Made by a program: the position numbers and the translations under genes
NCBI GenBank assembly: GCA_026417415.1
Contig: JAOADG010000008.1
Location: 496,001 to 560,000 of the forward strand
Direction of reading: 5' to 3'
DNA: 64,000 nucleotides
Source: a bacterium
Lineage (GTDB): Bacteria; Electryoneota; JAOADG01
The notes under the pieces: model-generated
Databases searched by the model: none
Seen by the model: the letters and a program-made list of their open reading frames with translations, nothing else
What the model was told of the DNA's origin: nothing
Shown: positions 1-64,000 of the stretch, piece by piece
How the letters are laid out: each line of letters begins with the position of its first letter
How positions within the stretch are numbered: the first letter of the stretch is position 1

Positions 1-1
1 T

Positions 2-1891
2 TTTGTGATTGCAGCAGGTAATAGTGGGAATTCAAATATCCATGCACAAGGAACTGTCAATACCACTCAATCTACTACCTTTAATGTACCATCATCTACT
101 ACTGCAGTTTTAATTGATGTGTGGTACAAAGGAGGAGATGCTTACATTTTCCAATTAACGAATCCTACAGGAACCACTCTATCGTTCAATCCAATGTCTG
201 ACAATGTTGGAAATTATCCAAACAATGATTATGCAGAAGTTTACAATGGTACAGAAACAATTGCACCAATTACCAATGGGGATGGTAGAATTGTTCTATA
301 CATTGCAGATGGAAACTCAAGTACAATTACCGGTGGTACTTGGACGATGACTTTACAAAGAGTACAGTTTTCCGGAAATGGAACTTGGGATGCTTGGGTC
401 GCGGGTACAGCGGGGGGAAGTGTAGTTTTTACATCAAACCAAAATACTTTAAAAACACTAACTATGCCAGCAACTGCAACAAATGCAATTAGTGTAGCAA
501 ATTATAGTGGAGGTGGTATTTACATAGATATAAACGGAGTTCAGCGGGGCACTTCAACTTTGGATGGGCGGCGGGTAGCTACTTCAAGCAGAGGTCCAAC
601 ACGAACAGGTGGACAAAAACCAGAGATATCTGCAGTTGGAAATGTGGCAAGGACAACACGTGCATCTTCTTACAACCCTGGAAATTCACAATTACTACCC
701 GGTGGCTTTCATTATGTTTCTGGATCAGGTACTTCTTTTGCAGCTCCTCACGTTGCTGGTGCTGTTGTATTGATGTTACAAAAGTGGAATTTGCTTAATC
801 AAAACGATGTAAAAAGTAAGCTAATTAATTCTGCGACTTTAGATACACAAACAGGTCCTGTATGGAATGATTCGTGGGGATTTGGAAAATTGTACATTCC
901 AAATGCATTGCAGACGATCACAAAAACAGTACAACCTAATGTTCCTATTACATTTGGTAACACATCCACCACTTTAACGTTTACAACTTTGCCGAGTGGA
1001 CAATGGAATGTAACTGTGGATAGGATTTCTCAGACACCACAAAACATTGGATCGCATTCTGCATTACCATTTTATTATTCAATCACTTCTTCATTACCAA
1101 ATTTTAACTTTTCTACTACAATTGAAATCCAATATACAAATCAAGAAGTAGGTTCATTAGATGAAAATGTTTTAACGATTTGTTATTTTGACGGTTTAAA
1201 TTGGATCCCACTCCCTAATCAAATGCGTTTTCCAAATGAAAATAAAGTACGTGCAACTACGGATCATTTTACCGATTTTGGTGTTTTAGATAGCGAAGAA
1301 GGAACCTTACCGGTTCAGTTAACTTCATTTCAAGCTGTCGGTGAAGTAGGAAGAATTCGCATCACTTGGAAAGCGGAATCTGAGATTGATTTGAATTATT
1401 GGATTCTTGAAAAAAGAGAAAGAGGTTACCAATCATTTACTATTCATAGCATTACTCCTGGTATAGGTCAAAACGTTCCGCATCTGTACAATGTCTTTGA
1501 TTATCAAGTAATTCCAGCAAAAGTGTATGAATACCGATTGACTGAAGTTACAGCGGATGGTGAACAAATTATCTATCCAAGTATCGTATCTGCAGCATCT
1601 CTTGAAAGGCAAGATCTTTCTATACCTTCAGTATTTGAAATTTCAAAGGTTTATCCAAATCCATTTAATCTGAATGCTACATTTCGAATTCGAGTCCCTT
1701 ATCAATCTGAATTAGAAGTGTACGTTGTGGATATTTTAGGAAACCGTGTAGCAAACATTTCTAAAGAGCATTTTCAGTCGGGCGAATATCAATTTGAATG
1801 GAATGCGAAACATCATAGTTCTGGGATTTACTTTTTAGTTGCAAAAATGAATGATCAACAAGTAACCAAGAAAATAGTGTTAATGAAATGA
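2..1891 (+). CDS. T9SS-sorted subtilisin-family (S8) serine protease, 5' end cut by window
   Basis: This is the C-terminal part of a secreted subtilase; the gene begins before the window, so the catalytic Asp and His are not visible. The frame opens with the oxyanion-hole Asn motif AAGNSG (bases 14-31), and the catalytic Ser lies in GTSFAAPHVAG (Ser codon 734-736). Between them sits an extra beta-rich stretch of roughly 100-150 residues, probably an inserted domain, followed by a region after the catalytic core. The last 80 residues hold the T9SS type A sorting domain (VYPNPFN, then LEVYVVDILG, ending KKIVLMK), so the protein should cross the outer membrane by the type IX system. The stop overlaps the start of the next gene (ATGA at 1888-1891). 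The protease call is firm; the substrate is unknown. Confidence 0.9.
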   Translation, partial: FVIAAGNSGNSNIHAQGTVNTTQSTTFNVPSSTTAVLIDVWYKGGDAYIFQLTNPTGTTLSFNPMSDNVGNYPNNDYAEVYNGTETIAPITNGDGRIVLYIADGNSSTITGGTWTMTLQRVQFSGNGTWDAWVAGTAGGSVVFTSNQNTLKTLTMPATATNAISVANYSGGGIYIDINGVQRGTSTLDGRRVATSSRGPTRTGGQKPEISAVGNVARTTRASSYNPGNSQLLPGGFHYVSGSGTSFAAPHVAGAVVLMLQKWNLLNQNDVKSKLINSATLDTQTGPVWNDSWGFGKLYIPNALQTITKTVQPNVPITFGNTSTTLTFTTLPSGQWNVTVDRISQTPQNIGSHSALPFYYSITSSLPNFNFSTTIEIQYTNQEVGSLDENVLTICYFDGLNWIPLPNQMRFPNENKVRATTDHFTDFGVLDSEEGTLPVQLTSFQAVGEVGRIRITWKAESEIDLNYWILEKRERGYQSFTIHSITPGIGQNVPHLYNVFDYQVIPAKVYEYRLTEVTADGEQIIYPSIVSAASLERQDLSIPSVFEISKVYPNPFNLNATFRIRVPYQSELEVYVVDILGNRVANISKEHFQSGEYQFEWNAKHHSSGIYFLVAKMNDQQVTKKIVLMK

Positions 1892-2370
1892 AATGGATTA
1901 TTGACGGGAATAACGTATTAGGTGTTCATAAAGATAAAAATTGGATTCCGAGAATATCTCAAATACAGAATCTAATCAGTTCATCTAATGCTTTAGGTGA
2001 AGTCATTATTGTGTTTGATGGAAGTTCTATCCCTTATCTTCCTAAAAAGAATGTAAGAGTCGTGTTTACGAATTCACAACAAGCATACGATAGCGCTGAC
2101 GATTACATTATACAAATCTTACAAGACAATGAGAATGCTACTGTAGTAACTGATGACGTCCAGTTGAAAAATCGTGTTCAAGCAAAAGGTGTAAAAACCA
2201 TGTCAAATGCTGAATTTAAACAATTGATCAAACGAAAAACTACACCTAAACCAAGATCTATTACTGATCAGATAATAACAGACGGAAAAGAAAAGTTAAA
2301 CGTTAAAATCAATTCTAAGCAAATTTTGGAGGAACTCATCAAACCACGTCCTCGCTTAGATGATGATTAA
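1888..2370 (+). CDS. NYN/PIN-like domain protein (YacP-type, probable RNA nuclease)
   Basis: The 160-residue protein starts with WIIDGNNVLG, the acidic N-terminal motif of the NYN family (a PIN-related nuclease fold), and has further conserved acidic positions in DSADDYIIQ and VVTDD. These families bind a metal and usually cut RNA. The C-terminal 40 residues are basic (KRKTTPKPR) and could bind nucleic acid. It has no signal peptide, so it is cytoplasmic, although it is translationally coupled (4-base ATGA overlap) to an exported protease. The stop codon also overlaps the stop of the convergent threonine aldolase gene. Family assignment is good; the actual substrate is not known. Confidence 0.75.
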   Translation: MKWIIDGNNVLGVHKDKNWIPRISQIQNLISSSNALGEVIIVFDGSSIPYLPKKNVRVVFTNSQQAYDSADDYIIQILQDNENATVVTDDVQLKNRVQAKGVKTMSNAEFKQLIKRKTTPKPRSITDQIITDGKEKLNVKINSKQILEELIKPRPRLDDD

Positions 2371-3389
2371 TGCACTAAATATTTTTTAAACATATGAATA
2401 GCTTTTTCTATTCCATCATCGTTTACATCCAAATGGGTAACTAAGCGAATCTTGTTTTTTCCAAAAGCAGTGAATAGAACTCCTTCTTTTTTACCGAATT
2501 CAACTAATTCATTATTATTCTTTTTTTCTGGAACTTCAAAAATTACAATATTGGTTTGTACATCTTTTGAACGAATAGTGTAGCCCAAAGTTTCTAATGC
2601 TTCTGCTAATCTTTTGGCTCGGATGTGATCTTCTATCAATCGTTCACGATGATGATCCAATGCATAAATGGCACAAGCAGCAAGATATCCCACTTGTCGC
2701 ATACCACCACCTAAACGCTTTCTAATCCGTCGTGCATCTTGGATTTTTTCTTTTGTACTAACAATGGCAGAACCTATGGGTGCACCCAATCCTTTTGAAA
2801 AACAGACAGTAACAGTGTCTGCATATTGTGTCCATTCTTTTACTTTTACATTTGCAGCAACGGCAGCATTCCAAATCCGAGCTCCATCTAGATGCAATAA
2901 AAGGTTAAAATTCTTACAAAAGTTAGAGATATCTTCAACTTCTTTCACACTCCATACAGTGCCGCCTGCACGATTGTGCGTATTTTCAATAGTAACCAAT
3001 TTAGAAGGTGGAAAATGAATGTTGTTAGGACGGATCAGTTCATCTAATTGAGAGGGATTAAAAATACCTCTTTCAGTAGAGATAGCGCGTAATTGGACTC
3101 CAGATAAGAAAGATGGCGCACCAGATTCATAATTCATTAAATGACATCCAGCATCACAATAAACTTCATCTCCGGGATTTGTTAGAATCTTAATTGCAAT
3201 TTGGTTTGCCATGGTTCCAGATGGTACAAACAATGCATCTTCTTTCCCGAGAATATCTGCAACTTTTTCTTGTAGTTGGATAACAGTGGGATCGTCACCG
3301 AACACATCATCTCCAACTGTAGCATGAACCATCGCTTCAAGCATTCCTTTGGTGGGACGTGTTACTGTATCCGAACGTAAATCTACCAT
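2367..3389 (-). CDS. ltaE: Low-specificity L-threonine aldolase
   Basis: This is a PLP-dependent fold-type I aldolase that splits L-threonine or L-allo-threonine into glycine and acetaldehyde. The start at 3389 gives MVDLRSDTVTRPT, the conserved N-terminus of the family, and has GGAGA nine bases upstream; a longer reading to 3437 would add 16 unconserved residues. The PLP lysine is in VCFSKGLGAPIGS, and the glycine-rich GTMANQIA and HLDGARIWNAA segments also fit. About 340 residues is the normal length. It is the only gene in its unit, lying just past the terminator of the large secreted-protein gene, and it ends in an overlapping stop with the NYN gene. Confidence 0.92.
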   Translation of the reverse strand: MVDLRSDTVTRPTKGMLEAMVHATVGDDVFGDDPTVIQLQEKVADILGKEDALFVPSGTMANQIAIKILTNPGDEVYCDAGCHLMNYESGAPSFLSGVQLRAISTERGIFNPSQLDELIRPNNIHFPPSKLVTIENTHNRAGGTVWSVKEVEDISNFCKNFNLLLHLDGARIWNAAVAANVKVKEWTQYADTVTVCFSKGLGAPIGSAIVSTKEKIQDARRIRKRLGGGMRQVGYLAACAIYALDHHRERLIEDHIRAKRLAEALETLGYTIRSKDVQTNIVIFEVPEKKNNNELVEFGKKEGVLFTAFGKNKIRLVTHLDVNDDGIEKAIHMFKKYLVH

Positions 3390-3420
3390 ACCAATTTCTC
3401 CGTTGTTTGAGATAAATTTA

Positions 3421-3450
3421 CAAAAAATGCGCCGCAATGATGCGGCGCAT
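3421..3450 (-). terminator. Rho-independent terminator after the large T9SS gene
   Basis: A perfect 9-bp stem (3427-3435 pairing with 3442-3450, six-base loop) of GC-rich sequence is followed on the minus strand by a run of six T. It lies 20 bases after the stop of the 3470-9169 gene and separates it from the threonine aldolase gene. Confidence 0.9.
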
Positions 3451-3469
3451 CTCTTGAAAAAAAATCATT

Positions 3470-6400
3470 TTACTTCACTAAGACCATTTTTTTCAGTGCT
3501 TGAAATTTACCGCTTTCTATTCTATAGAAATAAACCCCTGCAGCGAATTTAGTGCCGTCAAACCGAACTGAATGATATCCTGCAGGTAATTCTTCATTGA
3601 CCAGCGTTGCCACAGTTCGACCTAAAAGATCAAACACTGTAAGTTTAGTTAACCCTTTTTCTTTTAGATCAAATCGAATCTCAGTAACGGGATTAAATGG
3701 ATTCGGGTAGTTTTGGTGCAATTTATATTCTACTGGCAAACCATTTTGATCACTAACTTCGCTTGGAATTCCAACAGTGATTTGAACAGGAATAACATGG
3801 GGTGAAGGGCAACCATTGAAAATGATGCGAATGTTTGCGTTTAAGATTTGCCCTATGGTATGAGTTGAGTCAACAGTAACTTGGACAAATAGATCATTGG
3901 TTTGACCCGGTAAAATCGTTCCGCTGGTAGGATTGGCAATAATCCAAGTGGACCAACCATTTTGTGCAAATGCAATCTTATAGCCGTCCATATTGGTCGG
4001 GATATTCTGACCAGAAGTTGCAGTATAATAGCATTGGATATAATTGTTGTTTGCACCTGATCCACCTTGAATACCAATGGTGGGATTCAGTGCGCTTTCC
4101 GTCATACTATTGTATGCGAAGATGATACCGTTATTCGAGCCGTGTAGTTGAACTTGAAAACTCACAGTGTTTGATGGTGTACTGTACCGATAGCCATTCC
4201 ATTGAACATAAAAAATATTTGAAGCAATATCATGATAAGTAATCGCAGTAGTCACTAAATCATCCCAACAAGGCATAATCATATTCGTTGCAACTGTTGT
4301 AGGTAAAGTAGTATTACCTAAAGAGTTACTTCCTGTAGTGGTGCCTAATTGAATGAAACCATTGGAACAGATCCAAAAACCACCTGAATAAGTAGTTCCG
4401 TAATATTCAAAAGTAAAGTTGCCAAAGTTTGCTGCTAAGCCATAATCATCTTGACCAGTGAAAATTGTAGTACCAATTGAAGTAATATCAAAGAAATCAA
4501 AACTGGGGAAATCATTTTCTACATTGTCAATTGCTTCATATCCTGAACCGTCTGGTCCCCATCTAGTATCTGTACTAGTTTGAAGTGTTTGTAAACGTAC
4601 ACGCCAATTAAGTGGAGAGTTGCCTGTATTTTGTAAGGTTACTGTAGTTGAAGAAATTAATCCCGGCGGTACCAACATTTCTACAGAACTTGGATTTACT
4701 GCTAAAATTGGACGTGTCATATAAAAGTTCAATGTATCAGTTTGAGCAGAATCTACAACCACTCCAGTGATAGTAACAGTATCATAGCAAGCAACTCTGG
4801 CTTGAACATCATAGACGCCAGTACGTATATCGGGAATTACAAAATTTCCGTTGATGTCAGTGATCGCACTATAAATTCCTGCTCTTACTTCTACATTTGG
4901 CATGGGTGGTGTGCCCGGGATTGAATCCCGTACAGTACCTACTAACGAACCAAATCCAGGACCCATAAAATTTCCTTCATCAGCACCAATATCACAAGTA
5001 GTCCCAGATCTCGTATCTCCATCAAAATCAAAATTAAGAGTTGGATATCGTAAAGCCCCATTTTCTATTACAGTACTCAAGAGTGGATTAATATGCAGAT
5101 TTGTATCAGCTACAAACGGAGCCAATTCCGAAAATGAGAGTTGATCACGCGGAGACCAAGTGGGGTTATTGACGAGTTCTTCCAAAGTATTGATGTTGGT
5201 AGTTCCAATTCGTGCAGGATAATTGTTATCCGTTAAATTTCCTGGAATAGGAGCAAGTAGATTGTAATTGCTAAAAAGAATTGTGGTTGGCGTATTGATA
5301 TAAATTCCAACGTGATAGTTTGAAGTTGTGCCACCACTTCGTGTATTTTGGAAAATATTTCCCCATAAGGTATCACCAGTAGCAGATGTACTTCCAAAAT
5401 AAAACCCAAAACTGTTACCTGAAGATGTGGTTCCTTGTATCCAAACAGAATTGTTCACGTAAGATGTGCGCGCATATGTTCCTGAACCAGCTTCATAGAT
5501 ACCATATACACTACCTGTAGTGCCAGCACCAACATTGACCATATTGTTCGCAACCAAATTGTTGGCATCATAGATACGAATACCATACACTGTACTTGAA
5601 GCAGTTCCACGGATATTATTGACATGGTTGGAGGTTATCTGTCCAAATTGAAAACCAGTAGTTGTAAAAATTCCATAAACGGTTGAACTAGAACTTGGTG
5701 TTACATGGAACAACCGATTTTTATGGAATTTAAAGTATGTATTATACCCAGTATACAAACCATAATAATAAAAGTCACGGATATCACAATTTTCAACGGA
5801 ACTTTCAGTGATTAATTCTGCTGTACTTCCATAAGCATATATTGAATAATATCCTCCGATAAGTTCACAATTGATGACTCGATTAGCAGGAAGAGGAATA
5901 TTTGGACTAGTTCCAGTATTTGCAAACTGAACTACGCGATAAGTACTCGAAGTAGTAATACCAATGTTCAATACACAATTTTTTACCGTATTGTAACCAG
6001 AACTATCGGAGAATAATATAACCGATGTAATACTACCACTAGTGTTGATTCGGACGTGTCTTCCATTTGGATCGTTGGGCCAACTACCATCCAAAGTAAT
6101 GTAACGTGCGTTTCGGAATACAAATGCACCTGTGCTTGAAGTAGATGTTTTATTGATAATCACTTCGGCACCTTGTTCGGGACGAAATACCACAGGTCTT
6201 GTTGAATCTGATGTGAAACTGATTGTATCTGCTTGTTCGTTGTAAGTCCCACTACGAATTAGAAAAGTTACACCTCCTGTACCCACACCAATGTCTCGTA
6301 ATGCGGCTAATGCAGCAGATATTGAAACAAAATCTGGATTTTCACCACCAATGGTCAAATTCCCGCTTAATGAAGCGCGGACAAAGTAACCAAATGTATT

Positions 6401-9169
6401 ATTTGGTGGTGTCGTGCCAGGAGGATTGGCTCCTGAACCACCAAATGGTAAAGTGGTAACATTTCCAGCATCATCTTGTGCCGCTAAATAATAAAGGACA
6501 TTAGTATTTAGAGGAAAACCGGGAATAGTAAAGTAGTAATTACTCCCTACAATTGAATCTGCATTTACAAATGACCAACTTGGATTCGTTGCATTACGAT
6601 AATACAATCTTGGTGCATTGACGCCCGTAGAGACGCCAACATTATCGGTAATATTTGCTACTGCTACTCGTGGTGTAGTGATTGCTTCGGAAACAAGTGG
6701 GGTATGTTGAATGATCGGCCGAATTAAATCATTGCCTGTTGCAAAATTGCCTTCATCAGCTCCAATATCGGGAGTTGTACTTCGTACTTGGTTATCAAAA
6801 TCGTTAGTGACACTTACAGGTCTTCCCGCTGATTCAACCAGTGTTGGTGCTGTTGGATTGATGTGTAAATTTGGAATTCCAATAAAGGTAGGGCTAAATG
6901 TATAAGATTCATTATCAAAAGAATATCCAGCATTTCGTGCATCACTTAAAGTATTATAATTCACTGAATTGTAACGAATGTTAAAGCGATTATCAGTTGC
7001 TGATTCATTTCCATTGCTAAAGATATTGTTATTGGAATATAGAACAGGTGTTGTACCTGTTCCGAAACTGAGTGCATTGTGATAATATGTGGATGTACCA
7101 CCAAGTCGTTCATTGATTAAAATATTGTTTACAAGTGAATCACTGGTCGCTGCACCTGAGTAAAATATTGCGTGAGAACTATAATTTCCTGCACTACCAC
7201 CAATTCTAACTGTATTGTAAAAAACTTTTTTCTGACTTGTGCCCAAATACATTCCGTAAATTGTTCCACCACCATTAGGGTCAATATTGATCATATTGTT
7301 AGCAACTAACGCATTAGGACCATTGCTTAAATAAATGCCATAAACAGTACCTGTGGAGGAAGGAATTAAGTCGTGAATCCAGTTTCTTGTAATTTGATTG
7401 TTGTTATTATTCGAAGCGATATGGTAGATCCCATACAAGGCACCAGTGGTTGCTCCTGTATTGTAAATTTCATTGCCATCAAAAATCGAATTGCCCACAT
7501 AGTATAAGTACAATCCATAATACGCAAAATTCACGATTTTATTGTTTGCAATGAATAAATTGGTATGATTTGATGAGGAACTACCATAGATATAAAAAGA
7601 ATAATATCCTCCTGTTATTTGGCAATTCATCACTGTATCGCCTACGCATGGGGCTGAAGGATTAGTTCCGGAAGTGAAATAGATATAAATCGGACGAAAG
7701 GTAGAAGTATTGCCTCCAACCGTTACATTTACGTTTTTTACAGTATTGTAATCAGCACCATTGCTAAACCAAAAACCATAATATCCATTTGTTCCTTGCG
7801 CATTCACAGAAATTAAATTTCTTCCCGGAGCATCTGGATGGCTTCCATCAAAAGTGATGTAATCTGCATCTAAAAATCTAAACGCGAAGGGTTCTGCAGA
7901 TGTACATGTTACATTGATGGTAACTTGGTTTGTATCTGCAGGTTTGAAGTAAACTCGTGAGTTTGGCCCAGAGAAAATCATATTTGTGAAAGTATTAGGA
8001 ACTTCATTGTAAATACCACCTCGTATCAAGAAGGTAACACCTTGGTTAGTTCCTGCTGCATTCAAGGCAGTGATTGCTGCACTTATAGTTGGATAATCGG
8101 GGTTGACTCCACCGATTGTCCGTATTCCATCCATTGCTGGTGCAAAGGTTCTAAATCGCCAAATCGCACTATTTGCAATTTCGTTAGTAGAATCATTTCT
8201 TGCAGCAATCTTCCAATAGTACCAAGTTCCTTGAGTTAAGTTGGAATAGATGTAAACAGTATCTGTTGTTCCAGTAGCAACGCGTGCAGCAGGGCTACTA
8301 CTCTGAACCGCTGTCTGGTTAGTAGATAGATAGACATCAAATGAATGTGTATTTACAGTTTGATTACGCCAAATTAAACTACCTGTTAAATTATTTACAC
8401 CAGTAGAATTGTTGGCGGGTGAAACTAAAATCGGTAAGGGTGGATATGTAGGTGAAGTAATGATTTCCAATTGTATATTAGGACGATTAGAATTTACAGT
8501 ACCATTTCCGGTTTCTATTCCACCGGAATCTGCATAGCGATACCAATGATTGTTGGTTGAAGTATGGTAATACCAATTGGTTGTACTCGTTGAATAAGCA
8601 GGGCGATAACTGTACATCATTACGTATAAATTGCTTGTTCCATCATACATAAAATCGTTTATATCCCATTCATTCCAACCAATGGTAGTTGGGCCAGTAT
8701 AATTTTCTGCACCAGAATCATACACTAATGTTGCGTTGTTTCGATAAGTAGGCCAATCAACTGCTGTGCATTGCGTATCGGTAGTGTGTTTTAAATAAAT
8801 GTAAACTCGTCTTGCACCCCAACCTGAAGCAACATTGCCGCAATACCATCGTAAGTGAGTAATGAGGCCTTGACCTGTTCCAATTTCTGCAGCTGTATAA
8901 AGTGAAACGCTCGCTACATTCCACCAATAATCGTAAATAGGATATGAACCCAATGTCGTCCCTGTACCAATCGTAACAGTAATATCGGTTTCATCTAAAT
9001 TGTTTGAACGTGTAACGACTACTGGTTCAGGATTGATGGGAGCAGGTTCAAATAAAATTTGTTGTTCATCGGGTTTAGAAATTAAAAAACTTTCTATTTC
9101 CTGTGCGTCAATAGAAAAGGACATTCCAAACAGAAGAACGAATAAAAAGAGTAAAGAACTCAATCTCAT
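3470..9169 (-). CDS. Giant T9SS secreted protein with duplicated beta-helix modules
   Basis: This 1,899-residue protein has a signal peptide (hydrophobic LLFLFVLLF near residue 6-15). The start has AAGGAG seven bases upstream. Residues about 60-235 form a jelly-roll-like repeat seen in many T9SS proteins, then a fibronectin III-like domain (about 245-345). Two homologous modules of about 460 residues follow (about 347-805 and 935-1400); each opens with TIGG.NPD and VTFLIR.G.YNE and closes with DIGADEGNF, and each is rich in short N-V-T/S-Y strands typical of right-handed parallel beta-helices. An Ig-like linker separates them. After them come a carboxypeptidase-regulatory-like domain (about 1405-1490), a Hydin-like beta domain (LQNTGNSPLNWRV), a nidogen-like stretch, and the T9SS type A domain (NYPNPFNP to KKMVLVK). 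A surface role in binding polysaccharide or adhesion is likely; no catalytic residues are recognised. Confidence 0.88.
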   Translation of the reverse strand: MRLSSLLFLFVLLFGMSFSIDAQEIESFLISKPDEQQILFEPAPINPEPVVVTRSNNLDETDITVTIGTGTTLGSYPIYDYWWNVASVSLYTAAEIGTGQGLITHLRWYCGNVASGWGARRVYIYLKHTTDTQCTAVDWPTYRNNATLVYDSGAENYTGPTTIGWNEWDINDFMYDGTSNLYVMMYSYRPAYSTSTTNWYYHTSTNNHWYRYADSGGIETGNGTVNSNRPNIQLEIITSPTYPPLPILVSPANNSTGVNNLTGSLIWRNQTVNTHSFDVYLSTNQTAVQSSSPAARVATGTTDTVYIYSNLTQGTWYYWKIAARNDSTNEIANSAIWRFRTFAPAMDGIRTIGGVNPDYPTISAAITALNAAGTNQGVTFLIRGGIYNEVPNTFTNMIFSGPNSRVYFKPADTNQVTINVTCTSAEPFAFRFLDADYITFDGSHPDAPGRNLISVNAQGTNGYYGFWFSNGADYNTVKNVNVTVGGNTSTFRPIYIYFTSGTNPSAPCVGDTVMNCQITGGYYSFYIYGSSSSNHTNLFIANNKIVNFAYYGLYLYYVGNSIFDGNEIYNTGATTGALYGIYHIASNNNNNQITRNWIHDLIPSSTGTVYGIYLSNGPNALVANNMINIDPNGGGTIYGMYLGTSQKKVFYNTVRIGGSAGNYSSHAIFYSGAATSDSLVNNILINERLGGTSTYYHNALSFGTGTTPVLYSNNNIFSNGNESATDNRFNIRYNSVNYNTLSDARNAGYSFDNESYTFSPTFIGIPNLHINPTAPTLVESAGRPVSVTNDFDNQVRSTTPDIGADEGNFATGNDLIRPIIQHTPLVSEAITTPRVAVANITDNVGVSTGVNAPRLYYRNATNPSWSFVNADSIVGSNYYFTIPGFPLNTNVLYYLAAQDDAGNVTTLPFGGSGANPPGTTPPNNTFGYFVRASLSGNLTIGGENPDFVSISAALAALRDIGVGTGGVTFLIRSGTYNEQADTISFTSDSTRPVVFRPEQGAEVIINKTSTSSTGAFVFRNARYITLDGSWPNDPNGRHVRINTSGSITSVILFSDSSGYNTVKNCVLNIGITTSSTYRVVQFANTGTSPNIPLPANRVINCELIGGYYSIYAYGSTAELITESSVENCDIRDFYYYGLYTGYNTYFKFHKNRLFHVTPSSSSTVYGIFTTTGFQFGQITSNHVNNIRGTASSTVYGIRIYDANNLVANNMVNVGAGTTGSVYGIYEAGSGTYARTSYVNNSVWIQGTTSSGNSFGFYFGSTSATGDTLWGNIFQNTRSGGTTSNYHVGIYINTPTTILFSNYNLLAPIPGNLTDNNYPARIGTTNINTLEELVNNPTWSPRDQLSFSELAPFVADTNLHINPLLSTVIENGALRYPTLNFDFDGDTRSGTTCDIGADEGNFMGPGFGSLVGTVRDSIPGTPPMPNVEVRAGIYSAITDINGNFVIPDIRTGVYDVQARVACYDTVTITGVVVDSAQTDTLNFYMTRPILAVNPSSVEMLVPPGLISSTTVTLQNTGNSPLNWRVRLQTLQTSTDTRWGPDGSGYEAIDNVENDFPSFDFFDITSIGTTIFTGQDDYGLAANFGNFTFEYYGTTYSGGFWICSNGFIQLGTTTGSNSLGNTTLPTTVATNMIMPCWDDLVTTAITYHDIASNIFYVQWNGYRYSTPSNTVSFQVQLHGSNNGIIFAYNSMTESALNPTIGIQGGSGANNNYIQCYYTATSGQNIPTNMDGYKIAFAQNGWSTWIIANPTSGTILPGQTNDLFVQVTVDSTHTIGQILNANIRIIFNGCPSPHVIPVQITVGIPSEVSDQNGLPVEYKLHQNYPNPFNPVTEIRFDLKEKGLTKLTVFDLLGRTVATLVNEELPAGYHSVRFDGTKFAAGVYFYRIESGKFQALKKMVLVK

Positions 9170-9324
9170 TTTACGACTCCTTAATGTCTATAAAGGTTTC
9201 CAAGGCGAGCAAAACATAGTTCCCAAACTTGTTTAAGAACGTAGAGAAACAAGAATTACAAGGCAAGTGTATTTAGATTATCAACGATTATTTAATTGAG
9301 CAATTTTCTCACATTTACAATGGA

Positions 9325-10320
9325 TCAAGAGACACGAAAACTTTGTAGTACTTTCATGTAATTTGCTCTTTCAAAAGCAGAAGGATCAGCCACATTCTGA
9401 TGACTCATAGATCCTTTTAATTGTTTAATAGAACTATACTCATGTTCTCCTAACCATATGGATAATTGATTGATAGTATTTTGAATATGATTTACTCCAT
9501 GCAATAAAATTGCACTTACCATTTGAATTGCGTCTGCCCCTGCCATTAATAATTTTATTGCATCTAAATGCGTGTGGCAACCACCCGTTGCTGAAAGATC
9601 TGCACTGATTTTACCAAATAAGATCGCAATCCAACGCAAAGAGAGACGAAGTTCATCACTGTTTGATAAATGCAAATTGGGAATGACTTCCAATTTCTCT
9701 AAATCAAAATCCGGCTGATAAAACCGATTAAATAAGACCAACCCATCAATACCATTTTGAGATAATGTTTTTGCAATCGCAGCAGGACTACTTAAAAAAG
9801 GTGAAAGTTTCACTGCCACGGGAATTTTCACTGATTTTTTTACAGATGAAGAAATATCTAAATAGTGTTTTTCAACATCAATTCCTTGAATATTTGGATC
9901 AGTTGCTAAGTAGTATACATTTAACTCGATTGCATCTGCACCTGCTTTTTCCATTTCTTTTGCAATTTTGATCCAACCACTATCTGTAAATCCATTTAAA
10001 CTTGCAATGATGGGAATTTCCACTGAAGTTTTTGCTTTCTGAATTAAAGTAAGATATTCATCGGGTCCTACTTTGAAATCTGAAGGTTGTGGAAAATAAC
10101 TTAATGCTTCTGCATAAGAATCTGCTTGAATAGTTGTATAATAATGTATTGCCAATGCTTCATGGGTTAACTGTTCTTCAAATAAGCTTGGTAATACAAC
10201 TGCTGATGCACCACCATCCTCTAAGGATCGAATACCATCAACTGTGGCTGCAATGGGGTTAGCACCTGCAATCAAAGGGTGTTTTAATTTCAAACCGAGA
10301 TAAGTGGTTGATAAATCCAT
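9325..10320 (-). CDS. Dihydroorotate dehydrogenase-like FMN protein paired with nifJ
   Basis: The 331-residue protein follows the TIM-barrel of dihydroorotate/dihydropyrimidine dehydrogenases: LIAGANPIA at the N-terminus, PIIASLNGFTDSGW, ADAIELNVYY, VAVKLSPF with the flavin-contacting Lys, and the C-terminal phosphate-binding segment SATGGCHTHLDAIK followed by ADAIQMVSA. It lacks a partner pyrK or iron-sulfur domain. It begins 18 bases after the nifJ stop, with AGGAA upstream of the ATG, so the two are one operon; proteins of this DHOD-like type are commonly found next to nifJ. Whether it makes orotate or does another redox reaction cannot be told from sequence; the pairing suggests a role linked to ferredoxin metabolism (inference). 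Confidence 0.85.
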   Translation of the reverse strand: MDLSTTYLGLKLKHPLIAGANPIAATVDGIRSLEDGGASAVVLPSLFEEQLTHEALAIHYYTTIQADSYAEALSYFPQPSDFKVGPDEYLTLIQKAKTSVEIPIIASLNGFTDSGWIKIAKEMEKAGADAIELNVYYLATDPNIQGIDVEKHYLDISSSVKKSVKIPVAVKLSPFLSSPAAIAKTLSQNGIDGLVLFNRFYQPDFDLEKLEVIPNLHLSNSDELRLSLRWIAILFGKISADLSATGGCHTHLDAIKLLMAGADAIQMVSAILLHGVNHIQNTINQLSIWLGEHEYSSIKQLKGSMSHQNVADPSAFERANYMKVLQSFRVS

Positions 10321-10338
10321 TGATATTCCTTTCTCTCT

Positions 10339-13300
10339 CTAATTCGCTTGAGTTCGTTTGTAAGGCATATTGGCTAAATATTCTAAATAGTACCATTTAG
10401 CTTCAACGCTTTCTTGTGCCAACTCAATCAATTTTTTAGCATTTTGTGGATTACTTTTCATCAACATATTGAAACGTGTTTGTGCATAAGCGTATTCCGA
10501 AATTTTTAGTTTTGGAGGCTTAGAATCCAACTTCAAAGGATTTTCACCTTTCAAAACAAGTTGGGGATTGAACCGATACAAAGGCCAAGCACCAGAAAGT
10601 ACAGCACGTTCTTGATGTTCCATTCCTTTTGCCATGTCTATTCCGTGTGCAATACAATGCGAATAAGCAATGATTAGGGATGGTCCATCGTAAGCATCGG
10701 CTTCTAAAAATGCACGAATGGTTTGACCATCGTTTGCACCCATTGCAACTTGTGCAACATACACATGACCATACGTCATTGCAATCAACCCCAAATCCTT
10801 CTTAGCAATTGGTTTTCCACCAGCAGCAAATTTTGCAACTGCACCTATAGGCGTAGCTTTTGAACATTGGCCACCAGTATTTGAATAAACCTCTGTATCT
10901 AAAACCAAAATGTTGACATTTTTATTGCTAGCAATTACATGATCTAAACCACCATATCCAATGTCATATGCCCAACCATCACCTCCAACAATCCAAACGG
11001 AGCGTTTAACCAAATGATCACAAATTGTTTCTAAGTCACGTGCGATAGGGCTTTCAATCATTTTAAGTTTATTTTTCAATGCGGATATACGTTCGCGTTG
11101 TGCATAAATGCCTGCTTCGTCAGATTGATCTGCATTCAATAGTTCCTCAATAAAATCATCACCCAATTCTGAAGCCAATGCTTTTAATTGGTGCGTAGCA
11201 ATTTCTCGATATTTATCAAAAGTCAACCGAAATCCAAAACCAAATTCTGCCGTATCTTCAAACAAACTGTTTGACCAAGCTGGACCACGACCATGTTCAT
11301 CTTTGGTAAAGGGAGTGGTAGGTAAATTCCCACAGTAGATTGAAGAGCAGCCGGTAGCATTTGCTATGACCGCACGATCACCGTACAATTGTGTCATTAA
11401 TTTATAGTAAGGAGTTTCACCACATCCTGCACAGGCACCACTGAATTCGAATAGCGGTCTTAAAAATTGACTTCCTTTGACTGTATTGATTTTTACATTA
11501 CGACGATCCAGATCGGGTAATGACATAAAGAAATTCCAATTTTCTCGCTCTGTCTCGCGTAAAGGAAATTGTGGTGCCATATTGATGGCTTTGAGTGCAG
11601 TATTGGATTTATTTTTAACAGGACAGTATGCAACGCATAATGCACAGCCCGTACAATCTTCAACTGCAACCTGCAAAGTATATTTCATTCCTTTGTATTC
11701 AGCACCACGATAATCAGCAGATTTAAATGTTTTTGGGGCTCGTTCAAGATATTTTGGGTCATACACTTTTTGTCGAATAGTGGCATGTGGGCAAGCCAAC
11801 ACACATTTGCCACATTGACTACACAATTCCGCATCCCAAACAGGAACTTCTAATGCGATATTGCGTTTTTCCCATTGAGCAGTACCTGTATCAAAGGTCC
11901 CATCTACTGGCATTTGGCTGACTTTTATTTCATCGCCACGATTTAAAATCATTAAAGCAGTAACTTCACGAACGTACTCAGGTGCACCGGGAGCAACTGC
12001 AGGACGACGTTCAATTTTCGAGGTCACTTGAGAAGGAATGGGAACTTCAAATAGATTTTCTAAAGTTTTATCCACTGCAGCGAAGTTTTGTTGAACTACT
12101 GCATCACCTCTTGCTGCCCATGTTTTTTTAATAGAATCTTTGATTTTTTGAATGGCTTCTTCTTTGGGTAAAATTCCAGAAATCGCAAAGAAACAGGTCT
12201 GCATAATGGTATTGATGCGAACTCCCATTTTTGTCAATTTTGCAACGTTATAAGCATCAATAATGTAAAATTTACATTGCTTTTCTATGAGTTGTTCCTG
12301 AACGACCCGAGGTAATGTATCCCAAACTTCATTTGGTTTTGCTTGAGTATTAAGTAAGAAAACTGCACCTGGTTTAGCATATTTCAGAATATCGTGGGTC
12401 TCTAAAAAGACGGTCTGGTGACATCCCACGAAATCTGCTTGGCTGATTAAGTATGCACTTCGGATCTTGCGTGGACCAAAACGTAAATGGCTGGTTGTAA
12501 TAGAACCACTTTTCTTTGAATCGTAAACAAAATATCCCTGTGCGAAGTTTTCTGTCTCTTCACCAATAATTTTGATGCTATTTTTATTAGCACTTACTGT
12601 TCCATCTGATCCGAGACCAAAAAAGACACCACGAAATACATCACTTGATTCGGTATTAAAATTAGGATCATATGTTAAACTTGTGAAAGATACATCATCG
12701 TGGATGCCGACGGTAAAATGATTCTTAGGTTTTGATTGTTTTAAGTTGTCAAAAATAGCTTTCACCATAGCTGGAGTGAATTCTTTACTAGACAAACCAT
12801 ACCGTCCACCAACAACTTTTGGTGATTGTTGAAATTGTTTCCAACCTTCATAACTATTTTCAGTTAAAGCGGTCAAGACATCTTGGTACATCGGTTCACC
12901 TGCACTACCGGGTTCTTTTGTACGATCCATAACTGCGATCGCTTTGATGGTAGCAGGTAAAGATTGAACAAAAAATTCCGATGCGAATGGACGGTAAAGT
13001 CGAACTTTGATTACACCAACTTTTTCACCCCTATCAATTAAATAGTCAACAGTTTCATGTACTGTTTCCGCACCACTTGCCATAATCACGATTACGTATT
13101 CTGCTTCAGGATGGCCCACATATTCATAAAGATGGTACTGACGACCTGTGTATCCAGCAAATTCATTCATGACTTCTTGTACAATAACAGGACATTTTTG
13201 ATAAAATGGATTAACAGTTTCACGTCCCTGAAAATACACATCTGGATTTTGTGCAGATCCGCGTAATACAGGTTTTTCTGGGTTTAGTGCACGTTCACGA

Positions 13301-13908
13301 TGTGCTTGAATGAGTTTTGGATCCAACATTTGAAGCATTACTTCATCTGGAATCACTTCAATTTTATTAACTTCGTGGCTTGTTCTAAATCCATCAAAAA
13401 AGTGTAAAAATGGAACACGAGAACGTAAGGTGGCTTTTTGTGCAATGAGTGCAAAATCCATTACTTCTTGAACAGAACCAGATGCCATCATTGCCCATCC
13501 AGTCGTTCTACATGTGTTGATGTCGCTGTGATCCCCAAAGATTGAAAGAGCTTGACAAGCGACTGCTCTTGCACTTACATGGAAAACAGTTGAAGTTAAT
13601 TCTCCTGCAATTTTGAACATATTCGGGATCATTAGTAATAGGCCTTGACTGGCAGTGAAAGTAGTCGCTAGTGATCCTGTTTGTAAGGCCCCGTGAATCG
13701 TACCAGCAGCTCCTGCCTCTGATTGCATTTCTACAACTGTTGGGGTAATACCCCAAATATTTTTTTTGCCTTCTGCTGCCCATTGGTCAGCCCATTCGCC
13801 CATATTTGAGGAGGGTGTTATCGGATAAATTGAACAAACTTCATTGGTACGAAATGCAACGTATGCTGCGGCTTCGTTTCCATCAATAGTGATAAATTGT
13901 TTTGACAT
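10339..13908 (-). CDS. nifJ: Pyruvate:ferredoxin (flavodoxin) oxidoreductase
   Basis: This single-chain enzyme of about 1,190 residues oxidises pyruvate and CoA to acetyl-CoA and CO2, reducing ferredoxin or flavodoxin. All expected parts are present: the N-terminal pyrimidine-binding domain with YPITPSSNMGE, the gamma-like domain (FFGLGSDGTVSANK), two [4Fe-4S] motifs (CSQCGKCVLACP and CTGCALCVAYCP), the CAGCGETPYYK motif, and the TPP/Mg site GDGWAYDIGYGG with DTEVYSNTGGQ. I place the start at 13908 (MSKQFITIDGNEAA) because GGAG lies six bases upstream and the homology begins there; reading from 13935 would add nine residues. It heads an operon with the DHOD-like gene. It signals an oxygen-sensitive central metabolism. 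Confidence 0.97.
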   Translation of the reverse strand: MSKQFITIDGNEAAAYVAFRTNEVCSIYPITPSSNMGEWADQWAAEGKKNIWGITPTVVEMQSEAGAAGTIHGALQTGSLATTFTASQGLLLMIPNMFKIAGELTSTVFHVSARAVACQALSIFGDHSDINTCRTTGWAMMASGSVQEVMDFALIAQKATLRSRVPFLHFFDGFRTSHEVNKIEVIPDEVMLQMLDPKLIQAHRERALNPEKPVLRGSAQNPDVYFQGRETVNPFYQKCPVIVQEVMNEFAGYTGRQYHLYEYVGHPEAEYVIVIMASGAETVHETVDYLIDRGEKVGVIKVRLYRPFASEFFVQSLPATIKAIAVMDRTKEPGSAGEPMYQDVLTALTENSYEGWKQFQQSPKVVGGRYGLSSKEFTPAMVKAIFDNLKQSKPKNHFTVGIHDDVSFTSLTYDPNFNTESSDVFRGVFFGLGSDGTVSANKNSIKIIGEETENFAQGYFVYDSKKSGSITTSHLRFGPRKIRSAYLISQADFVGCHQTVFLETHDILKYAKPGAVFLLNTQAKPNEVWDTLPRVVQEQLIEKQCKFYIIDAYNVAKLTKMGVRINTIMQTCFFAISGILPKEEAIQKIKDSIKKTWAARGDAVVQQNFAAVDKTLENLFEVPIPSQVTSKIERRPAVAPGAPEYVREVTALMILNRGDEIKVSQMPVDGTFDTGTAQWEKRNIALEVPVWDAELCSQCGKCVLACPHATIRQKVYDPKYLERAPKTFKSADYRGAEYKGMKYTLQVAVEDCTGCALCVAYCPVKNKSNTALKAINMAPQFPLRETERENWNFFMSLPDLDRRNVKINTVKGSQFLRPLFEFSGACAGCGETPYYKLMTQLYGDRAVIANATGCSSIYCGNLPTTPFTKDEHGRGPAWSNSLFEDTAEFGFGFRLTFDKYREIATHQLKALASELGDDFIEELLNADQSDEAGIYAQRERISALKNKLKMIESPIARDLETICDHLVKRSVWIVGGDGWAYDIGYGGLDHVIASNKNVNILVLDTEVYSNTGGQCSKATPIGAVAKFAAGGKPIAKKDLGLIAMTYGHVYVAQVAMGANDGQTIRAFLEADAYDGPSLIIAYSHCIAHGIDMAKGMEHQERAVLSGAWPLYRFNPQLVLKGENPLKLDSKPPKLKISEYAYAQTRFNMLMKSNPQNAKKLIELAQESVEAKWYYLEYLANMPYKRTQAN

Positions 13909-14012
13909 TGTATTCTCCATATTGTTCGGATGCAATCGTTAAATTAGTGATTTATTCCATTCATGATTAGCGATTGAACCTAAAGAGGTTAATGAAGTAA
14001 AAAGATTGAACA

Positions 14013-14621
14013 TTACGATGAACGCATATCTTTACGTCCTAAAAGAGATTGTGATAAAGATTCCTCATCAGCAAGACGTACATCAGATCCGATTGGAATT
14101 CCAAATCCTATACGTGTGACCCGAACCTGCAATGTTTCAAGTACTTTGTACAGATAAATTGCAGTTGTTTCGCCTTCGGTTGTTGGATTCATTGCTAGAA
14201 TAACTTCTTGAATGGTTTCGCGTTGTAAGCGATGCAATAGTTCTTTAATTCTCAATTGATCGGGTCCAATATCGTCCAAAGGGGATAAACATCCACCCAA
14301 AACGTGATAAAGTCCTTTGAAACCGCTATTTTCAAAAGCAAGAACATCTGCCGGTGTTTCAACTACGCAGATAACCGAACGATCTCGTGTGGACGATTGA
14401 CAAATAGTGCACGGGTCAATCTCACTCCAACTTCCACAAACACTACACAGCGATACTTTCTTTTTGATTTGGAGAATTGCTTCTGCAAGGGCTTGAATTT
14501 CTGAATCGGGTTGCTCAAGTAAATGTACAGCTAAGCGCATGGCTGCTTTTTTACCGATACCCGGTAACTTTGATAAACGTTTCACAACTTCGTCTATTGT
14601 TGGTGAAAAAGTTTTTCCCAT
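14013..14621 (-). CDS. recR: Recombination protein RecR
   Basis: RecR acts with RecO and RecF to load RecA on gapped DNA. The protein shows the N-terminal helix-hairpin-helix (LSKLPGIGKKAAMRLA), the four-Cys zinc motif CSVCGS...CTICQS, the Toprim segment VICVVETPADVLAFENSG, and the Walker-B-like ATEGETTA-type stretch (MNPTTEGETTAIYL). About 200 residues is normal. The ATG at 14621 is taken as start; an in-frame TTG at 14636 would add five residues, and no strong ribosome-binding site decides between them. In many bacteria recR follows dnaX and ybaB; here it is on the opposite strand about 1.3 kb from dnaX, and no ybaB is seen. recO is at 47.7 kb. Confidence 0.95.
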   Translation of the reverse strand: MGKTFSPTIDEVVKRLSKLPGIGKKAAMRLAVHLLEQPDSEIQALAEAILQIKKKVSLCSVCGSWSEIDPCTICQSSTRDRSVICVVETPADVLAFENSGFKGLYHVLGGCLSPLDDIGPDQLRIKELLHRLQRETIQEVILAMNPTTEGETTAIYLYKVLETLQVRVTRIGFGIPIGSDVRLADEESLSQSLLGRKDMRSS

Positions 14622-14719
14622 TCTAAGTAAGCCCAAATATTAGTAGGTAAATGGAATATTGTGATTTGGGATGGTGTTGTAGGAAGAGGTTTGTCTCCGC
14701 TGCAATTTATACAAGTGAA

Positions 14720-14748
14720 AGTTTACTTAATTTTTTAAATGGTTGCAA
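14720..14748 (-). promoter_or_regulatory. Possible sigma-70 promoter for recR
   Basis: On the minus strand TTGCAA (14748-14743), 17 bases, then TAAACT (14725-14720). It would give a leader of about 90 bases before the recR start. In DNA this rich in A and T such matches arise by chance, so support is weak. Confidence 0.3.
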
Positions 14749-14810
14749 ACTCGTTTGATAGTAAAATCATTATTAATTTAGTATAAGAAATAGATTTAAT
14801 AATAAGAACA

Positions 14811-14848
14811 TAACAAAATTTGTAATCCAAAAGACCATAATTTTGTTA
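14811..14848. repeat. 10-bp perfect inverted repeat in the recR upstream gap
   Basis: TAACAAAATT (14811-14820) and AATTTTGTTA (14839-14848) are perfect complements around an 18-base loop. It lies in the 286-base gap between the phosphatase and recR, which otherwise holds only AT-rich DNA with no gene I can recognise. It could be an AT-rich transcription terminator for the phosphatase gene or an operator. Confidence 0.5.
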
Positions 14849-14907
14849 ATTATTCTAATTAGGAACGAAATTAAATTATCTAATATCAGAATTTATCATA
14901 AATTGAA

Positions 14908-15582
14908 TTACTTATTTTCAGAAACGTTACTAAATTTATTTTTTAATTCTTGATTTAGAACGTCTAAGAAAGTGTTAAAAGAAAAATATTTCTTAGAGTA
15001 TTTTTCTAACATTTTTTCTAAATTGCTTCCCTTCAAGGCATATACTTGTTCACAACGTTTTGCAATACAGTAATCTGTGATGCCATCACCAATAAAAGTA
15101 ACGTAGTACCCCTTTTCATAATATTCTAAGAATGGAACACATTTGCATAAACTATGTTCACAATCTGGCAAAGGTGTAATTGAATTGTAAAAGGACCAAC
15201 CTTCATCGCTATCATTTTCTATTAATTCGTTTGCAAATAATTTTACTTGAAAATTGTATTGATTTAAAAAGGGGATAATAATTTGACGAAAACCTGCTGA
15301 AACAACTACAATCTGATAGTTGAATCGTTGACAATATTCATAAAATTCAAAAAAACCATTGCGGAGTTGTACTTCTTTAAGAATTTCTGAAATGGCTTCA
15401 CTTATAGGTATTTTTAACGATTTCATCTCTATCGTATAGACATCTTTTTCTTTCAGTAAACCTTTTTCTACTTCTTGTTCAATTTCTCGCCAATTTTTCA
15501 TTCCATACCGATCTAAAAGCCACTGAAGCGTATCTTGTACGGTGATTGTGCCATCAAAATCAATAAGATAAACTTTTTTCAA
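14908..15582 (-). CDS. HAD-IB family phosphatase (MtnX/SerB-like)
   Basis: The 224-residue protein has all HAD motifs: motif I DFDGTITVQDT near residue 8 with the nucleophile Asp, motif II VVVSAGFRQ near residue 95, and motif IV FIGDGITDYCIAK near residue 165. The layout, length and YALKGSNLEKML tail match the MtnX-like branch (2-hydroxy-3-keto-5-methylthiopentenyl-1-phosphate phosphatase) and relatives of phosphoserine phosphatase. No other methionine-salvage gene is in the window, so the substrate is open. It reads away from the tRNA-Ala/dnaX unit and stands alone. Confidence 0.8.
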   Translation of the reverse strand: MKKVYLIDFDGTITVQDTLQWLLDRYGMKNWREIEQEVEKGLLKEKDVYTIEMKSLKIPISEAISEILKEVQLRNGFFEFYEYCQRFNYQIVVVSAGFRQIIIPFLNQYNFQVKLFANELIENDSDEGWSFYNSITPLPDCEHSLCKCVPFLEYYEKGYYVTFIGDGITDYCIAKRCEQVYALKGSNLEKMLEKYSKKYFSFNTFLDVLNQELKNKFSNVSENK

Positions 15583-15644
15583 TTTTACCCTTTTCCAATT
15601 TGAATTCCTCTTTTCATTTGAAAGTTACGATCTCGTATATTACA

Positions 15645-15673
15645 TTGAAAATGTTCAATAGTGTGAATAAATT
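15645..15673 (+). promoter_or_regulatory. Sigma-70 type promoter of the tRNA-Ala / SRP RNA / dnaX unit
   Basis: TTGAAA (15645-15650), exactly 17 bases, then TAAATT (15668-15673). The predicted start near 15680 is six bases before the mature tRNA. The same -10 hexamer and spacing occur in the promoter at 35537-35565. Confidence 0.6.
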
Positions 15674-15685
15674 GGAATTTGCGAA

Positions 15686-15758
15686 GGGCCTGTAGCTCAG
15701 GTGGGAGAGCATCACGTTCGCAACGTGGGGGTCAGCGGTTCGAACCCGCTCAGGTCCA
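15686..15758 (+). tRNA. tRNA-Ala (CGC)
   Basis: A complete 73-base cloverleaf: acceptor GGGCCTG pairs with CAGGTCC, including the G3-U70 wobble that identifies alanine tRNAs. The anticodon loop TTCGCAA gives anticodon CGC, reading GCG. The T arm carries GGTTCGAACC. The CCA end is not encoded. It is the first element of a tandem with the SRP RNA and dnaX. Confidence 0.95.
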
Positions 15759-15763
15759 CAAAA

Positions 15764-15882
15764 GCCGACCCAATGGGTTCGGTCTCGCGCAAGGTGTAAG
15801 GGCTTAACCCCGCTAGGCCCGGAAGGGAGCAACGGTCCGCTCAAGAACCTGTGCCGTGAGGTGCCGAACCTACTGGGTCGGT
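15764..15882 (+). ncRNA. ffs: Signal recognition particle RNA, small bacterial (4.5S-like) type
   Basis: The apical signature GGCCCGGAAGGGAGCAAC is the conserved Ffh-binding domain loop. The 5' end (CCGACCCA, 15765-15772) pairs with the 3' end (TGGGTCGG, 15874-15881), closing a single long hairpin of about 119 bases without an Alu domain. It lies five bases after the tRNA and 18 bases before the dnaX start, with no terminator between, so dnaX mRNA and SRP RNA probably come from one transcript. The same order (tRNA, scr, dnaX) is known from Bacillus. Confidence 0.93.
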
Positions 15883-15899
15883 CAATTTGAGGTGCAAGC

Positions 15900-17069
15900 G
15901 TGTCCTATATTGTATTAGCAAGAAGATACCGTCCACAAAAATTTTCTGAAGTCATTGGTCAAGAACACGTTACAGGTACGCTTTCTCGAGCCATTCAACT
16001 TAACCGAATTGGACATGCTTACTTGTTTGGTGGTCCAAGAGGAGTTGGAAAAACGACTGTAGCACGAATTTTAGCCAAAGCGTTAAATTGTACAGAAAGA
16101 AAAACTTCAGAACCTTGTAATGAATGTGATAGCTGCATTCAAATTACTGAAGGGAGAAGTGTAAATGTATTGGAAATTGATGCAGCATCCAATCGTGGAG
16201 TAGATGACGTTCGGAGTATTCGTGAAAATGTACGATTGTCAAGTTCTGCCGGTGCTTATCGAATTGTTATTGTGGACGAAGTCCACATGTTTACTAGAGA
16301 AGCGTTTAATGCCTTCTTAAAGACCCTTGAAGAACCTCCAGAGCACGTTGTCTTTATTTTAGCAACAACAGACGTTCATCAAGTTCCTCCCACAGTTTTA
16401 TCACGTTGTCAACGTTTTGAATTTCGACGATTGGATGGTATTGAGGTTGCTAACCATTTGATGAAAATGGCCCGTGAAGAAGGAATTTTATTAGAAACGG
16501 GTGCTGCAGCCATCCTTGCTAGAAGAAGTGATGGTTCCCTTAGAGATGGGATATCTCTTTTAGATCAAATGATTGCCTTTTGTGGACATCAAATTACTGA
16601 ATTAGATGTAATTACAGCGTTAGGTTTAATTAAATCGGATCGTTTTTTCGAAATCACTAAAATGATTTTGGATAAAAACGTTGAAGGTACATTTGCTTTC
16701 GTAGCTAACTTAATGAACACAGGTGCGGATCTTTCTGATTTTATCCGAGGATTGATGGAGCACTTTTTAATGTTATTAAGAGTTAATGTGACACATTCAG
16801 CAGAACAACTGCCATTGACTCCTGAAGAAAAAAATTGGTTTGAACAAACAGCACCGTTATTTCAATCAGAAGATCTGTTACGAATGCTTAAATTGACTTC
16901 TGAAACTGAGCTCATTTTACGAGGGAGTTACAATCCAAGATTGCGCATTGAATTGCTTTTGCAACGACTGGTTAGAATGGAACAAACCATTGATATCCAA
17001 ATATTGTTAAAACAGATTGAAGCTCTTGAAACAAAACCTTCAAATGTTGAGGTAAAAAAAAACCGATAA
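15900..17069 (+). CDS. dnaX: DNA polymerase III gamma subunit (zero-frame dnaX product)
   Basis: The zero-frame product is 389 residues of clamp-loader ATPase. Walker A GGPRGVGKT spans residues 44-52, the zinc cysteines are C64, C73, C76 and C79, Walker B is IVIVDEVHMF, and the sensor region TVLSRCQRFEFRR follows. The start is GTG at 15900 with GAGG seven to eight bases upstream; the protein begins MSYIVLARRYRPQ as the family does. The frame stops at TAA 17067-17069 just after a run of nine A, giving a short K-K-N-R tail, so this is the gamma form that lacks the polymerase- and helicase-binding domains. Confidence 0.93.
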   Translation: MSYIVLARRYRPQKFSEVIGQEHVTGTLSRAIQLNRIGHAYLFGGPRGVGKTTVARILAKALNCTERKTSEPCNECDSCIQITEGRSVNVLEIDAASNRGVDDVRSIRENVRLSSSAGAYRIVIVDEVHMFTREAFNAFLKTLEEPPEHVVFILATTDVHQVPPTVLSRCQRFEFRRLDGIEVANHLMKMAREEGILLETGAAAILARRSDGSLRDGISLLDQMIAFCGHQITELDVITALGLIKSDRFFEITKMILDKNVEGTFAFVANLMNTGADLSDFIRGLMEHFLMLLRVNVTHSAEQLPLTPEEKNWFEQTAPLFQSEDLLRMLKLTSETELILRGSYNPRLRIELLLQRLVRMEQTIDIQILLKQIEALETKPSNVEVKKNR

Positions 17070-17569
17070 ATTCTGAAACTGAAATCCAACATCCAATCTC
17101 ACGTACGAAGGAACTCAAACCTCAATTAGAAACAGATAACATTGGTGAAAAAGGATCTATAGTAAAAGAGCAATCATTACTTGAATTCACACCAGAAAAT
17201 CTTAACTTAGTAACCCTTAAAAACAATTGGAATTCAATTTGTAATGCAATTCGCAAATCTAATGCAGTAATTGGATCTTCTTTGAGTTCAACGACCATTT
17301 ATGATTGCCAAGACAATACATTAACATTAGAAGTTCTCAATAGTGTCCGATACGAGTTGATAAAAATACAAAAAGAGCAGTATGAAAAATGTTTATCGGA
17401 TTTTTTTAAAACAAAGATTAAAATTGCACTAAAGCTTGCAGAACCAACCAATACGCTTATTCAGAATCCAACAGTTGATGTTAATGCACAAATTGAAGAG
17501 TTGTCCCAAAAGAATCCAGCGTTAAAAAAATTAATTGAAATGTTCAAATTAAAACCACTATCGGAATAG
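15900..17569 (+). CDS. dnaX: DNA polymerase III tau subunit, made by slippage at A9
   Basis: Past the nine-A run at 17054-17062 the -1 frame is open without a stop to TAG at 17567-17569, adding 168 residues to give a 556-residue tau. The added part has a charged linker followed by a folded segment (LKNNWNSICNAIR, then YDCQDNTLTLEVLNSVRYE) that resembles the C-terminal domain of DnaX proteins, which holds the polymerase core and DnaB helicase. A -1 ribosomal slip, or insertion of one A (or loss of two) during transcription, would each make it. An assembly error is possible but less likely, because frame-shifted dnaX with an A run is a known mechanism. Confidence 0.85.
17054..17062 (+). promoter_or_regulatory. 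Programmed slippage site in dnaX (nine A)
   Basis: Nine consecutive A sit exactly where the zero frame ends (TAA five bases later) and the -1 frame continues into the tau domain. I see no stable stem-loop just downstream or a strong internal Shine-Dalgarno just upstream, which favours transcriptional slippage, as known for the A9 run of Thermus thermophilus dnaX. Confidence 0.8.
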
Positions 17570-17630
17570 TTTTCCATCGTAGCATCACATCTATTCTTGC
17601 ATAACACAATTCACGCATTTTTTTCATGAA

Positions 17631-20276
17631 TTATTTTAACAGGATGACAGGACGTATCTCTTGCATTTGATTCTGTTGAACAAAAATGTAATACTTTCCA
17701 CTTGATAAACCCTCTGTATTCCACGTAAAAGATGTATAGGGTATGGGCACACATATGTCATGAACGATTTCACCTAAAGAGTTATAAATTTTTACAACGG
17801 TTGGATATTGTGAAATGTTCCAATATAGATTAAGTTGCTGATTAAACGGATTTGGATAGAGGGTGATTTGAAACGATTTCGGTTGAATAAAACTAGTAAG
17901 TTCTCTATTCCAAGTATTCTGTTCAAAGAAGTTCAAAAAAGAACTGATTAGAAAAGCGCGGGAATTTATTCCTGATCCATGCACAGCTTCTAACCCAAAA
18001 CCAGTTAAAACAGTTTTTCCGAAGTTCCAATTTTCTGTTACAACAATTGAATAGACACTTGAAGTACCTTGGTAGAAACTCCAAGCCACTCCATTTCCAT
18101 ATACATTAAAACCATCTTGCGAAGTTTGGTTGCCTGCACCTAATGAACCAGTTAATAATGTATTCATTCCTGCTAATGGTGTGTTAGCAATTCCATAGAT
18201 ACGATAGATGTTGGTATCAAAAGCACGTAAGGTTGCACCGAAGCGTTGGAGTAAAGTAGAATCAGTTCGTTGCAAAGTTTCACCAACATCTTGTCCACTT
18301 AAAATGACATTCGTTCGTTGATTTAGTGCATAATGAATAGCATTGATATGGTCGTTTGTAAAAGGGTTTCTACGATTTCCAGTAAACCATAGAACGTTGG
18401 GAAACATTGTGATTAAAGATTGTATATTGGATATCGTATCTAAATTATCATGACGATACAATGGAAAAATAGAATCCAGTACAACAGTATAGTAAGAACT
18501 AAAGTTTGAAATAGAATCGTCTTCTAAAAGCCATAGACGTGCTTTGGGAATAAATTTAGAATAGGAAGAGTTAGCCGTAATGTTTACAGTATCTAATACT
18601 CGAATAAAAGGTGGTGGTGTCTCAATTTTCACCTGCCAATTGCCGGTCGGCACACGAATGAATGAATAAAAAGAATGATGTGAAAGAAGCGTATCAATTT
18701 CACGAGAATAATTTGTATCAATAGTAGCTTGGAATCGCGTTCTTATTCTAACCGGATATTGAACGGTAGAGTCAACTGTAATAGATACTGGAATTAAAAA
18801 TGTTGGGCTAACAGTACGTAATAATTCAACTGAATCATTGCTATTATTGCTATCTACATTCGCAATACGTACACGAATAATGAGTGATTCTGCATCGGCT
18901 ATTCCTAAATTTCTGAAATAATTTCTCCGAGCACCGCTTAACAAAGAATCTGTATCAGTTAACTGGATAGTTTGTAAGTTGGATACCGATGAGCCATATC
19001 GTATTAAAATAGATGGTAACATTCGGTTGCGTCCATAGTTTACAATACTAAATGCACATCGTATGCTATCACCAACACCCAACAAACCACGTGGTTGGGA
19101 AATATTACTGACAGCTAAATCGTAAGGGAAGCTTGTAATGGGAATTAATGGATCAAGCAGCATCCAAGCCATATAGCAAGAAACCCAACTTTGATCTTCA
19201 TTTTGTGGATCTCCTACAGTTGCGGGAATACCACCATCATTATCTACATCTTGCTCCAATAAATAATCAGTGACTGTAATTGCGCTATCACGAAAAATCG
19301 GATTGAATGTAAAGGTGAAAGCTGCTGTATGTGCATGTCCATACCACGTAGCCCATGCATTTGCCCAAGTTCCCGCACCTGGACGTGCTTCCATAAACTG
19401 GCCATACTGATTTACCCATGGAATTCCAAAGGTAGGATTTTGAACACAGATGGAATGAAGTACTCCCCAAAAAGCACAACCACCAGACAAAGCCCAACTT
19501 TCAGCTTGACGTAGGATGTTAGTCGGATTGGATTCAATCCATTGACGTAATCGTTCTCCTCGAACTAAAGCTGTATCTAACCAACGTTGTGATTGTGAGT
19601 GATTTCGCCAACGTGCATATTGTGCAAGTGCACCCACCGCGATCCCTTCTGCATTGCGATTAACATTGGAAGTCCAATTGACAGGATAGTCGCGAATATA
19701 GTTGGCACAAGAATCTCCATAACCAATCACTGAACTATCATGTGTTGCTTGAATGTAAGCCATAGTTGCAGCTAAACCCCAACCAGCATTATGGCTTCTA
19801 TAATAACCGTTGTTACCACCTTCTTCTAACCATGCAGGCCAGTTGCGATTGTAGATCCAAGCACGTGCGATTTCAGTTTGAAAGAGAGTATCATTTTGTG
19901 CGATTCTTTTCGCATTAGACCAAACTACTATCGCTTCTTGGGTATTATCGGTTTGAATGATTGTGTAAAGTGAACCCGTTTCACCTTCCCGCATTCCGCC
20001 AAAATCAGGTCCTGGTGTTGTCACTTGTAACGTTCGTAACCAATTGGCAGTCAATAAATATTGATTATAGTATTGATAGGGATTGATTTCAGGAGGTAAA
20101 TACGGTCTATTCGGAAATATGTTATCTATAAAGGCATTACCAGCTTCTTGTGCAAGGATTTGTTCTTCTGTCCAATAGGGCGTACAATCACCAATATTGG
20201 TTTCAAAGAAAAGTATCCATATCCAGAAAAAAAGTATAGATTTAGAGAAGCTAATGTTTTTTTTATATTGTTGCAT
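17631..20276 (-). CDS. T9SS secreted protein with alpha-toroid-like catalytic-type domain and CARDB-like domain
   Basis: The start at 20276 (MQQYKKNIS) is chosen because GGAG lies eight bases upstream; an in-frame ATG at 20315 has none. A signal peptide follows (LFFWIWILFF). Residues about 40-380 are helical and rich in Trp, Tyr and Gly, with segments such as HNAGWGLAATMAYIQAT, NAEGIAVGALAQYARW and DNDGGIPATVGDPQNEDQSWV; the spacing of helical pairs and the DGG.P...QSWV stretch resemble alpha/alpha-toroid enzymes (six-hairpin glycosidases, polysaccharide lyases, prenyltransferase-like). A CARDB-like domain follows (DLAVSNISQP), then an unknown domain, and a T9SS type A sorting domain (LYPNPFNQQLNLYW to IRPVILLK). 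A polysaccharide-acting enzyme is a reasonable guess, but I cannot name it. Confidence 0.75.
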   Translation of the reverse strand: MQQYKKNISFSKSILFFWIWILFFETNIGDCTPYWTEEQILAQEAGNAFIDNIFPNRPYLPPEINPYQYYNQYLLTANWLRTLQVTTPGPDFGGMREGETGSLYTIIQTDNTQEAIVVWSNAKRIAQNDTLFQTEIARAWIYNRNWPAWLEEGGNNGYYRSHNAGWGLAATMAYIQATHDSSVIGYGDSCANYIRDYPVNWTSNVNRNAEGIAVGALAQYARWRNHSQSQRWLDTALVRGERLRQWIESNPTNILRQAESWALSGGCAFWGVLHSICVQNPTFGIPWVNQYGQFMEARPGAGTWANAWATWYGHAHTAAFTFTFNPIFRDSAITVTDYLLEQDVDNDGGIPATVGDPQNEDQSWVSCYMAWMLLDPLIPITSFPYDLAVSNISQPRGLLGVGDSIRCAFSIVNYGRNRMLPSILIRYGSSVSNLQTIQLTDTDSLLSGARRNYFRNLGIADAESLIIRVRIANVDSNNSNDSVELLRTVSPTFLIPVSITVDSTVQYPVRIRTRFQATIDTNYSREIDTLLSHHSFYSFIRVPTGNWQVKIETPPPFIRVLDTVNITANSSYSKFIPKARLWLLEDDSISNFSSYYTVVLDSIFPLYRHDNLDTISNIQSLITMFPNVLWFTGNRRNPFTNDHINAIHYALNQRTNVILSGQDVGETLQRTDSTLLQRFGATLRAFDTNIYRIYGIANTPLAGMNTLLTGSLGAGNQTSQDGFNVYGNGVAWSFYQGTSSVYSIVVTENWNFGKTVLTGFGLEAVHGSGINSRAFLISSFLNFFEQNTWNRELTSFIQPKSFQITLYPNPFNQQLNLYWNISQYPTVVKIYNSLGEIVHDICVPIPYTSFTWNTEGLSSGKYYIFVQQNQMQEIRPVILLK

Positions 20277-20351
20277 ATCAATCACTCCGCATTTGTTACG
20301 GAAACGGTTATACATTACTATTTAGAAAGGACTTAAACAAGAGAAGTATAT

Positions 20352-23300
20352 ATGTTTCAGAAAATACATAAGAAATTAAAAGTGAATCGAATTTTTTTTC
20401 TTATCTTTCTAACTTTCTTTTTGAAAATTTCACCATCCAATGCTAAGCGTGAACCTTTTTTTCCAATCATTGAACGTGCTATTCCTCAAAATTTTACTAA
20501 AAATGGAATACAAAATTTAGAAACTGGTAAAATCATTTTTCTTCATGTTTCAGATAATGTAATTGCTTCATCTGAATCTGAGTATGATGAGGTCTTCAGA
20601 ATTTGGTATTATCAACATTATAGAGAACTTGGGTTAAAGCAACCAGTTTCTATTAAACTTATTCAAACACAAGAAACCCCGGGTGGTAAAGTATTGCGAT
20701 ATCGTCAACACCAAAATGAAATAATATCCTATGAAAACGATTTGGTGGCTCAATTTGATAAGAGTAGAAAGTTAATTTCTATTCATCATCATTTAGATGA
20801 TGAATTGTATGTTTTGAATACCACTCCAACAATATCTTCAAAAGAAGCGGTTGATTTTGCAAAACAATTTTTTCCTCATACAGGGGAAACACATGCGCCT
20901 ATTGTGAATTTGTACATTTGGAAATTGCTTGAATTTGGTTCACAATTGGTCTATCGAGTAATTCTTTCACCAATAGATCCAATCGGTGAATATGAAATTT
21001 TAGTTTCTGCTGTTGATGGTAGTCATTTACGTACTCGAGAAACAACGTGTTACATAGATGGAACAGGTTTGGTCTTTAATCCTGATCCACTGACCTCTGC
21101 ACAACAATCTTATGGTGGAAATTGGAGGGATAACAATGATGCAGACAACAATGAGTTAAATGGGCAAAGAGTAACTCGTTCATTAAGAAATATCACATTT
21201 CAAAGTAATAGTTATAGTTTAGTGGGACCATTTGTTCAATTGATAGATTTTGAGCCCCCTACGGTTGCACCTGTTACAGCTACTATACCTGATGGTTTTC
21301 AATTTACTCGTTCACAGCAAGGGTTTGAAGATGTAATGGTTTATGCACACATTGATAGCTGCCAACGTTACATCCAAGCGCTTGGCTTTATGAATATTCA
21401 AAATCTGTCTATTGGAGTAGATCCACATGGTTTATCGGGTGCGGATAATTCTCATTTTTTACCCAGTACAAATCGATTGGCATTTGGTGAAGGAGGCGTA
21501 GATGATGCTGAAGATGTAGATGTGTTGTGGCACGAATATGGACATGCAATTCAATACAGTCAAGTAAATAACTGGGGTGGAGGTGAATCTGGTTCATTAG
21601 GTGAAGGTTTTGGAGATTATTGGGCAGGAAGCTATTCAGCGAATGTTAGCAATTTTAGACGAGAATGGGTATTTAATTGGGATGGACATAATGAATACTG
21701 GAACGGTAGAATTTTAAATACAAATGCGATTTATCCAAGTGGTATGGGAAGTAGTATTCATACCAATGGTCAAATTTGGTCGCGTGCTTTAATGGATATA
21801 TGGGATTCATGTGGAAGAACAGTAACCGATCGCATTGTTTTGCAAGGTCAATTTGCTGTAGGATATGGTGTTACTTATCCGACCTTAGCCAACGCGATTT
21901 TAAACGCGGATGTGTTATTGTATCAAGGTCAGCATCTCAATCAAATTTTTACTGCATTTCAAAATCGTGGTATTCTCACACAAATGCCCCCAATTGCATC
22001 TATTTCGGGCGTCATTTCTGCTAACGCGACTGGGAGCCCAATTTCCAATGCATTGATATATCTGAATGGCATTTTACGAGATACTTCAAATGCCGACGGG
22101 TCGTATTGGATTGGAAACTTAGGATTATCTACTTACTTCTTGAGGATTGTACATCCACTCTATAATGAAAAAAATGATACTGTGGTGATTAGTGCACCTG
22201 GAAATGTAGTAAGAAACCAACTATTGACAAGACCGATTTATTCATGTTCACCGGACAGTGTATATATAAACATTCAAAATCTTCAAAATGATACACTTAC
22301 CATTCCATTGTTAACCACAATGACCAATGTAGGAGATGGTGATGGACGATACGAATTGGAGTTGATTTCAGGAAATGGATTAGAACAATGGTCGTTTCAA
22401 AGAGAATGGAATGTCGGTCAGTTATTCAATGACATCCGTTTACAAGGTGTTGAATACGATAACTCAGGTCAAAGAAGATTGATTTTTACTGGTTCTAACA
22501 ACAATCAAAATCCCAACAAATGGTACCTATGGAATCATTTTCCAGAGGGTACTCAAATTGATGTGCTTAATCAGTTAACCAATACGGATATTGGATATCG
22601 AGATATTGACCGTTTAGGTACTGATTTTATTACCGGTGAAAATGATACGATCTGGAGAATAACTGGTTTTAATAATTCATCTGAAATTCGCACCCCCTTA
22701 TTTAATAATGTAATGATTAATCCCCCAAGAGCCATCGCATCACAACAAATATCTAATGACAGCTCAATAATTTGGATAGCCGATAACACTTCTCCTGTCA
22801 AAAAATTCAGTACCAACGGACAATTATTATCACAAATCTCACATAATCGAAGAATTACTGCAATTGTTCCTGAAAGATATCCAAATGGAAAAATTTGGTT
22901 CCTATCTACCGATAACAATTATACTCAGTTGTGGGTATCTGAAATTGATTCTTCCCACACTCAAATCGTTCCTATTGCACAATTACAACTACCAGAAGGA
23001 TTTCGTTCGTCAGGTGCGTGTTACTATGAAGAAAGTGACATAGATGCACAAAGGTACTTGTGTGTTCTTTTGACCTCACCTACACAAGCGATATTGCGTA
23101 CTTATCAATTACCTAAACCTTGTAGATATGCAACACTGAGTGTTCCAACAGTTGGGTTACTTATACCGAATACAAATGTACAATTAGGTGTGAATCTACG
23201 ATTAGATACCAATCGGCATACTTTTCATTTTTCTATTTTACAAAAAAGGAATCCGTCATCAGGCCGTATGGTAACCGTATATCTTTCAAGGTTCAATGAA

Positions 23301-23588
23301 GTAAAAGATAGAAATTTATTCCAACCTACCACTTTTGAAATTACACGTATCTATCCTAATCCTTTCAATATGAGTTCTTATATTCAATATTCAATTCCTA
23401 CTGACGATTTCGTGAGCATTGAAGTATATGATGTAATAGGGAGAAAAGTGTTTAACGAAAAAGAATTCCATCGAATTGGCGTTTATACTAAAAGAATCAG
23501 TTTACAAGAATATCCAAGTGGTATCTATTTCATCCAACTTGGAATCCAACAACAATATCGTATTTCAAAACTCATTCTATTGAAATAG
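20352..23588 (+). CDS. T9SS-sorted M36 (fungalysin)-like zinc metalloprotease
   Basis: A 1,078-residue secreted protease. A signal peptide (FFLIFLTFFLKI) is followed by an FTP-like propeptide (residues about 55-240). The zinc motif HEYGH is at residues 394-398 (VDVLWHEYGHAIQ), and Glu418 in GSLGEGFGDYW is the likely third ligand, the gluzincin pattern of M36 and thermolysin-like enzymes. A carboxypeptidase-regulatory-like beta sandwich (ASISGVISANATG) lies near residue 550, then a long beta region, and the T9SS type A sorting domain (IYPNPFN to SKLILLK). It is divergent from the toroid protein at 17631-20276, with only 75 bases between the two starts. The proteolytic call is firm; the exact family is a good guess. 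Confidence 0.88.
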   Translation: MFQKIHKKLKVNRIFFLIFLTFFLKISPSNAKREPFFPIIERAIPQNFTKNGIQNLETGKIIFLHVSDNVIASSESEYDEVFRIWYYQHYRELGLKQPVSIKLIQTQETPGGKVLRYRQHQNEIISYENDLVAQFDKSRKLISIHHHLDDELYVLNTTPTISSKEAVDFAKQFFPHTGETHAPIVNLYIWKLLEFGSQLVYRVILSPIDPIGEYEILVSAVDGSHLRTRETTCYIDGTGLVFNPDPLTSAQQSYGGNWRDNNDADNNELNGQRVTRSLRNITFQSNSYSLVGPFVQLIDFEPPTVAPVTATIPDGFQFTRSQQGFEDVMVYAHIDSCQRYIQALGFMNIQNLSIGVDPHGLSGADNSHFLPSTNRLAFGEGGVDDAEDVDVLWHEYGHAIQYSQVNNWGGGESGSLGEGFGDYWAGSYSANVSNFRREWVFNWDGHNEYWNGRILNTNAIYPSGMGSSIHTNGQIWSRALMDIWDSCGRTVTDRIVLQGQFAVGYGVTYPTLANAILNADVLLYQGQHLNQIFTAFQNRGILTQMPPIASISGVISANATGSPISNALIYLNGILRDTSNADGSYWIGNLGLSTYFLRIVHPLYNEKNDTVVISAPGNVVRNQLLTRPIYSCSPDSVYINIQNLQNDTLTIPLLTTMTNVGDGDGRYELELISGNGLEQWSFQREWNVGQLFNDIRLQGVEYDNSGQRRLIFTGSNNNQNPNKWYLWNHFPEGTQIDVLNQLTNTDIGYRDIDRLGTDFITGENDTIWRITGFNNSSEIRTPLFNNVMINPPRAIASQQISNDSSIIWIADNTSPVKKFSTNGQLLSQISHNRRITAIVPERYPNGKIWFLSTDNNYTQLWVSEIDSSHTQIVPIAQLQLPEGFRSSGACYYEESDIDAQRYLCVLLTSPTQAILRTYQLPKPCRYATLSVPTVGLLIPNTNVQLGVNLRLDTNRHTFHFSILQKRNPSSGRMVTVYLSRFNEVKDRNLFQPTTFEITRIYPNPFNMSSYIQYSIPTDDFVSIEVYDVIGRKVFNEKEFHRIGVYTKRISLQEYPSGIYFIQLGIQQQYRISKLILLK

Positions 23589-23599
23589 CGAGGGAATAT

Positions 23600-24781
23600 T
23601 TAAAAATCGACTGGTGGGTAAGAAAAATCCTCTATAGACAAATTGTTTAGCAAATTTTCATAACATTGAATACGATGACGAACGATAGATTTTAATGAAA
23701 TTTTTTCTGCATACATTCTTCTTCTTTTAGATTGCTCAGGCGTATTGGCTTGTAATGCGAGATCGGCTTTTTCAGGTAACTCCTCTTTAGTTTCCGCTAA
23801 ATGAAGCAAAGATTTAAAAGGGGTATAATCGGGCTGTGCAAATGGTCCAATAATTGGAATGCCACTTAGCAGATACTGATAAACTTTATTTTGATTTCTA
23901 GTTTTAGAAAAATCATTGGGTGCATCAAGGATCATTCCTACATCAATATGCGACATAACTGTTGGTAAATCATTATATGGAATTTTACCAACGAAATGTA
24001 CGTTTTTTTGTAACATGACTTTCTTAAATGAATTATTTTGTTGGAGTTCAGGACCACCATCAATCCATCCAAACAATAAAAAAGTATAATACGGTCGGAT
24101 TTGAGATAAATACAACAAAGCATCCCAATCTAATATTGAGTTTATCCCTCCAAAGTAGCCAAAAATAGGTCTTGAGTATTTTTTTAAAATTTCAGGTTCT
24201 TCAGTAGATGACATCCACTTGGGACAAAAGAATTCATCATCAGCAGAATTTGGAATAAATACAATACGTTTTGTATAAGTTTGAAAAATGTTTTTTAAAG
24301 TTCTTGATGTAGTAAATACTATATCCGCTTTTTGAGCGCAGATTTTTTCATATTTGGCTTGTATAGCGCTCATGTAAATAGGTTGACCGGGAACTTGTGA
24401 GTAGTGATCTATGATCCAATAGGAACAAAATTTAGAAAATAATGGTTGAAAATGATTTCTAAAGAAAGGACTGATAAACTCAGTAAAAGTCGGTTGAAAA
24501 TTTAAGTAAGAAAGATATTTTTTACACTGAACATACAATCCTTTTGCATCTAACTTAGATAGGGTGTCGGATAATAAAATCATCCGATAAGGTGCAAAGG
24601 GTAAACGTTGTACTGACCATACGTTTTGATGAATTTCTATGGGTTTTTCTTTTATACGATGATGTAAAAAACGGTTTTGATGAACGATAAGTACCTTACA
24701 ATGATTTCCAAGTTCTTTAAAAAAACCGGGTAAAAGTTGGGTTTGATAATCTTGATGGTGATCAATAAACAAGAGATTCAC
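23600..24781 (-). CDS. Glycosyltransferase, GT4-like
   Basis: A GT-B type protein of about 393 residues: an N-terminal half without clear motifs and a C-terminal half with the UDP/GDP-sugar-binding pattern (RPIFGYFGGINSILDW, LLFGWIDGG, VHFVGKIPYNDLP, and KVYQYLLSGIPIIG in place of the usual E..A.G.PV). It would move a sugar from a nucleotide donor to a cell-surface glycan. The start is taken at a GTG (24781) six bases after AAGGTG; a GTG three codons earlier (24790) is possible. It overlaps the 3' end of the MFS gene and forms a three-gene operon with it and a small lipoprotein. Confidence 0.8.
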   Translation of the reverse strand: MNLLFIDHHQDYQTQLLPGFFKELGNHCKVLIVHQNRFLHHRIKEKPIEIHQNVWSVQRLPFAPYRMILLSDTLSKLDAKGLYVQCKKYLSYLNFQPTFTEFISPFFRNHFQPLFSKFCSYWIIDHYSQVPGQPIYMSAIQAKYEKICAQKADIVFTTSRTLKNIFQTYTKRIVFIPNSADDEFFCPKWMSSTEEPEILKKYSRPIFGYFGGINSILDWDALLYLSQIRPYYTFLLFGWIDGGPELQQNNSFKKVMLQKNVHFVGKIPYNDLPTVMSHIDVGMILDAPNDFSKTRNQNKVYQYLLSGIPIIGPFAQPDYTPFKSLLHLAETKEELPEKADLALQANTPEQSKRRRMYAEKISLKSIVRHRIQCYENLLNNLSIEDFSYPPVDF

Positions 24782-26120
24782 GTTTAACACCTTGTACCAA
24801 TTTTTTTAAGAGAAGGTAGAAATAAATTGCAATAACAAAACGAAACACAGCAGTCATTGCAAAAGCAAAATGAGTAGGGTAAATAGGTATAGACAAAAAT
24901 CTACCTTGACAATGTGAAATAGTTTCCATCATCCAACCTCCCATTAGTGAACCAATGGTAAAACCGATTCCTGTTACGGCTGCTAATGCAGAAATAAATG
25001 AACTTCGTGTAGATTCATTGGAGTACTTTAAGGGGATGGTAGAAGAAGTAATCTGAATAGCACTCCATCCTATTGCTGTGATGATAATTTCTGGGATAAT
25101 AGGAAATAAAAATTGGGGTGTAATGAATAACCAAAAGATCGATAAGGTTGCCAAGCATAACATGCCTATGATCAGAACCGAAAAATCATTGTTTTTATCA
25201 ATCCATTTTCCTACAATAGGCGATACAATTGCCATCGTAATGGTGAATAATGCACCGTAACCTGTTAGTAGCGTAAAACTAAATTTTAAGTACGTTAGCA
25301 TATGTACAGCCCAATAAGGACCAGCAAATCCAATAGCAGCATACCATCCAGCAAAACCTAATAAAACAGATCGATATTCAGGATGCTTCCATGCAAGATG
25401 AATTTGTAAATTTTGATCAGTAACTCCATTACGACTTCGTAACTGCTTAGGAATTCCAATCATTAGGTAGGTCGAAATCAAACCTGCCAAAATTGCAAGT
25501 GTACCTATCGTAAAATGTCCTAAACCTTCTAATTTCTGCAATTTCATCCAATCCATAAAAATGCCCGCAACTACCAAAGTAACAACGTTTGCAGTGGACA
25601 TCCATCTTTGTCTTATTCCAAAAAATCTTCCACGTATTTCTTTATGGATTAGATCTCCAACCCAAGAAAGCCAACACAATGCGCTGAGGGTTAAAAACAA
25701 ATTCATCAAGAATACAAACAATATGAACCACCATACCGCATGTTTCGGTTGAAGCACTGCTAAAATTATTGGACCAATCCATAAGCATCGTCCGATGGTG
25801 GCTGTTAGTATTGTATTTCGTTTACGAGTAGAATAAGAATTGAGATAGTTTCCGAGTATCAATTGCAAAGGCATCACAATAAAAACCATTGCACTGATAA
25901 GTGAGATTTGCCAATGACCTGCTTTTAAATAAGTGGCGAGTGCAATTAATAAACCTCCTTGTGTTATTACAGAAAAAACGGAGGCAAATGTTCCTTCCCA
26001 AATGAAACGAAAAAAAACTCCACGAAAAGTATTCGCCTTGGGAAGAGAAAAACGACCGCTCAATTCTTTGAGCGGTCGAACCCAAGTTAATACAATCGGT
26101 GATGGTTCAGCGTCCGGCAT
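24762..26120 (-). CDS. Major facilitator superfamily transporter
   Basis: A 452-residue inner-membrane protein with about 12 hydrophobic segments in two halves, starting with GTFASVFSVITQGGLLIALATYL and including the loop YLNSYSTRKRNTI after the second segment, comparable to the MFS A motif. The second half has KWIDKNNDFSVL in the matching loop. No substrate-specific motif is seen; the substrate is unknown. Its start overlaps the end of the lipoprotein gene by 14 bases and its end overlaps the glycosyltransferase, so all three are one operon. The first 25 residues before the membrane domain are not conserved-looking, and no ribosome-binding site is obvious, so the start is less sure. Confidence 0.85.
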   Translation of the reverse strand: MPDAEPSPIVLTWVRPLKELSGRFSLPKANTFRGVFFRFIWEGTFASVFSVITQGGLLIALATYLKAGHWQISLISAMVFIVMPLQLILGNYLNSYSTRKRNTILTATIGRCLWIGPIILAVLQPKHAVWWFILFVFLMNLFLTLSALCWLSWVGDLIHKEIRGRFFGIRQRWMSTANVVTLVVAGIFMDWMKLQKLEGLGHFTIGTLAILAGLISTYLMIGIPKQLRSRNGVTDQNLQIHLAWKHPEYRSVLLGFAGWYAAIGFAGPYWAVHMLTYLKFSFTLLTGYGALFTITMAIVSPIVGKWIDKNNDFSVLIIGMLCLATLSIFWLFITPQFLFPIIPEIIITAIGWSAIQITSSTIPLKYSNESTRSSFISALAAVTGIGFTIGSLMGGWMMETISHCQGRFLSIPIYPTHFAFAMTAVFRFVIAIYFYLLLKKLVQGVKRESLVY

Positions 26121-26418
26121 CAGGAATTGAGTTAAACTCTTTCGTTGTTTGTAATGCTTCTCTTGCAGATTCTACAGCTAAAGCGGAAACGGTTAATGCG
26201 GAATCTGTTTTTCCAATTTCTAACAATTCTTTTGCATATTCAATCTTTTCACGTGCTACATTGACAGCTACGGGAGCACGTAGCTCTGCACCGATTTCAA
26301 TTGCCTCATTTAAAATTCGCTCTGCTTCTTCAATTTTCTTTTCAACCCCTTTAGTTCCGCAACCTAATAAAAAACTGAGAAGAATTGAAAAGATTAAAAA
26401 AGAATATACTCTTCTCAT
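26107..26418 (-). CDS. Small lipoprotein, DUF4398-like helical
   Basis: The 103-residue protein has a lipoprotein signal with lipobox LLGC (Cys20), so it is anchored in a membrane facing the periplasm. The mature part is almost all helix with heptad-like repeats (KKIEEAERILNEAIE, REKIEYAKELLEIGK), matching the DUF4398 style. GGAGG sits six bases before the ATG. It is the first gene of an operon with an MFS transporter and a glycosyltransferase. Function unknown; these proteins often act as envelope or scaffold partners (inference). Confidence 0.75.
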   Translation of the reverse strand: MRRVYSFLIFSILLSFLLGCGTKGVEKKIEEAERILNEAIEIGAELRAPVAVNVAREKIEYAKELLEIGKTDSALTVSALAVESAREALQTTKEFNSIPDAGR

Positions 26419-26503
26419 AGATCCTCCAAACTAAGCGCTACTAATCAATGATACGCTACAAAACTACGAAAAAAAAGTCAAAGAGAAAAAGGATATTGGA
26501 TTA

Positions 26504-26512
26504 TGCTATACT
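26504..26512 (+). promoter_or_regulatory. Possible extended -10 promoter (TGCTATACT)
   Basis: TGCTATACT lies 27 bases before the start of the small Cys-rich gene at 26539. It matches an extended -10 element (TGnTATAAT-like); no good -35 is seen. It may drive 26539-29996. Confidence 0.35.
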
Positions 26513-26538
26513 AAGTAATTAACTTTCAACAATTAATA

Positions 26539-26757
26539 ATGAACCCTATGTTTCCAACCGATTCAAACGACTCTTTGCAATCAAAAATTTATTGTATTGA
26601 ATGTAAATATTCTGTTTTTCCAGAACCTACTTCACAATGCTATCGTATGGGTGGTCTTATCTGCACGATAGACCATGAAAATGTGGGAAAATGGGATAGA
26701 TGCCGATTTTCTGATAATGTCGCCCAAAAGATAAATGAAAGTGGATCAAATTCATAA
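26539..26757 (+). CDS. Small Cys-rich protein of unknown function
   Basis: A 72-residue protein with five cysteines: CIEC (C19, C22), then C34, C42 and C55, a spacing that suggests a metal-binding or disulfide knuckle. It has no signal peptide. It ends 12 bases before the next gene, so it is probably co-transcribed with the large secreted protein. There is no good ribosome-binding site, and an ATG three codons in (MFPTDS) could be the start instead. I do not recognise a family; the operon placement and cysteine spacing are the reasons to accept it. Confidence 0.55.
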   Translation: MNPMFPTDSNDSLQSKIYCIECKYSVFPEPTSQCYRMGGLICTIDHENVGKWDRCRFSDNVAQKINESGSNS

Positions 26758-26768
26758 TTGGGAATTAT

Positions 26769-29453
26769 ATGCATAGAATAACGTTTCTTTTAATCCTCTT
26801 CACTACATTTTTACCCCAAACTCTACAAGCTGAATTAGAAAATGCACGACGAGGACCTATTCGTAAGAATGCTGAAATTCAACTTTCTAATCCTAATGTT
26901 CAAAATCGTGTTCACCGCGTTGGAAACATCTGGATGAACATTACGAATTACGGATTTTTCGGAAACTATTCCATTCGTAATGCAAACCGTATGCAGGATC
27001 CTGAATATCCGGGAACTTACGCACCACAAGCGATATTTCCAGCAGGATCAAATCAAACCTATCTGTACCAAGCTGCGATATGGGTGGGTGCAATGGTTCA
27101 AGAAGAAGGAAGAGAATTTCCCAGAGTTTCTGTGGGAACCGATGGATGGGTAAGAACAGCCAACAACACTTCAATTATTGAATTCTGGCCTGGTGAAGGT
27201 CCAAATAATGGAATTCAGGAACGCTCTACCAGACCGAATGCGTACAATCGTTTAGGGCAATATGTAACCCACGAATTAGCAGTTTCTGAACAAGATTTTA
27301 TTTTAAGTTATACCGATACTTTGAATGAAAACTTTTTTGTAGCAGAAGATCCAATTGATGGTAGACACTTTCCTCTTGGTATAAAAGTCACTCAAAAATC
27401 CTATGCATTCAGTTATGCTTATGCAAAAGATTTTATTTTTTTCGAGTGGGAGTTTGAAAATATAGCCACCAATTATCTTAAAAATATTTACGTTGGGTTG
27501 TATGTTGATGGCGATATTGGAGATATGTCGGAAACTCCGGATTGGCATAATGATGATATCTGCGGATTTCAAAGATTTTATGTATATCAATTGCCTGATG
27601 GAAGAAGAGACAGTTCACTTGTTAATGTTGCGTATATAGTGGATAATGATGGAAGACCCTACGATGTTCCTAATGGTTCTGATTTTTCAGCACCTCATGT
27701 ATTAGGTTCAAGGGTATTAAAAGCACCCAATCCATCGTTGAAAACATCGTTTAATTGGTGGATTTCTAATGGTAACGAAGCCCTTGATTTTGGTCCTTCA
27801 TGGGTAGATGATAATGCACCAGGGAGTTGGACCAATCAGTATGGTACTCCGATGGGAGATGCAAGAAAGTATTTTGTATTGTCCAATCGTGAGTTTGATT
27901 ATGATCAACTCTATACAAACAATCCTGTATATCTTGCTAATCATCCACAGGAAGATCTTGATAATCCTGGTGTATTTCATGCATGGAAAAATGCTGAAGA
28001 AACTACAATGAATGATTTAGCGGATGGATACGATACGAGATACTTACTATCATGGGGTCCTTTAGGTGTGTTTGACCATTTTTCACCCACTGGTGAACGT
28101 GTATTCCGATTGAATCCGGGTGAGAAATTTAGTATGTCGGTGGCATTCGTTGCAGGTCTATATTTTCACAACCCAAATAATCCACAAACATCCAATACTG
28201 TAATTGATCCAGAAAAATTTAATTTTGCTACCATACAATATGCAGCAGATTGGGCGTCTAGAGTGTATGATAATCCGATGCGTGATACACCTACCCGTTC
28301 GCATCCAAAGGGTGATGGTTGGTACGGCGAGGATACAGGTTCTGATTTATTGTTTGCAAAAGAGATAGGTGATTCAATTGTCATTGATCATATTTTTATA
28401 GGATATTATCCCGGCCCTGATGTTGATGGAACAGAGAAAAACAATAAATTAGATCCGGGTGAAGATAACAATCCTTACAAACCTCAAAGGTATTGGTATA
28501 CTTCCAATAACCAAATACTTGATTTAGGGGATGGTGAACCCGATTTCTTGGGACCGCCACCACCGCCAATTCCGCAACTTAGATCTATTGCGGGCGATAA
28601 TTGGGTGGAACTGATTTGGACACCATTTCCTTCCGAAGATCCGAATTATCTTGATCCATTTTCTAATCTATCTGATTTTGAAGGATATCGTATTTATGTT
28701 TCAGAAACAGGTTTAGAAAATGAATTTTCATTGTTAGCAGTCTTTGATAAAGTAAATTATGCCTATTTTCATCCTACTACAGATTCTTTGGCTACAGTAC
28801 CGGACAATAGGACCGATGCAAGACCAGATACTATTATTAATGGTGAATATTTAATTCGTAAAAGAGTTGGATTGAACACTGGTTTTTCTGCTATATGGAA
28901 TTCAACAGATTCCACTTATCGATATAGAATTGTAGGTGTACCCCCGTTATTTCCACGTTATTATGCAGTAACGGCTTTTGACTACGGCGATCCTCGTGTG
29001 GGAACACCTTCGTTAGAAACATCAAAAAATTCAAATCGAATTTATACTGCACCTTCAAGACAGACCAAGGGTACGGTGAACGTTGTTCCAAATCCTTACC
29101 GTGTAGATGTGGATTATACCCGTGTGTATGGAAATGGTCTTGCTTGGGAAAATCGTGATGATGGTACACCCATGTTCTACCCACAAGAAGATAGAAGAAT
29201 TTATTTTTACAATTTGCCTAAGCAAGCTCTCATTCGTATTTTTACTGTGTCTGGGGATTTAGTTGCTGCTATCCCACATAACATTCCTGGCGATCTTAAC
29301 ATCGGCGTAAATCTTGATTATGCAGAGAGTTGGAATTTAAAATCCAGAAATGAACAACTGGTTACTTCTGGGTTATATCTTTTTTCTGTTGAAGATAAAA
29401 CACCAGAGGGAAATGGAAAGATATCTACGGGGAAATTTGTTATTATTCGATAA
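26769..29453 (+). CDS. Large secreted protein with fibronectin III-like domain and divergent T9SS tail
   Basis: An 894-residue exported protein with a clear signal peptide (ITFLLILFTTFLPQTLQAE). Residues about 50-600 are beta-rich and aromatic, with no catalytic motif I recognise. A Ca-binding-like acidic loop (DVDGTEKNNKLDPGED) lies near residue 560, then a proline linker and a fibronectin III-like domain (VELIWTPF, DFEGYRIYVS). The C-terminus has VVPNPY, FTVSGDLV and TSGLYLFSVE, then KFVIIR, which fits a divergent T9SS sorting domain. Proteins of this layout are frequent in Ignavibacteria-type genomes. It sits between a small Cys-rich protein and a DUF4920 protein on the same strand (gaps 12 and 15 bases). 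Function unknown. Confidence 0.75.
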   Translation: MHRITFLLILFTTFLPQTLQAELENARRGPIRKNAEIQLSNPNVQNRVHRVGNIWMNITNYGFFGNYSIRNANRMQDPEYPGTYAPQAIFPAGSNQTYLYQAAIWVGAMVQEEGREFPRVSVGTDGWVRTANNTSIIEFWPGEGPNNGIQERSTRPNAYNRLGQYVTHELAVSEQDFILSYTDTLNENFFVAEDPIDGRHFPLGIKVTQKSYAFSYAYAKDFIFFEWEFENIATNYLKNIYVGLYVDGDIGDMSETPDWHNDDICGFQRFYVYQLPDGRRDSSLVNVAYIVDNDGRPYDVPNGSDFSAPHVLGSRVLKAPNPSLKTSFNWWISNGNEALDFGPSWVDDNAPGSWTNQYGTPMGDARKYFVLSNREFDYDQLYTNNPVYLANHPQEDLDNPGVFHAWKNAEETTMNDLADGYDTRYLLSWGPLGVFDHFSPTGERVFRLNPGEKFSMSVAFVAGLYFHNPNNPQTSNTVIDPEKFNFATIQYAADWASRVYDNPMRDTPTRSHPKGDGWYGEDTGSDLLFAKEIGDSIVIDHIFIGYYPGPDVDGTEKNNKLDPGEDNNPYKPQRYWYTSNNQILDLGDGEPDFLGPPPPPIPQLRSIAGDNWVELIWTPFPSEDPNYLDPFSNLSDFEGYRIYVSETGLENEFSLLAVFDKVNYAYFHPTTDSLATVPDNRTDARPDTIINGEYLIRKRVGLNTGFSAIWNSTDSTYRYRIVGVPPLFPRYYAVTAFDYGDPRVGTPSLETSKNSNRIYTAPSRQTKGTVNVVPNPYRVDVDYTRVYGNGLAWENRDDGTPMFYPQEDRRIYFYNLPKQALIRIFTVSGDLVAAIPHNIPGDLNIGVNLDYAESWNLKSRNEQLVTSGLYLFSVEDKTPEGNGKISTGKFVIIR

Positions 29454-29468
29454 AATAGGAGAAAAATC

Positions 29469-29996
29469 ATGTTTAGAAGATTGCTTACGTTTTGCTTGAT
29501 TGTTTTTTTTAGCGTTTCAGTATTCGCTTCTGAAAAAGAATGCTTCGGCGAAAAGATAACAAGTAAAAAAATAATTAAGGTAGCCAACCTTAAACCATCA
29601 AAAGATAAAATTGTAGTTGCTGAAGGTGTGATTGAAGCAGTGTGTCAATCTGCTGGATGTTGGGTGGTGTTGAGAGATGGCAATAAAATCGTTTTTGTGA
29701 AAGCAAAGGATGAAGGTTTTGCAATGCCTAAAAATGCGGCGGGAGCAACAGCAAGAGCAATGGGTACAGTGAAAGAAGAAGAATTTTCAGAAGCAGTCTT
29801 GAAACATTTTGAGGAAGATGGATTGAAGTTGACGGATGAAGTGAAAAAAACTAAGAAGATGCTGTACATGGATGCATTAGGCGTAGAAATTCTTCCTGCT
29901 AAAGGAATGAAATTGGAGTCGACGAAAGGGTATTCATGCCCCCATCAATCAGAAAAATCTGAAGCAGAGAAAAAGCACGAAAAGAAAGAACATTAA
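29469..29996 (+). CDS. DUF4920 domain protein, exported
   Basis: A 175-residue protein with a signal peptide (LLTFCLIVFFSVSVFAS). The core carries VCQSAGCWVVLRDGNKIVFVKAKD, the C-x4-C-W hallmark of DUF4920 proteins, which are periplasmic and have an OB-like fold. It ends in a Cys/His-containing, Lys/Glu-rich tail (YSCPHQSEKSEAEKKHEKKE), which may bind a metal. It lies 15 bases after the large secreted protein and is followed by a strong terminator, so it closes that operon. The role is unknown. Confidence 0.82.
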   Translation: MFRRLLTFCLIVFFSVSVFASEKECFGEKITSKKIIKVANLKPSKDKIVVAEGVIEAVCQSAGCWVVLRDGNKIVFVKAKDEGFAMPKNAAGATARAMGTVKEEEFSEAVLKHFEEDGLKLTDEVKKTKKMLYMDALGVEILPAKGMKLESTKGYSCPHQSEKSEAEKKHEKKEH

Positions 29997-30014
29997 AATT
30001 TTCTATGAAAGAGA

Positions 30015-30041
30015 AAAGGGTGGGTAAACCCACCCTTTTTT
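30015..30041 (+). terminator. Rho-independent terminator between the DUF4920 gene and mntP
   Basis: AAAGGGTGGG pairs with CCCACCCTTT around a TAAA loop, followed by TTTTTTA. Its U-tract ends only nine bases before the mntP start, which is unusual. Confidence 0.88.
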
Positions 30042-30049
30042 ATATCACT

Positions 30050-30616
30050 ATGATTGAAATCTTTGTTTTATCTTTAGCATTAGCAACTGATGCTTTTGCC
30101 GTGGGATTAGTATCGGGAATAAAGTATAAATCATCACGACAAATTTTTCGACTCTCTTTTCATTTCGGATTGTTTCAATTCATATTATCTCTATTGGGGG
30201 CTACACTTTTACTCATGGTTGAACGCTATGTAAGTGCTTTTGATCATTGGATAGCATTCATTTTACTTGGTTTGATCGGATTAAAAATGATTCACAATGG
30301 GATCAAGTCAGAAACTGAAAATGAGATACGACAATACGATGCTACTCGAGGTCTAACTCTTATAGGATTGTCATTGGCAGTTAGTATAGATGCTTTAGCA
30401 GCAGGGATTTCAATCCCTACGATAACATCGCATTATTTTATTTCTACGATTTTAATCGGAATTATCGCAGGTTTGGGTACCTTTTTAGCAATGAAGTTAT
30501 CGGGGTTAGTTCCTATTCAATTTGCAAAGCGTAGTGAAATAATTGGAGGAATTGTTTTAATAGGGATTGGATTCAAGATAGTATTGGATCATCTAAACAT
30601 CAACGATATAATTTAA
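30050..30616 (+). CDS. mntP: Manganese efflux pump MntP
   Basis: A 188-residue inner-membrane protein with six hydrophobic segments and the paired acidic signatures of MntP: ATDAFAVG in the first and SIDALAAG in the fourth segment. It expels Mn(II) from the cell. I place the start at ATG 30050 (MIEIFVLSLALATDAF), where the family homology begins; an upstream in-frame ATG at 30005 would read through the terminator hairpin. There is no Shine-Dalgarno near 30050, so translation may be leaderless or weak. No yybP-ykoY type manganese riboswitch is visible. Confidence 0.92.
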   Translation: MIEIFVLSLALATDAFAVGLVSGIKYKSSRQIFRLSFHFGLFQFILSLLGATLLLMVERYVSAFDHWIAFILLGLIGLKMIHNGIKSETENEIRQYDATRGLTLIGLSLAVSIDALAAGISIPTITSHYFISTILIGIIAGLGTFLAMKLSGLVPIQFAKRSEIIGGIVLIGIGFKIVLDHLNINDII

Positions 30617-30688
30617 TATTTTTGTTACATAAATATTATTTAATTCCATAGATAGAATCTGGTTAGAGTTAAAAGAGTTAGTATTGAT

Positions 30689-30717
30689 TTGACGCTTGGA
30701 TTGTCTTTAAGTAAAGA
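30689..30717 (+). promoter_or_regulatory. Possible sigma-70 promoter with long leader for nupC
   Basis: TTGACG (30689-30694), 17 bases, then TAAAGA (30712-30717). It would give a leader of about 170 bases before the transporter start. The 280-base gap 30617-30896 holds no gene and no riboswitch I can recognise. Confidence 0.35.
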
Positions 30718-30896
30718 ATAATGACAAATTTTTCAAATATTTTGGTTCGTTGTTAATTTGTTTAATAGTTCAGAACTTGTAGTGAGTTTGATTGGATTAC
30801 GTGCACAAAAAAGTTGGTTCTACTGTTCTTATTTCTTAATAGTGATTAAAAAATCTTTTCGTTCATTCAAATCTCTTTATTAGTATTGGTAGTGTT

Positions 30897-32147
30897 ATGG
30901 GTAAATTTCAATCTGTGTTAGCTGTTCCAATAATCATATTGATTGTATGGTTTTTGTTGTCTGAAAATAAAAAACGATTTCCTTGGAGGACTGTTTTGTG
31001 GGGACTGGGATTACAAATCGTTTTTGCTGTTTTTATCCTGAAATTTCCATTAGGTGTTAAGATCTTAGATTCGTTTGCAAACTTTGTAACAAAGTTTTTA
31101 TCTCTTTCGAAATACGGTTCTGAGTTTTTATTTGGAAACATTGTTAAATCAGAATATATCAATACATTCGGCTTTCAATTTGCTTTTCTCATACTTCCTA
31201 CAGTGATTTTCTTTTCTTCATTTATGGCTATTTTGTATCACTTGAAATTAATTCAACCCGTTATAGAATTTATTGCGAGAATTATGTCAAAAACGATGAA
31301 AACGAGTGGTGTAGAAACGTTATCCTGTGCTGCTAACATTTTTATTGGTCAAACTGAAGCACCACTATTGGTACGACCATTTCTTAAAGATGCAACCAGA
31401 TCAGAACTTGCCACGATTATGGTCGGAGGTTTTGCAACAATAGCAGGAGGGGTACTTGCAGGGTTTGTTTCAATGGGTATTCCTGCAAAACATTTGATTG
31501 CAGCTTCGGTAATGTCTGCACCTGCAGCGTTGTTACTTGCAAAGGTAGCTTTTCCTGAAACAGAACAATCTAAAACTTATGGTAAAGTTAAAGTACCACG
31601 TGAAAAGATGTATGCAAACCTTATAGATGCTGCCTCAACCGGTGCAACTGACGGATTAAAACTTGCATTAAACATTGCAGCGATGTTAATAGCTTTTTTG
31701 GCACTGTTGGAAGGAATCAATTGGTTTCTTAAATGGGCTTCGGAACAAATATGGTATTATACCAATCTGACGTTTTTCCCAAGTTCGCTAAGAGAACTAT
31801 TTGGATTGGTTTTAGCACCTTTTGCTTGGCTTATTGGAATTCCTTGGTCAGATGCACCTGATATTGGCTACTTGATTGGTACACAGTTGTCTATGAATGA
31901 ATTTGTTGCTTATACGAAGTTATCAGAAATGAAAGCGCAAAATTTATTATCAGAAAGAACCATTGCTATAACAACCTATGCACTATGTACCTTTGCAAAT
32001 TTTTCAAGTATTGCTATCCAAATTGGGGGCATAGGTGCCATTGTTCCTGAACGTAGAACCGAATTGGCACAAATTGGTTTGAAAGCAATGATCTGTGGAT
32101 CTTTAGCAAGTTGGATTACAGCAAGTGTCGCTTCACTATTCCTCTAA
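30897..32147 (+). CDS. nupC: Concentrative nucleoside transporter (CNT/NupC family)
   Basis: A 416-residue inner-membrane protein of the CNT family that brings nucleosides in with H+ or Na+. The signature GQTEAPLLVRPF lies near residue 150, with the matched G-rich hairpin GGFATIAGGVLAGFV, the late motif GTQLSMNEFVAYTKL, and CGSLASWITASVASLF near the end. The start at ATG 30897 lacks a strong ribosome-binding site. It ends one base before the asd start, so the two are probably co-transcribed. Confidence 0.93.
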   Translation: MGKFQSVLAVPIIILIVWFLLSENKKRFPWRTVLWGLGLQIVFAVFILKFPLGVKILDSFANFVTKFLSLSKYGSEFLFGNIVKSEYINTFGFQFAFLILPTVIFFSSFMAILYHLKLIQPVIEFIARIMSKTMKTSGVETLSCAANIFIGQTEAPLLVRPFLKDATRSELATIMVGGFATIAGGVLAGFVSMGIPAKHLIAASVMSAPAALLLAKVAFPETEQSKTYGKVKVPREKMYANLIDAASTGATDGLKLALNIAAMLIAFLALLEGINWFLKWASEQIWYYTNLTFFPSSLRELFGLVLAPFAWLIGIPWSDAPDIGYLIGTQLSMNEFVAYTKLSEMKAQNLLSERTIAITTYALCTFANFSSIAIQIGGIGAIVPERRTELAQIGLKAMICGSLASWITASVASLFL

Positions 32148-32148
32148 A

Positions 32149-33177
32149 ATGGTTGAAAAATATAAAATAGCAGTGTTTGGTGCGACGGGGCTGACAGGTC
32201 GAACCTTTCTAAGAATTTGTGAAGAAAACTCTATTCCCTACGAAAACATTGATGTCTTTGCATCTGAAAACTCTAAAGATTTATTGATCCCTTATCTTGG
32301 AGAGAAACTAAAGGTTCGCACGATTAGTCAATTAGGTAAACAGTATGACTTTATATTTGGTTTTTGTTCCAATGCAGTAACGAAACAGTATCAAGATCTG
32401 TGGTTACAGCATTCTAAAATAGTAATTGATAATTCATCTGCATTTCGATTACAGCAAGATGTTCCACTGATTGTTCCTGAAGTTAATATTGAAACGTTTA
32501 ATCACTCCAAACGGTGGATTTCCAATCCCAATTGTTCAACCATACAATTGGTTCGTGTTTTGCATCGGTTAAGATCACTCGGTATTGTAACTATACATAT
32601 TGCTACCTATCAATCCGTTTCTGGTGCAGGTAGATTAGCAATGTTTGAGTGGGAAAACCAAAAAGTTGGAAAAGATTTGTACCAATTATTTCCAGAGATA
32701 GTTCATCAAAATGTGATTCCCAGAATAGGTGAAATTGATAAAACAGATGGTTTTACTGTTGAAGAAAAAAAATTAATCCGTGAAACACAAAAAATCTTAA
32801 ACTGTCAAATGTGCATTATTCCTACTTGTGTTCGTGTACCAGTTGAAGTTGGTCACTCTGAAGCAGTAACCATTCACTTTTCCTCACCAGTTGAGAAACA
32901 TTCTATTGTTCAACTTTTATCAAGTGATTTAGATATTGAAGTTCGAGATGAGTATAACAGTCAGAAAGTACCTACCCCAAAAGATGTTGCAGGAACGGAT
33001 AAAATTCTTGTAGGCCGAATTCGTGTACATCCTACTGAACCAACCATTGTATCCCTATGGATTGTTGCAGACAATTTGAGAGTTGGTGCAGCAACCAATG
33101 CGTTTCGCATTTTTCAAAAAATCGGTTCAATAGACGGTCTCGATCCTTTCTATAGGAACAAAGAGCGTATCTTTTGA
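32149..33177 (+). CDS. asd: Aspartate-semialdehyde dehydrogenase
   Basis: It reduces aspartyl phosphate to aspartate semialdehyde with NADPH, the branch point to lysine, threonine, methionine and diaminopimelate. Visible parts: the Rossmann motif FGATGLTGRTF, the active-site Cys129 in NPNCSTIQ, SVSGAGRLAM, the acid-base His in PVEVGHSEAV, and the substrate-binding region. The start at 32149 (MVEKYKIAVFGATG) lies one base past the nupC stop; a longer reading inside nupC would add eight residues. The length (342) is normal. Its 3' end overlaps the convergent gene at 33127-33612 by 51 bases. Confidence 0.95.
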   Translation: MVEKYKIAVFGATGLTGRTFLRICEENSIPYENIDVFASENSKDLLIPYLGEKLKVRTISQLGKQYDFIFGFCSNAVTKQYQDLWLQHSKIVIDNSSAFRLQQDVPLIVPEVNIETFNHSKRWISNPNCSTIQLVRVLHRLRSLGIVTIHIATYQSVSGAGRLAMFEWENQKVGKDLYQLFPEIVHQNVIPRIGEIDKTDGFTVEEKKLIRETQKILNCQMCIIPTCVRVPVEVGHSEAVTIHFSSPVEKHSIVQLLSSDLDIEVRDEYNSQKVPTPKDVAGTDKILVGRIRVHPTEPTIVSLWIVADNLRVGAATNAFRIFQKIGSIDGLDPFYRNKERIF

Positions 33178-33612
33178 TTTTGGTTCAATCCAACATAATG
33201 TAATTTTCTTATTCGTCACGGATACTATTTCATACATTAATTCAAAATTGACTGAGTCATTTTTGTTCAATGTACGATTTTGTATTTCTTTCAATTCTGA
33301 ATTAAGTATGGGAAGACATTTTTCTTCTGAAACAAATGATACAATAGGTGTGACAATTATACCTGCACCAAATGCTGTAAATGTCATTTTGATTCGAATC
33401 GTGGGTGCTTTAGGTTGTGTTCGTGGCATTCTATCAATCCAAGCATAAACGTCATCTAAACGAAGGCGGCAAGCATTATTTTGGATATCATTTTGAGCTT
33501 GAGTTTGATTGATAGTAGATGAAACTGATTTTGGTTTTGACATTCCAGAGAGTAGTATTGCTATTCCTACGAGTATTGGGATAAATCCTAACATTAATTT
33601 ATACAACTTCAT
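33127..33612 (-). CDS. Hypothetical membrane-anchored protein, follows the HD-GYP gene
   Basis: A 161-residue protein with an N-terminal membrane anchor (LMLGFIPILVGIAILLSG), then a periplasm-facing part with two cysteines that might form a disulfide (NNACRL, EEKCLP) and a beta-rich C-terminal half ending with CWIEPKSKD. No family is recognised. Its start overlaps the end of the HD-GYP gene by 14 bases, which argues for a real co-translated gene. It runs 51 bases into the asd coding region from the other side. Confidence 0.6.
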   Translation of the reverse strand: MKLYKLMLGFIPILVGIAILLSGMSKPKSVSSTINQTQAQNDIQNNACRLRLDDVYAWIDRMPRTQPKAPTIRIKMTFTAFGAGIIVTPIVSFVSEEKCLPILNSELKEIQNRTLNKNDSVNFELMYEIVSVTNKKITLCWIEPKSKDTLFVPIERIETVY

Positions 33613-35467
33613 TTTTTAATTCTCCACTAATTAAATCAATATCAATTTGATTAGGTTGAACATACTCTTGAACGTACCTTGCCATTACACCGCTACGAAT
33701 AAATAGTTCAAATACATTTTTATCCAGTTCTTGAAACTTTACCATCGTGGATAAAATTTTTAAAACTTCACTCATCGGTTTGGCTTTTTTATATGGTCGA
33801 TCAGGCGCAGACAATGCTTCAAAAACATCTGCTAATGCCATGATTCGGGCCTGTAAAGGAAGATCGTCACCTTTTAACCCACGTGGATAACCCTTTCCGT
33901 TTACAAACTCGTGATGTCCACCAGCATATTCTGCTACATTTTGTAATTTTCTGGGGAATGGTAACTTTTCCAAGATGTTGATTGTTTGAACCACATGATC
34001 ATTCATTTTTGCCTTTTCTTCAGGATTAAGCGTCCCTTTAGCAATGAGTAAGTTGTGCAATTCATTGGGTGTTAAATAGTTTCTTACACTGCTTTGTTTC
34101 GGCATAGGTCTTGCATCACGTGGTCCTACCCATTCTTGCTCATTTACCCACGTAAAACGAGACAGATATCCTGCATAGGGAACGTTTTGCTTCAATGATA
34201 ATTCTTCGGGGATACAATAATTTTCACTTGCAATTTGTTTAAAAATTGTGGCGATTTCTTCTTTTAAGAATTCTGCACCCAGGTTGTATTGTTCAATAAG
34301 GCGCCAATAGGTCTCAATTTTATTCAATTCCTGCTTAAATTCATCATCCCACTTACTAAATTCATCTAAGTTAACATTCCCGTTTTCATAGGCGTATAGC
34401 TTTTTTCTAAGCAATTCATTTTGTTTCAAACATCGAATTGTTTCAAAACGCTGTTTGATTAAATCTATGCGATCTACATATGCTTCTAATTTTGTTGCTT
34501 TAAACATGACCGTATCTGGGGTTGTAATTTTCCCAGTGTCATGTAACCATGCAGCCATTTTTAGTTCGTATAGCTCATCTTGTGTAAAATGAATCTGATC
34601 AAAAGGAGCGGTATTGCATTGGTTTAAAGCTTCTGCGATCATCATGGTCAAAATTGCAACACGTGAAATGTGTCCACCTGTTACCTCATCTTTGGCATCA
34701 ATTGATTGTGCAATGGATTGAATGAATGAATCCAATAATTCCTTTAACGAACGTATAAGTTGAGTGTTCGTAATTGCAACGGCGGCTTGCATTGCAAGTG
34801 ATAGATTAAGAAGTTCATTTTCTTTGGAAAAAGGTATAATGTTTTTTGATTCGTCTAAGGCATTAATGAGTTGTAAAACAGCCACAATCTCGTTTTCATG
34901 ATTCTTCAGTGGAATAACCAACATGGATTTTGTGCGATAGTTGTTCAGTTCATCAAATCGTTTTGCACCTTTAAAGTCAAAACCTTCCGCCACATATACA
35001 TCTTCTAAATTGATGATTTCACCAGTCAATGCCACGTGTGCACTAGCGTTATGATGATTTTCATTTCCGTCGATGTAGAGAGGAATATCAGGAATAGTGA
35101 TGGGGTTACCACTTGTTCCACCTTGCCAAAGTTTTAAGGTATGATTTGAAACTACAACCCATTGTAAGGCAATAGGATTCCCCTTCTTATCCGATTTAAC
35201 TAAATAAAAGGTACCTCCATCAGCGTTATTTAGACGCATTAATTCAACTAAAATCATCTCTAAAAGAGTAGGCATATCCTTTTCTGCACCGAGGGCAGCA
35301 CCGATCGTTGCTAACCGCGAAATTTGTTCATTTTGATCTGTAACCAATTGTTCTACAAAGTTTCGAAGTTCAATTAGAGTTTTATAAAAAAGTGGCTGAC
35401 GGCTACAATTAGAAAGTAAAAAGTCAAAACGTGTAAGAATTTCTTTGTCCATCAAGTTGGAATTCAT
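33599..35467 (-). CDS. GAF and HD-GYP domain protein (probable cyclic-di-GMP phosphodiesterase)
   Basis: A 622-residue cytoplasmic protein. A GAF domain spans about residues 50-235 (LATIGAALGAEKD, TKSMLVIPLKN, AVLQLINALD). The HD-GYP domain follows: GGHISR near 265, the metal His309-Asp310 in WLHDTGKI, HHE at 518-520 and GYP at 526-528, then ALADVFEALSAPDRPYKK. Between the HD and HHE motifs lies an extra stretch of roughly 150 residues, mostly helical, ending at NEQEWVGPRDARPMP, which is a subtype feature. It would hydrolyse c-di-GMP or a related nucleotide when GAF senses its ligand. GGGG precedes the start. No GGDEF enzyme with a full motif is in the window. Confidence 0.9.
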   Translation of the reverse strand: MNSNLMDKEILTRFDFLLSNCSRQPLFYKTLIELRNFVEQLVTDQNEQISRLATIGAALGAEKDMPTLLEMILVELMRLNNADGGTFYLVKSDKKGNPIALQWVVVSNHTLKLWQGGTSGNPITIPDIPLYIDGNENHHNASAHVALTGEIINLEDVYVAEGFDFKGAKRFDELNNYRTKSMLVIPLKNHENEIVAVLQLINALDESKNIIPFSKENELLNLSLAMQAAVAITNTQLIRSLKELLDSFIQSIAQSIDAKDEVTGGHISRVAILTMMIAEALNQCNTAPFDQIHFTQDELYELKMAAWLHDTGKITTPDTVMFKATKLEAYVDRIDLIKQRFETIRCLKQNELLRKKLYAYENGNVNLDEFSKWDDEFKQELNKIETYWRLIEQYNLGAEFLKEEIATIFKQIASENYCIPEELSLKQNVPYAGYLSRFTWVNEQEWVGPRDARPMPKQSSVRNYLTPNELHNLLIAKGTLNPEEKAKMNDHVVQTINILEKLPFPRKLQNVAEYAGGHHEFVNGKGYPRGLKGDDLPLQARIMALADVFEALSAPDRPYKKAKPMSEVLKILSTMVKFQELDKNVFELFIRSGVMARYVQEYVQPNQIDIDLISGELKNEVV

Positions 35468-35536
35468 TTTTTTCCCCTGATATGATCTAAATAAAGTAAA
35501 TCAATTCAATATAGAAATAAATTCGTTTTTCTAAAC

Positions 35537-35565
35537 TTGACTATTCGTATCGTATATGGTAAATT
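35537..35565 (+). promoter_or_regulatory. Sigma-70 promoter upstream of the DUF3098-like gene and tRNAs
   Basis: TTGACT (35537-35542), 17 bases, TAAATT (35560-35565), with AAAGAGG and ATG 20 bases further on. It matches the consensus closely and shares its -10 with the tRNA-Ala promoter. It may also drive the tRNA-Val, Asp and Phe genes. Confidence 0.7.
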
Positions 35566-35587
35566 AATTCGCTCAAAGAGGTCTAAT

Positions 35588-35836
35588 ATGGCGAAACAAA
35601 AAAAAATTACCAAAATTCAAAGGCCTTTATTTAGTAAAAGAAATTGGCGATGGTTAGGCACAGGAATTGGAGTGATTCTGTTAGGGTATTTGGCATTAAT
35701 GCAAGGACCATACAATAATCCCCTTTCATTGACAGTGGCTCCGATACTATTGACGATTGGCTATTGCATTTTAATCCCTATTGGTTTAGCCATTAGGCCT
35801 CATTTAGACGAGCAAAGTAAATCGGAAAAAAAGTAA
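35588..35836 (+). CDS. Small DUF3098-like membrane protein
   Basis: An 82-residue protein with two membrane segments (WLGTGIGVILLGYLALM and LTVAPILLTIGYCILIPIGLAI) and charged ends. The two-helix layout with an L-T-V-A-P-I entry to the second helix resembles DUF3098 proteins found in Bacteroidota. The start at 35588 has AGAGG upstream; reading further up would start inside the -35 element. Its stop is three bases before tRNA-Val, so the tRNAs may be processed from its transcript. Function unknown. Confidence 0.7.
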   Translation: MAKQKKITKIQRPLFSKRNWRWLGTGIGVILLGYLALMQGPYNNPLSLTVAPILLTIGYCILIPIGLAIRPHLDEQSKSEKK

Positions 35837-35838
35837 AT

Positions 35839-35912
35839 GGGCGATTAGCTCAGTTGGCTAGAGCATCTGCTTTACACGCAGGGGGTCGCTGGTTCAAGTC
35901 CGGCATCGCCCA
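35839..35912 (+). tRNA. tRNA-Val (TAC)
   Basis: 74-base cloverleaf: acceptor GGGCGAT pairs with ATCGCCC; anticodon loop TTTACAC gives TAC; T arm has GGTTCAAGTCC. No CCA is encoded. Confidence 0.95.
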
Positions 35913-35962
35913 CAAAATTTGGAATATCTATTTCCAATGTTATCTTTCTTTTTAAAGAAGAA

Positions 35963-36039
<77 letters not shown>

Positions 36040-36060
36040 ATAATAAGAAAATATTAATTA

Positions 36061-36133
36061 GCCGCTTTAGCTCAGGTGGTAGAGCAATGGACTGAAAATC
36101 CATGTGTCCCCAGTTCGAGTCTGGGAGGCGGCA
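36061..36133 (+). tRNA. tRNA-Phe (GAA)
   Basis: 73-base cloverleaf: acceptor GCCGCTT pairs with AGGCGGC; anticodon loop CTGAAAA gives GAA; T arm has AGTTCGAGTCT. CCA is not encoded. It lies 30 bases before rplU. Confidence 0.95.
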
Positions 36134-36163
36134 CTTGTTAAATTCATACATTGAGGATTAAAA

Positions 36164-36475
36164 GTGTACGCTATCGCTGAAATTTCAGGTTCACAAGTAC
36201 GTTTAGAAAATGGTAAAAAAGTTCGTGTTCCTAAACTTAATAATGAAATTGGCAGTAAAATTGAATTGAGCCGTTTTTTACTGACAGTTAATGATCAAGG
36301 TGAAGTCAAAGTAGGTACCCCTTTCGTAGATGGAAATGCAACTTTATCTGTACTTGAGCATAAAAGAGACAAAAAAATACATCTATTTAAGAAAAAGCGC
36401 AGAAAGGGATACGTTAAACAAGGTTCGCACAGGCAACACTATACAGTTGTGTACGTGGAAACGCTATCTGTTTAA
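36164..36475 (+). CDS. rplU: 50S ribosomal protein L21
   Basis: A 103-residue ribosomal protein of the large subunit, binding 23S rRNA near L20. The start is GTG at 36164 with GAGG eight bases upstream ([15 protein letters not shown] is the typical N-terminus). The conserved C-terminal [19 protein letters not shown] matches L21. It is 14 bases from rpmA, the standard rplU-rpmA pair, and follows three tRNAs. Confidence 0.97.
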
Positions 36476-36489
36476 TAAGGAGTAGAGTT

Positions 36490-36750
36490 ATGGCACATAA
36501 AAAAGGAGTTGGAAGTTCAAGGAACGGACGTGATTCAAATCCAAAAATGCTTGGTGTTAAAAAGTCCGGTGGTGAATTAGTAATTCCCGGCAATATCATT
36601 CTTAGACAAAGAGGAACTCGCTTCCACCCGGGCTTAAATGTTGGAATGGGTAAAGATCATACGATTTTTGCGAAAATAGAAGGTAAAGTAAAATTTTATA
36701 CCCGTAATAATCGCCGATGGGTCTCTGTAGAACCTATTAATACTGATTAA
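36490..36750 (+). CDS. rpmA: 50S ribosomal protein L27
   Basis: An 86-residue protein at the peptidyl-transferase side of the large subunit. It begins [16 protein letters not shown] without the cleavable N-terminal extension of Firmicutes L27, and carries the conserved [10 protein letters not shown] and [14 protein letters not shown] is nine bases upstream. It ends the rplU-rpmA unit, followed by a strong terminator. Confidence 0.97.
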
Positions 36751-36767
36751 ATAATTGGGATTTAAAT

Positions 36768-36798
36768 AAAAACGGTACTCAGAAGAGTACCGTTTTTT
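36768..36798 (+). terminator. Bidirectional terminator between rpmA and the 36816 gene
   Basis: A stem formed by AACGGTACTC (36771-36780) and GAGTACCGTT (36785-36794), loop AGAA, flanked by A-run and T-run, so it can stop transcription on both strands. Confidence 0.9.
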
Positions 36799-36815
36799 AT
36801 TGTATTTAATGGTGT

Positions 36816-37322
36816 TTAATCGTCATCATCTTCTTTTTCAAATCCATCTTTATCCATCCACCATGGACCATAACCAAATGGATGTCTTTCACCTGCCCAA
36901 GGAGGAGCACCATAACCAAAACCAAACGGAGGTGGTCCAAAGGGAGGTTCACAACATCCACAGTCCCACCAACCACGACCTTTTTTGCCCTTGAATTTGG
37001 GTGGTTTAACAAAACCTAAATTTCCTATCCGTTTTGCATGGTGACGTGCTTTAATTAATGCAGAATGTGCATCCTGTTCCTTTCCTTGATTTAGAAGTTT
37101 TTTTGCATTTTCAATTTCTTTTTTTGCTTCTTGTAGTGCTTGTTCACGTAGTTCCATTGCAGTTTTACTGAAAACTTCAAGGTCTTGAATACGTTCATCC
37201 CAAATTTTGATTTGTTCTTTTAGATCAGGTGTTATCGGAGTACTCTCTTTTGGTTTGTTTTGGGCAAAACTTGAAAGAACCAATAGAAACAAAGAAAACA
37301 GGATAAGTAATTTTTTGCGCAT
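36816..37322 (-). CDS. Secreted helical protein with Cys/Pro/Gly/Trp-rich tail and acidic end
   Basis: A 168-residue exported protein. A signal peptide (LLILFSLFLLVLSSFAQ) is followed by a charged helical region (residues about 35-105, EQALQEAKKEIENAKKLLNQ). The last 50 residues are unusual: WWDCGCCEPP, then FGPPPFGFGYGAPP, Trp and Gly-rich repeats, ending in EKEDDDD. The C-G-C-C cluster and acidic tail could bind metal. AAGGAG is close to the start. No family recognised. It is followed by the terminator shared with rpmA. Confidence 0.7.
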   Translation of the reverse strand: MRKKLLILFSLFLLVLSSFAQNKPKESTPITPDLKEQIKIWDERIQDLEVFSKTAMELREQALQEAKKEIENAKKLLNQGKEQDAHSALIKARHHAKRIGNLGFVKPPKFKGKKGRGWWDCGCCEPPFGPPPFGFGYGAPPWAGERHPFGYGPWWMDKDGFEKEDDDD

Positions 37323-37346
37323 ATTTTTCTCCTTATTGAATTGAGT

Positions 37347-37372
37347 AAAGTGACGTATTGTCTTATCACTTT
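37347..37372 (-). promoter_or_regulatory. 7-bp perfect inverted repeat upstream of the secreted Cys/Gly-rich protein
   Basis: AAAGTGA (37347-37353) and TCACTTT (37366-37372) are perfect complements with a 12-base centre. It sits about 25 bases upstream of the start of the 36816-37322 gene, in its promoter or leader. It could be a repressor operator. Confidence 0.4.
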
Positions 37373-37422
37373 GACAACCATCCAGTTGAAAAGTTTAAAT
37401 CAAGATTGTAGAAGTTGTAAAA

Positions 37423-38268
37423 CTAAAATTCAGGTGAGTTTTTAGCGATGAACACGGGACAAGGAGACATCCGCACGACACGTTCAGTTGTAGAACCAAG
37501 AAGTAATTCTCGCATTCCCCCACTTCCGTGTGGTCCAATCACCAATAATTGTGCATTTAATTGTTCTGCAAGTGCGACCATTTCTTTTGAAGCTATACCA
37601 GTTAGTACATGATGATGAGACAATGTTGGAATAGGAATATTTGAATCGAAGTTTTTGAATGCTTCTAAAATGGTCTGTTCTGCATTGGGTACTAAATTTT
37701 GCAATGAAGGAAATTCAAAAGGTGTTCCTTGAAATACACCACTTTCAATGGTATGTAAGATATGGATTTCGCCATCACATTGCTTGGAAATATACTTTGC
37801 CCAATTCAGTGCTTGTCGTGAAGGCAAAGAAAAATCAATACCTACTAAAATTACTTTAATTAAATTTGGAACTTGTTGTTTGGTGTTGCAAGGTACAAGA
37901 ATAACAGGAGTAGGCGTGTGACGCATGACTTGTTCTGTGATTGATCCTAACATCCATTTGGCTAATGGATGTCGTCCATGAGTACTCATAATCAATAAAG
38001 TCGGATTATTGGTTGTACACGCCTGTATAATTTGTGTACTCGGATCTTTACTAAAAGTAAATTGAAACTGATAGTTAGTTTGTGTTTTTTGTAGTTCATT
38101 TACAAACTGCTCTTTCATTGATTCTATATGAGTATCTTCGTCATTTGAAGATTTGCAATGCATGATTTGAATTTCAGCATTGAGAATGGATGCAAAAGAA
38201 ATTGCATACTGAAGTGCAGTAAAAGAAGGTTTAGCAAAATCGGTCGGAAATAAAATGGTCTTTTTCAT
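37423..38268 (-). CDS. Universal stress protein, two UspA domains in tandem
   Basis: A 281-residue cytoplasmic protein built of two Usp domains (about 1-140 and 145-281). Each has the beta-strand start (KTILFPTDFAKPS; VILVGIDFSLPS) and the nucleotide-binding G-2x-G-9x-G(S/T) pattern (STHGRHPLAKWMLGSITEQV and GPHGSGGMRELLLGSTTERV). It is thought to bind ATP and support stress survival. It lies eight bases after kdsA and ends the rpmG-to-usp operon. Confidence 0.9.
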   Translation of the reverse strand: MKKTILFPTDFAKPSFTALQYAISFASILNAEIQIMHCKSSNDEDTHIESMKEQFVNELQKTQTNYQFQFTFSKDPSTQIIQACTTNNPTLLIMSTHGRHPLAKWMLGSITEQVMRHTPTPVILVPCNTKQQVPNLIKVILVGIDFSLPSRQALNWAKYISKQCDGEIHILHTIESGVFQGTPFEFPSLQNLVPNAEQTILEAFKNFDSNIPIPTLSHHHVLTGIASKEMVALAEQLNAQLLVIGPHGSGGMRELLLGSTTERVVRMSPCPVFIAKNSPEF

Positions 38269-38275
38269 ACGTTCA

Positions 38276-39124
38276 CTACTCGTCCGTTTTCAATCGTAAC
38301 TCTTTTACTGTTTCATTCAAACGATAAATTTGCTCTAATAATGTACGAAATAGTTCTAAGGTGAGCATATTCGGGCCATCAGAAGGAGCAAAATCTGGAT
38401 TAGGGTGAACTTCTAAAAACACACCATCAATTCCAACCGCTACTGCAGCACGAACTAATCCTAAAACTTCAAAGCGATTCCCGATACTTTTTCCAACTCC
38501 TCCACCTAACTGTTGGACAGAATGGGTTCCATCAAAGATGACAGGAAAACCTTGTTGACGAATACGAGACAAACTTCGCATATCAACCACTAAATCTCTA
38601 TAACCAAAACAAGTTCCTCTTTCAGTAATTAAGATTTTAGGGTTACCTGTCTGTTTTACTTTTTCTGCGGCATATTTTATATCGTCAGGGTGTAAAAATT
38701 GCCCTTTTTTAATATTTACAGTTTTATTCGTCTTTCCAGCACTTTGTAATAAAGTGGTTTGTCGGCAAAGAAATGCAGGAATTTGCAAAATATCCACAAC
38801 TTCTGCTACTAATGCACATTCTGTACTTTCATGTACGTCTGTCAAAACGGGAACACCAACTTTTGATTTTACTTCTGAAAGAATAGATAAACCTTGTTCT
38901 AAACCGGGTCCTCTTGGAGACAGTCCAGAAGTTCTATTTGCTTTATCATAACTTGCCTTAAAAACAAATTGAAATGGATAAGGTTTAAGAACTTCTTTTA
39001 ATTTTTCTGCCCATTTGATTGTAAAATCACGTTCTTCAATAACGCAAGGGCCCGCAATCAACAATAATGGTTCCTCTGTTCCTACTTTGAGATTGGATGT
39101 AATTTCAAAAGTTGAAACCATCAT
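38276..39124 (-). CDS. kdsA: 3-deoxy-8-phosphooctulonate (KDO-8-P) synthase
   Basis: A 282-residue enzyme that condenses phosphoenolpyruvate with arabinose-5-phosphate for KDO, the inner-core sugar of LPS. Visible parts: IAGPCVIEERDF, the KASYDKANRTS motif, LTDVHES, IPAFLCRQT, NIKKGQF, and FDGTHSVQQLGGG. The start shares an A with the stop of kdsD (TAATG), so the two are coupled; an ATG one codon on (39121) could also serve. Along with kdsD and lptD, it shows the cell makes LPS. Confidence 0.95.
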   Translation of the reverse strand: MMVSTFEITSNLKVGTEEPLLLIAGPCVIEERDFTIKWAEKLKEVLKPYPFQFVFKASYDKANRTSGLSPRGPGLEQGLSILSEVKSKVGVPVLTDVHESTECALVAEVVDILQIPAFLCRQTTLLQSAGKTNKTVNIKKGQFLHPDDIKYAAEKVKQTGNPKILITERGTCFGYRDLVVDMRSLSRIRQQGFPVIFDGTHSVQQLGGGVGKSIGNRFEVLGLVRAAVAVGIDGVFLEVHPNPDFAPSDGPNMLTLELFRTLLEQIYRLNETVKELRLKTDE

Positions 39125-40134
39125 TAAATGGAATTCCCATGTGAAGTAGAAGGGAGACCTGCGGCCAATAAGTCATGTAATCGTAACATTCCAATTGCTT
39201 TACCGTATGTATCAACTACTGGTAAAACAGAAATTTGTGAAGGACGATTTTCCATTAGGCGCAATGCTTCTAAGGCCAACATCCCCAAATGAGCTGTCAC
39301 TGGATTTTTAGTCATTACTTCAGAAATTGGATCAAGAAGTACTTTACTTCCAAATTTGAGAATACTTCTTCGTAAGTCACCATCCGTAAAAAATCCAATA
39401 AGTTTTCCATCCTCGTCAACAATGGACACAGCACCTAATGGAATTGAAGTTAATAATTTGATTGCATCTTGTATGGTTGCATTTGCTTGTATAGTTGGGT
39501 TTTCTTCACCTTTGTGCATCAGATCGTCTACTTTAAGAAGAAGCTTTTTCCCTAAGCTTCCACCAGGATGAAGTTTAGCGAAGTCTTCTGGTTGAAAACC
39601 ACGAATGGTCATTAATACAATTGCTAACGCGTCTCCCAAAGCCAAAGTTGCAGTTGTGGAACTGGTTGGTGTCAGTCCAGATAGACCCGCTTCTTTAATG
39701 TCTCCTAAGGGTAAATAAATATCCGATAAATTTGCTAATTCAGAACGCTCGTTTTGAGTTATGGCAACAGTAGTTGCCCCTATTTTTTTTAGAATGGGTA
39801 AAATAGCGATCAACTCTTCAGTTTCACCGGATTTTGAAAGCAAGATGCAAATATCACCAGGCCTTACGATACCAACATCACCATGAAGCCCTTCAGTGGG
39901 ATGCAAAAAAATAGCTAACGTTCCAGTGGAGGATAGAGTCGCAGCAATTTTTCTTGCAATTAAACCAGATTTCCCCACTCCAGTAAGAATCACTTTTCCA
40001 TTAGAATGTAAAATCAAATGGACCAATTTCACGAAATTTTCATTCAGCACAGAAATCAAACTGTCTAATGCAGACCGTTCGGTAAGAATAACCTCTTTGG
40101 CAATTGCTAAAATTTCATCAGGAGTTCGCATCAT
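39124..40134 (-). CDS. kdsD: Arabinose-5-phosphate isomerase (KpsF/GutQ type)
   Basis: It turns ribulose-5-phosphate into arabinose-5-phosphate, the substrate of KdsA. The SIS domain holds GVGKSGLIARKIAATLSSTG and LSKSGETEE; two CBS repeats occupy the C-terminal third (LMHKGEENPT, SEVMTKNPV). The start is taken at 40134 (MMRTPDEILAIAKE), just past the stop of the DinB-like gene; the second Met (40131) is equally possible. The 336-residue length fits. It is coupled to kdsA by the TAATG overlap. Confidence 0.94.
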   Translation of the reverse strand: MMRTPDEILAIAKEVILTERSALDSLISVLNENFVKLVHLILHSNGKVILTGVGKSGLIARKIAATLSSTGTLAIFLHPTEGLHGDVGIVRPGDICILLSKSGETEELIAILPILKKIGATTVAITQNERSELANLSDIYLPLGDIKEAGLSGLTPTSSTTATLALGDALAIVLMTIRGFQPEDFAKLHPGGSLGKKLLLKVDDLMHKGEENPTIQANATIQDAIKLLTSIPLGAVSIVDEDGKLIGFFTDGDLRRSILKFGSKVLLDPISEVMTKNPVTAHLGMLALEALRLMENRPSQISVLPVVDTYGKAIGMLRLHDLLAAGLPSTSHGNSI

Positions 40135-40135
40135 A

Positions 40136-40684
40136 CTATTTGTTTGATAATTGTTCAACCAAGCCACGTATATGGGTAAAATAGAATTTATCCAAATAAA
40201 AAAGGAGTATAATAGAATCTACTAAACTCACGAAACCTACGTAAGGTGAATACATTCGTAATCGTTGAGATAAAATAGGATTTAAATTTTCACAAGTGTA
40301 AACAAGTTTTTGTGAAAAGGTATCAAGCGATTGAAAATAGTACTTTCTGCGATATTTTCCACTTGGTTTTAAAAACCACCAATGTGGAATTGAATTTTTA
40401 TCGGTGAATGGAGAAGATTGTATTGTTGATTGTTGTATTGGTTTCATTGGTAAGAAACGAAAGAGTCGAAAAGAAAGTTGAAAAGAAAACCACCAAAACC
40501 GATCAGATTGGATATTGTATTCAACAATCTGTGCAACACTCCAAGAGTTTTTAGAAACACGAAAACGCCAAAGTTGTCTTTCAATTGATAGTAAATACTT
40601 AATTACTTCTTGACGTTGTTGTTGAAAAATTGAAAGCGCACTCTCTAAGGAGTGCGCTGCATTTTCAAAATGTTCAAATTGCAT
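40136..40684 (-). CDS. DinB-like four-helix protein
   Basis: A 182-residue protein with the DinB-superfamily pattern: an N-terminal helix, then RVSKNSWSVAQIVEYNIQSDR, the conserved W-S-x2-Q-x2-E/H helix entry, and a C-terminal helix with HIRGLVEQLS. Only one His of the usual three metal-binding His is clear, so metal binding may be lost. It has several aromatic-rich stretches and may touch membranes. It lies between the zinc-ribbon gene and kdsD in an operon. The role is unknown. Confidence 0.6.
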   Translation of the reverse strand: MQFEHFENAAHSLESALSIFQQQRQEVIKYLLSIERQLWRFRVSKNSWSVAQIVEYNIQSDRFWWFSFQLSFRLFRFLPMKPIQQSTIQSSPFTDKNSIPHWWFLKPSGKYRRKYYFQSLDTFSQKLVYTCENLNPILSQRLRMYSPYVGFVSLVDSIILLFYLDKFYFTHIRGLVEQLSNK

Positions 40685-40689
40685 TGAAA

Positions 40690-40887
40690 CTATAAAATTT
40701 TATTGCAAGAGGTGCAATATTTAATACGCTTTCGGACGAATCTTAAAACACCAGTTTCAGTACGAATGGTTTCAACACGTAAAGTAGGTGCAGACATGGT
40801 TTCTTTTTGACAATGCGGACAGAATGTTATCAACGAAGCATTTTTTACCTTTTTGACTTTTTCACCAAATGACTGTTGCTTGGCCAT
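40690..40887 (-). CDS. Small zinc-ribbon protein next to rpmG
   Basis: A 65-residue basic protein with CPHC near residue 23 and CTSC near residue 58, a four-Cys zinc ribbon. It starts MAKQQSFGEKVKKVK, and lies 15 bases after rpmG. Small size, high Lys/Arg and the operon position suggest it binds the ribosome or RNA (inference). It is not L33 itself, which is present next door. No family name is recognised. Confidence 0.7.
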   Translation of the reverse strand: MAKQQSFGEKVKKVKNASLITFCPHCQKETMSAPTLRVETIRTETGVLRFVRKRIKYCTSCNKIL

Positions 40888-40902
40888 ATTCGTTAATCCT
40901 TT

Positions 40903-41091
40903 TTACTTCACTTCTTTGAATAGGGTTACTTTGCGTTCAAACTTGCAATACTTTTTCAATTCTATACGATCCGGAGTGTTCCGTTTGTTTTTGCTAGTAG
41001 CATATCTCGCAACACCCGGCATATTGTTTTTACGGCATTCGGTACATTCAAGCAGTATATTGATACGTACTTCTTTCGATTTACTAGCCAT
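40903..41091 (-). CDS. rpmG: 50S ribosomal protein L33
   Basis: A 62-residue protein with the Bacteroidota-style insertion ([22 protein letters not shown]) and the conserved ELKKYC core. The first CTEC zinc pair is intact, but the second pair is reduced to a single Cys (KYCKFERKV), so this is a mixed form of the zinc site. GGAGGG precedes the ATG by six bases. It is the first gene of an operon running to uspA at 37423, driven by the promoter at 41112-41140. Confidence 0.93.
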
Positions 41092-41111
41092 ATAGTCCCT
41101 CCAAAAATAAA

Positions 41112-41140
41112 ATTCTAAGAAAAAAAACGGTTTAAGTCAA
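41112..41140 (-). promoter_or_regulatory. Sigma-70 promoter of the rpmG operon
   Basis: On the minus strand TTGACT (41140-41135), exactly 17 bases, TAGAAT (41117-41112), about 20 bases before the rpmG start. Sequence and spacing match the other two best promoters in the window. Confidence 0.7.
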
Positions 41141-41147
41141 ATTAATA

Positions 41148-42227
41148 TTATTTAAAAATTAATAATCCTTGGGAGCCATCTGCTACGTACAACGTATTGT
41201 TTTTAACCAAGATTTTATTTGGCATATAGCAAGGCAATAATCCCAATTGTAAAGGATTGGTTTTTTGATGGATGGATAAAACATAAATTCCATCATTCGA
41301 ATCCAAAGCATACAAATAGTTTTTATCCTCAGATAACTCTACTTGTCGTATCCTATTCGAACCATGTATAGGCATAATTTTAATCAAAGTTGGTTGTGTG
41401 GGATTTGATACAGAAACAACTGCAATACCACGATCGTAAAGTGCGACATAGACAATGGAATCAGTTTTTGTAATCCAATATGAAACTGAAGGTAAATCCA
41501 AATGTCCAATTTCAATGGGAGCAACATCATAACTATTTTGTTGCAAAATTGTTAAACCATATTCTTCGGTAGCCGCATAACTATAAGGTTTTTCCCATTT
41601 CGCCATTCGTATTCTTGCATATGGCAAAGGTGAAAGGTAGTTTGGTGAACTTGCTACCCAAGACCAGTACCAAATCTGTAAACCGGGATCAAAGATATAT
41701 TGTAACGAATAAAGATTGTAACCGTCATTATCTAAATTACACCTCATAGAACGCAACGTGGTATCTTGATCATAAAACAAGGTTAAATACACTGAAGTAG
41801 AAACATCACCCCCCTCTTGAATTTTAAATGAATCATTTTCAACATAGTACAAATAGCGAGGCGCTGTGGTGGATGTATTTTCACGTTGACCAACGACTAC
41901 TCGATTTTTTAAAGTATCATACCCCACCCAAACCATTTCACGCGAAGATAATAAATTGTTGGTAATTGGTATATTGGGTTCAATAAGAGTAGGTGTACCG
42001 GATAAGCGAACTCTGGCTAAACCTGCATTAAAATCTGCTATGTAAGCAGTGTCTCGATGTACAACAACATCATAGGGTATTCCAGGTGTTTGAATAACTG
42101 CATTTAATTGAACAGGTAAAGGGGGTATATTCGATACTACAGGATTCCTTTGTTTAGCACATCCAACTAAAAAGATTACGATATAGCAATGGATTAAAAA
42201 TGTAAGCAGCGCATGTTTGTAATTCAT
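41148..42227 (-). CDS. LVIVD-repeat beta-propeller lipoprotein
   Basis: A 359-residue lipoprotein with lipobox LVGC after a short hydrophobic segment; the start at 42227 (MNYKHALLTF) has GGGG upstream, and a longer reading would start inside the upstream gene. The mature part has repeated blade motifs such as DTAYIADFNAGLARV, DSIVYVALYDRGIAVV, NYLYALDSNDGIYVL and NTLYVADGSQGLLIF, the pattern of LVIVD repeats, so a seven- or eight-bladed propeller is likely. It follows the sugar dehydrogenase by 22 bases. A role in surface binding is likely, function unknown. Confidence 0.8.
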   Translation of the reverse strand: MNYKHALLTFLIHCYIVIFLVGCAKQRNPVVSNIPPLPVQLNAVIQTPGIPYDVVVHRDTAYIADFNAGLARVRLSGTPTLIEPNIPITNNLLSSREMVWVGYDTLKNRVVVGQRENTSTTAPRYLYYVENDSFKIQEGGDVSTSVYLTLFYDQDTTLRSMRCNLDNDGYNLYSLQYIFDPGLQIWYWSWVASSPNYLSPLPYARIRMAKWEKPYSYAATEEYGLTILQQNSYDVAPIEIGHLDLPSVSYWITKTDSIVYVALYDRGIAVVSVSNPTQPTLIKIMPIHGSNRIRQVELSEDKNYLYALDSNDGIYVLSIHQKTNPLQLGLLPCYMPNKILVKNNTLYVADGSQGLLIFK

Positions 42228-42249
42228 TTTTGCCCCAGATAAGAAGATA

Positions 42250-43563
42250 TTACAATTTAATGACATTATTTCCTTTGTAGCCCAATTTTTGTAATGCATT
42301 TCTTGTATCAAAGATGAGTTTTGAGTGATCTATGACCAACTGATAATCTACTTTTTTATGGTCGGTTGTAATCACTACTAAGTCGTATTCATTAAGTTTA
42401 TCACTAGTTAAAGCGATACTCTGGATTGAATGATTTTCTTCACGAATGCTGGGAACATGTGGATCGTAATAATCTACAGTTGCTCCTAACTTTTTCAATA
42501 AAATCATCACATCTAACGCAGGAGATTCCCTAACGTCATCAATGTCTGCTTTATAAGCCATTCCCATTAAAAGAATTTTTGATCCTTTTACCGAACGTTG
42601 CAAATTGTTAAAGATGCGAATAATTCTTTGAATAACATACTCTGGCATGTGACCATTGATTTCTGTTGCCAATTCAATAAATTTTGCACGATAATTGTGA
42701 AAACGTAGTTTCCATGCTAAGTAAGAGGGGTCAATCGGAATACAATGTCCGCCTAATCCGGGACCCGGATAAAAGGGCATAAAACCAAAAGGTTTCGTGG
42801 CGGCAGCGTTTACAATTTCCCAAACATCTGTTCCGAGAACATCGCAAATGATTGCTAATTCATTAACTAATCCGATATTAATCGCACGAAAGGTGTTTTC
42901 GTAAAGTTTTACCATTTCTGCAGCTGTTGCACTACTCACTCGGACCACATTTTGAATAACTGTTTGATAGAAAGAAATGGCCACCTCACAACAATCTGAG
43001 GTAGAACCACCCACGACCTTTGGAGTGTTTTGAGTATGATAAATTGGATTACCCGGATCTACACGCTCAGGACTAAACGAAGCAAAGATATCCACACCAA
43101 TTTTGAGTCCGTTGCGAGTCAATTGTGGAACCATTAATTCATTGGTTGTTCCAGGGTAGGTTGTTGATTCTAATGTCACTAACATTCCTTGATGTACAAA
43201 AGGTTCCATTTTATCTAAAGCACTTACGATAAATTGCATATCTGGATCACCAGTTTTATTTAGTGGGGTAGGAACAGTGATGGCAACCACTTCCACATTT
43301 TGTATTTCGGAATAATCTAATGTTGCTCGTAATTTTCCGTTTGAAACCAATTGGTTAAGTTCTTCATCTTTTACATCACCGATGTAATTTTTTCCTTGAT
43401 TGACGAGATTTACTTTATTAGAATCAACTTCAATACCAATTACTTGATATCCAGCTTTTGCTGCTTCAACCGCAAGAGGCAATCCGACATATCCAAGACC
43501 TATGACCGCTACTTTGGCTTGTCTATTGGAAAACATTTCAATGAGTTGTTCTTTAATAGTCAT
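42250..43563 (-). CDS. UDP-N-acetyl-hexosamine / nucleotide-sugar dehydrogenase (WbpA/WecC type)
   Basis: A 437-residue enzyme that oxidises the C6 hydroxyl of a UDP-sugar to the uronate with two NAD+. The N-terminal NAD site is VIGLGYVGLPLAVEAAKAG, and the catalytic Cys is in GPGLGGHCIPIDPSYLAWK, typical of the UDP-GlcNAc/ManNAc branch; the C-terminal domain has GMAYKADIDDVRESPA. The start at 43563 (MTIKEQLIEMF) is chosen because AGGAG lies seven bases upstream. It probably feeds an amino-sugar uronate into surface polysaccharide. It is followed by the propeller lipoprotein. Confidence 0.92.
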   Translation of the reverse strand: MTIKEQLIEMFSNRQAKVAVIGLGYVGLPLAVEAAKAGYQVIGIEVDSNKVNLVNQGKNYIGDVKDEELNQLVSNGKLRATLDYSEIQNVEVVAITVPTPLNKTGDPDMQFIVSALDKMEPFVHQGMLVTLESTTYPGTTNELMVPQLTRNGLKIGVDIFASFSPERVDPGNPIYHTQNTPKVVGGSTSDCCEVAISFYQTVIQNVVRVSSATAAEMVKLYENTFRAINIGLVNELAIICDVLGTDVWEIVNAAATKPFGFMPFYPGPGLGGHCIPIDPSYLAWKLRFHNYRAKFIELATEINGHMPEYVIQRIIRIFNNLQRSVKGSKILLMGMAYKADIDDVRESPALDVMILLKKLGATVDYYDPHVPSIREENHSIQSIALTSDKLNEYDLVVITTDHKKVDYQLVIDHSKLIFDTRNALQKLGYKGNNVIKL

Positions 43564-43653
43564 AAAAACTCCTTTAGAATTGAAAAAAAAACAGTAACAA
43601 GTTATCGTATTCATTTGAATACTTCAAGCCCACATTTTGGAAGAAGGTGAAGA

Positions 43654-44424
43654 ATGATTGACAATAAAAACGAAAGAGGCGATCTTCATCGCCCTACTTT
43701 AGAAATTGTACGAGGTCCAAAAGTACGTATCGTTTTAGTGTCACCAACCAACCCTGGAAACATTGGTGCAACCGCACGTGCGATGCGCGTAACGGGTTTT
43801 ACCGATTTAGTATTAGTGAATACCACATTGCCTTTAGATAGAGGTCTTGATTATGCAATGGCGTGGGGTTCGTTAGAAATTTTAGAAAAAGCAAAGAAAG
43901 TTGAAACCTTAGAAGCGGCTCTTGAAAATTGTCAATTAGCTGTAGCAACTTCAGCACGTCCAAGGCATAGTTACCGAGAGGTATTGACTCCTGAAGAAAT
44001 CTCTACAAAACTTGCTCAATTTGATCAAAATATGCGTGTTGCATTCGTATTTGGTCGTGAGGATACAGGACTGACCAATGAAGAAATGGAGCGTTGTGAT
44101 TATTGGTCACGAATACCAAGTGCAAATAAATTTCCCTCTTATAATTTGGCACAAGCGGTACAAATTTATGTTTACTGCTTGTTTAGAGCGTTTAGTCAAG
44201 AAAACCTCCGAGAGACAAGAAAATGTGCAACAGTAGATGAAATCAATTGGTTTTACAAACGTGTTCGGGAACAATTAGAAAAAAACGGATTTGTACCAAG
44301 GGATGGAATGGAAGAGTTTATTAATCATTACCGTGGTTTAATGAAAGAAATGATTGTAGATGCCCATGCTTGTGCTTTTATGCATAAAATGTTGGATGGA
44401 CTTTTAGGTGTGCGTAAAAAATAA
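43654..44424 (+). CDS. trmJ: SpoU/TrmH-family RNA 2'-O-methyltransferase (TrmJ/LasT-like)
   Basis: A 256-residue SPOUT enzyme that probably methylates the 2'-O position of a tRNA nucleotide (position 32 in TrmJ) with S-adenosylmethionine. Motif 1 is VSPTNPGNIGATARAM, motif 2 VFGREDTGLTNEEMERCD, and motif 3 IPSANKFPSYNLAQAVQIY, together the trefoil-knot SAM site. A C-terminal extension is present as in TrmJ. GAAGAAGGTGAAGA precedes the start. The gene is divergent from the sugar dehydrogenase. Confidence 0.88.
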   Translation: MIDNKNERGDLHRPTLEIVRGPKVRIVLVSPTNPGNIGATARAMRVTGFTDLVLVNTTLPLDRGLDYAMAWGSLEILEKAKKVETLEAALENCQLAVATSARPRHSYREVLTPEEISTKLAQFDQNMRVAFVFGREDTGLTNEEMERCDYWSRIPSANKFPSYNLAQAVQIYVYCLFRAFSQENLRETRKCATVDEINWFYKRVREQLEKNGFVPRDGMEEFINHYRGLMKEMIVDAHACAFMHKMLDGLLGVRKK

Positions 44425-44560
44425 ATAAAATTGTAGTCCAACATTTTTATAATATTTTCGTATTTCGTATCATAAAAGGGGATTTACCCTCACAGTTCCT
44501 AAATGGAAAAAGTTCGCAAACTTATTGCTAAAGTACCCCTCGTTAAACTCACATCTGTTC

Positions 44561-44589
44561 AAAGTAATCTTTCAAGTTGAAAGTAATCT
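44561..44589 (+). promoter_or_regulatory. Palindrome and direct repeats in the rpoD leader
   Basis: CTTTCAA-G-TTGAAAG (44569-44583) is a perfect 7+1+7 palindrome, overlapped on both sides by a 10-base direct repeat AAAGTAATCT (44561-44570 and 44580-44589). It ends seven bases before the rpoD Shine-Dalgarno (AGGGAGGT). It could be an operator or an RNA hairpin controlling sigma factor translation. Confidence 0.5.
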
Positions 44590-44607
44590 CTTAATAGGGA
44601 GGTATGA

Positions 44608-45498
44608 ATGAATCTTCGTACGAACCAATCCTTAGAGCGTTATCTCCAGGAAATTGGTGAAGTACCACTGCTTACAGCAGAACAAGAAATCGAACTGGCT
44701 AAACAGATTCGTTTAGGAGGGCGTGTTGGACAACGTGCTTTAGATACCTTAACGAAAGCGAATCTTAGATTTGTTGTCTCTGTGGCTAAGCAATACCAAA
44801 ATCAAGGACTGTCTCTCAACGATTTAATCAACGAAGGGAATTTAGGTCTGATTAAAGCAGCACAACGATTTGATGAAACCAGAGGTTTTAAATTCATTAG
44901 TTATGCTGTTTGGTGGATCCGTCAATCCATTTTACAAGCGCTTGCGGAACAAAGTCGAGTAGTAAGGTTACCACTTAATCGTGTAGGTGCTATTAATAAA
45001 ATTCAGAAAAAGTATTCTGAGTTAGAACAACTCCAAGAGCGTGAACCGACTGCTGAAGAAATAGCTGAAGCACTACAAATGTCACCTACTGAGGTCAACG
45101 AAACATTACAAATGAATGGACGTCATTTGTCAATGGATGCACCTTTTGCTCAAGGTGAAGATAACCGACTGTTAGATATAGTTCCAGATGAAACAAGCAC
45201 TCCACCTGATTCAGGTTTAGTGCGTGAATCCTTAGAGAAGGAAATTGAACGAGCATTAGCAACATTGACTGAGCGTGAAGCCGATGTGATTCGTTGGTAC
45301 TTTGGTTTGCATAAAAAGAAAAAAATTAGTGGTATAGATGGTGAAGAACTTGAAACTCATGAACCTGCTCTTACTTTGGAAGAGATCGGTGAAAAATTGA
45401 AATTAACAAGAGAACGAGTAAGGCAAATCAAAGAAAAAGCAATACGACGGTTACGTCACCAATCGCGTTCATCAAATTTAAGACCATTTCTTGGATAA
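44608..45498 (+). CDS. rpoD: Housekeeping sigma-70 factor, short Bacteroidota-type, with insert in region 4
   Basis: A 296-residue primary sigma factor that directs RNA polymerase to TTGAC/TAAAT-type promoters. It has region 1.2 ([20 protein letters not shown]), region 2 with [22 protein letters not shown], region 3, and region 4 with [32 protein letters not shown], but it lacks the long N-terminal region 1.1 of E. coli RpoD, as Bacteroidota primary sigmas do. Between the GL of region 4.1 and LTLEEIG lies an extra stretch of about 18 residues ([18 protein letters not shown], encoded at about 45312-45370). GGGAGGT precedes the start. The gene ends at a bidirectional terminator. Confidence 0.93.
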
Positions 45499-45514
45499 AG
45501 AATTAGAAAACATA

Positions 45515-45545
45515 AAAACGCCGAGTAAATTACTCGGCGTTTTTA
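45515..45545. terminator. Bidirectional terminator between rpoD and the lipoprotein gene
   Basis: A 10-bp perfect stem (ACGCCGAGTA with TACTCGGCGT, loop AAT), flanked by A-run and T-run. It overlaps the stop codon (45543-45545) of the minus-strand lipoprotein gene. Confidence 0.9.
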
Positions 45546-46133
45546 TTTATTAAAAGGAGTGATCAACCGATTGGCAAATTCAGAAATGGACTTTTCAGAA
45601 GGTTTGCTGCTTAATACTTCATGCCAAATAACGGCTTCTTTTTGAACATCCACGATAGCAATTCTTAGTTTACTAACAATTTCTTTTGAATTATCCTCTT
45701 TGAAGGTGGGTGTGTTATTTCTAATGAATTCTTGCTGTTCTGAACTCTGTCGTTCCAAATAAGAAAGAGAATTTGTTGACGTATCAGAGAAATCAGGATC
45801 TTCAAACAGAACAAGTGTTGCCTGAACTTGTTTAGCCATCGTAATCGCAATTGGTAAGTTAACACGGTGAATTAAACGATACATTTTTTCTGTCTCTGTT
45901 CTATTCAAACATTCACTTTCCGGAAAAGTGATGATTCGAAATGGGGGATTTTCTAAACGATCTAACACTTTGCCAATCACGTTAGCACCACTTCCTTTTG
46001 GAAGTAATACTAAAAGAGTTGGATAATCTTTTGGCTGATAGGATTGGTAATAATGGATACCACTAGAACAACTAAAAAAGAAAACTGTGAAATAAATTAG
46101 TAAATCAATTTTTCTTTTTTTTAGTTTTCCCAT
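45543..46133 (-). CDS. Hypothetical lipoprotein
   Basis: A 196-residue protein with a short signal and lipobox FFFSC, so probably anchored to a membrane. The mature part is a mixed alpha/beta stretch with LLVLLPKGSGANVIGKVLDRL, AITMAKQVQATLVLFEDPDF and KLRIAIVDVQKEAVIWHEVL, which could be a small sensor or binding domain. The start is taken at 46133 (MGKLKK), close to the stop of the metallopeptidase gene that it overlaps. No family recognised. It is the last gene of a long minus-strand run. Confidence 0.7.
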   Translation of the reverse strand: MGKLKKRKIDLLIYFTVFFFSCSSGIHYYQSYQPKDYPTLLVLLPKGSGANVIGKVLDRLENPPFRIITFPESECLNRTETEKMYRLIHRVNLPIAITMAKQVQATLVLFEDPDFSDTSTNSLSYLERQSSEQQEFIRNNTPTFKEDNSKEIVSKLRIAIVDVQKEAVIWHEVLSSKPSEKSISEFANRLITPFNK

Positions 46134-47725
46134 TTGCACTCCATCGCAAAATCAAGAACATCCAACTTCTTTCCAGTAGCCATTTCAATTAAATCATTCC
46201 AGTAATATTCTTTTCCATACGAAAAAATATGGTCCATTAGAAATTGACCAACTTTTGGTGAAGTAATGTAAGCCAATTCAACTTCAGGTTCGTCTTTTAA
46301 TACTTCACGTTTGATATAAGATTGAATTTGAGAAGCCATTAAATCACCAAGTAGATAATTCTGATAATAAACGGGGCTACAACCGATGTGTATTTTAGCT
46401 GCCCAGTCGCTATTTGTACGATTTTCTGGTTTTTTCACTTCTTGAAACTTTTCTACTAAATCCCACCATAGATTATCCAAATCCTGATCTGGATCTTGAT
46501 ACAGTGCACGTTCAAAATGTACCATCACCATACACCACCGTGACATGATCAGATGTTTTTCTGCCATATTTCTTTTAAATAGAACACCAGCGTTATTGGC
46601 AACTTCTTCAGGAACACCTAAATAGTGACGTAGCCAAGTTGGATTTTTCACATTTCTTTCCATCAACATTGCAATTGCTTCTGTGGTTAAGGTATGTGCA
46701 GGAATACGTAACAAGAATGGTAAATCTCTACGGATGTACTTGTCATACACACCATGCCCGAATTCGTGGAGCATTGTACTCATCCAATTTTCGTTAGGTT
46801 TGATATTACATAAAATTCGTATATCATCGGCTCGATCAACCGACATACAATAAGCATGTTGTTGTTTTCCTTCTCGTTCATATAAATCACTGTTGGTGAG
46901 AATTGAATCAATCGGCAAACCGATATTTTGATAAAAAGTTTTTGTCAATTTTTCTAAGTCAGCATTTTTGTAATAATCATGCAGAGAAACTTCAGGTTCA
47001 GGTGCTTCTTGAAAGAAAGGATCTGAGTAATGCCAGGGTCTTAAATCTGAAACGTCAATATGAAATTTTTTAGCAAGTTTTTCATCAAGATTTTTTTTGA
47101 AATTCTTCCAATCATCCTTAGTAATTTGATTTATTTGATCAAAAGTTGATATCAATGTATCTGGATCCAATTCTTGAAGAATAATTCGCATGGTCCAGAA
47201 ATCAGGAAATCCCAAACGACGTGCTATAGAATTCCTAAGTTTTGCCAACTCGCGGATTTTGGGACCTGTTATCCCTCCAATTTGTTTTGAACCCTCCCAT
47301 ACTTCTTTTCTAAATGATGCGTCAGTGGAGTGTTTGAGTTGTTCACGTAGCCAATTTTCTGTTCGTGCTTCTCCTAAAACTATAGCACGATAAGTAGTAA
47401 AATCATTTTCAATTTCTTTCTCTCTGCGAACTGTTTCTGCAATTTCAGTAGGGGTTAGTGCTGAACCAGTAAATTCTAATAAAAGTAGGTCTGTTATTCG
47501 CTTTGTATGAGCATCAAATTCTTGATAGGAGTTTGAAAACGATTTGATTTGTTCGAAACGATTCGAATCTGCAAAAAGGGACAATAATTTTTTATCTGCT
47601 TCCATACTTCGTTTCATCGCCGTTTCATTACCTGTAGTAGTAAATTCCCAGTAACTTTCACATGCTTCTTTGTAAAGGGGAATGTATTCATTGGTAAAGT
47701 TTTGAATAAACTGCTGCAGATTCAT
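46121..47725 (-). CDS. Gluzincin oligopeptidase, M2/M3 family-like
   Basis: A 534-residue cytoplasmic zinc peptidase. The metal motif is MLHEFGHGVYDKYI with a downstream acidic helix (TLTTEAIAMLMERN) giving the third ligand; DDIRILCNIKPNENWMST leads into it. Both features fit oligopeptidases of the M2/M3 group, which cut peptides of up to about 20 residues. The start at 47725 (MNLQQFIQN) follows AGGAGGAATT; a longer frame to 47827 lies inside recO. It would turn imported peptides into amino acids, in line with the exported proteases of the window. I am unsure which of the two families is correct. Confidence 0.85.
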   Translation of the reverse strand: MNLQQFIQNFTNEYIPLYKEACESYWEFTTTGNETAMKRSMEADKKLLSLFADSNRFEQIKSFSNSYQEFDAHTKRITDLLLLEFTGSALTPTEIAETVRREKEIENDFTTYRAIVLGEARTENWLREQLKHSTDASFRKEVWEGSKQIGGITGPKIRELAKLRNSIARRLGFPDFWTMRIILQELDPDTLISTFDQINQITKDDWKNFKKNLDEKLAKKFHIDVSDLRPWHYSDPFFQEAPEPEVSLHDYYKNADLEKLTKTFYQNIGLPIDSILTNSDLYEREGKQQHAYCMSVDRADDIRILCNIKPNENWMSTMLHEFGHGVYDKYIRRDLPFLLRIPAHTLTTEAIAMLMERNVKNPTWLRHYLGVPEEVANNAGVLFKRNMAEKHLIMSRWCMVMVHFERALYQDPDQDLDNLWWDLVEKFQEVKKPENRTNSDWAAKIHIGCSPVYYQNYLLGDLMASQIQSYIKREVLKDEPEVELAYITSPKVGQFLMDHIFSYGKEYYWNDLIEMATGKKLDVLDFAMECKWEN

Positions 47726-47733
47726 AATTCCTC

Positions 47734-48495
47734 CTAATGAATAACCGAGTAAAATGGTTTCGGGACTGTAGTACCAGTATGATAATGTAAATATAAATTG
47801 ATAAATGAATTCAATTCCTGTAAACAAGTGAAACTAAGTTTCATGCTTTTGACTTTAGTTTCTGGTATCGATTCAAGAACTCGAATGGAAGAAATTGTAT
47901 CCCCTTTTAAATATAATCCATAGATTTCTTTTACTTGAATAGAACTTTTTGCTAAACACTTTTCACAAATAAAATGTCCGCATTGAATATCTGCAAAAAT
48001 TTTTGTTCCAGTTATTTGGTAACCACACACTTTACAGCGTTCTACAGTTAATCCGAAACCAAGTTCAGCCATCCACCGAATAAAAAATTGAATACAATAT
48101 AAATTTGATTTGATTGGATCTTGTGCCATTGCGAACAGTGTCCGTAGAAGTTGAAAATAGCCGTTTGTATAGGAAACTTGAACGGGTAACGTTTGTCTAA
48201 CCATTTGAAGAATACGTAAAACTTCCCACCGATGTTCAAAGCCGTCCAACTGCATAGGAGTATCTTGAAACTCAATGGATAGAAGATGTTGCAAGTCGTA
48301 AGATGGTTGATGATTCCAAATACAATAAACCATTGAAGCGACTTTATGATAACTTGCAATCATTGATTTTGGTCGTCTAGAACCTTTTGACAAGAAGGTG
48401 AGTTTGCCAAAGCGTTGGCAAAATAAAGTCAGAATGTGAGAAGATTCACTCCAACGTTTATTATATAACACAATTCCATAATCGTTTTGAAACAT
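47734..48495 (-). CDS. recO: DNA repair protein RecO
   Basis: A 253-residue protein with the N-terminal OB fold (GIVLYNKRWSESSHILTLFCQRFGKLTFLSKG), a central helical part, and a zinc knuckle (CKVCGYQITG ... CGHFICEKC) like that of some RecO proteins. It binds SSB and RecR and promotes RecA loading at gaps. It is directly followed by the metallopeptidase gene, and begins at the base after the stop of a small membrane protein gene. The C-terminal part after the zinc site is well ordered. Confidence 0.9.
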   Translation of the reverse strand: MFQNDYGIVLYNKRWSESSHILTLFCQRFGKLTFLSKGSRRPKSMIASYHKVASMVYCIWNHQPSYDLQHLLSIEFQDTPMQLDGFEHRWEVLRILQMVRQTLPVQVSYTNGYFQLLRTLFAMAQDPIKSNLYCIQFFIRWMAELGFGLTVERCKVCGYQITGTKIFADIQCGHFICEKCLAKSSIQVKEIYGLYLKGDTISSIRVLESIPETKVKSMKLSFTCLQELNSFINLYLHYHTGTTVPKPFYSVIH

Positions 48496-48915
48496 TTAAC
48501 TTGAAGAAGATTGACTTATCCGTTCAATTCCGTAAGATATGATTATCCCAGATAAGCAGGCAATAAATAAAAATTGAGGATACTTCATCGGTTGTGTGAA
48601 TGCAAGTAACGGAAGCGTAAATATTACACTAATGACCATACCTTTCAGTAAAAAAAGAATTTTCCAAGGGACGAGGGAATAAGTGATCGCTGTTGCTATA
48701 CGAATGCCAATAAACAACAGTAAAATTAAAAACTGTTGTTTGGTTTTGGGAATGATTCCTGCTTCAACAAATCCAACCACTACACCTACCATGAAACTAA
48801 CAATCATTCTTTTGGCAGTAATCTTCGCTAATCTATGTCCAAATAAGATTTCTTGTAACTCTTTTCGTTTCAAGATACTGTTTTCTTCATCGGAATTGAG
48901 CGGATCGGATTGCAT
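48496..48915 (-). CDS. Small membrane protein of unknown function
   Basis: A 139-residue protein with a charged N-terminus (about 35 residues) and about four membrane segments (MIVSFMVGVVVGFVEAG, FLILLLFIGIRIATAITYS, ILFLLKGMVISVIFTLPLLAF, FLFIACLSGIIISYGI). It ends at the base before recO, so the two are tightly coupled. I do not recognise a family. The plus-strand bases read in another frame look like noise. Confidence 0.65.
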   Translation of the reverse strand: MQSDPLNSDEENSILKRKELQEILFGHRLAKITAKRMIVSFMVGVVVGFVEAGIIPKTKQQFLILLLFIGIRIATAITYSLVPWKILFLLKGMVISVIFTLPLLAFTQPMKYPQFLFIACLSGIIISYGIERISQSSSS

Positions 48916-48939
48916 GGTATCCTCAATTAAAAGAGGGGA

Positions 48940-49584
48940 TTATACAAATGAATGATTCGATGTAATATCAAAGGGGAAAAACATAAACATCATAATGATC
49001 CAAGTACAATGACTGATAATAGGAATATAAATGTTTTTTGTGATGGAATAGATCCACCCCCAAACCAAAGCAGTGATAAATGCTGCAAAATACAAAATCG
49101 GATTCTGGGTTGGTATATGTAATATACCATACATCGTAGATGTGAGTAGTAACCCTCTTTTAGTTCCTAATTTACTCATTAGAAAAGATTGGATATATCC
49201 ACGAAAAAAAATTTCTTCTGCAGCACTGAGTAATAGAATAACCCCAATAAACCACCAATTGGGTGTGAGAGCGTTTCTAACAATCGTAACAAACTCTAAA
49301 AACATTGTGTTTTCGAAAAGGACTTGGTTAAGTAATAAATAACCAATTCGAATTGTGTAATAAAGAAAAACTGCAGAAAGAACTCCAAAAAATACTCCGG
49401 TGAAAGTAATTTTAGAGTGTTGAATGAAGTGTTTAAAAGCTGGGACAGAAAAGAGAAATAACAAAACGGATATAATTACGATAATTGCTTGAAAAGGAAT
49501 TAGATGTAAAACGAATAAATTGTACCATAAAAAGAAAACTACAATGTAAGAGAAAAGTAAATAGTACAATTTAGTTTGAAACAT
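48940..49584 (-). CDS. CPBP-family intramembrane metalloprotease (Abi/CAAX-like)
   Basis: A 214-residue inner-membrane protein with about seven hydrophobic segments. The motif AAEEIFFRG (EExxxR) and the later HIPTQN and SHCTW histidines match the CPBP/Abi family, which is thought to process prenylated or other membrane proteins. The N-terminal ATG is MFQTKLYY. Substrate unknown. It lies between a GGDEF-like protein and the small membrane protein gene on one strand. Confidence 0.85.
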   Translation of the reverse strand: MFQTKLYYLLFSYIVVFFLWYNLFVLHLIPFQAIIVIISVLLFLFSVPAFKHFIQHSKITFTGVFFGVLSAVFLYYTIRIGYLLLNQVLFENTMFLEFVTIVRNALTPNWWFIGVILLLSAAEEIFFRGYIQSFLMSKLGTKRGLLLTSTMYGILHIPTQNPILYFAAFITALVWGWIYSITKNIYIPIISHCTWIIMMFMFFPFDITSNHSFV

Positions 49585-49613
49585 TTTACTGAAAAGAGTT
49601 CAATAAAGTGGGA

Positions 49614-50066
49614 TTATATAAATTTTGAATTTTTTTGAAGTTCATTAAAACTTGAACCATCTTCAGGATAGAAAGCACATGTGATCTCTTTAATTCCATC
49701 AATTCCAGCAAATCGTTTTTTAACCTGTTGGATAATAATTTCAGGTTGAAATTCCAATGCAGCATCAGACCATATTAATAAATATCTATTATTTCCAATT
49801 GATGTCACCACGTCATACTCACGTATGATAGAAGGATTAGTGTTCAGAGTCATCATAAAATCGTTGTTTGATTTTTTATCCATTTCCACAAAAATAAAAG
49901 CAACGCGTTTCCCAAAACGTTTTGCCCGTGCAATCTCTACTTCGGTAAAACGAGCAGCGTCAATATGATTTGAACTCGTATTTTTGCGAATAACTAACCA
50001 TAGAATAAAAATCAAAACTGCTAATCCAACCAGTACAAACAAGCCAATAACAATTATATTGTCCAT
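49614..50066 (-). CDS. Membrane-anchored degenerate GGDEF-like protein
   Basis: A 150-residue protein with one N-terminal membrane segment (IIVIGLFVLVGLAVLIFILWLVI) and a short cytoplasmic domain. It follows the start of a diguanylate cyclase fold: EVEIARAKRFGKRVAFIFVEMD, then REYDVVTSIGNNRYLLIWSD where a GGDEF protein has R-x2-D-x-V-a-R-x-G-G-D-E-F. The active GGDEF residues are missing, so it cannot be a cyclase; it may be a sensor or c-di-GMP-independent scaffold. This reading rests on pattern only. It is next to argF. Confidence 0.55.
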   Translation of the reverse strand: MDNIIVIGLFVLVGLAVLIFILWLVIRKNTSSNHIDAARFTEVEIARAKRFGKRVAFIFVEMDKKSNNDFMMTLNTNPSIIREYDVVTSIGNNRYLLIWSDAALEFQPEIIIQQVKKRFAGIDGIKEITCAFYPEDGSSFNELQKNSKFI

Positions 50067-50081
50067 TTGATACCCCTTGTA

Positions 50082-51002
50082 TTAATCTTTACATAGCAAG
50101 GTAAGTATTGCTTTTTGTGCATGTAACCGATTTTCCGCCTCATCAAATACTACTGAGTGTTTACTTTCCATTACATCATCAGTGATTTCTCTTCCTCTTT
50201 CTGCAGGAAGGCAATGCATTACAATTACATCTTGATGAGCATGCTTTAGAAGTTCCTGATTAACTTGGAATTGTCTTAATTTTCTGGCGTTTTCTTCGCT
50301 TTTTTCTTTTGCACCCATAGAAGCCCAAACATCTGTGTAAATTACGTCAACATTTTCTACTGCTTCAATAGGATTATGAGTGATTAATACTTTTCCACTT
50401 CCTTTTTTGACATTGTCTATCAATTCTTTCGCAGGCATAGTTTCAGGGGAGGTACCAATTCTTAAATCAATCCGATAATGATACGCCGTTTCTAACCACG
50501 AATTCGCCATATTATTTCCATCACCTAAATAAGCAATTTTTAACCCATCAATTTGTCCTTTGTATTCATAAATGGTCTGTAAATCTGCCATCAATTGGCA
50601 GGGATGTAAATAATCCGTTAAAGCATTGATTACGGGTACAGACGACCATTCAGCAAGTTTAATGATATCAGATTGTGCGAAAGTTCTAATCACGATTGCA
50701 CTAAGGTAACGTGATAATACCCTTGCTGCATCTTCAATGGTTTCACGTTTTCCAAGTTCAATTTCTTTTTCAGTGATATACAAACTATAACCACCAAGTT
50801 GGTAAATGCCTGTTTCAAACGAAATCCTTGTACGTAAGGAAGGTTTATGGAAGATTGTACCAATTGTTTTCCCCTGTAAAGGCAAAAAGGAATGTCCACC
50901 AAATTTTTTCCATTCATTTTTTAATTCAATTGCTAATAACAAGGCGTGATCAAGTTCTTCTCGATTCCAATCAAGCATTGATAAAAAATCTTTTGATTTC
51001 AT
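50082..51002 (-). CDS. argF: Ornithine carbamoyltransferase
   Basis: A 306-residue cytoplasmic enzyme that joins carbamoyl phosphate and ornithine to give citrulline for arginine synthesis. The carbamoyl-phosphate motif is LRTRISFE (usual STRTR has the first two residues changed to SL here), followed by HPCQLMADLQT and the ornithine motif with HCLPAERGREITDDVME and DEAENRLHAQ. The start is MKSKDFLSM at 51002, with AGGAA upstream. It is 12 bases after the M14 protease gene, in a mixed operon. N-acetylornithine carbamoyltransferase is a related option but HCLPA is the OTC form. Confidence 0.9.
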   Translation of the reverse strand: MKSKDFLSMLDWNREELDHALLLAIELKNEWKKFGGHSFLPLQGKTIGTIFHKPSLRTRISFETGIYQLGGYSLYITEKEIELGKRETIEDAARVLSRYLSAIVIRTFAQSDIIKLAEWSSVPVINALTDYLHPCQLMADLQTIYEYKGQIDGLKIAYLGDGNNMANSWLETAYHYRIDLRIGTSPETMPAKELIDNVKKGSGKVLITHNPIEAVENVDVIYTDVWASMGAKEKSEENARKLRQFQVNQELLKHAHQDVIVMHCLPAERGREITDDVMESKHSVVFDEAENRLHAQKAILTLLCKD

Positions 51003-51014
51003 AAGTAAGTTCCT

Positions 51015-53411
51015 TTATTTCAATAATAAGATTTTTTGGACTGATTGAAAATGTTTTGTTTTCATTTCAATAAAATAGATACTACTTGATAACTGAATAT
51101 CTTTTACAGACCAATAAAATTCGTATTTACCGGCTGCTCTATTGAGTTCTATGGTAGAATGAACAACTCTTCCTAATGCATCGTAGATGTTGAACTGTAC
51201 ATCTGTCAAATGGGGAACAGAATATTGAAAACGAATACTATGATTAAATGGATTAGGATAACCTTTCCCCAATTCATAGGTAGTTGGAATAAATTCTCTT
51301 TCTTTCAAAGTGTTAGAAGAAGATGCTTTGATTACAATGTCATCTAAATAAATACCATCTTCATTAACCAAATCATCACTGGTCAATCGCCATCTTAATC
51401 GCACATTCGCAATTCCTATCCAAGGCGATAAATTTACATGCACACGTTCCCAGTTGAAACGATTAGCCATTCTAATGGTTTGTGGTAAAACCGTCCATTG
51501 GTTTCCATCGGTAGAGATTTCAACCCATGTAGAATCATATTCAGGTTCTAAAGCGCCACGTATCATGTAACTCAATGAAACATCCGTTGCTAAAGAAAAG
51601 TTCAAAATAGGATTAAGTAGTAGGTTGCCATTAGAATTTGCTGCATATTGTTCTTCAGGTAAAATCGGTAATTCCCATCGAACGGGTGAATCTGCTAATG
51701 CATATGTACCAGTATATCCTTCATCAATTAATCCCCAAGGAACATTTCCGCTTGCAGTCCAATTTTGTAGTCCATTTTCAAAACCATCAAACCAAGTATT
51801 TTCAGAAAGTAATAATCGTACTTCTTGATATTGCCAATCATGAGTGAGAACAATTGGAAAACGTTTTACTACATAATTTTCAGAATACACAACTACATCA
51901 AAAGTATCAGCAGGAAGATAACAAAAAACATTTCCATTGTTATCTGTACTTAATGTATCTGTTCTTTTATCGGGATGAGATAGATAAACGAAGGCAGCAA
52001 CTGGATTGTTTTGGTTATCAACAACATGAATTTGAAGATTATAATAAGGCAAAGGTGTCAATTGGATATTTTGTACTCTGCGTTGAGCGTTCCCTAAAAT
52101 TAAATTTGAAAAAACTCTGGGTTGATAACCGAACTTCCGTGCAATTAAAGTATACGATCCAGCCAATAAAGGACGTAAAAATGTACCAAATTGATCCGTA
52201 AGTCGTGGTTGAAGTAACCTACTGTGATTAGGAAGAATTCTGATTTCTGCATCAGGTATAGGTTGATTGTTCAAGGCATTGTAAACCGTACCGGTGATAC
52301 AAGAGCCCGTGGGATTTATCGGGACTAAACGATTAAATAAAACGTAGGTACCATCAATGACTTCATTGATGATTGCTTCTGCAATTGAACGTGTGGGTTG
52401 ATGTGCATTGGGAACACCTACTGGTCCGATTTCAATTAAATACTGAATTCCACCGTATGACCAATAAAACCAATCGTGTGCAGCACCAGCCATCTGTCTT
52501 GAACCACTGGGAAGATAAAAACCGCTTGGACGGCTTTCCATCACATTACCCATTTCTAAACCAATTTGATAGATCACGTTATAATCCGGTGAACGTTTTC
52601 CCTGGTAGTTTTCAGTGGCTAACCAATCCCAAGGGAAATAAATTTTTCCTGCTAATCCTCCTCTTCTACTCGAATGGTAGATAATTGAAAAAGTTGGACG
52701 CAAAGAAAGTGCTAAGTCACGAAGTACTTGAGTTTCTGGCTCTGAAAAAGGGTATTGACCACGATAATAATCATAAGGTTCGAAACGAGATTCACTACTA
52801 TCTAAAAAACGGTCCCCACGATCCCAATTCAATGGGAAATTACGATTGATATCTACTCCGCTTGTATCGTACCCAGGTCCATAAATCGAATCAATCGGAA
52901 CATAACGAAAAATACCATCCCCAATGTTATCGCGTTTATTTTTACGATACGATAAGTCCAATTGATCCGTTACTACTTGTAACCCTTCAGGATTAGCACT
53001 TGGTATAAGATATATTTCAAGATAGTTTCGCCAATCTTGATATCTTCGAGGTGAAGTATTAATGTTTAAACTACATAAATCCGTGGCCAGTTGAAGTGTT
53101 AACATCATTCCTAATACTTCTTCAGCATGGACTTGTCCTATTATAAGAACTTTCGGTTTATTTGTCGGGTACGGTGTCACATTATTAGATATCTTCGCCA
53201 TCCAAATCGGAAGTGAATCAGCTTGACTGTGACCTACAGAATCGACTCGGATACGTGTTGGATAACGTTGTTGCAAACCATTTAAAATTTCATAAATACG
53301 TGCATTATTTGCATACCAAGGATCTAGTAATGGCTGTCCTATTGAAATTTGAACTAATATCAAAAAAATGATTAAGAATAAAACGTTTCTAACCAATGCA
53401 TTCCAAACCAT
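51015..53411 (-). CDS. T9SS-sorted zinc carboxypeptidase (M14)
   Basis: A 798-residue exported protein with a signal peptide (VLFLIIFLILVQISIG). The M14 zinc motif HAEE (H95, E98, in GQVHAEEVLG) and the third ligand His in IIYHSSRRG are present, as is DVDINRNFPLNWDRG with the substrate Arg, and the catalytic Glu is in YLIEIGP. After the catalytic domain come a regulatory beta domain (SCITGTVYNALNNQPIPD), a second one (LQIHVVDNQNNPVA), a MAM-like stretch (WFDGFENGLQNWTASG) and a T9SS type A domain (GYPNPFNHSIRFQYS to VQKILLLK). It trims C-terminal residues of peptides outside the cell. GGAG is eight bases before the ATG. Confidence 0.93.
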   Translation of the reverse strand: MVWNALVRNVLFLIIFLILVQISIGQPLLDPWYANNARIYEILNGLQQRYPTRIRVDSVGHSQADSLPIWMAKISNNVTPYPTNKPKVLIIGQVHAEEVLGMMLTLQLATDLCSLNINTSPRRYQDWRNYLEIYLIPSANPEGLQVVTDQLDLSYRKNKRDNIGDGIFRYVPIDSIYGPGYDTSGVDINRNFPLNWDRGDRFLDSSESRFEPYDYYRGQYPFSEPETQVLRDLALSLRPTFSIIYHSSRRGGLAGKIYFPWDWLATENYQGKRSPDYNVIYQIGLEMGNVMESRPSGFYLPSGSRQMAGAAHDWFYWSYGGIQYLIEIGPVGVPNAHQPTRSIAEAIINEVIDGTYVLFNRLVPINPTGSCITGTVYNALNNQPIPDAEIRILPNHSRLLQPRLTDQFGTFLRPLLAGSYTLIARKFGYQPRVFSNLILGNAQRRVQNIQLTPLPYYNLQIHVVDNQNNPVAAFVYLSHPDKRTDTLSTDNNGNVFCYLPADTFDVVVYSENYVVKRFPIVLTHDWQYQEVRLLLSENTWFDGFENGLQNWTASGNVPWGLIDEGYTGTYALADSPVRWELPILPEEQYAANSNGNLLLNPILNFSLATDVSLSYMIRGALEPEYDSTWVEISTDGNQWTVLPQTIRMANRFNWERVHVNLSPWIGIANVRLRWRLTSDDLVNEDGIYLDDIVIKASSSNTLKEREFIPTTYELGKGYPNPFNHSIRFQYSVPHLTDVQFNIYDALGRVVHSTIELNRAAGKYEFYWSVKDIQLSSSIYFIEMKTKHFQSVQKILLLK

Positions 53412-53422
53412 TATTGAAACTC

Positions 53423-54160
53423 CTAAGTTTTTTCGCTTCTTCTATGCCAAAGAGAACCAATCAGAATAGACAGTTCATACATCAAAATCAATGGAATAGA
53501 TAACAAAACTAATGTGAATACGTCTGTAGTAGGTGTGATGATTGCCGAAAGAATTAATATCAAAATGTATGCTATTCTCCTATATTTTCTAAAAGTTTTT
53601 TTGGTGACAAGATCCAATCGAATAAGTACTGCAGTAATTAAAGGTAGTTGAAACATTCCTCCAAAAGCAATTGCTAATAAAACGGTAAAAGTTATATACG
53701 TATCTAATGACCAAAAAACGTTAGAGATTTCTTTTGCGAATTGACTTAAAACAAGTAATGCGTTTGGGAGTATCCACCATGCAAAAATTGCTCCCAGTAA
53801 AAATAGAAAGGTTGATAGAAAGACCAAAGGTAAAATGGTTTTCTTTTCATTAAGTTTCAATGCAGGCGAAACAAATCCCCACAATTGATAAAAAACCCAC
53901 GGTAGTGCTAAAAGAATTCCACCTGAAATACCCACCAAAAAGTACACACTAAAACCTTCGGTAGGTGAAAGTAAAACTAATGTTCGGTCAGGAAATGCTT
54001 TTTGGAATGGAATGGTTAAAATTTTTAAAAAATGTTTGGTAAAAATTAATCCTAAAATAGATCCTACAAGAACGCCTAAAAAAGACCGAATGATACGAAT
54101 GCGTAATTCTTCAATATGATCCCAAAATTTTAACTGTTCAGATATTGGTTTGATTGCCAT
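53423..54160 (-). CDS. tatC: Sec-independent protein translocase TatC
   Basis: A 245-residue inner-membrane protein of the twin-arginine system, which takes folded proteins through the membrane. It has HIEELRIRIIRSF, SPTEGFSVYFLVG, the P-W-V-F-Y-Q-L-W-G-F-V-S-P-A-L motif, and six membrane segments, as expected. It starts three bases after the stop of the symporter gene (54164). The tatA gene is not in the window. Confidence 0.93.
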   Translation of the reverse strand: MAIKPISEQLKFWDHIEELRIRIIRSFLGVLVGSILGLIFTKHFLKILTIPFQKAFPDRTLVLLSPTEGFSVYFLVGISGGILLALPWVFYQLWGFVSPALKLNEKKTILPLVFLSTFLFLLGAIFAWWILPNALLVLSQFAKEISNVFWSLDTYITFTVLLAIAFGGMFQLPLITAVLIRLDLVTKKTFRKYRRIAYILILILSAIITPTTDVFTLVLLSIPLILMYELSILIGSLWHRRSEKT

Positions 54161-54163
54161 CGT

Positions 54164-55942
54164 TTAATTCTTTGCATACAAACGTCTGTACAACACGACA
54201 CCTGATAAAATACCTAAAAAGGATATTACAACCCCCCATAAAAAAGATTTTAACAACATACTTCCAATACCAAACAGAGTTCCAAAAATTAGAATTAAAC
54301 CCAAACACCAATGGATGATAATATCCGAACCATTTTGCCTCTTCCGATGAGATTGTTCGGTTGCAATATTTTGGTTATCAAGTTGTTGTATAGGTTTCCA
54401 CCAACCCGGTGGAGTAGTTTTTTTGTAGAACTCGATTAACCGTTTCTTTTCAGTTGGTTTAGTCAGAAGTGATACTACTATTGCAATAAAAAAAGTAGGA
54501 AATGCAGTTAGGAACAATTTAATTGAAAAGGTTGCCCAGGGTGGTTGTAAAAATGTCCAAGTTGCAGCCAAAACGGTGCTTACTGCAAGTGCAATCAATT
54601 CTGACCAAGCATTGATACGCCACCAAAGCCAACGCAAAAGATAGATTGGTCCTACTCCTGAACCCAAGGTAATTACAAACTGAAAAGTTGTTGTAACACT
54701 ATTGGCTAAATAAGCAGCAATTGCTCCAAATAGTAAGACCAATGTTGAAAACAACCATGACATCTTTAAATAATGATGATCATTTTTGTTGCGAACAAGA
54801 AATCTACGATAAACATCATTGAGTAAGTAACTGGCACCCCAATTGATTTGGGAAGTAATGGTGGACATAAATGCAGCCATAAAACTTGCTAACATTATTC
54901 CTAAAACACCATTTGGGAGCAAATCCACCATTAGTTTAGGATATGCCAATTCATGATCAGTCATCGTTGGATAAAGCATTAAACTAGCCAATGCTGTGAT
55001 CACCCAAGGCCAAGTACGGATCGAATAATGGGCAATATTAAACCATAAAAAACCACCTAAAGCATGCTTTTCATTTTTTGCTGCAAGCAACCTTTGAATA
55101 ACTTTACCACCACCGTCACTGTTAAGATTTGCCCACCATTGTACAAGTGTATAAACCAGAAAAGCACCAAACGCAGCATTGAACACATTTTGAGTATTAA
55201 GGATAGCAGGAATAAAAGCTGTAGGTTCATTCGGTAGAAAACCGGGACCATAAACAATAGATTGATTTAATTCCTTCCAATTCAAGGAATTTTCCAGAAA
55301 ATCTCTTAGCTTATTGATACCACCAACCGCATTAACTGAATAAAATGCTAATAGAATGGCACCAACTTGGGCTATGATAAATTGAACAAAATCGGTGAGT
55401 ACAACTCCCCACAAACCCCCCAATAATGTATAAAAAAGTGTAATACTACAAAGAATAAACAGTGCAGTGACTTTATCCCATCCAAAACAGACATAAGTAA
55501 TTTTTGCCATCCCCAGCATCACCCATCCCATTCCAATGCAATTGACCAATACTGCCAACCAAATACCACGAAAAGCACGTAAGAATGCAGCAGCTTTTCC
55601 ACTGTATCTGATTTCAGTTAATTCTACATCTGTCATGATTCCTGCACGACGCCATAAAGGCGCTAACCAAACCGCACCAAGAATCCCCCCAATGGCAAAA
55701 CTCCACCATTGCCAGTTCTCAGAAACACCTCCCTTACGAACTAAATTAGTTACATACAAGGGTGTATCCGAAGAAAAAGTCGTAGCTACAATACTGGTTC
55801 CCAGTAACCACCAAGGTAAATTGCGTCCTGAAAGAAAATATTCTTCTGTAGAAGAATTTGAACGTTTAGTTAACCAAAGACCTACAACAACAGAAACCAA
55901 TAAATAGATAACTAATACAGTCCAATCTAAAAAGGATAACAT
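54164..55942 (-). CDS. Sodium:solute symporter (SSS family)
   Basis: A 592-residue inner-membrane transporter with about 13 or 14 segments. The N-terminal YLLVSVVVGLWLTKR and EEYFLSGRNLPWWLLGTSIVATTFSSDTPL follow the SSS family pattern, with a Na+-binding region (AAFMSTITSQINWGASYLLNDVY). Likely solutes are sugars, amino acids or carboxylates; the sequence does not decide. The start at 55942 (MLSFLDWTVLVIY) has AGAG upstream; a TTG 18 bases further up would add six residues. The final 60-90 residues are a loop and two more segments. Confidence 0.92.
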   Translation of the reverse strand: MLSFLDWTVLVIYLLVSVVVGLWLTKRSNSSTEEYFLSGRNLPWWLLGTSIVATTFSSDTPLYVTNLVRKGGVSENWQWWSFAIGGILGAVWLAPLWRRAGIMTDVELTEIRYSGKAAAFLRAFRGIWLAVLVNCIGMGWVMLGMAKITYVCFGWDKVTALFILCSITLFYTLLGGLWGVVLTDFVQFIIAQVGAILLAFYSVNAVGGINKLRDFLENSLNWKELNQSIVYGPGFLPNEPTAFIPAILNTQNVFNAAFGAFLVYTLVQWWANLNSDGGGKVIQRLLAAKNEKHALGGFLWFNIAHYSIRTWPWVITALASLMLYPTMTDHELAYPKLMVDLLPNGVLGIMLASFMAAFMSTITSQINWGASYLLNDVYRRFLVRNKNDHHYLKMSWLFSTLVLLFGAIAAYLANSVTTTFQFVITLGSGVGPIYLLRWLWWRINAWSELIALAVSTVLAATWTFLQPPWATFSIKLFLTAFPTFFIAIVVSLLTKPTEKKRLIEFYKKTTPPGWWKPIQQLDNQNIATEQSHRKRQNGSDIIIHWCLGLILIFGTLFGIGSMLLKSFLWGVVISFLGILSGVVLYRRLYAKN

Positions 55943-56037
55943 AAAATCTCTTTTGTTCAATAGGGTTCTTTACTAATTTAACTGCAATTAACGTAATACC
56001 TTATCACAGATTTTTCCAATTTTTGAAAGGATTCAAT

Positions 56038-56217
56038 ATGCAAAAGTGGCGTTGTGTAGTATGTGGTTACATTTACTATGGCGTAGAGCCTCCAGAATTT
56101 TGTCCACCTTGTGGTGCTCCAAAAGAAGCATTTGAACCTATCGCAGGTGGAGTCAACAAATTGCCCATTTGGGCTAGAAAAGATATTGAAAATTCAGATA
56201 ATGATAAAAGTAAATGA
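56038..56217 (+). CDS. Rubredoxin-like iron-binding protein
   Basis: A 59-residue protein with a rubredoxin-type domain: [29 protein letters not shown] has the C-x2-C and C-x2-C pairs and the tyrosines found in rubredoxin and rubrerythrin tails. It is shorter than classic rubredoxin between the two pairs. AAAGGA is six bases before the ATG. The stop overlaps the start of copA (ATGA), so the two are translated together. It may carry electrons or pass metal. Confidence 0.85.
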
Positions 56218-58520
56218 TTTCAAATTTAACTGAAAATTTACATTCGGTTACTGTTTCTATCCAAGGGATGACGTGTGCAGCATGTCAAGCACGCATTGAA
56301 AAAGTTCTTTCACATATAAATGGTATAGAACGGGTTGCAGTAAACCTATTAACAAATACTGCTTCTATAGCCTATAATCCATCTATTATAGGTGTAGATG
56401 AAATCATTCAAAAGGTGCAGGAAATAGGTTATTCAGCGAGTTTGCAGGACCATACAGATTTATTAACAAATAAAATTGATCTTAGTAATCAAGAGCAAAA
56501 AGAGTACAATTTGCTAAAAAACAAAGCGATTACTGCACTTATAGTTGCAATACTCACGATGTTTATATCCATGATCTTGATGATTAACGAAGAGAATAGT
56601 TCGGATCCGTTTATCCATAGGATGATGTTATGGTTGCATCCGCTGCATAAAATTTTTGTTTTTTTTTACCAATTGGTATCCCCTCACTTTTTACATGTTT
56701 TGCTAATCATTTTAACAACCTATCTAATTGGCTTTGTTGGACGTGACTTTTATATCAAATCTTGGTCAGCAATTCGTTCATTATGGGCGGATATGAATGT
56801 CTTGATCGCTATTGGAACAGGATCTGCTTATTTCTATTCGCTTATTATTTCCATTCGTTTTATAACTGGAATTTCAAATTCTAATGAAATCTACTACGAG
56901 GCAATTGCATTCATAGTAGCATTTATACTGATGGGGAAGACACTTGAGTTTCGATCAAAATTACTTGCGACACGTTCTATTAAGAAACTGATGGATTTAC
57001 AACCTGCATTGGTACGTACAATCTCAGAAAATCAAGAAGTCATCAAACCATTAGAACAGATCATTCCAGGTGATAGAATACTTATTCGTCCTGGTGAAAG
57101 AATTCCTTTGGATGGAATCATTCTTTCGGGTGAGACAACCGTAGATGAATCAATGTTAACAGGTGAATTTTTACCAATTGAAAAGAAATTATCGCAAAAG
57201 GTGTATGGTGGTACTTTAAACATCACTGGAGTAATAACCATTCGAGTCATTGCAGATGGCACTTCAGGATTTCTTGCAAACATCGTTCGTATTGTACAGT
57301 CAGCACTTTCAAAGAAACTCAAAATTCAAACTATTGCAGATAAAGTCGTTGGATATTTTGTTCCAATTGTTTTATCCATTGCTGCATTTACATTTATTTA
57401 TTGGTATTGGATTATAGAAAGTAGCAATCTGTTTTTAGCATTGCGTTATGCTATGGCGGTTCTGATAATTGCTTGTCCATGTGCAATGGGATTGGCTATT
57501 CCTACTGCAATCATGGTTGCATCTGGTCGAGCTGCTGAGTTCGGGATATTGATACGAAATGGAAACATTTTAGAGGTGTTACGTTCTGTCAATATAATTT
57601 TTTTTGATAAAACCGGAACAATAACAAAAGGGAAACCAAAAGTCGTTCATATTGTCGGAAAGATTGATAAAGATAATATGGATTTGATTTTTTCGGTAAC
57701 AAAAAATTCGTCTCATCCGTTCAGTGTAGCTATCAATGAGTATTGTTCAAAGATGGGTGCCGATGAAATTCCTTTAGAAATGTTTCAATCTATCTCAGGA
57801 AAAGGTTTGAAAGCGTATTGGAATAAAAGAAGCATTCTCATTGGCAGTAAATCATTTGTGTTAGAAAGTTCTAAAATGGAAACGAATTTTTTTCAAAGTG
57901 AACATGACGAATTTATCCAAGTGTTGGTTGCTATTGATGGGGTTGTATCTATAGTGTTTTTTCTTGATGATCAATTGAGAGATGAAGCAATAGATGTAAT
58001 AAAGTTCCTAAAAGGTCATCATATAGAACCAGTTTTACTGAGTGGTGATAAAGAGCAAGTAGTAAAAAAAATCGCAAAGCAGATCAATGTAAAAAATTAT
58101 TATGCTGAATTATTGCCAGAACAAAAGCAGATCGTAATTCAGCAGTATAAAGAATCTGGTTATTGTGTAGCGATGGTTGGTGATGGAATAAACGATGCTC
58201 CAGCATTAGCAACGGCAGATGTAGGGATAGCTATTGGTGATGGGACAGACGTAGCCAAAGAAACGGGAGATGTGATTTTACTTAGGGGGAATATTACATT
58301 AATAGAAAAATTGATCCGTTTATCGAAAAAGTCATTCGCTATAATGTACCAAAATTTAATTTGGGCTTTTCTTTACAATTCAATTAGTATTCCCATTGCA
58401 GCAGGTGCAATAAGTAAAACCTATGGAATAGAATTAAGTCCAATTCTTGCCTCTGCTGCAATGGCTTTTAGTTCTGTAAGTGTTGTGACCAACAGTTTAC
58501 GACTGTTAAGGTTCAAGTAA
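56214..58520 (+). CDS. copA: Copper-translocating P1B-type ATPase
   Basis: A 768-residue inner-membrane pump that expels Cu(I). One N-terminal heavy-metal domain holds GMTCAAC (C21, C24). The membrane metal site is CPC (C421-C423), the phosphorylated Asp is in DKTGTITKG (D465), the TGES-like loop is LTGEFLPIE, the nucleotide HP motif is SSHPFS, and the hinge is GDGINDAPA. Length and order are those of bacterial CopA. Its only neighbour in the operon is the rubredoxin-like gene, which is unusual. It ends two bases before the convergent glnN stop. Confidence 0.95.
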
Positions 58521-58521
58521 G

Positions 58522-60714
58522 TTAAACATGAAACAACATTTCATGATATTTTGGCAATTGCCATAGATCTTCATCAACATACAATTCCAATTCATCTGCA
58601 ATTCCACGTACTTCTTCCATTGCAGGTCTTACCTTCGTTTGGTAGATTTCTGCACATTTCAATAAATCTTCACGATGACTTTTTGCTTCTTGATTGAACT
58701 CATCTAAAGTATTGAGTTTAAGGATTAGATCGTTAATTAAACGACTGACTTTTTGCAACAATGCTTTTTGTTCTGTAATTGATGATTCAGGAACATAAGT
58801 AGCTGCAGAACGAATAGAGTCGCTTAAGCGTTGTTGGTATGCGATACCGGCAGGAATGATATTGGTTCTACCGATTTGCAACGTCATTTCTGTTTCTATA
58901 TTCAGGTTTTTGATGAATTTTTCAAGTTTAATATGAAATCTACTTTCAAGTTCAATTTCAGAAAGCACTTTGTGTTTTGTAAAGAGCTGTTTTGCTTTCT
59001 CTGTGACTAATGCAGGAGCAGCTTCAAAAGTATTTCTTAAATTTGGTAAACCTCGACGAACCGCTTCTTCATGCCAACTCTGACTGTAATTGTCACCATC
59101 AAATAAGATAAGAGAGTGGTCACGGAATAGTTTGCTGACTAATTCTTTTACTGCTTGGTTAAATGGTTTTTGCTGACGTACTTCCTCCTCTAAGATATCA
59201 GCGATGTAACCAAGTGATTCAGCAACGATGGTATTTAAAACCATCATAGGTGTGGCACAAGATTGGGAAGAACCTACTGCACGGAATTCAAATTTATTAC
59301 CCGTAAAAGCAAATGGTGAAGTGCGATTTCTATCTGAATCATGTGCTGGTAAAGGAGGTAACATGGATACACCAATATCAATGAATCCTTCACTTTTCTT
59401 TTGAATCGGAGTCCCTTCTGCTAAATAACGGACAACTTGGGTGAGTTTTTCACCTAAGTAAATGCTGATAATTGCTGGTGGTGCTTCATTTGCACCGAGT
59501 CGGTGATCATTTGCAGCCGATGCGACAGTGACACGTAGAATATCGCCATACAAATGAATTGCACGCATCACTGCTGCTAAGAAAACTAAAAATTGTGCAT
59601 TTTCTTGAGGAGTGCTTCCCGGATCTACTAAATTCGTCCCTTCGTTATCAATAATAGACCAGTTGTTATGTTTTCCACTTCCATTGATACGTGCAAATGG
59701 CTTTTCATGAAGCAAACATTCAAAACCATGACGATGAGCAACCGTTTTCATAATAGACATCATAATCATGTTATGATCCACAGCAGTATTCAGGGTTTCA
59801 AAGATTGGAGCGATTTCAAACTGCATGGGTGCGACTTCGTTGTGCCTAGTATTGACGGGAATACCAAGTTTATAAAGTTCACGTTCAAGATCTTGCATAT
59901 AAGCCAGAACTCGTTCCTTGATTGAGCCAAAGTAATGATCTTCCAATTCTTGCCCTTTAGGTGGTTTTGCACCAAACAAAGTTCGTCCTACTGCAACTAA
60001 ATCGGGTCTTTGTAAATAATATTTGCGATCAATTAAAAAATACTCTTGTTCACATCCTAAATAAGCAGTGACTTTTTTCGCAGTCGTATTTCCAAATAGT
60101 CGTAAAATTCGAATTGCTTGTTTGCTAAGTGCTTCACTAGAGCGTAAAAGCGGTGTTTTTTTATCTAATGCTTGCCCGCCCCATCCAATAAAGAAAGAAG
60201 GGATACACAAAGTTTTTCCATTTAGACCTTCTAACAAAAAGGCATTACTGGTAGGATCCCAACCGGTGTAACCACGTGCTTCAAATGTTGAGCGTAGACC
60301 TCCAGATGGAAAACTGGAAGCATCAGGTTCACCACGGAGTAAATCTTTGCCAGAAAATTCAGAAATAACTCCACCCTCACCTAAAGGTGCTAAAAATGCT
60401 AAATGCTTTTCTGCAGTTAACCCAGTAAGCGGATGAAACCAATGTGTATAGTGAGTTGCACCATTGGACATTGCCCAATCTTTCATTGATGCCGCAACTA
60501 CGTCCGCTGTAGCAGCATCTAATGCGGCACCTTCTTCAATGACCGCTTTCATATTTCTATAAATTTGATTTGGGAGTACTGCACGCATTGTGTTCAATGA
60601 AAAAACATTTTTCCCAAACAACTCAGTGGGCATTTCAATTTTTTCTACCCGATAAGCATTTGTTTCATTAGGTATCTGAAAGTTCTGAGTTCTATGAATA
60701 AATCGTTTGCTCAT
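58522..60714 (-). CDS. glnN: Glutamine synthetase type III
   Basis: A 730-residue GSIII enzyme that makes glutamine from glutamate, ammonia and ATP. It starts with [12 protein letters not shown] and [14 protein letters not shown], has the GSIII metal/ATP loop ([14 protein letters not shown]), the [10 protein letters not shown] loop and [17 protein letters not shown], and is about 250 residues longer than type I enzymes, as GSIII is. It is found in Bacteroidota and cyanobacteria. GGAGG is near the start. The gene is separated by 84 bases from lptD. Nitrogen regulation is likely but no operator is seen. Confidence 0.96.
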
Positions 60715-60798
60715 GTTTTACCTCCTATCACTTAAAAGCAGAAATGATAGGTAATTTTTTTCTAAGATAAAAGGATTGTTTTATAGTAAAAACAATGA

Positions 60799-63546
60799 TT
60801 AGTATTTTGTACGCTCTAACTTCAAATCTTGAAGATCTGCGCTTTTTACGTTAATTCTAAGGTAAAATCCTTGTCGCACGCCTTTAGGATTCCAAGTAAA
60901 ATGGATTTCCCAGCAATGGAGATCTTTATGAGTTGTAAAACCACTAGATGCTACTTCACGCGTGATAAGATTAATTGAAGTTGCATAACTAATATCCCAC
61001 GAAGGGGTTAGTTTAAGTTGGATTGAAGAGGCAAGATTTGCACTTCGAATAAGCTCCATAGGATTTCGAAGATTGTAGTCAAAAGATAGTGAGGTCATTC
61101 CTGACCAAGCAGTTTCAGTAGGTTGAAAAGTGGGTTTTTCTCGAAGTTGGTTTAATAAATTTCCGCCAAGATAAGGATCGTTATTTTTTGATTGTATAAT
61201 TTGTTCAGTAATGTTAAAACTGTTACTCGAATTTTCTTCTTGGACAAGATTTTCATTGCCTTTATTTTTTTGTGATTGTGGTTTCTTCCATGAAAAACCT
61301 AAAGATGCACGTGCTCCTTTGAATCGTAAAAAATTAGGGAAAGCATTTTTACGTTCCCAGTAAAATCGGTTGATTTCATTACCACGTTTATTCGTTACAT
61401 CATAGTACTTGTATTGATAAAAACTGTGTGTCGTAGATAGATCAAAATTGATTGTACTTATCAAACCACTACCACCACTATACGGAGAAGTTCTGAAAGA
61501 CATATTTAAATCGGACCATCTTAAACTATCCGCAGCTAAATTGTAACTTGTACTTAAATCCCAATTAAATAGATCTACTTTTCTTTCTTCTGCTTCTTTT
61601 CGATCTACATTGAGTATTTCATATTTTCCTTGAAATACATTGTTTAGATGAAATTGAAACACCATACTTTTTCTTTGAGGAGTCGCATTGTTGTAGGTAT
61701 TTACCCATGGATCACCAATAAGAAAACGATTGGTTTTGGGGTTATAGATACGTTTCACAATTCCAAATTTTTTGTCCCAAAAATCAGGTTGATATTGAAA
61801 GCTCATAGTTGGTGTGAAAACGTGTCGGATAAGGGTGAATCCAAAAGCCCCTTTTGGATCAAATACACCATACAATTTTGTATTTAATCCCAAGCGCGAA
61901 CGAAAAGTTGTTCTTGTAAAAAAACCTTTTATAGGTTCAGATTTTAATTGTGAACTATCGCTTGATAATTTGTAACTGAGTACTTGTGGTGACCAATCAT
62001 GTGTAATATTGACATTTGGTGAAATAGACAAATGAGTAAAAATTTTAAAAGGTGCATTGATGCCTAATGAGTGAATTGCTCCTTGTCTTTTTCTAATGTT
62101 AGAACTTGGGTTGTTGATGGATACTCTGGTTCTACTCTCGTCATTGGTCAATTGAAAGTTGTATCCGTAGGTAATAACTTCCCACCAATTCGATTCAGCA
62201 GCTTTTTTGTTCGTTGATGGTAATGTATCAATTCCGCCAAATCCACGAATAATGGTGCTACTTTTAGGTTTATATATGGGTCCATCACTCCAGCGGAAGG
62301 TTAAAGAGGGCATAGATAATGAATAATCTTTTGTCTGTAAAACCTGTGAACCACGAATACCACCGGAAAGTGATGCGCGACTACCTATCCAATTTTTACT
62401 AAAACTGATGTTAGAATTCACTTCTTGTCGTAAGCGGTCTGCAATATCATAAGAATAATAACTCACAAAACTTGCATCATTGATATAAAGTACATTGGCA
62501 TTTACAGTGAAAGTAGGATCAATACGTTGATTGTGAGTCCATTGGATTTGCCAGCGATTAGTATTGCCTTGATTTGAATAATTACCAGCAATACCACCTT
62601 GGAGACGATTTCTTAAAACATAACGCATTTCTAAATTGTACAATGACCCATACTTTTCATAATAGTCCATGGTTGTTTTCATATCCCAGTAATCATTTGG
62701 TGCAAAATAATAACCAAGATGCTTAAAATGTCTCCCTTGGGTAGTGTTTTCACCATAACTTGGAACAATTAGACCACTGTGTCTCCCCGGTTTTAACGAA
62801 AAAATTCCATAAGGAATGAACATTGTAGGTACTTTTCCAAATGCTAAAATAACGGGTTGTGCAATTAGTTTATTTTTATATATCATTTTCATTTTATTGC
62901 TAAAAAAATGATAGTGAGGTTCATTCTGATCACAGGTTGTAAACGTACCATTCCGAATGTACATCACTTGCGGTTCAACGCGTTTTAAAATTTGTCCATA
63001 ATACTTTCCTTGTTCATTTGCAGTAGTTCCTGTAAAGACACGTCCTTGTTGGGTTTTCAGATTCATTTCCATTCGAAAACCCCTTAAACTATCTATCCGC
63101 CCATATGTACGATCTAAGAAAAGAGGGGTATGAAAATACACTATAGTATCAATCGCGACTTTTGAAGTATCTGTCCAAAGTGTATCTGGTAGGCCTTCAG
63201 CAATTACAAAATCATTATCCCAATTAATGGTTATTTGATGTGCATACAATGACATTTTTTTATAATGAACTTGAGAATTTCCAATTAAAAAGGATTGTTT
63301 GGATTCAGAAAGAAGCAATATTTTATCAGCACTATATGTGATAATTGTGTCTAAACCTTCTGTACGTGATGTATCAATGGTTTTAGTAGTATCTAAGGTG
63401 TTTATTGTTTCGAAAGATGATAAATTTGAATTGCTTTTAGAATCATTGGTAATTGGTTGCGTGAAAGATATTTTTGAAATGGAAAAAGTAAAACAAAAAA
63501 ATAATATCTTTATGGATTGGAAATACAGTTTTAAAAAACTAGACAT
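60799..63546 (-). CDS. lptD: LPS-assembly protein LptD-like outer-membrane protein
   Basis: A 915-residue protein with an N-terminal signal segment (IKILFFCFTFSISKISF), a beta-jellyroll of the OstA/LptA type (residues about 65-220, with YSADKILLLSESKQS and YIRNGTFTTCDQNEPHYHF), and a long beta-barrel C-terminal part (residues about 240-915) with alternating polar and aromatic residues. LptD inserts LPS into the outer membrane. The cysteine pattern is limited to C182-type positions, so the paired disulfides of E. coli LptD are not clear. It starts five bases after the rarA stop. Confidence 0.88.
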   Translation of the reverse strand: MSSFLKLYFQSIKILFFCFTFSISKISFTQPITNDSKSNSNLSSFETINTLDTTKTIDTSRTEGLDTIITYSADKILLLSESKQSFLIGNSQVHYKKMSLYAHQITINWDNDFVIAEGLPDTLWTDTSKVAIDTIVYFHTPLFLDRTYGRIDSLRGFRMEMNLKTQQGRVFTGTTANEQGKYYGQILKRVEPQVMYIRNGTFTTCDQNEPHYHFFSNKMKMIYKNKLIAQPVILAFGKVPTMFIPYGIFSLKPGRHSGLIVPSYGENTTQGRHFKHLGYYFAPNDYWDMKTTMDYYEKYGSLYNLEMRYVLRNRLQGGIAGNYSNQGNTNRWQIQWTHNQRIDPTFTVNANVLYINDASFVSYYSYDIADRLRQEVNSNISFSKNWIGSRASLSGGIRGSQVLQTKDYSLSMPSLTFRWSDGPIYKPKSSTIIRGFGGIDTLPSTNKKAAESNWWEVITYGYNFQLTNDESRTRVSINNPSSNIRKRQGAIHSLGINAPFKIFTHLSISPNVNITHDWSPQVLSYKLSSDSSQLKSEPIKGFFTRTTFRSRLGLNTKLYGVFDPKGAFGFTLIRHVFTPTMSFQYQPDFWDKKFGIVKRIYNPKTNRFLIGDPWVNTYNNATPQRKSMVFQFHLNNVFQGKYEILNVDRKEAEERKVDLFNWDLSTSYNLAADSLRWSDLNMSFRTSPYSGGSGLISTINFDLSTTHSFYQYKYYDVTNKRGNEINRFYWERKNAFPNFLRFKGARASLGFSWKKPQSQKNKGNENLVQEENSSNSFNITEQIIQSKNNDPYLGGNLLNQLREKPTFQPTETAWSGMTSLSFDYNLRNPMELIRSANLASSIQLKLTPSWDISYATSINLITREVASSGFTTHKDLHCWEIHFTWNPKGVRQGFYLRINVKSADLQDLKLERTKY

Positions 63547-63551
63547 TATGA

Positions 63552-64000
63552 TTAATCATCAGATGGATTAACTTTAGGTAAATAACGATTGCTCCACAAT
63601 TTTTGGAATCGTTCTGCAATTTTTGCTTCATATCCTACAGATTTCGGTTGATAAAAAACCTTTTCAGCAATAAGTTCTGGTAAATGAATTTGTCCACTAA
63701 ATCCTTCGTAATCATGATCGTAAGCATATGCTCTTCCGTATCCCATTTCTTTCATGAGCGGCGTAACTGCATTAAGTAAATGCATCGGGATCGGCAAATC
63801 ACCACTTCTTTCCACTTCTTGATATGCTTCAGAAATGGCTAAGTATGCTGAGTTTGATTTGGGACAAGATGCTAAATAAATTGCGCATTGCGACAATGGA
63901 ATACGTGCTTCAGGCATTCCAATTTTTTGTACTACATCAAAAATAGCATTTGCAACAACAACTGCAAGGGGTTGTGCGTTTCCAATATCTTCACTCGCTA
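63552..64000 (-). CDS. rarA: Replication-associated recombination protein RarA/MgsA, 5' end cut by window
   Basis: The 3' part of an AAA+ clamp-loader-like ATPase, about 149 residues. The open frame runs past 63917 to the window edge, and the extra upstream residues (ASEDIGNAQPLA) match RarA. MPEARIPLSQCAIYLASCPKSNSAY and the tail YGRAYAYDHDYEGFSGQIHLPE are typical of the C-terminal tetramer domain. It acts at stalled replication forks. The Walker motifs lie outside the window. Confidence 0.93.
   Translation of the reverse strand, partial: ASEDIGNAQPLAVVVANAIFDVVQKIGMPEARIPLSQCAIYLASCPKSNSAYLAISEAYQEVERSGDLPIPMHLLNAVTPLMKEMGYGRAYAYDHDYEGFSGQIHLPELIAEKVFYQPKSVGYEAKIAERFQKLWSNRYLPKVNPSDD

Follow-up and report, generated by a model that had tools for sequence, protein, structure and literature searches.

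A nine-adenine run at the gamma/tau boundary of dnaX as a probable transcriptional slippage site in a bacterium of the Electryoneota

The dnaX gene carried by the window (the whole 64,000-nucleotide stretch of DNA analyzed here) contains a run of nine A (A9) where its gamma-encoding frame gives way to the tau tail, and we consider this run, with a probability of about 0.7, to be a programmed transcriptional slippage site, at which the unslipped mRNA would yield gamma and an mRNA with one additional A would yield tau. The earlier note had proposed that a nine-A run divides gamma from tau in this gene; the run is present exactly as described (Table 1), while slippage itself is a reading of the sequence. 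RNA polymerase would stutter on A9 to produce dnaX mRNAs with 9, 10, 11 or more A. The 9-A mRNA would be translated as far as the TAA at 17067, giving gamma (389 aa); mRNAs gaining one A in effect (10 or 13 A) would encode tau (about 557 aa), in which a linker joins the gamma core to a C-terminal replisome domain; and 8- or 11-A mRNAs would run into the TGA at 17074, giving a near-gamma product. We infer that polymerase is the slipping machine, as well as the direction and efficiency of slippage and the presence of both proteins in cells.

Table 1. Features of dnaX and its boundary run, in window positions
Feature	Position	Strand	Description	Basis
dnaX zero frame, gamma product	15900..17069	+	389 codons (389 aa); GTG start, TAA stop	
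Run of nine A, candidate slippage site	17054..17062	+	begins at the third base of codon 385	sequence
TAA ending gamma on unslipped (9-A) mRNA	17067..17069	+		sequence
TGA ending the third frame (8 or 11 A)	17074..17076	+	would end a near-gamma product	sequence, stop distances
Tau-specific tail	17063..17569	+	168 codons; in frame on a 10-A mRNA	profile and codon usage
Folded alpha/beta domain predicted in the tail	17207..17440	+	tail residues 49-126	AlphaFold2 model

The zero-frame product matched the Pfam families DNA_pol3_delta2, DNAX_ATPase_lid and DNA_pol3_gamma3, and scored 427 bits against the NCBIfam model dnaX_nterm (TIGR02397; cut-off 250); by these Pfam and NCBIfam matches the AAA+ core, the lid and domain III of DnaX are present, and the tau-specific C-terminal domain is present according to sequence profiles, with moderate support from its fold. 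The zero frame ends ...GTT GAG GTA AAA AAA AAC CGA TAA, with the bases GGT immediately before the run and CCGATAAATTC after it. Four bases separate the run from the TAA, so the earlier description of a TAA "five bases after" the run holds if the TAA is taken to start at the fifth base. The gene thus has a two-ORF, poly-A layout, in which the zero frame closes just past the poly-A and the -1 frame carries the tau tail. Directly 5' of dnaX, on the same strand, lie tRNA-Ala (CGC) and a small SRP RNA (window 15686-15873), the latter predicted at 15776-15873 and ending 26 bases before the GTG.

As had been claimed, the -1 frame is open for 168 codons (17063-17566, with its stop at 17567-17569) and encodes a tau-type C-terminal domain. 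The tail (P0002) matched the NCBIfam DnaX model PRK14971 (E 2e-5; tail residues 34-163 on positions 484-611 of 614), and reached 58 bits against a profile built from the tails of 196 other DnaX proteins, where 2,000 shuffled copies gave at most 11 bits. In codon usage it is consistent with the -1 frame, at 0.17 bits per codon (5-95% range of real genes, 0.14-0.45), while the other two sense frames across it scored -0.30 and -0.15. AlphaFold2 confidently predicted an alpha/beta domain at about tail residues 45-125. Replisome domains are among its nearest solved folds: DnaA domain I (4tps_D, Z 10.3), DciA (8a3v_C, Z 7.3) and, from E. coli, tau (5fku_E, Z 6.5; 2aya, E 0.12). Ribosomal proteins reach scores similar to those of the last two, for which reason the fold is taken as supporting evidence only; with so moderate a resemblance to E. 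coli tau, the tail is identified by its sequence profiles. Judged from its sequence, the tail is a real DnaX/tau C-terminal domain. Independent translation of the tail was considered and rejected: it has no Met codon before residue 160, and the lone alternative start, a TTG at 17282, would cut into the folded domain.

Genes of this layout are known. Antonov et al. (2013; PMC3711429) described 17 two-ORF dnaX genes in which tau is reached via a frame change, 12 of them with poly-A, and Chloroherpeton thalassium provides a nine-A case among the latter. As in those genes, gamma is templated in the window, poly-A lies at the boundary and a -1 change is needed for tau; most of the published runs, however, have ten A, whereas the window gene has nine and belongs to a different lineage. 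We therefore regard the window dnaX as a further case of the two-ORF poly-A type. Two results go beyond published accounts, as represented in the open-access literature: (i) a reversal of the templated and slipped roles within one family at a shared run, and (ii) an enrichment of runs of at least nine A that is confined to the boundary.

The earlier note had judged the gene "closer to the Thermus mode" than to that of E. coli. In Thermus thermophilus the templated frame yields tau and slippage yields gamma (Larsen et al. 2000, as related in PMC1088944 and PMC5009743). According to those papers, Thermus dnaX resembles the window gene in having nine A at the gamma/tau boundary, nearby off-frame stops, no need of a stem-loop and two lysine tRNAs in the genome, but its roles are reversed: in the window gamma is templated, and slippage would make tau. 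Thus, while at least nine A at the boundary and early stops in the off frames are found in the window gene, as in a Thermus-type gene, its templated frame ends at the TAA at 17067 without tau, whereas a sister gene (see below) combines the same features with a templated tau. The Thermus slipped mRNAs are described in PMC5009743 as carrying one or more additional A in diminishing proportion, which fits the present proposal, since the gain of one A is exactly what would yield tau from the window gene. In what these sources relate, slippage was measured for Thermus dnaX; for the window gene it is deduced. E. coli dnaX likewise encodes both DnaX forms, the ribosome shifting frame at the gamma/tau boundary, but the window gene has neither the A_AAA_AAG heptamer nor a stem-loop, and it is tau, not gamma, that needs the shift. 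The comparison with Thermus therefore stands as regards poly-A slippage in place of an E. coli-type heptamer and stem-loop, and fails as regards which product is templated.

To place the run in a wider context, we compared 235 dnaX genes from many lineages. These were the best matches to the window DnaX, drawn mostly from draft or metagenome assemblies and in part interrelated (e.g., L073/L074 and L084/L088), so that the figures below measure enrichment rather than prevalence, and 25 in 235 should not be taken as an unbiased estimate of frequency. Against an expectation from each gene's own codon usage, codons 356-400 were enriched in A-runs of at least nine, with 25 seen where 6.4 were expected (P about 2e-8). 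A7 and A8 runs in this interval were not in excess (12 and 8 seen; 13.6 and 7.6 expected), nor were runs of at least nine at codons 1-355 (1 seen, 2.3 expected) or 401-560 (14 seen, 14 expected), and the excess is therefore specific both to the boundary and to lengths of nine and above. Both non-tau frames reach a stop within 13 codons in 20 of the 23 run-bearing genes with a complete tail, but in only 33 of 191 genes without a run (Fisher P 3e-11). The runs are 9, 10 or 11 A long, all three phases are represented, and gamma is templated in seven genes (L002, which is the window gene, L020, L072, L097, L162, L226 and L281). An apparent A15 at the site in L042 (G026:C237) was left out of these counts as an assembly artefact mimicking a slippage site; the bases preceding it are presumably Illumina adapter.

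Polymerase slippage would account for the threshold at nine, the indifference to phase and the stops in both other frames; a threshold near nine is known for this process (PMC1088944, PMC5009743). Antonov et al. (PMC3711429) took a direction that differs among orthologues as the criterion for transcriptional realignment, by which the mixed phases and lengths of 9, 10 and 11 A likewise favor realignment during transcription.

The same-family genome available for comparison (G001, the sister; 70% identical over the DnaX core) also has A9 at the same codon of dnaX, two bases further along in the ungapped alignment (CAA AAA AAA ACG), which provides the alignment of the A run in a sister genome that the earlier note had called for. 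There, however, tau (452 aa) lies in the templated frame; one A fewer, or two extra, leads to an almost immediate TAA (CGC TAA), and one A extra to a stop eight codons on. Because the same-codon A9 has the opposite frame assignment, it is the run, not the frame, that the two genes have in common, a reversal that sets this case apart from the two-ORF genes of Antonov et al. The claim that the window is an independent case was consequently too strong, given the sister's run and the occurrence of runs of at least nine A in about 1 in 9 of the sampled dnaX genes. Elsewhere in the phylum, L005, L010 and L011 have A9 with tau templated, and L020 has A11 with gamma templated. The sister's tau tail (L003 2668-2856) is only 63 aa long and lacks most of the tail domain; its C-terminal 25 residues (YPALQELKDKFGLIAIPD) are similar to those that close the window tail (NPALKKLIEMFKLKPLSE).

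The most serious alternative, though an unlikely one, is that a homopolymer was undercalled and the true run has ten A, in which case tau would be templated and slippage would give gamma, the ordinary Thermus layout. In-frame A10 with early stops in both other frames occurs at the boundary of at least six surveyed genes (L084, L088, L133, L158, L252 and L260), in the same phase in L133, L158, L252 and L260; the templated tau of the sister points the same way, as does the absence of any A/T run above nine in 464 kb of the window's assembly (the window plus a 400-kb background sample of the same contig, G000:C38:1-400000). Against an undercall, the genome is 100% complete with contamination of 0.01, and of the 388 A/T runs of seven or more in these 464 kb, just five stand next to a switch of reading frame, four of them at ordinary ends or starts of neighboring genes. 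As dnaX is the only protein split at any of them, no systematic homopolymer error is visible. An undercall would, moreover, leave the two-product switch in place and swap only the roles. The earlier note had held that a correction to ten A would refute slippage, a view we do not share: such a correction merely exchanges the templated product, and at least six dnaX genes combine an in-frame A10 with early stops.

Sense runs as long as A9 are very few in the genes of this genome. Relative to synonymous codon shuffling, sense A-runs of 6, 7 and 8 in genes of the 400-kb sample occur about as expected (381, 143 and 52 seen; 357, 139 and 62 expected), whereas those of nine or more are depleted roughly fifteenfold (2 seen, about 31 expected). 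Baranov et al. (PMC1088944) read avoidance of this kind as pointing to selection against slippage by the polymerase; undercalled homopolymers could account for part of the depletion. Two nine-T runs on the sense strand of the window leave their genes unsplit: one (43583-43591) falls close to the beginning of a nucleotide-sugar dehydrogenase-like ORF, probably ahead of the point where that gene truly starts, and the other (56659-56667) coincides with codon 149 of an ORF resembling metal-transporting P-type ATPases.

Less probable again is programmed -1 ribosomal frameshifting on A_AAA_AAA (or A_AAA_AAC), which would produce tau from unslipped mRNA. The sequence GTA AAA AAA AAC does hold slippery heptamers in the right phase, and, as A9 contains A_AAA_AAA, some ribosomal -1 shifting in the window dnaX is possible. 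Such frameshifting, however, requires a heptamer in a single phase and commonly gains from a stimulatory structure, and it fits poorly here, where no structure is found at the run: as the earlier note had remarked, there is no clear stem-loop, the stretches downstream of A9 giving z = +0.1 to +1.4. The E. coli-type A_AAA_AAG is likewise absent at the run, the next base being C. The only Shine-Dalgarno-like bases nearby, GAGG at 17049-17052, abut the run, whereas the corresponding stimulator of E. coli dnaX stands at a set distance from the slip site. The survey excess, too, concerns runs of at least nine, not A7, A8 or phased A_AAA_AAG; few sampled genes have the latter in shift phase at the boundary, and most of these occurrences lie inside the long runs. 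The genome encodes two lysine tRNAs (UUU and CUU), a circumstance that Atkins et al. suggested disfavors the ribosomal route in Thermus (PMC5009743). In favor of the ribosomal reading, the same source mentions a gamma-templated candidate with E. coli-like stimulators in Chlorobium phaeobacteroides.

That the gene is simply broken, with tau lost to a frameshift mutation and the tail a relic, is very improbable: although the sister, which keeps a 63-aa tail without most of the domain, indicates that this domain may be dispensable in the family, the window tail stays open throughout its 168 codons, uses codons much as genes do and has a recognizable DnaX profile and fold, and the run sits exactly where other dnaX genes carry runs.

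Returning to transcriptional slippage, we lean modestly toward a broader reading, in which poly-A slippage at the boundary is a widespread and recurring bacterial route to two DnaX forms. Selection would keep a run of at least nine A and the early non-tau stops but leave the templated frame free, such that gain or loss of a single A flips lineages between templated tau (as in the sister, L158 and L260) and templated gamma (as in the window, L020, L072, L097, L162, L226 and L281). It has long been asked if bacteria need a short DnaX at all and, if so, for what reason. The retention of a run of at least nine A and of off-frame stops at one place in dnaX, across many unrelated genomes, speaks for selection on both forms. 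In practice, gene finders will miss tau when annotating the window genome and others of this type. Nine surveyed genomes (L061, L063, L064, L075, L077, L095, L096, L116 and L135), several of them titled as Patescibacteria-type lineages, encode a DnaX of only about 353-375 codons with no poly-A run of at least nine at the boundary, and apparently make gamma only.
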